Source: a virus
Strand: one strand, 5' to 3'
IMG/VR virus record: IMGVR_UViG_3300042691_036646
Location: 1 to 20,475 of that record
DNA: 20,475 nt
Positions within the stretch are counted from its first letter, which is position 1. The number at the start of each line of letters is the position of its first letter. Position numbers and translations under genes: made by a program. The notes under the pieces were generated by a model, which ran no database searches, was not told the DNA's origin, and worked only from the letters and a program-made list of their open reading frames with translations. Of the stretch, positions 1-20,475 are shown in pieces.

Positions 1-1241
1 TTAAACGAATAATAAGTCAATCTACGACAGAATATATCTGGATAACAAGCAGTATTTGTGATTATAACAATTTTGATTTTTGTTGGCATCCAAGCCAATG
101 GCAAGCAGAAATGATTCATTGCTTTAGTTGGAGTACCCACGAACGAAATCGAAGAGGAAATACTTTTTATATTCACGTAGAGTCATTTCGCAAACAAATG
201 TATGAACTTGAATTATTAGACTGGTTTAACGTTATACATTACAATGACGAACAAAAAGTTTTTAATTTTTATTGTCCCATTGTTAATTATGCCGACGATA
301 ATCTTATCGAGGCAATTAAACGCTACGACTTCCAGTTTCCCTATGCTAAATTTGTAAGAAGCACCGAAGATGATATTGCCTATTTTAGCGAACAGTATTC
401 AGGGGACGAAATAGTGCTATGGAGAGAAAAAGATAGACAAGTGGTTCCGCTTTCGTCTGACAACTCTTGTTGTTTAGTCCCTAAAGATGTAAAACAATAT
501 ATAAAAACACAGATCTATGATTACCCCCATATTTGTAATGTCGACATAGTTGTAAAAAAATCTTCAAGATTACAAATTAAATTTATAAGTAATGGAGAAC
601 CCGAGGCAGATCATTGGTTTAACCATTGTCTAAAATCCAGTACCGGGTCCGATATTCAACGAATAATGAATATCAATGGCAGAATGGCTGCTTATAAGGC
701 TGCAGCCGAGTCCAGTAAAACAGATTGGTTTTTTGCTGTATTTGCCAAATTAGAAGTTGATCCGGATTTTGATTGGGATTGGCAACCGGATTATTTTCAA
801 GAGCCTAAACACTATATCTTTCATGCCCGTAATCCTGTTAATGGTTTAGTTTACGGACATCAAGCCATGATCGCTTACAATAAAAGATTAGTGCTAGAAA
901 CTATGGAATCAGGGTTGGATTTTACTTTAAGTCGTGCACATGAAGTGGTACCTATTCTGTCAGGTACAGCACACTTTAATCAAGATCCGTGGACCACTTG
1001 GCGAACATCTTTCAGAGAGGTATTGAAATTGAAACATTTTCAACAAACATCTCCATCAATTGAAACTGATTTTAGATTGAAAAAATGGTGCACTATTGCA
1101 GAAGGCAACTATGCTGAATGGTGTTTGGCAGGTGCTACAGATGCAGTAGAATATTATAATTCTGTCAACGGCGATTATGAACATCTAAAGTTTAGTTTCG
1201 AATGGGCATGGCTCAAAAGTTATTTTGAAACTAAATACTGA
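1..1241 (+). CDS. Two-repeat conserved phage protein, possibly glycosyltransferase-like (5' partial)
   Basis: The frame is open to the left edge (first full codon at base 3), so the true start lies outside the window; the ATG at 111 is internal. The protein has two similar halves. One begins TEYIWITSS just upstream of base 111 and continues with an FDF-x-WHP motif. The second begins KTDWFFAVF about 200 residues after the ATG at 111 and continues with FDWDWQP, then RNPVNGLVYG. The C-terminus carries HFNQDPWTTWRTSFRE. I recall related proteins from marine T4-type phages, in which the NPVNGL-YG segment resembles part of a sugar-transferase fold, but I see no clear DxD pair, so the function is a guess. 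The stop codon directly abuts the ATG of the next gene, suggesting translational coupling. That it is a real gene is near certain. Confidence 0.75.
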   Translation, partial: KRIISQSTTEYIWITSSICDYNNFDFCWHPSQWQAEMIHCFSWSTHERNRRGNTFYIHVESFRKQMYELELLDWFNVIHYNDEQKVFNFYCPIVNYADDNLIEAIKRYDFQFPYAKFVRSTEDDIAYFSEQYSGDEIVLWREKDRQVVPLSSDNSCCLVPKDVKQYIKTQIYDYPHICNVDIVVKKSSRLQIKFISNGEPEADHWFNHCLKSSTGSDIQRIMNINGRMAAYKAAAESSKTDWFFAVFAKLEVDPDFDWDWQPDYFQEPKHYIFHARNPVNGLVYGHQAMIAYNKRLVLETMESGLDFTLSRAHEVVPILSGTAHFNQDPWTTWRTSFREVLKLKHFQQTSPSIETDFRLKKWCTIAEGNYAEWCLAGATDAVEYYNSVNGDYEHLKFSFEWAWLKSYFETKY

Positions 1242-1637
1242 ATGCGTATCAATGAAATTATAAAAGAAAACAAAAAAACAATTCAGGGTGAAGATTATCA
1301 TCCGAATGAAACTCCACCGGGTCCTGAGTTTAAGCCAACTATGCCTAAAGGCACAGTCAGAGTTGATGTCAGTGATGTATATGATTGGTATAAATTAGGA
1401 CAGCATATAAGTAATTTGAAAGGACTAGGCAAACACGATTTCGGAAAAGGACCGCCTAGTACTATTTTTTCTTTTGGCAGCGAAGATCAAGAACATCAAT
1501 ATATAAAAGATTTAGAAAAAACAGGGTTAACTACAACAGATATTGATCCAATAGATCCAGATCAACCTGCAACAATGAAAAAACAAAAAGTTGATCCTAC
1601 ATATAATGTAAACGAAAAAAGAAATTTTAAGAAATAA
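1242..1637 (+). CDS. Small conserved phage protein of unknown function
   Basis: 131 residues, starting immediately after the upstream stop (TGA ATG). It opens with MRINEII, a start I associate with several unrelated small proteins of marine myoviruses. A proline-rich stretch (about residues 20-38) follows, then a compact middle domain (VDVSDVYDWYKLGQ, about 41-54, through FSFGSEDQEHQYI), and a polar, charged tail. There is no signal peptide, membrane segment or catalytic motif. Its 3' end overlaps the convergent minus-strand aminotransferase gene by 11 nt (1627-1637), and no terminator hairpin is visible there. Function is not recognised. Confidence 0.7.
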   Translation: MRINEIIKENKKTIQGEDYHPNETPPGPEFKPTMPKGTVRVDVSDVYDWYKLGQHISNLKGLGKHDFGKGPPSTIFSFGSEDQEHQYIKDLEKTGLTTTDIDPIDPDQPATMKKQKVDPTYNVNEKRNFKK

Positions 1638-2733
1638 AACGTTTAATTGTTTCTATAATCTTTTCAACTTCTGCATCAGTTAATTCTGGATATATAGGTA
1701 GACTTAGACATTCCATGCAAAATGCAGTGGACTGTCTATAAAATATATCTGTGCTTTGAATATAATTAAACCCCAAAGGAGTATCAAACAAGGGTGTGTC
1801 ATAATGAACTTTTGTTTCGATGGAATTCGCTAACAAATGTCGTGCTAAAGCATTTCTATCATGATACTTGATAACGTACTTGTGCCATGCATGTACAACA
1901 TCTTCCTGCGTTCTTGGTATATCTATTATATTTTCTAATTCGCTGTTGTAGTATTCTGCAATATCTGATCGTCGTTTTTGCCAAGAATCAAAGTATTTTA
2001 ATTTTACTAGCATTTGCGCACAGTCAGATTCGCTCATTTTACTGTTGGTACCTATGCTATGATAGAAACCATTAACTCTACCGTTATTTTTCCAACCACG
2101 TAAAAATTCATTTATTTCGGGATCGTCAGTAAGAATCATGCCTCCAGATCCATAATTAGGCAAATTCTTTGTAGGATCAAAACTTAAACAACTCACAGTG
2201 CCTAATTTACCACTGGGAACGCCTTTGTAACTGGCCCCAAAACTTTGTGCTGCATCTTCTATTATGTAAAGATCGCTATTAAAAAAGTCTGATGCAATTT
2301 TAAATCTATCATAATCAATGACATTACCAAATAGATTAACATACATTATTGTTTTGACACCAGAACCTGTTATAGGATAATCTATACTGTCTAAATCAAT
2401 AAGGCCTTGATCATCTGTGTCACAGAATACAGGAGTATTGCCGGCTAATACTACACTGTTTAATGTAGCAATAAAACTCAGTGAAGGTATTATTGTTTTT
2501 GAAGGTATATCTTTTTTGGTCTTTAAAAAACTTTGTGCAAATATTAATGCTTGACTACAACTATTCACTGAAATTGCATAGGTTCTATGGCAACGAGCCG
2601 CCATAGATCTCTCAAATTTTTCTGTATAGTATCCGTCCAGGACTTGACCTGTTTTTAGGACTTGATCGGTAACATCCAATATTTCTTGTTGTAAAGTTTT
2701 GTATTGCCGATCTAACCCAAAGAATTTTATCAT
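1627..2733 (-). CDS. DegT/DnrJ/EryC1/StrS-family sugar aminotransferase
   Basis: A fold-type I PLP enzyme of 368 residues, the usual length for the family that transaminates keto-sugars on nucleotide carriers. Visible marks are VNSCSQAL (56-63, cofactor phosphate binding), EDAAQSFGA (159-167, with the Asp that contacts the pyridine ring) and SFDPTKNLPNYGSGG (184-198), where K189 should form the Schiff base. The start overlaps the epimerase stop by 4 nt, so the two are translated together, and an epimerase/dehydratase is the expected partner in making an amino sugar. In a phage this could serve glycosylation of virion, DNA or host surface; the product sugar cannot be read from the sequence. 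Family assignment is secure, substrate unknown. Confidence 0.92.
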   Translation of the reverse strand: MIKFFGLDRQYKTLQQEILDVTDQVLKTGQVLDGYYTEKFERSMAARCHRTYAISVNSCSQALIFAQSFLKTKKDIPSKTIIPSLSFIATLNSVVLAGNTPVFCDTDDQGLIDLDSIDYPITGSGVKTIMYVNLFGNVIDYDRFKIASDFFNSDLYIIEDAAQSFGASYKGVPSGKLGTVSCLSFDPTKNLPNYGSGGMILTDDPEINEFLRGWKNNGRVNGFYHSIGTNSKMSESDCAQMLVKLKYFDSWQKRRSDIAEYYNSELENIIDIPRTQEDVVHAWHKYVIKYHDRNALARHLLANSIETKVHYDTPLFDTPLGFNYIQSTDIFYRQSTAFCMECLSLPIYPELTDAEVEKIIETIKRFIS

Positions 2734-3704
2734 AACAATTTAGACCAGTAATCACTGGTTCGGAACCATTGGTAATATTTGTAAAATCCTTGTTCTACAT
2801 TTACTTGTGGATCATATTCCAAATCTTTTATAGCACGGTCGATACATAATCTTCCTCTACTAGGAAAATCTTTATCTTTGTCTTCAACAATGATTTGACC
2901 TTTTCCTGCGATCGATACGGCTATATTTGCTGCATCTAATAGAGTATATAGTTTAGTGTCTGCCCTTGTGATATTATATATTTTATTAGCAGCAATTTGC
3001 TTTGTTGCAGCCAACGCAATCCCCATGGCTGTATCTTCTACATAAGTGAAATCTAATACTTCATTTGCACCTTTTACTCTTAAAGTTTCTCCACGCATCG
3101 CTGCCAGCATGAATTTACTAACAACTCGATCTTCTACATCTGATTCGCCGTACACTGCGCTGGGTCTTATGATAGTATGGTCAAAGTGGCCTTGTCTGGT
3201 ATGATCTTCGACTAGCCATTCCCCCATATATTTCATAATACCATATTGGCCTATGGGTGCACAAATACTGTCTTCGGTAACGTCGTTATCAAAATCTCCA
3301 TATACCATGCTGCTACTGATATAGATGAATTTAGGTATATTATATTTTTTAGTTAAATTTAATAAATTAATTAAACCTGTGCCCATGACATTAGCAGCCA
3401 CTATAGGATTTTGACTTACAATTTTTTGTCTTGGAAAACTGGCTAAATGAATAACTGCATCTACATTGTTGAGGTAATTCAAAAATAAATTATCTAATTT
3501 TTGAAACTCAAGTAAATCTATTCTATAAATTTTGGATTTAATTTTTTGTAGTCGTTCTTGAATTAGATAAGTTAGTTCTGCTTTTGGGATAAAGCCGTAG
3601 TCGGTATAATTGTCAACTATAACGCATTCATGCCCCCATGTTTCTAAAATGCGTACAACATTATGTCCTATAAAACCGGCACCGCCGGTAACAATAAATT
3701 TCAT
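2730..3704 (-). CDS. NAD-dependent sugar epimerase/dehydratase (extended SDR)
   Basis: An extended short-chain dehydrogenase of about 324 residues. Counting from the longer GTG form, it has the NAD-binding TGGAGFIG (8-15), a VIHLAS strand (86-91), YISSSMVYG (130-138) with the catalytic Ser region, the YGIMK catalytic pair (Y156, K160) and IRPSAVYGESD (181-191), typical of UDP-glucose epimerase/dTDP-glucose dehydratase relatives. A GTG at 3710 would add two residues. I prefer the ATG at 3704 because it gives an ATGA overlap with the upstream stop and lies just after the purine-rich GAGGTGGGG. It overlaps the aminotransferase downstream by 4 nt. It probably acts on a nucleotide sugar feeding that aminotransferase; the exact reaction is not determinable. 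Confidence 0.9.
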   Translation of the reverse strand: MKFIVTGGAGFIGHNVVRILETWGHECVIVDNYTDYGFIPKAELTYLIQERLQKIKSKIYRIDLLEFQKLDNLFLNYLNNVDAVIHLASFPRQKIVSQNPIVAANVMGTGLINLLNLTKKYNIPKFIYISSSMVYGDFDNDVTEDSICAPIGQYGIMKYMGEWLVEDHTRQGHFDHTIIRPSAVYGESDVEDRVVSKFMLAAMRGETLRVKGANEVLDFTYVEDTAMGIALAATKQIAANKIYNITRADTKLYTLLDAANIAVSIAGKGQIIVEDKDKDFPSRGRLCIDRAIKDLEYDPQVNVEQGFYKYYQWFRTSDYWSKLL

Positions 3705-3937
3705 CCCCACCTCAATTCAAAATACGTTAAATCTTTGTCAGTCAAGTCTGCTACAATAGAAATTTCATAACCGCACCAATCGGGATTGATATTAGTATAA
3801 AATATTGGTTTATCTATACTGTGACTCATTACCCAACTTCCCTTTTCTGTTTGTTGCCAATTCCAAATGGGTTCGGCAGCATACAGTTCGGGGTCTTCTA
3901 CATCGCTGAGTCTAAAACGATGAACACAGATTTTCAT
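3701..3937 (-). CDS. Small conserved phage protein between thyA and epimerase
   Basis: 78 residues, linked by ATGA overlaps to thyA upstream (3934-3937) and to the epimerase downstream (3701-3704). Tryptophan-rich, with EPIWNWQQTEKGSWVMSHS in the middle and a C-terminal YEISIVADL...TYFELRW pattern. The ending resembles that of the small protein at 9528-9845 (FAIYFAG...FTFFKLKW), so the two may be distant paralogs. No membrane segment, metal site or catalytic motif. Its position suggests only shared transcription with thyA. Function unknown. Confidence 0.7.
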   Translation of the reverse strand: MKICVHRFRLSDVEDPELYAAEPIWNWQQTEKGSWVMSHSIDKPIFYTNINPDWCGYEISIVADLTDKDLTYFELRWG

Positions 3938-4785
3938 ACAGCCATTTCGGCTCGAATAGGTGCATGACTTTGATAGTCCACTAATTCAATATCAGCCATT
4001 GTGAATTTGTCGATATCCTTAATCTTAGGATTGAGTCGTAAAGTTGGGGCAGGCAAGGGTTCGCGTGTTAGTTGTTCTTTAACCTGCTCTATGTGGTTGC
4101 TGTATATATGGGCGTCTCCTAGAACATGAACAAACTCACCTACATCTAAGTCACACACTTGTGCAATCATATGAGTGAGCAGTGAGTAGGATGCAATGTT
4201 AAAAGGTACACCTAAAAACATATCGCATGAACGCTGATACATTTGGCAACTCAACTTACCATCTGTTACATTAAACTGACTTAACACGTGACAAGGTGGC
4301 AGGGCCATGTCTTTTAATTCGCCTGGATTCCATGCTGTCAATATATGTCTTCGTCCGTGCGGGTCACGTTTGATATTTTCAATTAAGACTGACAGTTGAT
4401 CAACATTACTGCCCCATCTAGGTGATTCCCATTTACGCCATTGTACTCCGTAGATCCTTCCCAAGTCTCCAGGAAATTTAGATTTACTTTTCCAATAATC
4501 CGCTTCTGCATTAGCAGTCCAGATGGTAGTCTTTTCAGAGTTTTTATCGCCATGCAGTAGTTCCCTGAGTCTACGTTCGTCTCTTGATCCTTCAATAAAC
4601 CAAAGCAGTTCAGACACTACACTTCGCCAAGCTAGTTTCTTAGTTGTAACTGCAGGGAAACCTTTTGACAAATCATATCGTTGTTGCATACCGAAACAAC
4701 TTAATGTACCAACGCCTGTTCTATCAGTTTTTGATACCCCGTGATCTAAAACATACTGCAATGCATCTAAATAATTTTTTTCCAT
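3934..4785 (-). CDS. thyA: Thymidylate synthase ThyA
   Basis: Converts dUMP to dTMP using methylenetetrahydrofolate. 283 residues, close to the usual bacterial length. Visible marks: DRTGVGTLSCFG (21-32, folate/phosphate loop), the conserved RRHILTAWNP (145-154), LPPCHVLSQF (162-171) with nucleophile C165, QRSCDMFLGVPFNIASY (184-200) for dUMP binding, and LGDAHIYSNH (222-231). The C-terminus ends SHAPIRAEMAV, with the terminal hydrophobic residue expected for loop closure. It lies 12 nt downstream of DHFR, which regenerates its folate cofactor. No Shine-Dalgarno precedes the ATG; instead a TTGACA-17-TAAAAT promoter ends 6 nt before it, so mRNA may start almost at the ATG. Confidence 0.97.
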   Translation of the reverse strand: MEKNYLDALQYVLDHGVSKTDRTGVGTLSCFGMQQRYDLSKGFPAVTTKKLAWRSVVSELLWFIEGSRDERRLRELLHGDKNSEKTTIWTANAEADYWKSKSKFPGDLGRIYGVQWRKWESPRWGSNVDQLSVLIENIKRDPHGRRHILTAWNPGELKDMALPPCHVLSQFNVTDGKLSCQMYQRSCDMFLGVPFNIASYSLLTHMIAQVCDLDVGEFVHVLGDAHIYSNHIEQVKEQLTREPLPAPTLRLNPKIKDIDKFTMADIELVDYQSHAPIRAEMAV

Positions 4786-4791
4786 GCTATA

Positions 4792-4820
4792 ATTTTACTA
4801 TTTAGATTTAAAGATGTCAA
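4792..4820 (-). promoter_or_regulatory. Putative sigma70 promoter for thyA, possibly leaderless
   Basis: On the minus strand TTGACA (4820-4815), a 17-bp spacer, then TAAAAT (4797-4792). The -35 and spacer lie in the last codons of the DHFR gene and the -10 in the 12-nt gap. Transcription 6-7 bases after the -10 would begin at or next to the thyA ATG (4785). It lacks the GACAAATATTC block of the four promoters between 9045 and 11655. Because part is coding sequence, a chance match is possible. Confidence 0.5.
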
Positions 4821-5304
4821 CATTTTTATAAATGGTCCATGTACACTGCCTATCTGCACTAGGTTTTGCACTATACGCTCTAAAGACGGACAAAAACTTT
4901 TTGAGATCAATTTGTGTATCTGAATGATATTGTCCTTTGAAATGACTAATGTGTACTTCATCAAACATATATCTTTGAGTCATTAGTATTTCTGGACCTC
5001 CGATAACCCAGATAGTTTTTTTAGGATTTAACCTTTGTATTTCTGTTAGATGTTCTTTAATGTCTCCAGAAATTGATCTAACACCGTAACCTATTATAGG
5101 TCTATGCGTTACTACACATGTATACCTATTAGGTAGAGGTTTCGGCATTTTAGGATCATCCCATGTTCTCCGCCCCATTATCACAATTTGATCTTCTGTT
5201 TGTTGTTTAAAATATTGCAGATCTTCTTTATGATGTGGCCAAGGCAGTGTGCCCTTATTGCCCATGCCTCCCCAATAATCCACTGCAAAGATTGCTTTGA
5301 TCAT
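4798..5304 (-). CDS. folA: Dihydrofolate reductase
   Basis: NADPH-dependent reduction of dihydrofolate to tetrahydrofolate, needed after each ThyA turnover. 168 residues, normal for the family. Visible marks: AIFAVDYWGGMGNKGTLPWP (4-23, the Met20-type loop), WPHHKEDLQYF (22-32) with acidic D28 in the active-site position, VIMGRRTWDD for cofactor binding, and IWVIGGPEIL near residue 95, the conserved Gly-Gly turn. The start overlaps the upstream gene's stop by 4 nt and the 3' end lies 12 nt before thyA. DHFR next to thymidylate synthase is common in T4-type phages (frd-td in T4). Confidence 0.95.
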   Translation of the reverse strand: MIKAIFAVDYWGGMGNKGTLPWPHHKEDLQYFKQQTEDQIVIMGRRTWDDPKMPKPLPNRYTCVVTHRPIIGYGVRSISGDIKEHLTEIQRLNPKKTIWVIGGPEILMTQRYMFDEVHISHFKGQYHSDTQIDLKKFLSVFRAYSAKPSADRQCTWTIYKNVDIFKSK

Positions 5305-5645
5305 AATTTAGAAAGTAGTTTGTCTGTTTCTGGTTGAATTGTACGTTCTACTGATTCTATATCTACAAAAAAATCTACATTTTTAATGTACATATCTAAA
5401 TCAGACAATCGTTTGTTAACACGTTCTTCTATTTCATCTGGATCCAGGCCTGAAGATAAAAGTTCTTTTATATTTACTTCTACGTCTGTGCCATCTTTAA
5501 GATGAACAATTAAACGTTCTAGCACATGTATTGGAACTTCTTCTTTATCGATATCTTTAAGAATATTTCTCCAGGCAACTTTCGAACTTAAATTAAGCTT
5601 CTTGGGTTTTGGTTTTGGCGGCTTTTTTGGTCTTTGGTCTGCCAT
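5301..5645 (-). CDS. Conserved phage protein, acidic with basic N-terminal tail
   Basis: 114 residues. The first 20 are Pro/Lys-rich (KKPPKPKPKK); the rest is acidic and mostly helical, with ERLIVHLKDGTDVEVNIKEL in the middle and NVDFFVDIESVERTIQPETDK near the end. I recall close relatives as conserved hypothetical proteins in cyanophage-like myoviruses, next to homologs of the upstream gene. It overlaps that gene by 53 nt in another frame, and the overlap codes for the Lys-rich tails of both. Its stop overlaps the DHFR start by 4 nt. No enzymatic motif; it may be a structural or interaction protein, but nothing here shows which. Confidence 0.75.
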   Translation of the reverse strand: MADQRPKKPPKPKPKKLNLSSKVAWRNILKDIDKEEVPIHVLERLIVHLKDGTDVEVNIKELLSSGLDPDEIEERVNKRLSDLDMYIKNVDFFVDIESVERTIQPETDKLLSKL

Positions 5646-6291
5646 TTAGATTAGTCTCGTTTACGGAACCGCTTAGTGCTGCTGCTTCTTTCATTAGTCT
5701 ATCACTTTCTGCTAAGAGCGATTTTGCTTCTGCAGCCATTTTTTGTGCTTGTGCTATTCTTTGTGTAGCAAGTTGTTCGTCAGTTAAAATCTCATCTAGT
5801 TTGATATTTGTATCTACTATTGCAGGAGTGCTTCTACTATCTTTTGGAGTTCTGACCTCTCCTAAAGTTCTTTCTTGTGGTCGACGTTTTCCTGTCATAC
5901 CTGCGTTTTTATCTAATTCTGCCAACTCTTTAACTGCTTCTTCTCCCTTTGCTAATTTACCCATGATTTCATTTAGTTCATCGAGTCTTACATTGCTTTT
6001 AGCATTTGGGGTTACAATAACTTGGTTAGTAGGAATTTTTTTAATCATTCCTTCTTTGTGCAACGTTGCCAAGGCATTATTGCCATCCTGTAGTGTTACA
6101 CGGAACAGATAGTCTGAGAATTCTTTGGCTTGTTGTCCTGCATCGCTTTCCAATGCTGACATGATATCATCATGTATATGTCTAGGTAATGTTTCTGGAT
6201 AAATTACCAAACACATATGATCTTCATTGGGAACAGTTCTAAAAAGAATAACAACTTTTTTACTGTTATGTTTACCGACATGTTTAATCAT
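5593..6291 (-). CDS. Conserved phage protein with coiled-coil C-terminal half
   Basis: 232 residues, starting MIKHVGKHNSKKVVILFR after an AGGAAA ribosome-binding site. The N-terminal 100 residues form a compact domain (VPNEDHMCLVIYPETLPR, HKEGMIKKIPTNQVIVTP). A charged linker follows (about 105-165), then an Ala/Glu/Lys-rich heptad-like stretch (about 165-205) likely to be a coiled coil, and a basic tail. The N-terminal domain is one I recall as widely conserved, without known function, in marine T4-type phages. The last 53 nt overlap the next gene. No catalytic motif is visible. Confidence 0.8.
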   Translation of the reverse strand: MIKHVGKHNSKKVVILFRTVPNEDHMCLVIYPETLPRHIHDDIMSALESDAGQQAKEFSDYLFRVTLQDGNNALATLHKEGMIKKIPTNQVIVTPNAKSNVRLDELNEIMGKLAKGEEAVKELAELDKNAGMTGKRRPQERTLGEVRTPKDSRSTPAIVDTNIKLDEILTDEQLATQRIAQAQKMAAEAKSLLAESDRLMKEAAALSGSVNETNLNGRPKTKKAAKTKTQEA

Positions 6292-6308
6292 TTGTATTTC
6301 CTATTAGT

Positions 6309-6500
6309 TTAATTAGAATTTGTCTTTTGTATAACATTTAAATCTACTAAAAATTCGTAAATTTTGTTATAAGCCGCGCCTACATCTACAAATTCTTCAG
6401 GCTTAAATCCGCCCCTACTGTTTACTAATTGTATTATTCCTAGAATTGTAAGTAACTCTTTTGTTGGAATGCTAACCTCTTTAGTTTGTTCTTCACTCAT
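6309..6500 (-). CDS. Small conserved phage protein
   Basis: 63 residues, probably helical: a polar N-terminus (MSEEQTKEVSIPTKELL), a hydrophobic helix (TILGIIQLVNSRGGF), then FVDVGAAYNKIYEFLVDL. The spacing of Gly and aromatic residues (RGGFKPEEFVDVGAAYNKI) matches a small family I recall beside homologs of the downstream 232-residue gene in cyanophage-like genomes. An AAAGG precedes the ATG by several bases. Function unknown. Confidence 0.65.
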   Translation of the reverse strand: MSEEQTKEVSIPTKELLTILGIIQLVNSRGGFKPEEFVDVGAAYNKIYEFLVDLNVIQKTNSN

Positions 6501-6555
6501 AGTTAACCTTTAATACTACTTTATTTACTACAATTCTCCGAACAGATTTTTTTTA

Positions 6556-6840
6556 TTAGAAATTGTAGATATTAATTTTGTCTAAACTAAGTAGAAATAT
6601 TGTAGATTCTGAATGTTCTTCAAAGGCAACACATTTAGTTAATTGTCGCGAACCATTTTCTATTTTGCAGTAATCACCATACCAAAATCTTCCCTGCAAA
6701 TTTTGATATACCCAATCCACGATGTACTTATCTGCAACTCTTATATCAAAAAAGATTTTTTCAAAATGTGGTGGGCAATGTGATAATTGTCTTAAACCCA
6801 TGACATTTAGTGGATTAATCTCTCCATATTTCAGCATCAA
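6556..6840 (-). CDS. Hypothetical protein
   Basis: 94 residues with no motif I recognise. It contains a basic/aromatic central part (VDWVYQNLQGRFWYGDYCKIENG) and three cysteines without metal-site spacing. Its first 26 nt overlap the 3' end of a 39-residue membrane ORF (6815-6934) in another frame, so translation of the two may be coupled. There is no signal peptide. A 55-nt AT-rich gap with no obvious promoter separates it from the next gene downstream. Considered real because it fills its space in the same direction as its neighbours. Confidence 0.5.
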   Translation of the reverse strand: MMLKYGEINPLNVMGLRQLSHCPPHFEKIFFDIRVADKYIVDWVYQNLQGRFWYGDYCKIENGSRQLTKCVAFEEHSESTIFLLSLDKINIYNF

Positions 6841-6934
6841 AAATCTCCAAGACTTTGCATATTATTATGCTCAATACATATAAGAGCAAAAAAGTGCCTA
6901 AACTTAAAAATACAACACTTATGATTTGATTCAT
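6815..6934 (-). CDS. Tiny single-pass membrane protein
   Basis: A 39-residue ORF beginning MNQIISVVFLSLGTF. Residues 4-26 are almost wholly hydrophobic (Ile, Val, Leu, Phe) and end at ICK, followed by an acidic tail (EIFDAEIWRD), the layout of a one-pass inner-membrane protein with a cytoplasmic C-terminus. Its ATG overlaps the upstream stop as ATGA (6931-6934), the same coupling used by many genes here, and it fills an otherwise empty 90-nt gap. Nothing identifies its role; lysis-related or superinfection-related phage proteins can look like this. Confidence 0.55.
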   Translation of the reverse strand: MNQIISVVFLSLGTFLLLYVLSIIICKVLEIFDAEIWRD

Positions 6935-7386
6935 TTGTCATCCGAACAGAGTTTCGCCACTGTCAAAAATTGTTCGTAGGCATTACGCACTGCTTCATGC
7001 TGCATAAGTTTATATGCTTCTTCTACCATTGCTTGAGTTCCTGCACGTACAGAATCGGCCACAGCAGGTCTCATCAGAAGGTAATCCTCACGGTTAAAAC
7101 TGGCTGCAAGCTGCCTCCAAAGATTCCGTTGTTCATCTGTAATAGGTTTCCGTTGTGGCTGTAATTCCGAGGCTTTGACCATTGCTTTACACATTTTATC
7201 TTCAGCCACCACACTTGCAGCAATCAATGCAGCATAGTTAGGTTCAATGTTGTAGCGTGTACTTTGCCCCCCGGGGTAGCAAACCACTAAATGACTGCCT
7301 TGAGGAAATGAACTTAAAAGTTGATCGTCATATTCGTAAACAGGTTTGTAACGTCGACCGACTTTTTCATAAAATATTTTCTTCAT
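6931..7386 (-). CDS. Conserved phage protein (MKKIFYEKVGRRY family)
   Basis: 151 residues. The N-terminal half is the conserved part: MKKIFYEKVGRRYKPVYEYD, FPQGSHLVVCYPGGQSTRYN and PNYAALIAASVVAEDKM. The C-terminal half is helical, with RAGTQAMVEEAYKLMQHEAVRNAYEQF. I recall close relatives, always hypothetical, in T4-type phages of several proteobacterial and marine hosts, commonly beside a small Cys-rich protein like the upstream gene here (3 nt away). No known active site; a nucleic-acid or virion role would be a guess. Confidence 0.75.
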   Translation of the reverse strand: MKKIFYEKVGRRYKPVYEYDDQLLSSFPQGSHLVVCYPGGQSTRYNIEPNYAALIAASVVAEDKMCKAMVKASELQPQRKPITDEQRNLWRQLAASFNREDYLLMRPAVADSVRAGTQAMVEEAYKLMQHEAVRNAYEQFLTVAKLCSDDK

Positions 7387-7389
7387 TTT

Positions 7390-7671
7390 TTACTCTTGAG
7401 GTTTAGATCCATTGCTTTTGATGTCACGAATTTGATCCAAGTCTTGAAACAATCTTTGTTCCTGTATAGTCAGTTCTTTAAAGGTTTTCCGAGGGTTAGC
7501 ACACAGTACACAATTAGGATTACCGCAATTTGTGGCATGATGTTTAGCAAATTTGTGTGGTTCTGTAAAAGGAATTCCGTAATCTTTTGCAATTTTTGTC
7601 TGTCTTTTTACTGCGGTCTCATCTGCATGTCTACGTTTGCTATTTTTAAATTTGTCTTGATCGTTGCTCAT
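7390..7671 (-). CDS. Small HH-CX4CX2C probable zinc-binding protein
   Basis: 93 residues, rich in Lys/Arg and Gln. Residues 44-57 read HHATNCGNPNCVLC, so H44, H45, C49, C54 and C57 could hold one zinc; the ring continues ANPRKTFKE. Helical, charged segments flank it. Relatives with the same CGNP-x-C-x-x-C-x-NPRK core occur as hypothetical proteins in many T4-type phages. It starts just downstream of a terminator hairpin, with a TAGGGAA ribosome-binding site, so it is expressed either by read-through or from a promoter not seen. Possible nucleic-acid binding, inferred only from the metal site and charge. Confidence 0.75.
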   Translation of the reverse strand: MSNDQDKFKNSKRRHADETAVKRQTKIAKDYGIPFTEPHKFAKHHATNCGNPNCVLCANPRKTFKELTIQEQRLFQDLDQIRDIKSNGSKPQE

Positions 7672-7681
7672 CCAAGTTCCC

Positions 7682-7710
7682 TAAATAAAAATGCCACCCG
7701 AAGGTGGCAT
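7682..7710 (-). terminator. Rho-independent terminator after the VWA gene
   Basis: Read on the minus strand: ATGCCACC, loop TTCG, GGTGGCAT, then TTTTATTTAG. That is an 8-bp perfect stem closed by the very stable UUCG tetraloop and followed by a T-rich tract. It begins 20 nt after the stop of the VWA gene. No T-run follows in the plus direction, so it acts only on the minus strand. This is the clearest intrinsic terminator in the window. Confidence 0.85.
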
Positions 7711-7730
7711 GGTCTCCGGGCTACACGTAT

Positions 7731-9020
7731 TTACGCACCAGCAAGTTCCTTTGCCTTTTCATAAATAGCCCAAACACCAAAGGGAGGTTCTGCGTCCTGA
7801 TTGCCTTTGATAATAAAAACAGTATCGCAGTAATCGGGATCACCCCATGAATTGTAGGGCATGCCATCAGTAAACATAATGAATTTCTTAGGTTCAATAT
7901 TGTTTTCTTTCATGTATTCCCAATTTGCCATAAAGTCAGTGCCGCCGCCACCTTGGGGTTCATACTGACCAATATCTTCCAAGTTATCGCTGGAAAAACT
8001 TTGATGATTGTAAATCTCAGTGTCGAAACTCCACACTTGAATTTTATACTCATCATATGCTTCCATAATACCTTTGATTTCTCCGAGAAACGCTTTGATG
8101 TCTGCTTCACCGATACTGCCAGAAGTATCAATTGCAATACATACATCAATTTGAGTACCTGGTTTCATGCCGGGCATCACTGCATCCATATGCCAGCCTC
8201 GACGATTTGGGCGCATCCAACTAAAGTCATCTTTTACAGTAGACTGGATTTGTTGTTGCAGCAATTCACGCCAATTAACTACAGGTTTTGTCAGGTCCTT
8301 GATCAGACGTTTAACACCCGAGGGCAAATTACCAGCACCCACAGCCTGGGCGGCTTGCAACAGAGCCTCACGAACTTCATCTTTAATTTGACGACGTTCT
8401 TCTTCGCTCAGTTTTGGGCGGCCCTTACCACTACCATCAATGTCGCCATCTTCGCCACCACCTTCACCTTGGCCTTCGCCTTCAAGATGTTCATCCAACA
8501 TCTGTTCAAGCAAATCACTGATGTCAATTTTCTCTGCCTTTTCATAGAGATCGTCATAGACTTCCTCAGCACTCCAACCTTTGTATTTGGGATCATACAG
8601 GCAAGGGGTGATTTTGTCACCAATACGTTGCTCAATAAGGTCGGCATTTACACAATAGTCAGCAGCACAATTAAACAGACGTCGATCGCGGAAGTCACCG
8701 TTACGACCGATATGATCGTATACATTGTGCAGGACTTCGTGTCCAAACAGAAATTCAAGTTCACGGGGTTTGAGTTTGTTGACAAACTCGGTATTGTAAT
8801 AAAACTTGCGTCCGTCAGTGGCTGCAGTACCCAACCAATCATCTGCGTTCACTAGTTGTAGCCTTGTTGCAAGATTACCAAAAAACGGCGCCTTAAGCAA
8901 CAAACCGATTCGAGCAGTGACCAATTTTTCGCGCACCGCTGCATCAAGTTTTGGATCTACATGATCCGTCAACCGACCTGAAAGTTTGGGTTTAGATTTT
9001 TCGCTGTTAGTAGTAGTCAT
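7731..9020 (-). CDS. Metallopeptidase-like plus VWA-domain protein, partner of MoxR ATPase
   Basis: 429 residues in two domains. The N-terminal part (about 25-160) carries GHEVLHNVYDH, an HExxH zinc site at H94-H98, within the putative metallopeptidase domain found at the front of COG3864/DUF2201-type proteins. A Gly/Glu/Asp-rich linker (about 180-205) leads to a helical region and a VWA domain from about 288, with MIDAS residues DTSGS (298-302), T361 in GGGGTD and TDG (384-386). In bacteria such proteins pair with MoxR ATPases, which is the case here (gene ending at 9867). Role in phage unknown. It has a strong AGGAG site, its own consensus promoter, a terminator, and visibly higher G+C than its neighbours (one sampled line 50%). 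Confidence 0.9.
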   Translation of the reverse strand: MTTTNSEKSKPKLSGRLTDHVDPKLDAAVREKLVTARIGLLLKAPFFGNLATRLQLVNADDWLGTAATDGRKFYYNTEFVNKLKPRELEFLFGHEVLHNVYDHIGRNGDFRDRRLFNCAADYCVNADLIEQRIGDKITPCLYDPKYKGWSAEEVYDDLYEKAEKIDISDLLEQMLDEHLEGEGQGEGGGEDGDIDGSGKGRPKLSEEERRQIKDEVREALLQAAQAVGAGNLPSGVKRLIKDLTKPVVNWRELLQQQIQSTVKDDFSWMRPNRRGWHMDAVMPGMKPGTQIDVCIAIDTSGSIGEADIKAFLGEIKGIMEAYDEYKIQVWSFDTEIYNHQSFSSDNLEDIGQYEPQGGGGTDFMANWEYMKENNIEPKKFIMFTDGMPYNSWGDPDYCDTVFIIKGNQDAEPPFGVWAIYEKAKELAGA

Positions 9021-9044
9021 GCAGATCTCCTATACAATACCAAT

Positions 9045-9073
9045 ATTATAAAAAATATTGGAATATTTGTCAA
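9045..9073 (-). promoter_or_regulatory. Consensus sigma70 promoter with dyad operator before the VWA gene
   Basis: Minus strand TTGACA (9073-9068), 17-bp spacer, TATAAT (9050-9045): a full consensus match. The -35 contains the stop codon of the gene upstream. The spacer and -10 are spanned by an exact inverted repeat, CCAATATT-6-AATATTGG (9063-9042). The expected start near 9038 leaves a leader of roughly 18 nt holding AGGAG before the ATG at 9020. Confidence 0.85.
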
Positions 9074-9525
9074 GTTACTGTTTTAGGCAATTGTATATTG
9101 CCACGATATAAATTCACAAGAACATTATAGATATAACGATTTTTGCTAGTACCTACGTTATAGTTTTCCAACACAAATTGGTACTCTTCTGATTTAGATA
9201 ACATAAAGCGAACACGATTATATTCTACAACAACTTTCCAAGATCTACTGTATTCGTCTTTATATGTAAATTTTGAAACTTCATTCCATTTATATTTTGG
9301 AAATTCTTGTGATACTCTAGACCACAGCGATTTTGCAGCAGCAACATTAGTGTCGCGTTCTTTAGCAGAAACCAAGCGATCCAGTCTTCCACCAATACTG
9401 ATAAGGTCTTTACCAGTAAGACCGAGAAGTGTGGTATAACTAACTAACTGTCTTATTTGCTCTTGTTTTTCTGGAGAGAACCTTCTAAAGGTTAGATCCT
9501 CTTCTAACTGTTGATCTAGTTCCAT
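9070..9525 (-). CDS. Conserved hypothetical protein between MoxR and VWA genes
   Basis: 151 residues from the ATG at 9525, which lies 2 nt after the upstream stop; a GTG at 9537 would add four. The N-terminal half is helical (MELDQQLEEDLTFRRFSP, LLGLTGKDLISIGGRLDRL). The C-terminal half looks beta-rich and aromatic (SRSWKVVVEYNRVRFMLS, YNVGTSKNRYIYNVLVNLY). No catalytic motif. Its location between the ATPase and VWA genes hints at a link to that module, but it could be unrelated. Its stop codon lies within the -35 element of the VWA promoter. Confidence 0.7.
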   Translation of the reverse strand: MELDQQLEEDLTFRRFSPEKQEQIRQLVSYTTLLGLTGKDLISIGGRLDRLVSAKERDTNVAAAKSLWSRVSQEFPKYKWNEVSKFTYKDEYSRSWKVVVEYNRVRFMLSKSEEYQFVLENYNVGTSKNRYIYNVLVNLYRGNIQLPKTVT

Positions 9526-9527
9526 TT

Positions 9528-9845
9528 TTATAACCACTTTAATTTAAAAAAAGTAAATTCTTCTTCGCCTGCAAAATATATTGCAAATTCTTTTCTACCT
9601 TCAGTCACAAAGTGCCAAGCCCATTTACGAACGAAAGCATCATCTTTATCTGCCAGATAAATTAAAACATCACGTTCGTAACTACGCCCAAAAGAGTCCC
9701 AACACCAATCTCTTAATTCAACAAATTTCAAATAGCGTTCTTGAGTAGGCCCTGTAATTAGAACACGGAATTTAAAGTGTTTGTGTCCTGTAAACCTGAC
9801 GTCTAACTTTTGATAAACAAGAGAGGCATTCATTGTGAATCCCAT
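9528..9845 (-). CDS. Hypothetical protein with hairpin-covered start
   Basis: 105 residues, rich in Trp, Phe and Arg (LRDWCWDSFGRSYERDVLIYLADKD, FVRKWAWHF) and ending FAIYFAG...FTFFKLKW, resembling the end of the small protein at 3701-3937. Two in-frame ATGs exist: 9845 (MGFTMNAS) and 9833 (MNAS). Both, together with the GAGAGG ribosome-binding sequence, lie in the hairpin at 9819-9863 just after the MoxR gene, so translation from RNA reading through moxR should be restrained. Function unknown. Confidence 0.65.
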   Translation of the reverse strand: MGFTMNASLVYQKLDVRFTGHKHFKFRVLITGPTQERYLKFVELRDWCWDSFGRSYERDVLIYLADKDDAFVRKWAWHFVTEGRKEFAIYFAGEEEFTFFKLKWL

Positions 9846-9863
9846 AATATGAATGCCTCTCTT
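9819..9863 (-). promoter_or_regulatory. Long hairpin enclosing the RBS and start of the gene at 9845
   Basis: Plus-strand arms GAGAGGCATTCAT (9821-9833) and ATGAATGCCTCTC (9849-9861) are a perfect 13-bp inverted repeat, extended by two A-T pairs to 9819 and 9863, around a 15-nt loop. On the minus strand, one arm holds the GAGAGG ribosome-binding sequence, the loop holds the ATG at 9845, and the other arm begins with the ATG at 9833. It begins 3 nt after the MoxR stop, and the run after it (TTGTTTATC) is only partly T-rich. It may both weaken transcription and hide the start site, as hairpins do on early transcripts of some T4 late genes such as gene e. Confidence 0.75.
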
Positions 9864-9866
9864 TGT

Positions 9867-10976
9867 TTACTTCTGGCTAGCAGCCACGATGTACTTACCG
9901 AACCGCTTGTGGAACTCATCGAAGTGTTTGAGTTTGCCAGGAACAAACGGAAGGTTGTAAGTAGTCAACGCAACCCGTGCACCCATAACAGTCAGTTCAG
10001 TGGTAAAGTTATCCATCATGAACTTGAAGAAGTTATCCGCCATATCATGCCATTCTGCACTGATTTTGCCTGCTTCTTTCTTTGCAGCATCCTGCAGTTC
10101 GTAGCACATAGCGATAGTTAGACTGTACATAGCACTGATCTCTTTAACCTTGAGTTCCTTAACCTTGCCAGCAAGAATCTCTGAGGGCTTAGGCAGTTGC
10201 CCAGCAACTTTGCGATGTGCCATAAACTTAACAGCAACACCTTCACCCACAGCACCTGCCACAAGGTCAGTAAGATCCTCAGTACTGATATCTTCGTCCT
10301 TGAGCAGTTCGCTGACAAATGTCCAAGAACGGGGAGTAGCAAACGAACGGCTGGAACTACGCGGATCAAAATCGTAGAGATCCTGTTTGGCAAAACCTAC
10401 GTAGCCAACCACGTCTTTATGGATTTTGTTGGTAACGGCCCAAGTTTCCCAGCTGGAATGATCTACCCGCATTTCGATATGGACGAAACGATTAGCCAGC
10501 GGGGCAGGCATACGATAAGTAACACCCTTATCACTTTCACGGTTACCTGCGGCAATTACCACAACATTGTCTGGCAAAACATATTTGCCAATACGACGAT
10601 TCAATACCAATTGATATGCTGCTGCCTGAATGCTAGGAGCAGCACTGTTCAATTCGTCCATGAACAGAACCACATAGGGATATTGGCTAGCGAATTCTTC
10701 GTCGGGCAGATCGATGGGCGGAGCCCAATCCATTTTGCCCACATCTTTATTAAAGAAAGGAATACCACGCAGGTCAGTGGGTTCCATCTGCGCAAGACGC
10801 AGGTCGATAAATGCTGCACCCATTTCTTCAGCAACACCTGCAACAACTTCACTCTTGCCAATTCCTGGAGGACCCCACAGGAATACAGGACGCTTCTGTT
10901 TGAAGCAAGCAAGGATAATACGGCGGGCTGCAGTGGCAGTTACGGTACGATGTTCGGTAACGGTTTCTTTAGTCAT
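9867..10976 (-). CDS. MoxR-family AAA+ ATPase
   Basis: 369 residues. Walker A is GPPGIGKS (35-42), Walker B VVLFMDELNSAAP (102-114) with D107/E108, sensor 1 VVIAAGNRES (139-148) with N145, and RMPAPLANRFVHIEM (155-169) gives the conserved Arg near R163. This is the MoxR group (COG0714), whose members act as hexameric chaperone-like ATPases, usually with a VWA partner; here that partner lies two genes downstream. The ATG follows AAACAGGAGAG, a strong ribosome-binding site, and a dedicated promoter sits upstream. Base composition (one sampled line 50% G+C) is richer than flanking genes, perhaps from selection for high expression or from transfer. The function in the phage is unknown. Confidence 0.93.
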   Translation of the reverse strand: MTKETVTEHRTVTATAARRIILACFKQKRPVFLWGPPGIGKSEVVAGVAEEMGAAFIDLRLAQMEPTDLRGIPFFNKDVGKMDWAPPIDLPDEEFASQYPYVVLFMDELNSAAPSIQAAAYQLVLNRRIGKYVLPDNVVVIAAGNRESDKGVTYRMPAPLANRFVHIEMRVDHSSWETWAVTNKIHKDVVGYVGFAKQDLYDFDPRSSSRSFATPRSWTFVSELLKDEDISTEDLTDLVAGAVGEGVAVKFMAHRKVAGQLPKPSEILAGKVKELKVKEISAMYSLTIAMCYELQDAAKKEAGKISAEWHDMADNFFKFMMDNFTTELTVMGARVALTTYNLPFVPGKLKHFDEFHKRFGKYIVAASQK

Positions 10977-11007
10977 TTAGACTCTCCTGTTTAACGTTGA
11001 AAAAACA

Positions 11008-11036
11008 ATTTTAGTTGAAAAAAGAATATTTGTCTG
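11008..11036 (-). promoter_or_regulatory. Sigma70-type promoter before the MoxR gene
   Basis: Minus strand CAGACA (11036-11031), 17-bp spacer, TAAAAT (11013-11008). It shares the exact block GACAAATATTC with three other promoters in the window, although its -35 departs from TTGACA in two places. RNA starting near 11001 would give a leader of about 25 nt carrying the AGGAGA site. No dyad covers its -10, unlike the VWA promoter. Confidence 0.7.
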
Positions 11037-11039
11037 TTG

Positions 11040-11258
11040 TTATTCTGCAACAAGACTGGGACTGATAGTAAATTTTGCAAAAGAAATGTTATTATTCATA
11101 GTCTTGGCAGCGTTTTCTGCTAATTCACGGCTGGCAAATTCTGCTACAGTCTGTCCAAATCTTGCGTATTCGGAACCAAGATTTTCAAACCTGACCACAA
11201 CCCAGGCTGGGCTACGATCATCGTTGCCACAATCAAAACGGACTTCAAATTTGGACAT
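11040..11258 (-). CDS. Small hypothetical protein
   Basis: 72 residues. An N-terminal beta-like stretch (MSKFEVRFDCGNDDRSPAWVV) is followed by an Ala-rich helix (TVAEFASRELAENAAKTMN). The pattern, a strand then a helix with ASRELAENAAK, resembles small alpha/beta domains that count or pack residues rather than an enzyme, but I do not recognise the family. It has a GGAGAAA ribosome-binding site and its own full-consensus promoter, so it may be made strongly early in infection; it lies just upstream of the MoxR promoter. Confidence 0.65.
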   Translation of the reverse strand: MSKFEVRFDCGNDDRSPAWVVVRFENLGSEYARFGQTVAEFASRELAENAAKTMNNNISFAKFTISPSLVAE

Positions 11259-11292
11259 ATGCTTTCTCCGTGTTTGTATTTACTATACCAAT

Positions 11293-11321
11293 ATTATAAG
11301 AAATAATGGAATATTTGTCAA
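11293..11321 (-). promoter_or_regulatory. Consensus sigma70 promoter before the 72-residue gene
   Basis: Minus strand TTGACA (11321-11316), 17-bp spacer, TATAAT (11298-11293). The element begins directly after the stop codon of the upstream gene. It shares TTGACAAATATTCCA and the downstream ATTGGTA with the VWA promoter; the dyad over the spacer and -10 is present with one mismatch (CCATTATT against AATATTGG). Confidence 0.85.
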
Positions 11322-11597
11322 TCAAACAATTTCAAGCATGTTAGCAGGCACACGCCAACGCATCTGTCCTGCGTTAACTGTAACATACTTGACAGCAACC
11401 TTTTCCACAGTGCCCATTACCGTCTGTTGTCGCTTGCTAGAGTAGAACTTAACACGATCTCCGAGGGCAATACTGCGTTTAATTTCTTTAGACAGTTGGC
11501 TGCGCCTATACTTAACCGCCATAATCACACTGTCCAATTGTTCATTGGACAAACTACCAAACATGATTGCAGAGTTGATTTCTTGAATCGTTGCCAT
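11322..11597 (-). CDS. Small protein with SH3/KOW-like barrel at the C-terminus
   Basis: 91 residues. The N-terminal helices (INSAIMFGSLSNEQLDSVIM, residues 7-26, then AVKYRRSQLSKEIKRS) are joined to a beta segment, LGDRVKFYSS...MGTVEKVAVKYVTVNAG...WRVPANMLEIV. The G-D-x-V-x-F, G-T-V and W-x-V-P-x-x-M-L spacing looks like a small SH3/KOW-type barrel seen in phage and plasmid proteins that may bind RNA or DNA. Function is inferred from pattern only. It has its own promoter, and its stop abuts the next promoter. Confidence 0.7.
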   Translation of the reverse strand: MATIQEINSAIMFGSLSNEQLDSVIMAVKYRRSQLSKEIKRSIALGDRVKFYSSKRQQTVMGTVEKVAVKYVTVNAGQMRWRVPANMLEIV

Positions 11598-11626
11598 CTT
11601 GTATCCCGTTTGTTAAGTGTAGAGTA

Positions 11627-11655
11627 ATTTTACCAAATATTGGAATATTTGTCAA
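11627..11655 (-). promoter_or_regulatory. Sigma70-type promoter before the SH3-like gene
   Basis: Minus strand TTGACA (11655-11650), 17-bp spacer, TAAAAT (11632-11627). The -35 contains the stop codon of the upstream gene, as at the VWA promoter. The block TTGACAAATATTCCAATATTT is shared with the VWA promoter except at the spacer end, where CCAATATTTGG forms a shorter dyad. The leader to the ATG at 11597 would be about 20-25 nt. Confidence 0.8.
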
Positions 11656-12026
11656 CCGTTGGATCGTTCTAAATTGTTTAGATATGCCACTAAGTTTCCG
11701 TCCATGAGATTTATCATACTGGCTTCTTGTTCATCAAATACGACAAATTTTTCCGGCAATATAAAATACATACTATTAAAATACCTATCTAATTGCAATA
11801 CATTACGATTAGTCAAAGGAGGACTAATGTCAAATTTGTAAGATTGAATTTTTAATTCTTTAGAAACAAAGTTAAATCCTGACAGACTCAATCTAAGACT
11901 GTTAGGATCTTTGGGGTTATTCCATAATATATAGGGTAGTTGACTAGGATGCTTATCAACTATATCTGCAAAAATGCTGGTCAGTTGAGACTGTGTATAT
12001 AGTTTAGGGGAAGATTTTGTCGCCAC
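11652..12026 (-). CDS. Conserved phage protein, GTG start
   Basis: 124 residues; the start codon is GTG, with no better in-frame ATG nearby. It overlaps the upstream gene by 23 nt. Pattern: QLPYILWNNPKDPNSLRLSLSG, then ISPPLTNRNVLQLDRYFNSMYF, then KFVVFDEQEASMINLMDGNLVAYLNNLE, which looks like a compact alpha/beta domain. I recall this sequence type as a conserved hypothetical in cyanophage-like myoviruses, often beside a homolog of the upstream gene. No active-site motif; function unknown. Confidence 0.7.
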   Translation of the reverse strand: MATKSSPKLYTQSQLTSIFADIVDKHPSQLPYILWNNPKDPNSLRLSLSGFNFVSKELKIQSYKFDISPPLTNRNVLQLDRYFNSMYFILPEKFVVFDEQEASMINLMDGNLVAYLNNLERSNG

Positions 12027-12291
12027 TTTTAAGCAGAACTACAGTGAACTGATCTGTTTTGAATAAAGAATTTAGTTTTTTTGCTAAATTGATTGCGTGG
12101 CCTGGATTGCTGAAACTTGTTTTTTTATATTTAGGACCTGGATAACTAACTAACATATTGCTGGATTTTAAATTAATCGGCTGATCATTATAAAAAACTG
12201 CCCAAATACCTTCGCTACTTAGTATCTGTTCTGTTTTGTAATTATTTTTGTTAACGTGTTCAATTAACACGGTAGGTTTAGGTCTACTCAT
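12004..12291 (-). CDS. Conserved phage protein (WAVFY-QPINLK type)
   Basis: 95 residues: ILSSEGIWAVFYNDQPINLK (about 23-42), LVSYPGPKYKKTSFSNPGHA (about 47-66), then NLAKKLNSLFKTDQFTVVLL. The conserved PGPKYKK-x-SFSNPGHA block is one I recall from marine phage hypotheticals. Probably a small alpha/beta domain. It overlaps the next gene by 23 nt. The 47-nt gap before it contains an AAAGGA sequence and a CATAAATA resembling a T4 late promoter element, not strong enough to call. Function unknown. Confidence 0.7.
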   Translation of the reverse strand: MSRPKPTVLIEHVNKNNYKTEQILSSEGIWAVFYNDQPINLKSSNMLVSYPGPKYKKTSFSNPGHAINLAKKLNSLFKTDQFTVVLLKSGDKIFP

Positions 12292-12338
12292 AATCGTCGA
12301 TTTCCTTTAATATTTATGTTAGTTTTTACGTAACAATA

Positions 12339-12560
12339 TTAGAATTTCCCCCCGTCAAGTGTAACTTCAATTAGAGGTTCCTGTGTATTCTTTCTAGCAC
12401 CTTGAGATCCTAGATGTACACAATATGCTAACAAATTTTGAATATCCGAATTTAAATTTCTGGCTTCTGTTGCTGTGAGCACTAATTGTTTTTGATTAGT
12501 ATTATTCAAAAGTTTAACTTTATCGTTAAAATTTTTGATTGCTAAAGTTAAATTATCCAT
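12339..12560 (-). CDS. Small conserved phage protein, helical
   Basis: 73 residues, mostly helical with a short beta end: LVLTATEARNLNSDIQNLLAY (about 26-46) and IEVTLDGGKF at the C-terminus. The T-A-x-E-A-R-N-L-x-x-D-I core and DGG-x-F ending repeat in small T4-type phage proteins I recall. It overlaps the upstream gene by 8 nt. No catalytic or membrane features. Function unknown. Confidence 0.65.
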   Translation of the reverse strand: MDNLTLAIKNFNDKVKLLNNTNQKQLVLTATEARNLNSDIQNLLAYCVHLGSQGARKNTQEPLIEVTLDGGKF

Positions 12561-13026
12561 TTGTTTTTTTATATTCTTCTTCTAATTCTTCTTTAGTTCT
12601 GTAAGGACCTAAAAATTTATATCTGTTCAAGGTGATTAGTTTAGGACAGAAACTTTTTGCCCAGGCATCGTTAATGTAGACTAAAAAATATCCAGCGCAA
12701 AAATAACTTTTGCTTTTGACTTCTTTAGTAAATACTGGCACTTTGTTTTTTAAATCCCACAACACATTGAAAGGTTTAGATGTCGTTGGATATCCGTAAA
12801 TTTCCTTTGCAGAAACTGTTTTAGAATTTCTATTAGATTTATTTGAAAAACTTACATTATACACAGAACTTAGTAATTTAATTGATGCAAACTTTTCTCT
12901 TGATTGATCACGTACATAAACAACACCGCCATCTTCAGTTGCTTGAATAGTTCCTATCTGTGATCCTTCTGATTCTACAATCCAATATTTGTTTTTTAAA
13001 ATTGATTTTGCGATAAGATTAGTCAT
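12553..13026 (-). CDS. Conserved phage protein, function unknown
   Basis: 157 residues from the ATG at 13026, chosen because it makes an ATGA overlap with the upstream stop and begins the conserved part (MTNLIAKSILKNKYWIVE). The frame stays open 24 codons further upstream but that stretch overlaps the membrane gene. It seems to hold repeated beta strands (GSQIGTIQATEDGGVVYVRD, REKFASIKLLSSVYNVSF), and a second part with YFCAGYFLVYINDAWAKSF. I recall this N-terminal pattern in cyanophage-like genomes without function. The charged C-terminus is likely helical. Confidence 0.7.
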   Translation of the reverse strand: MTNLIAKSILKNKYWIVESEGSQIGTIQATEDGGVVYVRDQSREKFASIKLLSSVYNVSFSNKSNRNSKTVSAKEIYGYPTTSKPFNVLWDLKNKVPVFTKEVKSKSYFCAGYFLVYINDAWAKSFCPKLITLNRYKFLGPYRTKEELEEEYKKTNG

Positions 13027-13388
13027 AGTAAAGTGAATCCCAGAATTGAAATATAAGTAAGTTGATGTAAAAACTGATCTAAACCTAGATGGTTCCAAAA
13101 TAATGGATCATCTTTGTTTTTACAACTCAATGATGCTTTAATATAATCTATATGATAATGAAATACAAAATCTAGTACCGCCATGGTCAAGGCAAGAAAA
13201 ACATTACCCAACCCGCAGACTAGCAATACTGACAGTCCAGTAAAAATGGCATGTTTAATGCTATGATTGATGCCATCTTGATTACCATATATACCTTTTC
13301 CTTCTAATTCTTTTTCGGTTTGGTAAACAAAGTCTATTAGAAAGTGTTTTAGTTGTAAAAGTATCAGTAAAACTATTTCAGGACTCAT
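13023..13388 (-). CDS. DUF3307-like membrane protein
   Basis: 121 residues with about four hydrophobic segments (about 4-20, 47-63, 64-78 and 107-121). Conserved polar residues within or next to them are KHFLIDFVYQ (14-23), NHSIKHA (41-47), HYHIDYIK (77-84) and GLDQFLHQLTY (102-112), the pattern of Pfam DUF3307 in bacteria and phages. It would sit in the inner membrane; the conserved His/Asp residues may bind metal, but no reaction is known. It overlaps the small gene upstream by 11 nt and the next gene by 4 nt. Confidence 0.8.
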   Translation of the reverse strand: MSPEIVLLILLQLKHFLIDFVYQTEKELEGKGIYGNQDGINHSIKHAIFTGLSVLLVCGLGNVFLALTMAVLDFVFHYHIDYIKASLSCKNKDDPLFWNHLGLDQFLHQLTYISILGFTLL

Positions 13389-13542
13389 GTTGTTTCCTTT
13401 GATATTGGTATTCTCTTTTTAACCAGTACTTGTATCTTTTAAAATAGTCTGTGCTGTTATAGTGAATGGGTTGTTTGTATGACTCTAATTCTGTTTGATG
13501 TTCATACCACATTTTAATTAACCAAAGACGAAACCCGGACAT
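13378..13542 (-). CDS. Small basic Tyr/Trp-rich protein
   Basis: 54 residues filling an apparent 156-nt gap: MSGFRLWLIKMWYEHQTELE at the start, DYFKRYKYWLKREYQYQRK near the end. Strongly basic and aromatic, without a membrane segment. The ATG follows the upstream stop by two nucleotides and the 3' end overlaps the DUF3307 gene by 11 nt, the tight packing seen throughout. No recognised family; possible nucleic-acid binding is suggested only by charge. Confidence 0.6.
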   Translation of the reverse strand: MSGFRLWLIKMWYEHQTELESYKQPIHYNSTDYFKRYKYWLKREYQYQRKQHES

Positions 13543-13544
13543 TT

Positions 13545-13778
13545 TTATGCCTTTAGTAAATCAAATGTAAGTTCATAATCATAAACATTGGCCACAGGCT
13601 TTAACCAACCTTGTCTAACACATTCCTGAATTACATTTCTATAATTGTAAGGACATCCAGATGAGATTTCAAATCCTGCTCTGGGAGTCAATGTAAACCC
13701 GTCTTGAATCAAGAAATTATCATCAGTATTTCTAATTGTACGTACACAAGATTTGCGTGTTTTATAGGATATCTTCAT
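13545..13778 (-). CDS. Small conserved phage protein (MKISYKTRKSCVRTIRN type)
   Basis: 77 residues from the ATG at 13778; a TTG three codons earlier is a poorer choice. Conserved-looking blocks are KTRKSCVRTIRNTDDNFLIQ, TPRAGFEISSGCPYNY and GWLKPVANVYDYELTF. I recall this as a widespread small T4-type phage protein. The two-domain look and basic N-terminus suggest a small folded, possibly nucleic-acid-binding, protein, but nothing proves it. It overlaps the upstream gene by 17 nt. Confidence 0.7.
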   Translation of the reverse strand: MKISYKTRKSCVRTIRNTDDNFLIQDGFTLTPRAGFEISSGCPYNYRNVIQECVRQGWLKPVANVYDYELTFDLLKA

Positions 13779-13953
13779 ATAAGTCAAACTTTACTAAAAT
13801 TGCTTTTGCCACATTGTATTGTTGATGCTCTAGTGCAACCTGCGCACATTGTCTAACTGCAATTTCAATACTTTGTTCTAGTAATTTTCCGCCTACAACA
13901 GGATAATGTGCACCACCTGCAGCCAACGCAATTTCTTTAATTTGTGGTTTCAT
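13762..13953 (-). CDS. Small helical phage protein, paralog-like to the upstream gene
   Basis: 63 residues from the ATG at 13953 (MKPQIKEIALAAGGAHYPV); the frame extends upstream but that part overlaps the previous gene. The core SIEIAVRQCAQVALEHQQ matches the pattern VAELIIEECKTVL of the gene at 13937-14188, and both resemble the F-x-x-L-I-V-R-E-C-A helix of a common family of small phage proteins. It overlaps the neighbours on both sides by 17 nt. Function unknown. Confidence 0.65.
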   Translation of the reverse strand: MKPQIKEIALAAGGAHYPVVGGKLLEQSIEIAVRQCAQVALEHQQYNVAKAILVKFDLYEDIL

Positions 13954-14188
13954 TATTTTTTCCAAAGTGTTTATCCAGAATTTCTGCCCCTTGCTGCAGT
14001 ACTTTACCTGCAATATGCCCATGTTCATCTATGCAAGTTAAATCTGTAATCAATACAGTTTTGCACTCTTCGATGATAAGTTCTGCTACTCTTTCAATGT
14101 AAGCGGCCATCCATTGTTCTGGCTCAGCATTGTAACTGGCTTTTTCATTCCATGCCTGCAAGGCCAATCTATGTATTTCTTTGTTCAT
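13937..14188 (-). CDS. Small helical phage protein (F/V-x-E-L-I-x-E-C family)
   Basis: 83 residues: MNKEIHRLALQAWNEKAS, EQWMAAYIERVAELIIEECK, then a polar part (LTCIDEHGHIAGKVLQQGAE). The ERVAELIIEECK segment is the family's signature helix, as I recall it from many T4-type and other phage genomes. It begins at the last base of the exonuclease stop codon, so the two are coupled (1-nt overlap). Function unknown. Confidence 0.7.
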   Translation of the reverse strand: MNKEIHRLALQAWNEKASYNAEPEQWMAAYIERVAELIIEECKTVLITDLTCIDEHGHIAGKVLQQGAEILDKHFGKNNETTN

Positions 14189-15177
14189 TATTCGGGGTAT
14201 CCTGTGCTTAAAATTTCACCGATAGCATTACTGTTTTCACTCAATCTGTTTAATTCATATTTGCCACAAAATTTTAGAAATTGAGCACCCACCATGGGTT
14301 TGTTTTTGGCTTTACTGTTTTCTAAAATTGTTTTATCGATTATTTCTTTAATTTGTGTAGGTTGCGCAGTAAGATCGACTAGTTGTACATTTCTATTATA
14401 ATCGTCTAAAACTCTATGTTCGTGGCCATTATGATCAGTCCATCGCTGCAACATAAGGTTATTCCAATTAAATCCTTTACGACTCATGTCTTCGTATGCC
14501 TCCAATAAGCCCACTTTATTCTTACTACCTTTAGTGCGAACGCCTGGATACGCACTAAAAATATTATCGGTAGGATCGCCACGCATACATTTTTCAAAAA
14601 GGATAAATTTGGGATCTGGAATACGTTTTGGTTCTTTAGTTTTTTTGTCGATTACGGGCCGGCCCTTTTTATCAAAAATGCCTTCTATAGTGTGTAGTTC
14701 ATCTGCCACACCATTGTACTGATTTACATTACTGGCCAATAACTGATGAAAGTCCGTGTCGCTGCTGACAATAGTGTGATGATCATTAGGATGGTTGCGA
14801 ATAAAACCTGCAATTAGATCGTCTGCTTCTAATTGTTCATGCCGCAAAACAGTGCAATTAGTTTTTTCGACAAGAAAAGTTTTTAGATCGTCAAAGGCTT
14901 CCCAAAAAAGGCGATCTTCTTCTGCTTCTTTTTCAGTTAAGGCTGCTCTAGCAGCAGCACGATTGGCTTTGTATGGAGGATAAAAATCTTTACGCCAACT
15001 TCGACCTTCTAAACAGAATACGACATGATCGGCACGTTGATCACGCCATGCTTTGTTTACACTGGCCAGGGTTACATGAATTGCAAAACCTAGTTTGTCC
15101 CAAGTGTCACTTTGCCTATGGGCACTATGTCTTGCACGGAAAAAAGTATTTGCGGTGTCGACTATAAGGTATCTCAT
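14188..15177 (-). CDS. 5'-3' exonuclease / RNase H, FEN (PIN-like) family
   Basis: 329 residues of the family that includes T4 RNase H and the Pol I 5'-nuclease domain; removes RNA primers and 5' flaps during replication. Acidic metal ligands are where expected: D7 in MRYLIVDTANTFFRARH, EADD (117-120, with E117, D119 and D120), SSDTDF (138-143, D140, D142) and D201/D204 in RGDPTDNIFSAYPGV, followed by a helix-hairpin-helix-like TKGSKNKVGLLEAY (215-228). PPYKANR (67-73) matches the conserved clamp region. No ribosome-binding site precedes the ATG; a promoter sits so close that the mRNA may be nearly leaderless. Confidence 0.9.
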   Translation of the reverse strand: MRYLIVDTANTFFRARHSAHRQSDTWDKLGFAIHVTLASVNKAWRDQRADHVVFCLEGRSWRKDFYPPYKANRAAARAALTEKEAEEDRLFWEAFDDLKTFLVEKTNCTVLRHEQLEADDLIAGFIRNHPNDHHTIVSSDTDFHQLLASNVNQYNGVADELHTIEGIFDKKGRPVIDKKTKEPKRIPDPKFILFEKCMRGDPTDNIFSAYPGVRTKGSKNKVGLLEAYEDMSRKGFNWNNLMLQRWTDHNGHEHRVLDDYNRNVQLVDLTAQPTQIKEIIDKTILENSKAKNKPMVGAQFLKFCGKYELNRLSENSNAIGEILSTGYPE

Positions 15178-15186
15178 AATACCATA

Positions 15187-15216
15187 ATAATAGCATATAA
15201 TAAGTTAAATTGTCAA
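15187..15216 (-). promoter_or_regulatory. Putative promoter of the exonuclease gene, near-leaderless
   Basis: Minus strand TTGACA (15216-15211), 18-bp spacer, TATTAT (15192-15187), with TGC directly before it giving an extended -10. It overlaps the last codons of the SGNH gene and the 27-nt gap after it. Initiation about 7 nt beyond the -10 would fall within three bases of the ATG at 15177. It lacks the GACAAATATTC block. Confidence 0.55.
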
Positions 15217-15867
15217 GATTTTTTTTATTCTGGGTAGTAAAAAATTCGCCCACGCCCTCTGAGCATCCGCTTTGTAATGGTGCCATTTTGGATCAAACAG
15301 TTCAAATTTATTGTTTTTGCACCAAAAATAGTAAGTAGAATTCTTGTTATACGGATCTATGTAGTAAGGACCATAATCGAATTTGGGACCATATTTGGTT
15401 TCATCATATGTTAACCTATGCTGAAAATAAGAATAACAATTAAAAAACAAATGTGGTATATTACGTTGTCCTAGTTCTACATGTAGATCCCAAATTCGAT
15501 TGTAGTTTAAATTTTCTTTTTGACGTTGTTTTTCAGGTTCTAAACTATCTATTACCCATTGTTTGTATCTGTTTTGCAATGGTTTCGGCAACACATCATG
15601 CCCCGAACTTGTAACGTAGTAAGTTGTATTATCATATACCCATTCTTCTCGTTCCCAAGTACTCCATCCTATTACGATAAAATCCGGAGTATGTGTTTCG
15701 AGATATAATTTTGTTCTTCTAATAATACTGCCATTATCGCAAGCTGACTCTGCATTGCAGATAAATTTTGCACCTAAAGCATCTGCAATAAATTTTCCAT
15801 AACTAAAGTCTGGACCTCCTGCATCCTGTCCTAGACTATGACTATCACCATTTACATACAGTATCAT
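15205..15867 (-). CDS. SGNH/GDSL-like hydrolase of phage type
   Basis: 220 residues. It opens with YVNGDSHSLG (4-13), with S9 as the likely nucleophile of block I. ACDNGSIIRRT (42-52) resembles the block with the oxyanion Gly/Asn, IGWSTWEREEW (66-76) replaces the GxND block, and DPKWHHYKADAQ (192-203) near the end gives the Asp/His pair. Lipase/esterase relatives act on acyl or acetyl groups; short phage versions with GDSH-S are known only as putative proteins. It lies one nucleotide from the gene upstream. A substrate such as an acetylated sugar is a guess, though sugar genes occur elsewhere in the window. Confidence 0.75.
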   Translation of the reverse strand: MILYVNGDSHSLGQDAGGPDFSYGKFIADALGAKFICNAESACDNGSIIRRTKLYLETHTPDFIVIGWSTWEREEWVYDNTTYYVTSSGHDVLPKPLQNRYKQWVIDSLEPEKQRQKENLNYNRIWDLHVELGQRNIPHLFFNCYSYFQHRLTYDETKYGPKFDYGPYYIDPYNKNSTYYFWCKNNKFELFDPKWHHYKADAQRAWANFLLPRIKKILTI

Positions 15868-15868
15868 T

Positions 15869-16102
15869 TTACAAAATTGGATTAGGAAATTCTAATTCAA
15901 ATATATGGTAACTGTTATCTTCTGTGTCCTTGAGAGCCTCCATAGTGCGATTAAACTCTGCTTCTTCAATAGTCCTATAAAAGCCCTGTCCTACATATGT
16001 ACCGGTTGAAGTTCCTGCAGGAGATAAACTCAATGATGGTTTCACTGACATTTTAATCAATTGATAGAATTTTATAGTCTCTGGAGGTTTTATCGATTGC
16101 AT
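15869..16102 (-). CDS. Small conserved phage protein
   Basis: 77 residues: ETIKFYQLIKMSVKPSLSLS (8-27), PAGTSTGTYVGQGFYRTIEE (28-47), ending with a hydrophobic/acidic strand, YHIFELEFPNPIL. The TGTYVGQGFYRTIEEAEFNRT block looks like a small beta/alpha fold repeated in other marine phages, from memory. No catalytic motif. One nucleotide separates it from the genes on both sides, so it belongs to the same transcription unit. Function unknown. Confidence 0.65.
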   Translation of the reverse strand: MQSIKPPETIKFYQLIKMSVKPSLSLSPAGTSTGTYVGQGFYRTIEEAEFNRTMEALKDTEDNSYHIFELEFPNPIL

Positions 16103-16103
16103 T

Positions 16104-16469
16104 TTAACTCACTTCTGTTCTTCCGTCCCCGATATCTCTGCGTTGTACTCCAGTTACTGGCCTTGGGTTGTTGGCTTCGTATTGCTCAAATGTTTCTAAT
16201 ACGACATTTCTACATACATCTTGAAACCATTGATCTACAATTTGTGCATCATCTTTGCCTTTGTAACCTGCTCTGATTAGTTTTGCAACGAAAAACTCAT
16301 TCCAATCCAGTTCAAAGGCACCTTGACCGATATTATTGGGATCCAATTCTACACTCAGGATACTGACCCACGGTTCACTTTTTTCTGTGGCTAACGTTTT
16401 TGGATCTTTTGTCTTTACTGTTCTTTTAGGTTTTGCAGGGGTCTTTTCTGGGACCTTTCTTGTTGCCAT
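16104..16469 (-). CDS. Conserved phage protein with basic tail and WFQDVCRN motif
   Basis: 121 residues. The first 25 are Lys/Pro-rich (RKVPEKTPAKPKRTVKTKD), like a flexible tail. The folded part runs from EPWVSILSVELDPNNIGQGA through FELDWNEFFVAKLIRAGYKG to IVDQWFQDVCRNVVLETFEQ. I recall this core as a conserved hypothetical of cyanophage-like genomes. AAGGAAA precedes the ATG. No enzymatic residues. A virion or replication accessory role is possible but unshown. Confidence 0.7.
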   Translation of the reverse strand: MATRKVPEKTPAKPKRTVKTKDPKTLATEKSEPWVSILSVELDPNNIGQGAFELDWNEFFVAKLIRAGYKGKDDAQIVDQWFQDVCRNVVLETFEQYEANNPRPVTGVQRRDIGDGRTEVS

Positions 16470-16487
16470 ATTATTTTCCTTATAATG

Positions 16488-16703
16488 TCATTCGTTTGGG
16501 GGCAACTTCCCCCATTTTATTCGTAACCATATTCTTTCGTGCAGATAATAATCTATACTTAACAGTAAATGTAAAACAAGAGCAAATCCAGTTGAGTCTG
16601 CCAGATTACCTGTTATTAAATAGGTATACAGAATAGTAAAGATTACAGCCGAAGTTCTATAACTTATACTTCTTACTATAGTTCTTTTATGTGATTCTGT
16701 CAT
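16488..16703 (-). CDS. DUF2061 small membrane protein
   Basis: 71 residues matching the DUF2061 layout: a basic start (ESHKRTIVRSISYRTSAVIF), one hydrophobic helix through about residue 31 (TSAVIFTILYTYLI), a second at about 38-52, then YYLHERIWLRIKWGK, the conserved His-Glu-Arg-x-Trp and WG ending. Bacterial and phage relatives are uncharacterised inner-membrane proteins, sometimes near sulfur or nucleotide genes. It starts 3 nt after the QueE stop. The family call is solid; function is unknown. Confidence 0.82.
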   Translation of the reverse strand: MTESHKRTIVRSISYRTSAVIFTILYTYLITGNLADSTGFALVLHLLLSIDYYLHERIWLRIKWGKLPPNE

Positions 16704-16706
16704 ACA

Positions 16707-17570
16707 TTATTTCCCCCAACCATTACCCCATAAGTCAACATGTAATCTTGGGCTGTAATTATATCCTTTACTCAATGCCCAATCGGCCACTTGAACACGA
16801 TTTCGTTCGTAGGGGGTTACAACACCTCCTTGAGGCATCACATACACTTTGCCAGTAAAACCTGCTTTTCTGTATTCGTTGACTGCTCTGTCTACTTCAG
16901 CAAAATGTTCTGTTAATTCTACTACGAATTTTAAGTAAGTAGTACCGTATTCTTCATATACTGCAATAAGTTCAGGATTAATAGCATCTTCCCATCGTTC
17001 TCCACTTGCACTTAATTTGGGACTTACACTAAATGTTATGTCGCCGTGTGGTCTATTAAAGGCCCAATATTCCAAGTACTCTGCGAATTCCTCTTTTAAT
17101 TCTTGAGTACCATTAGTTTCGAAAGTTAGATTTTGCAAATCATCCATGCGTTCATCATCTAACAATTCTTCGTAAGCACGTTGCCAACCTAGTAAAGGTT
17201 CTCCACCCGTAATGACAAGATGAACATCGTTACCATTTTCTTGAATCCATTTTCTATTGGGAGTAAGTCCTGTGAGTCTTGTAACTACTTCATGAATGGA
17301 ATAAGTTGGACTTAGATTTTTGAATGCAGGATGCCAACTAGCATAACTATCACAACCTGTGTTAACTAATGGAAGACTATTGAAGTCTTTATATAGATGA
17401 ACATTTTTAGCAACTTCATCTGCTTCATTACTGCGCTCACCAGGTGCACAACCAAATCCAGCACAAGTAAAATTGCAACCAAACGTTCTTAGAAAAACAC
17501 TAGGGACGCCTATATAACGGCCTTCGCCTTGTGCACTATAAAAAATTTCACTAATTTTAAGTTTAGACAT
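16707..17570 (-). CDS. queE: 7-carboxy-7-deazaguanine synthase QueE, with inserted region in the FeS motif
   Basis: A radical-SAM enzyme that converts carboxytetrahydropterin to 7-carboxy-7-deazaguanine, an early step to queuosine and to 7-deazaguanine DNA bases. Marks: ISEIFYSAQGEG (6-17), FLRTFGCNFTC (26-36), TGGEPLLG (121-128, SAM binding), FETNGT (150-155) and FSVSPKLSASGE (180-191). The iron-sulfur motif is unusual. The first two cysteines are C32 and C36 (CX3C), but the CDS that normally follows two residues later appears as GCDSYASWH at C73, after a 36-residue separation; C41 is a decoy or an alternative ligand. 287 residues is long for the family (about 210-240), in line with the insertion. 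Homologs of this form exist in phages as I recall. Neighbours GMP reductase and the YhhQ transporter support the pathway. Confidence 0.88.
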   Translation of the reverse strand: MSKLKISEIFYSAQGEGRYIGVPSVFLRTFGCNFTCAGFGCAPGERSNEADEVAKNVHLYKDFNSLPLVNTGCDSYASWHPAFKNLSPTYSIHEVVTRLTGLTPNRKWIQENGNDVHLVITGGEPLLGWQRAYEELLDDERMDDLQNLTFETNGTQELKEEFAEYLEYWAFNRPHGDITFSVSPKLSASGERWEDAINPELIAVYEEYGTTYLKFVVELTEHFAEVDRAVNEYRKAGFTGKVYVMPQGGVVTPYERNRVQVADWALSKGYNYSPRLHVDLWGNGWGK

Positions 17571-17576
17571 AATACG

Positions 17577-18656
17577 TTATTTTACATAGATATCATTAAT
17601 TTGTCTATTCACTCGGACAAATGTAGTACATTTTGGTAGTTGTTTTAAAGTAACTGCACCTACGTAAGTGCATGAACTTCTTAAACCTCCTAACAGATTT
17701 TGTATTGTATCTTTAACAGGACCTTTATAAGGAATTTTAACTGTTCTACCTTCACTGCTACGATATTCTGCAACTCCGCCATGATGCTTGTCCATAGCAG
17801 TGTCACTGCTCATACCATAAAACTCGATTAATTTTTTTGTTTCATAAACTAGATTATTTGTATCTATATTAACACGACCGCTCAGATGTTGTTCTGTTTT
17901 AACTTCACCGCCACCTTCATCGTGTCCGGCTAGCATACCACCCAGCATAACAAAGTCAGCCCCTGCTCCGAAAGCCTTAGCCACATCGCCGGGGCAAGTG
18001 CAGCCACCGTCAGCGATAATATGAGCACCCAATCCATGAGCAGCATCAGCGCATTCGATAATCGCGGATAGTTGCGGGTAACCGACACCAGTTTGGATAC
18101 GAGTAGTACAAACACTACCAGGACCAATGCCCACTTTAACAATATCTGCTCCACGTAAAATTAACTCCTGCGTCATATCTGCTGTAACAACGTTGCCTGC
18201 AATAATAGTACAATGTGGGAATGCTTCCCTTACTTCTTCTACATAATCTGCAAATCTTTCACTATAACCGTTGGCTACATCAATACAAATAAAACGGATT
18301 TCGGGATAAGCATTGATTATTCTACTGAGTCTTCGAAAGTCATTTTCACTTGTACCAGTACTCACTGCAAAATAATTCCCACCAGTTTTCGCTATTAATT
18401 CAAAAAAGTCTGCTTCATCATAGTTCTTTACCATACAGGTGAACATACGATAGTGATACAATGATTCTGCCATTGCCAAGGTACCAACACCATCCATGTT
18501 AGCAGCCATAATGGGAATACCTCTCCATTCCCACCCACTATGTTTGAATGTGAATGTACGATTCAAATCTACTTCTTTACGACTAGACAATGTACTACGT
18601 TTTGGACGGATTAACACATCTTTAAAATCTAATTTAATATCATCTTCGATTCGCAT
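17577..18656 (-). CDS. guaC: GMP reductase (IMPDH/GMPR family)
   Basis: NADPH-dependent deamination of GMP to IMP. 359 residues, no CBS domains, fitting GuaC rather than IMP dehydrogenase. Marks: [19 protein letters not shown] (8-26), [11 protein letters not shown] (123-133), [13 protein letters not shown] (174-186) with catalytic C183, [33 protein letters not shown], and the GMPR-type [14 protein letters not shown] followed by [13 protein letters not shown]. The region matches the bacterial GuaC pattern closely, so the family call is strong. It lies 6 nt before QueE and 4 nt after the MazG-like gene. In a phage, recycling host GMP to IMP could balance purines for an AT-rich genome, or feed GTP-linked deazaguanine synthesis indirectly; neither is shown. 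Confidence 0.95.
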
Positions 18657-18660
18657 TTAT

Positions 18661-18936
18661 TTACTCTTTAAAAATATTCGACCAAGTCCTAAGTTTCTCT
18701 TTTTTATTTTGTTTAGCTTGATCCAATGCACTTGCATCTACAATTCCCTGATCTATTAGAATTTCGACCATGGCTAAGACATCACCTATTTCATTCATTA
18801 GCATTTGACTATGGGGAATGTCAGTTCGATAATGGTGACTTTCAAGACCAAATCTCCGGCATTTACTTATTTCAACTATTACTTCGGCACATTCTTCCTG
18901 CAAAATGTCTAAAGTTTCCTGAATTTTATTGTTCAT
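18661..18936 (-). CDS. MazG-like nucleotide pyrophosphohydrolase
   Basis: 91 residues with the all-alpha NTP-PPase metal site: EECAEVIVEISK (14-25; E14, E15 and E18) and NEIGDVLAMVEIL (48-60; E49, D52), the EExxE...ExxD pattern. Hydrolyses (d)NTPs to monophosphates and pyrophosphate, or acts on ppGpp in some proposals for phage MazG. Short phage forms like this are usual. A basic/His-rich loop (CRRFGLESHHYRTD, 26-39) lies between the motifs. It starts one nucleotide after the membrane gene stop and ends 4 nt before guaC, which makes a nucleotide-pool role natural. Confidence 0.85.
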   Translation of the reverse strand: MNNKIQETLDILQEECAEVIVEISKCRRFGLESHHYRTDIPHSQMLMNEIGDVLAMVEILIDQGIVDASALDQAKQNKKEKLRTWSNIFKE

Positions 18937-18937
18937 T

Positions 18938-19102
18938 TTACCAATGTCTGATTACGCCGGCAATAATTACCATGTTAGTGATAATATATGTTAACACAAT
19001 GACAGTGCGAATACAAGCGATCCGATCCGCTTCTTTGTCATCGCTGCCAGTTTTTTCGCCCAATGCTTTTGCCCAGAGCCGCCAAAATTTTTTTACTAAC
19101 AT
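18938..19102 (-). CDS. Small conserved phage membrane protein
   Basis: 54 residues: a basic amphipathic start, MLVKKFWRLWAKALGEKTGSD, then an acidic stretch DDKEADRIACIRT (21-33) and a hydrophobic segment (34-51, VIVLTYIITNMVIIAGVI). I recall the WRLWAKALG-x-K-x-G...KEADxIAxIRT pattern in several T4-type phages as an unannotated membrane protein. It fills an apparent 209-nt gap, and its stop lies one base before the MazG ATG. A hairpin precedes it. Function unknown. Confidence 0.7.
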   Translation of the reverse strand: MLVKKFWRLWAKALGEKTGSDDKEADRIACIRTVIVLTYIITNMVIIAGVIRHW

Positions 19103-19108
19103 AGTAAT

Positions 19109-19135
19109 AAGGCAGTAAAATTAAATTACTGCCTT
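19109..19135 (-). other. Stem-loop between the transporter and small membrane gene
   Basis: A perfect 10-bp inverted repeat, AAGGCAGTAA (19109-19118) and TTACTGCCTT (19126-19135), with a 7-nt loop. Read on the minus strand it starts 11 nt after the transporter stop and is followed only by ATTACT and then the next ATG, so there is no U-run for classical termination. It could be a weak terminator, an RNA processing or 3'-end stabilising structure, or a translational control element for the gene at 19102. Confidence 0.6.
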
Positions 19136-19145
19136 GTGCTTGAAA

Positions 19146-19793
19146 TTAATTGTTTGATTTGATAATATGTGAATCTTCTGAATCTTCTTTGGCCAATCTA
19201 CGTTGTAACCAATTAAGCAGCACACCGTAAGCAGGAAGAATCACTAGCAAACTTACAAGGATTTTGCTGATACTGTTATTTGTTGCTACAATGTGCCAAT
19301 TAGCCGCCATAAATTCATTTGCACCTTTGTAGAATGCAGTAAAGAAGAATGCGTAAGTATCAATGAATGTGCTAACTACTGCACTTAGACTTGGAGCAAT
19401 CCACCAAGTTGCATATTTTTCTCGTAAGTATTGAAAAACATAAACATCTAATAGATTACTAACAAAATATGCAACGCCTGAACCCAAGCCAATTCTAATT
19501 GCCACAGAATCCGGTGCACCGCCTAATTTTACTACCAGCATACTGGCCAAAATTGCAGGAATAAATGCCAATGTAATGACTGCACGACCAGTTTGTTTCC
19601 CTAACAGTCGAACAGTCAAGTCAGTTAATACAACAACCAACGGAAATGTGAAAGCGGCCAAAGCCAATGGATTTCCGAAAATATTGATTTTAAATTGTAC
19701 AATATAATTACTGACCGCAATTATTAGAATATGCAAGGCCATTAATTTGTAAACTAAGGATCGATCTGTGTTGCCTAAGATTCTATCTAACAT
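19146..19793 (-). CDS. yhhQ: YhhQ/VUT-family queuosine precursor transporter
   Basis: 215 residues, about six hydrophobic membrane segments. It matches E. coli YhhQ in length and in diagnostic residues: SNYIVQFKINIFG (28-40), FTFPLVVVLTDLTVRLLG (48-65), SNLLDVYVFQYLR (112-124), WWIAPSLSAVVSTFIDTYAFF (130-150), and AFYKGANEFMAANW (153-166). E. coli YhhQ takes up preQ0 and preQ1 across the inner membrane for queuosine; this is the most likely activity here, in the host membrane. AGGAGA precedes the ATG. It stands near QueE and GMP reductase. The tail is charged and cytoplasmic. Confidence 0.9.
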   Translation of the reverse strand: MLDRILGNTDRSLVYKLMALHILIIAVSNYIVQFKINIFGNPLALAAFTFPLVVVLTDLTVRLLGKQTGRAVITLAFIPAILASMLVVKLGGAPDSVAIRIGLGSGVAYFVSNLLDVYVFQYLREKYATWWIAPSLSAVVSTFIDTYAFFFTAFYKGANEFMAANWHIVATNNSISKILVSLLVILPAYGVLLNWLQRRLAKEDSEDSHIIKSNN

Positions 19794-19802
19794 TTTTTTC
19801 TC

Positions 19803-20405
19803 CTATAAATTATTAAATGTTATTTTTGTTACTGTAGGATGATTAATGGCAAAAACAACTGCACTTGCCACTTGATCATATGTGCTAGGAGTTCTGTCTT
19901 TACCATCAACAGGTTGTTCATCAGGATTCCTAGTCAACCCAGGTCGCATATCAATTATCCTGATTTTTTGACCTGTTCTTTTAATTTCATGTTGTAGTTC
20001 ATTAACCATAATGCTCATAGCAGATTTGGCTGCAGTATATACTGCCCTGCCGCTAAATCTACTTTGTTCAACTACTACACTACTAATAAAAACTATTGTA
20101 CCTTCTTGTCTAGAATGTAAGTATTTGTGAATTAATCTCATATTACCAATTACCTGGGTATCGATAATATTTTTCCAATAACTTTCGTCTTGGTCTAAAA
20201 AATTATTTGGCTGCAACGTAGTACCTGCGCCTGCATTCAACACTAAAACATCTACATCGGTTAAATCTATATGTTGAAAAGTTTCGGCCTTAGATAAATC
20301 AAATGCGGGCCGATTTAATTCGTAGACTTCCGATGTTAGAAGTAATTGATTTTTAATTGCTAATCCAATACCTCGGGTAGTGCCTGTTATAGCAATTTTT
20401 TGCAT
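19803..20405 (-). CDS. Short-chain dehydrogenase/reductase (classical SDR)
   Basis: 200 residues, somewhat short for classical SDRs (about 250). TGTTRGIG (7-14) binds the nicotinamide cofactor, LNAGAG (56-61) is the NAG motif, IVFISSVV (104-111) holds the catalytic Ser, and YTAAK (123-127) gives Tyr/Lys. The DMRPGL segment (152-157) matches the usual PG turn. The C-terminal substrate loop is abbreviated. It overlaps the upstream stop by one base (TAATG) and lies 9 nt before the YhhQ gene. Substrate unknown; a pterin reductase is conceivable beside queuosine genes but nothing in the sequence singles it out. Confidence 0.88.
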   Translation of the reverse strand: MQKIAITGTTRGIGLAIKNQLLLTSEVYELNRPAFDLSKAETFQHIDLTDVDVLVLNAGAGTTLQPNNFLDQDESYWKNIIDTQVIGNMRLIHKYLHSRQEGTIVFISSVVVEQSRFSGRAVYTAAKSAMSIMVNELQHEIKRTGQKIRIIDMRPGLTRNPDEQPVDGKDRTPSTYDQVASAVVFAINHPTVTKITFNNL

Positions 20406-20475
20406 TAGGCAAATTCTCCATCTTTTCTATGCCCCACACGCATGGCCATATTACTGTCAGTTTCTCGTACTTCAA
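20405..20475 (-). CDS. C-terminal fragment of an unidentified protein (5' partial)
   Basis: The last 22 codons of a minus-strand gene whose start lies beyond the right edge. It ends EVRETDSNMAMRVGHRKDGE followed by FA and a TAA that shares its last base with the SDR start (TAATG), so it is in the same operon. The frame is open to the window edge. Too short to assign; I do not recognise the ending. Confidence 0.6.
   Translation of the reverse strand, partial: EVRETDSNMAMRVGHRKDGEFA

Follow-up and report, generated by a model that had tools for sequence, protein, structure and literature searches.

A Candidate Promoter-Leader Cassette Dispersed before Small Genes in T4-Like Jumbo Phages Related to Pseudomonas Phage PA5oct

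Introduction

Why do four promoters of one phage resemble each other beyond the boxes that a polymerase needs? The question is raised by a 20,475-nucleotide stretch of viral DNA (IMG/VR record IMGVR_UViG_3300042691_036646, positions 1 to 20,475; hereafter the window), in which a preliminary description recognized four minus-strand promoters sharing a common word and interpreted them as early host-type promoters placed under a common regulator and spread by local duplication. Comparison with related phages makes it likely, in our judgment, that they belong to a promoter-leader cassette of T4-like jumbo phages related to Pseudomonas phage PA5oct, which is copied within each genome and read by the host.

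Four Promoter-Leader Units in the Window

Re-reading of the boxes at each site located the four elements, with their 17-bp spacers, exactly where they had been described on the minus strand.

9045-9073, minus strand: promoter 1, TTGACA-17-TATAAT, spacer AATATTCCAATATTTTT; serves the VWA/DUF2201 gene 7731-9020
9021-9044, minus strand: leader of promoter 1, ATTGGTATTGTATAGGAGATCTGC; predicted +1 is the A at 9038, 7 nt past the -10
11008-11036, minus strand: promoter 2, CAGACA-17-TAAAAT; serves the MoxR-type AAA ATPase gene 9867-10976
11293-11321, minus strand: promoter 3, TTGACA-17-TATAAT, spacer AATATTCCATTATTTCT; serves the 72-aa ORF 11040-11258
11259-11292, minus strand: leader of promoter 3, ATTGGTATAGTAAATACAAACACGGAGAAAGCAT; predicted +1 at 11286
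11627-11655, minus strand: promoter 4, TTGACA-17-TAAAAT, spacer AATATTCCAATATTTGG; serves the 91-aa ORF 11322-11597

The boxes agree with the sigma70 consensus at 11-12 of 12 positions in three promoters and at 9 of 12 in the remaining one, the spacer is 17 bp in all four, and a start codon follows 24-34 nt downstream at every site, an arrangement that is typical of sigma70-type promoters (TTGACA and TATAAT, 16-18 bp apart, upstream of a gene). The word GACAAATATTC, said to be common to all four, occurs exactly four times in the window, each time inside one of the promoters; windows simulated with an order-2 Markov model contain on average 0.037 exact copies (maximum 1). Since some 11-mer reached four copies in 4 of 40 simulated windows, such repetition is not rare as such, and the repeat of GACAAATATTC carries weight because its register with the -35, the 17-bp spacer, the -10 and the start codon is fixed at all four sites. 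It is equally true that two of the -35 boxes contain the stop codon of the upstream ORF: that of promoter 1, ending at 9073, includes the TGA of ORF 9070-9537, and that of promoter 4, ending at 11655, the TGA of ORF 11652-12026. Among relatives, an upstream ORF could be identified in 103 cases, and in 31 of these it ends with the TGA of TTGACA. Scanning the window for Rfam families and tRNAs gave no matches, and a search of a phage collection found no close DNA relative of it.

The conserved unit does not stop at the promoter: it takes in the 5′ leader as far as the ribosome-binding site, a part that had escaped the preliminary description; the leader of promoter 3 is the window's best match to the cassette consensus. 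Judged by their sequences, the four elements are copies of a promoter-plus-leader cassette of about 65 bp rather than bare promoters.

The Cassette across Related Phages

The original interpretation had been staked on recurrence of the motif elsewhere in the genome, and the relatives bear this out, with 13-32 copies per record and zero matches in the reversed-sequence control; the window's own record, only 20 kb long, has just four. A related 79-kb record contains 13-14 copies, and five relatives of complete size (320-352 kb) contain 19-32 each, the start codon lying about 30 nt past the -10. The contigs come from freshwater sites. A search of the GTDB species collection with the 27-nt cassette core found nothing, and many of the 120 exact matches of a 15-mer to viral contigs lacked a -10 and were due to chance.

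Every genome possesses its own spacer and leader version of the cassette, and orthologous genes in relatives retain a cassette in the local version. The promoter of the VWA gene is kept in all relatives scored (9-10) and that of the 91-aa gene in 6 of 8, the orthologues of the latter in five genomes (G001, G008, G009, G013, and G021) carrying it in their own genome's version. Relatives whose proteins are as little as 55% identical still have the consensus sigma70 boxes and the 17-bp spacer before the corresponding genes, promoter 2's deviant -35 (CAGACA) is retained in a broad clade of relatives, and sequence identity drops to background (about 0.25) directly outside the cassette. Among vertically inherited MoxR promoters, identity is 0.76 at spacer positions 1-7 vs. 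0.38 at positions 8-17; by this measure, the first half of the spacer (nnnAnTC) is conserved under vertical descent.

Copying, Convergence, and Mobile Units

Intragenomic paralogues were found neither among the 103 cassette-downstream proteins of one set nor among the 138 of the box-only set. Since the downstream genes within one genome are never paralogous, it is the cassette and not the gene that was copied, and duplication of genes together with their promoters is rejected. The proposed spread by local duplication is therefore upheld as to duplication, given 13-32 copies before non-paralogous genes, but not as to locality, the copies being distributed genome-wide.

Similarity within genomes was first compared with similarity between orthologues on sites chosen by a position weight matrix (PWM), which gave a strong but circular signal; the comparison was therefore repeated on sites chosen by their boxes only, where the effect is weaker yet present. 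For 78 of the 138 box-only sites, the nearest neighbor comes from the same genome, vs. 24 expected and at most 46 in any of 2000 label shuffles, and identity is 0.458 within the genome, 0.425 with the orthologue and 0.376 with other sites; own-genome similarity exceeds orthologue similarity in only 43 of 75 pairs. The genome-specific signal in these sites is accordingly modest.

Could the host sigma factor have optimized each promoter independently, with no copying between loci? Extended consensus promoters can indeed be common to one genome, as in phage T5, and the MoxR promoter spacer is under purifying selection by descent. Convergence alone is nevertheless quite improbable in view of near-identical tracts of 50-60 bp, leader included, that precede unrelated genes (e.g., at 52026 and 52267 in G005, and in nine copies in G021), and of the two or three leader classes found per genome, between which orthologues switch. 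Alternatively, the likeness among copies could stem from strong selection imposed by the sigma preference of a particular host.

The dispersal of promoter units before small genes of T4-like phages also recalls the promoter early stem-loops (PeSLs), which are reported to be intergenic early-promoter repeats of T4-like phages associated with gene shuffling (Arbiol, 2010, and Comeau, 2014, cited in PMC4503421). PeSLs and the cassette are alike as repeated, intergenic early-promoter units of T4-like phages, and differ in the stem-loop terminator, which is absent from 129 of 140 copies in the window's family. A terminator-like stem lies upstream of only 11 of the 140, and the majority of copies touch or overlap the ORF before them, which leaves no room for one. 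Identity with PeSL-type mobile cassettes, i.e., promoter and stem-loop terminator units driving gene shuffling, was rejected on the rarity of upstream terminators and is the least probable of the readings weighed here, to the point of being hardly credible.

The Dyad over the Spacer and the -10

The common regulator of the preliminary description was to act on a dyad, one perfect and one with a single mismatch. Both exist, 2 nt to the left of the positions first given.

9040-9061: dyad 1, CCAATATT-n6-AATATTGG, perfect, spanning the spacer and the -10
11288-11309: dyad 2, a copy of CCAATATT-n6-AATATTGG with one mismatched pair

A dimeric repressor, from phage or host, that bound this CCAATATT/AATATTGG dyad or the AATATTCCA block would force the sites to remain alike; it would fit the conservation past the promoter boxes, and genome-specific versions could reflect co-evolution with a trans-acting factor. 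The 22-bp dyad is found only in the window's clade, however, and is neither preserved nor compensated across copies: it is broken in the VWA orthologue of G004 (86% identical), spacer position 10 varies between A and T with no compensatory change, no covariation links the arms (sp10 x ds2: A-T 14, T-T 8, A-A 2, T-A 1), and a covariation search for any dyad center in seven sets revealed none that stands out. A shared repressor acting on the dyad is unsupported, given the confinement of the dyad to one clade, its lack of compensatory change and its disruption in an 86% relative; arm shuffling and covariation tests rejected the dyad as an operator, and it shows no sign of selection for symmetry. 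Moreover, the leader is homogenized up to the Shine-Dalgarno site in many copies, for which an operator has no need. An operator regulon is therefore unlikely, although the asymmetric spacer block may conceivably serve as a monomer binding site.

Which Polymerase Reads the Promoters

Promoters of the phiKZ/AR9/T7 type would call for an RNA polymerase (RNAP) or sigma factor encoded by the phage itself. Searches of seven relatives and PA5oct for sigma70 region 2 (Sigma70_r2) and for the RNAP beta-subunit domain Rpb2_6 gave no match, while control genomes matched; in searches for T7-type RNAP and AsiA, the controls themselves gave no match anywhere. The lack of sigma70 region 2 and beta-subunit matches makes the host RNAP the likely reader of the cassette promoters, and the earlier designation as host-type promoters is supported by it together with the conservation of boxes and spacer. 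Of 150 leadered promoters, 103 have an A as the seventh nucleotide past the -10.

A Possible Leaderless Class

A further, related promoter in the window is predicted to lack a leader.

4792-4820, minus strand: related promoter, TTGACA-17-TAAAAT; serves thyA 3934-4785

The ATG of thyA (4785) lies 6 nt past the -10, and its mRNA is predicted to be leaderless. In the same promoter set, an ATG without Shine-Dalgarno site stands exactly 6 nt past the -10 in 74 cases, i.e., it begins at the seventh nucleotide, the predicted +1. These mRNAs, including that of the window's thyA, look like a conserved and unexpected second class. Leadered RNAs would start with AUA and reach an ATG with its Shine-Dalgarno site about 30 nt past the -10, leaderless ones would have the ATG at +1 and no such site, and the difference near the start may be as small as ATA to ATG. 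The putative leaderless class spans orthologous genes such as thyA and the 5′-3′ exonuclease gene across deep divergence, which suggests that leader type may set translation control during takeover. None of the PA5oct sites with an ATG 6 nt past the -10 matched an annotated CDS start, and no ATG at +1 was found within the 50 kb of T5 examined. That one promoter family yields both leadered and truly leaderless mRNA classes in these jumbo phages, each genome in addition rewriting all its cassettes together, is a tentative proposal that we hold somewhat short of probable.

Comparison with Known Systems

The closest known system is provided by the early promoters of Escherichia phage T5 (PH207, P10-P16, and others), aligned here; annotated T5 promoters are transcribed by the host sigma70-RNAP (PMC7472727). 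Like the window's family, they are present in many dispersed copies per genome with a 17-bp spacer, have phage-specific conservation of the spacer, the start region and the leader up to the Shine-Dalgarno site, and are dedicated to small genes and tRNAs. Their words differ in the -35, spacer and leader: T5 has TTGCTT/A, a spacer with ..gCTTaaatTTCTg and the leader ATATTCATAAATTGATGAGAG, whereas the window phage has TTGACA, AATATTCCA and ATTGGTATAGTAAAC. As compared here, the T5 promoters are analogous to the cassette rather than a demonstrated homologue. Replacement of cassette versions from genome to genome is seen in the window's family, where the comparison was made.

The SAS/ESAS repeats of cluster K mycobacteriophages likewise precede the start codons of unrelated genes, in one orientation and in subcluster-specific versions, and consist of a 13-bp element that coincides with the ribosome-binding site and lacks promoter boxes (PMC3203893). 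The unit of the window's family, in contrast, is a complete promoter and leader, of which the promoter is the most conserved part. By MoxR ATPase (46% identity), the closest annotated isolate group is that of PA5oct (Arenbergviridae), which, like the window, has queE, an RNase H-type exonuclease and the ATPase together in one stretch; its TTGAC-18-TATAAT sites, unlike those of the window, lack a repeated spacer word.

Proposed Mechanism and Significance

For early timing, use of the host RNAP, the position of +1 and gene conversion as the homogenizing process, we infer the following scheme. The host RNAP with its housekeeping sigma factor would read TTGAC(A/C)-17-TATAAT and start on an A seven nucleotides past the -10, producing a short leader that ends in a Shine-Dalgarno site about 30 nt past the -10. 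Individual small genes would thereby gain their own strong, probably early, promoter and would probably be handed singly to the host RNAP. Recombination, by cassette copying or gene conversion, would spread the copies and keep them alike within a genome, which would explain the spacer and leader versions peculiar to each phage. As in phage T5, the first half of the spacer (nnnAnTC, then CC) and the start region are probably also under selection, in the role of extended promoter elements.

Through the cassette, a set of likely host-RNAP promoters can be defined by sequence for jumbo phages that are uncultivated, and their independently expressed small genes can be picked from DNA alone. Its replacement at orthologous genes, genome by genome, constitutes a natural experiment on the homogenization of regulatory sequences in phages. 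The class with ATG at +1, if true, would form a conserved group of leaderless phage genes of unusual size, and it makes testable the question of what lets thyA and the exonuclease gene go on without a ribosome-binding site.

Four Promoters in a T4-like Jumbo Phage Fragment

The window, 20,475 bases long, is an entire IMG/VR record and represents part of the genome of a T4-like jumbo phage. Its genes lie on the minus strand almost throughout and include thyA, DHFR, a MoxR-type ATPase and its VWA/DUF2201 partner, a 5'-3' exonuclease, a queE-like radical SAM gene and IMPDH/GMP-reductase. Judged by the ATPase (46% identity), its nearest annotated relatives are PA5oct and kin; PA5oct has a similar stretch with queE, an RNase H-type exonuclease and the ATPase. 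The VWA/DUF2201 metallopeptidase-like product of 7731-9020 is labeled HNH endonuclease by PHROG 1314 and DUF2201_N plus DUF2201 by Pfam; the PHROG label looks wrong. All results are sequence-based and the records are metagenomic. Checked base by base, the four promoter elements initially reported were borne out:

9045-9073, minus strand: promoter 1, VWA/DUF2201 gene
11008-11036, minus strand: promoter 2, MoxR-type ATPase gene
11293-11321, minus strand: promoter 3, 72-aa ORF
11627-11655, minus strand: promoter 4, 91-aa ORF

The word GACAAATATTC occurs exactly four times in the window, always inside these promoters.

A Promoter-Leader Cassette Shared by Related Phages

The repeated unit exceeds the four promoters as first reported. 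G005, a related 79-kb record, holds 13-14 copies of a promoter-leader cassette on a single strand, with the consensus GG-TTGACA-AATATTCCAWTATTTCt-TATAAT-ATTGGTAYAGTAAACAAAACGGAG, a start codon about 30 nt past the -10 and zero matches in the reversed sequence, and in G001, a 48.9-kb relative, each of the window's four promoters is retained at the corresponding gene. At one common threshold, cassette counts per record were 13, 19, 23, 24, 29 and 32 (reversed controls, 0). Pairwise identity between copies is high within the unit and at background (about 0.25) beyond it. None of 103 cassette-downstream proteins, and none of 138 in the set of sites chosen by boxes only, had a paralogue in its own genome; promoters, not genes, have therefore multiplied.

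In the relatives, an upstream ORF could be identified for 103 of the -35 boxes, and in 31 of these the TGA of TTGACA terminates that ORF, so that cassettes are packed directly against genes; by frame alone, one-third of ORFs entering the box would stop there. At 126602 (minus strand) in the relative G009, a cassette-like promoter lies directly 5' of a tRNA-gene-like sequence, gcgcctgtagctcagttggttagagcagtgg.

The cassette is a family trait whose wording is particular to each genome.

Cassette versions in complete-size relatives
G021: TTGACC-AATAAATCCCATTTTGC-TATAAT-ACTTGTATAGTAATTAAAAAGGAG
G009: TTGACC/TTGCTC-GAAATTCCCAATTTTGC-TATAAT-ACTTGTATTGCAACAAAGGAG
G020: TTGACA-ATAAWTGG..TTTGGGCG-TATAAT, two leaders
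G008: TTGACA-ATAAATC.., two leaders
G022: TTGACC-AATAATTGCCATTCTGC-TATAAT-ATACACATAAACAGCAAACAGGAG

The promoter is retained at orthologous genes, though in the wording of the local genome. At the 91-aa gene, for instance, it reads TTGACA-AATATTCCAATATTTGG in the window, TTGACC-AATAAATCCCATTTTGC in G021, TTGCTC-GAAATTCCAAAATTTGT in G009 and TTGACA-ATAAATCACTTTGGGTC in G008. Among box-only sites, the nearest neighbor lay in the same genome for 78 of 138, vs. 24 by label shuffling (shuffle maximum, 46), and mean identity was 0.458 within the genome, 0.425 with the orthologue and 0.376 with other sites, a modest effect; stronger own-genome figures from sites found with genome-specific profiles are inflated because those profiles had picked the sites. 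In G020 and G008 (loci L255-L271 and L306-L323), two leader classes per genome, AGAATCTTAGACAGTTA.. and AGATTCATACACTGAG.. in the former and AGAATCTTAGACAGT.. and ACTTGTATTGA.. in the latter, are joined to the same spacer types. Leader class can switch between orthologues (e.g., G008_283872 and G020_86451).

A Predicted Leaderless Class

When the first ATG opening a reading frame of 50 aa or more was sought downstream of each 17-bp-spacer promoter, its distance from the -10 formed two peaks, at exactly 6 nt and at 24-34 nt (mode 30). The former comprises 74 cases, 33 in 14 records and 41 in 78 other loci whose gene content overlaps, so that counts are not independent events; reversed controls gave 6 and 1 in total, 0 at 6 nt. 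Shine-Dalgarno words precede 0/74 of the 6-nt ATGs (4 of which are possibly mis-assigned) vs. 233/290 of the 24-34-nt ATGs. ThyA and the 5'-3' exonuclease each belong to the 6-nt class in 12 records. Residue 3 of the window ThyA is the first to align, onto residue 2 of E. coli-type ThyA chains, and its start is therefore correct. The 74 cases are predicted to form a conserved class of leaderless mRNAs, of a kind known in phages as single cases (lambda cI). Their ATG occupies the place of the leadered class's conserved A, which also supports the predicted +1 assignment.

Cases occur at 4785-4820 (minus strand) of the window, in G005, G008, G009, G013 and G020-G022, and in loci L155-L230, at thyA, the 5'-3' exonuclease, a GIY-YIG-like gene, a DnaJ-like gene and others. 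The window's own exonuclease gene (14188-15216) is near-leaderless, with TTGACA-18-TATTAT and an ATG 9 nt past the -10, vs. the 6-nt form of its orthologues in 12 relatives.

Spacer Constraint and the Dyad

Among 14 distinct, vertically inherited MoxR promoters with CAGACA, spacer identity is 0.76 over positions 1-7 and 0.38 over positions 8-17, with A at position 4 and T at position 6 invariant. Part of the shared word has therefore been selected by descent, and not merely copied recently; the simplest reading is that an extended sigma/RNAP preference, as for T5, would read it. The deviant -35 and spacer nnnAnTC are kept across a broad clade (window 11008-11036; relatives L151-L168), in phages whose other promoters have TTGACA.

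The preliminary description also placed dyads over the spacer and -10 of two promoters and proposed a common regulator there. The dyads are present, but two bases further left, at 9040-9061 and 11288-11309. Across 50 clade sites, whose copies are interrelated, the arms gave 255 matched pairs vs. 245 shuffled (P about 0.05), no better than expected with consensus allowed for. Spacer position 10 varies between A and T without tracking its partner (A-T 14, T-T 8, A-A 2, T-A 1), and in G004 the promoter of a VWA protein 86% identical has AACGG in place of the arm ATTGG. A scan of all dyad centers in seven sets found no prominent covariation at the promoter; the top z, 3.5 in the G020 leader, is the best among many centers. 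The best reading of the dyad is that it arises as a by-product of the AT-rich CC/GG words of the window's clade.

Known Systems and the Likely Polymerase

PeSLs, as defined in a citing paper and in general usage, include an upstream stem-loop terminator; only 11 of 140 cassette copies have one. SAS/ESAS resemble the cassettes' genome-specific wording in being subcluster-specific, but are without promoter boxes. The annotated T5 promoters, extracted and aligned (aaaaat-TTGCTw-aatgCTTaaatTTCTg-TATAAT-ATatTcATAAATTgATGAGAG), are one kind of object with the cassettes, in different letters.

Because seven relatives and PA5oct gave no match to Sigma70_r2 or Rpb2_6 (RNAP beta), whereas control genomes did, host RNAP with the housekeeping sigma is the likely reader; searches for T7-type RNAP and AsiA gave zero matches in controls too and are uninformative. 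We infer early timing for the cassette promoters. In T5, host sigma70-RNAP transcribes pre-early, early and late genes alike, and the discriminator is the main difference between promoter classes (PMC7472727); by analogy, timing might be what separates the two leader classes of G008 and of G020.

Follow-up and report, generated by a model that had tools for sequence, protein, structure and literature searches.

What does a long RNA hairpin do when its base lies at the stop codon of one gene and its loop holds the likely start codon of the next? The question is raised by a 20,475-base fragment of an uncultured phage, here called the window, in which such a hairpin stands between a moxR-like gene and a small gene, orf105, all on the minus strand (Table 1). 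The small gene is real, since it belongs to a conserved family and its fold is predicted with confidence. D15, W75 and Y90 are conserved in the family, while L14, R17, G20, W47, G53 and W77 are near-invariant; the predicted fold matches three uncharacterised proteins of uncultured Caudovirales, and searches gave no solved-structure (PDB) fold match and no Pfam or PHROG match. The family, represented by orf105 and A6, is unnamed, usually follows moxR, and carries conserved LD, WCW, WAW and LKW motifs. Among the cultured phages searched, no relative of orf105 was found. The metallopeptidase/VWA gene further along bears the PHROG 1314 label of HNH endonuclease; Pfam shows a DUF2201 metallopeptidase and a VWA domain there, so the label looks wrong.

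Table 1. Features around the moxR-orf105 junction, in window coordinates.
Feature	Positions	Strand	Comment
Hairpin 5' arm, AAGAGAGGCATTCAT	9849..9863	-	Holds the GAGAGG ribosome-binding sequence
Hairpin loop, ATTATGGGATTCACA, 15 nt	9834..9848	-	Contains the likely start codon
Hairpin 3' arm, ATGAATGCCTCTCTT	9819..9833	-	Coding sequence of orf105
Extended stem-loop	9814..9869	-	Outer pairs UAAACA/UGUUUA include the moxR stop codon
GAGAGG, Shine-Dalgarno-like	9856..9861	-	10 nt upstream of ATG 9845; predicted anti-SD duplex -7.8 kcal/mol
Likely start codon of orf105 (MGFT...)	9843..9845	-	MGxT N-terminus common to L005, L029, L145, L030
Alternative in-frame ATG	9831..9833	-	The L022/L167 clade starts at its counterpart
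moxR-like AAA+ ATPase gene, 369 aa	9867..10976	-	Stop codon 9869-9867
orf105, small protein, predicted alpha/beta fold (pLDDT 88.5)	9528..9845	-
orf155	9070-9537	-
DUF2201 metallopeptidase/VWA gene, probable moxR partner	7731..9020	-	Pairing described in PMC7824862
Likely moxR promoter, CAGACA-17-TAAAAT with phage motif GACAAATATTC	11008..11036	-
Next phage-type promoter, TTGACA-17-TATAAT (12/12)	9045..9073	-	Before the metallopeptidase/VWA gene

The hairpin over the orf105 start is real. An earlier note had described an inverted repeat at 9819-9863 with GAGAGG in one arm, one ATG (9845) in the loop and another (9833) at the edge of the opposite arm, and its coordinates and content are right for the minus strand: the arms pair at 15 of 15 positions around a loop of 15 nt, GAGAGG lies in the 5' arm, and ATG 9833 stands at the top of the 3' arm. 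The junction reads TAA-ACAAAGAGAGGCATTCAT-ATTATGGGATTCACA-ATGAATGCCTCTCTTGTTTA on that strand, with the moxR stop codon sitting in the base of the stem. The thermodynamic folding that the note had proposed as a check returns a strong hairpin, at -38.4 kcal/mol for 101 nt of the minus strand (z -6.3), and 0 of 200 shuffles were equally stable. Of 1000 first-order surrogates of the window, two had a longest perfect arm of 15 and two one of 14; no other surrogate reached 14. In a ranking of 97 gene starts by fold energy, the top two places go to the orf105 start of the window and to its nearest relative's homologue. Rfam covariance models at gathering score found no match in the window. A separate imperfect inverted repeat (20 nt, 85%, spacer 28 nt) lies within a coding region at 19408-19475.

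It had also been claimed that RNA reading through from moxR should form the hairpin and so bury the ribosome-binding sequence, and the computed folds bear this out. The probability that GAGAGG is unpaired is 0.0002 at 37 C and stays between 0.0000 and 0.0004 over 10-45 C. An RNA thermometer was rejected, because GAGAGG is hardly more unpaired at 45 C, its accessibility being flat over that range. Opening the 33-nt initiation region of orf105 has a computed cost of 26.3 kcal/mol, which ranks first among 89 starts with a median of 7.5, these starts being mechanical ORF calls from the window and three related contigs. The same gene costs 23.1 kcal/mol to open in L003, 20.9 in L086 (on the contig of L005) and 20.2 in L171 (on the contig of L022), and these four orf105 values are the top four of the 89.

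A hairpin over the gene start is found in four contig groups that carry the orf105 gene. On the contig of L003 and L004, where moxR is 97% identical to that of the window, the arms are identical; from offset -12 to +68 relative to the moxR stop, the window and L004 differ at six positions, all of them in the loop (6 of 15) and none in the arms. L022 and L167/L169 are further removed (moxR about 78%) and have the same arm sequence with changes from C-G to U-G and from U-A to U-G and with loss of the outermost A-U pair; their loop is different, contains an AGGA of its own and is without the first ATG. In L005 and L085, where moxR is 95% identical to that of the window, the arms are unrelated (GGAGTCGAAGACA/TGTCTTCGACTCC) and complementary at 13 of 13 positions, again around a loop of 15 nt. 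The 5' arm of L005 holds a Shine-Dalgarno (SD)-like AGGAG and its loop an ATG; AGGAG begins 8 nt, and the start codons lie 24 and 36 nt, from the first base of the moxR stop codon, all as in the window. This is evidence that structure, not sequence, is kept between the window and L005. Nucleotide identity between the two is about 0.88 in moxR and falls sharply, to about 0.6, just past its stop (L005 5107-5450 against window 9869-9528). The stretch downstream of moxR was therefore probably swapped as one cassette whose edge is at the hairpin, in which case both donors would have had a hairpin there.

The relatives answer in two ways to the earlier suggestion that compensatory changes should be sought in related phages. 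Pairing is kept, and the L005 arms are different yet complementary, but strict column-by-column covariation is not seen: the changes in the homologous arms are one-sided steps to G-U, and the L005 arms occupy non-homologous columns. Only three arm versions are known, two of them homologous. The loss of arms without compensation, which the note had named as evidence against its proposal, does not occur in the nearest relatives (L003/L004, L022, L167, L005), but more distant relatives that carry the gene do lack the hairpin; at that site most of these either carry a different hairpin or lack a ribosome-binding sequence. A sequence-specific RNA-protein operator was rejected, since the L005 arms are entirely different. 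Further hairpin relatives were sought with single proteins (three), with an alignment and with the arm pattern; only the contigs named here came up, and a search of genome contigs added none.

Which of the two ATGs begins the gene had been said to depend on the hairpin, but the hairpin alone does not decide it. The predicted protein begins MGxTM in the window, L003 and L005, and MGMT in L029, L145 and L030, which lack this hairpin. Because the MGxT N-terminus is shared with relatives that lack it, ATG 9845 is most likely the start in the window, and coding is enough to account for the conservation of ATGGG in the loop, a second ground for rejecting the RNA-protein operator. The L022 clade has only the second ATG, the equivalent of 9845 being absent, and uses the counterpart of 9833.

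The transcript that carries orf105 can be approached through the promoters. The motif GACAAATATTC has four exact matches in the window, all on the minus strand and each at a good promoter: one before moxR (11024-11034), one before the metallopeptidase/VWA gene (9061-9071) and two further upstream (11309-11319 and 11643-11653). It is a phage-specific extended -35 motif, seen in relatives as GACAATAATTC/GACAAATATTC. Scans for three types of site, namely GACAAATATTC, sigma70-like sites and TATAAATA-like elements (one mismatch allowed), gave nothing in the gap between moxR and orf105, nor anywhere on the minus strand from 9532 to 11008 outside the moxR leader. On these three scans a promoter of its own was rejected for orf105, and since none was found between the two genes, orf105 probably rides on the moxR mRNA.

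A stable structure right after moxR predates this particular hairpin, and most relatives have one, though its sequence and type vary. At 40 moxR loci the first 55 nt past the stop have a median fold energy of -17.1 kcal/mol (90% at or below -10), compared with -6.8 kcal/mol at 570 other ORF stops (21% at or below -10), a contrast whose p-value is not to be read literally because the loci are related and the ORFs mechanical. The device found there may be a start-burying hairpin, a hairpin that resembles a terminator, or a separate conserved element whose loop has an anti-SD sequence. In the 22 relatives examined for an SD before the small gene, those that bear the hairpin have one, and it is buried except in L022, whose loop has a second SD, which means that burial of the SD is not strictly conserved; 17 of the 18 without a start-burying hairpin have none, L021 being the sole exception. 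Weak initiation of the small gene looks like a family constant, reached by different means.

The separate conserved element lies directly after moxR in L010 (5114-5160), L012 (5105-5155), L019 (5114-5160), L021, L087, L110, L121 and others. Its outer stem appears as GGGG/CCCC, GGGAGG/CCTCCC or AGGG/CCCT, and its inner stem covaries (GGG/CCC, AGG/CCT, GAG/CTC, TGG/CCA, AGTT/AACT); the loop contains ACTCCTTT, complementary to the SD of moxR itself (AAAGGAG), and GTAAGT precedes the last strand. No Rfam match was found at the six loci searched. In a scan of viral sequences for this element, the structured hits lay after moxR in 11 of 11 cases among the matches listed. Tentatively, the site after moxR may be a standing regulatory site in a large phage group, at which unrelated RNA devices set the level of the small protein or of moxR; on the same reading these devices would include terminators, start-burying hairpins whose arms can be exchanged, and a covarying anti-SD element not described before.

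What, then, would the hairpin do for the two genes? The reading that we favour, at a probability of about one half, is that it may act in cis as a translational throttle between moxR and orf105. On mRNA that runs through moxR, the SD and start region of orf105 would be locked in a stem of about 20 bp, and new ribosomes would hardly initiate. A ribosome terminating on moxR should cover or melt the 5' arm, since the stem has its base at the moxR stop codon; opening the orf105 start would then cost about 5 kcal/mol in place of 26, allowing a limited, moxR-dependent start at ATG 9845. The expected result would be little orf105 protein, in an amount tied to moxR translation. Folding under constraint is consistent with the middle step: with a terminating ribosome covering 11-15 nt past the stop, the computed opening cost is about 4-5 kcal/mol in five of five sequences. 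L022 and L167 need the full 15 nt covered, and coverage of 9 nt leaves 10-17 kcal/mol (10 in the window). A reach of 11-15 nt past the stop is at the edge of the usual ribosome footprint.

The literature on re-initiation and on structure after stop codons cuts both ways. Several downstream genes that are silenced by structure and released by upstream translation are listed in a recent review (PMC12548453), which also describes constructs of phage fr in which, of two starts at +23 and +35, the nearer was used. In six native gene pairs, a distance of about 20 nt almost abolished re-initiation (PMC10666635), and in a synthetic operon the downstream gene was expressed less when a stable structure stood just past the stop codon (PMC7518266); given these two results, coupling between moxR and orf105 may be negligible. 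For this reason the main and serious rival to the throttle is a pure insulator, a hairpin that stops ribosomes finishing moxR from re-initiating and leaves orf105 at a low basal level. The structure starts 3-7 nt past the stop and is far below -6 kcal/mol, matching the published description (PMC7518266), and the fold after the 40 moxR stops is stable whatever gene comes next. An insulator, however, would not need to enclose the SD and start codon of the following gene, as this hairpin does recurrently with unrelated arms, and the published signal is depleted where genes lie less than 25 nt apart, against 21 nt here. We regard the insulator as somewhat unlikely.

The terminator-like hairpins with a T run that occupy the same place in L023, L029, L034, L040 and L145 raise another explanation, a 3'-end signal of the moxR mRNA (a weak terminator, an RNase III site or a stability hairpin) whose overlap with orf105 is incidental. 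A stem of 15-20 bp could be an RNase III substrate, and TTGTTTAT comes after the stem in the window, but L022 and L167 have no T run there (AGTCTGG) and L005 has only a displaced one (CAAATTTTC). An intrinsic terminator was rejected on these grounds, the absence of a conserved U run and the 15-nt loop; a terminator scan covering loops of 3-8 did not list the hairpin. Efficient termination would, moreover, leave orf105 unmade if it has no promoter of its own. A 3'-end signal is doubtful. A switch of the T4 gene e type, in which read-through mRNA is blocked early and translation comes later from a transcript starting within or just after the 5' arm, was the parallel drawn in the earlier note. 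Its sequestration half fits, being like that of T4 genes e, soc, 49 and I-TevI (PMC3014915), but its second half finds no support: the promoter scans described above are empty at the hairpin, and a transcript that started in the loop, or otherwise lost the 5' arm, would lose the sole SD, both in the window and in L005. We consider such a switch very improbable. The lowest standing goes to a chance inverted repeat without function, for instance one left by a template-switch event. Template switching does yield perfect arms, and the L005 arms are not homologous column by column, but three arm versions at one position, arms unchanged while the loop diverges, and the high rank among all gene starts in both fold energy and opening cost make chance a far-fetched account.

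The hairpin can be compared with several known systems. In the papers searched, no description turned up of orf105 between the MoxR and VWA genes or of the hairpin. The flanking genes are those of the MoxR-VWA/metallopeptidase chaperone pair of group 2.2 jumbo phages, which has been proposed to serve virion assembly (PMC7824862), and orf105 belongs to a small, widespread, unnamed family linked to that pair in phages, whose dose seems to be held down. In T4 genes e, soc, 49 and I-TevI and in Aeh1 mobE, intergenic hairpins bury the downstream SD and/or AUG on read-through mRNA (PMC3014915), and the window hairpin likewise holds SD and AUG in a stable stem on read-through RNA; T4 gene e, however, has a late promoter in the region of the 5' strand that yields an unfolded transcript (PMC3014915), whereas none was found in the window. 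The ribosome termination structure of Chemla et al. 2020 (PMC7518266), a stable structure directly after a stop codon that is reported to restrict re-initiation, is defined as reaching -6 kcal/mol or lower between -10 and +59 relative to the stop. The window, at -23.0 kcal/mol in 55 nt, resembles it, but differs in that the gap from the stop to ATG 9845 is 21 nt (at least 25 in the definition) and the next start codon is enclosed. Coupling by RNA unfolding, known from phage f1 VII/IX, MS2 coat-lysis and E. coli rpmI-rplT (PMC12548453), involves a silencing structure that upstream ribosomes disrupt, as they may do in the window, and the window starts at +21 and +33 resemble the fr starts at +23 and +35; here, however, stop and start lie apart and do not overlap, and coupling is a prediction from folding. 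The hairpin offers a clean natural test of insulation against unfolding-based coupling after stop codons, since one and the same structure is built from arms of unrelated sequence. Set beside these systems, it is a new, fairly clean case of control of a known type, and not a new kind of system.
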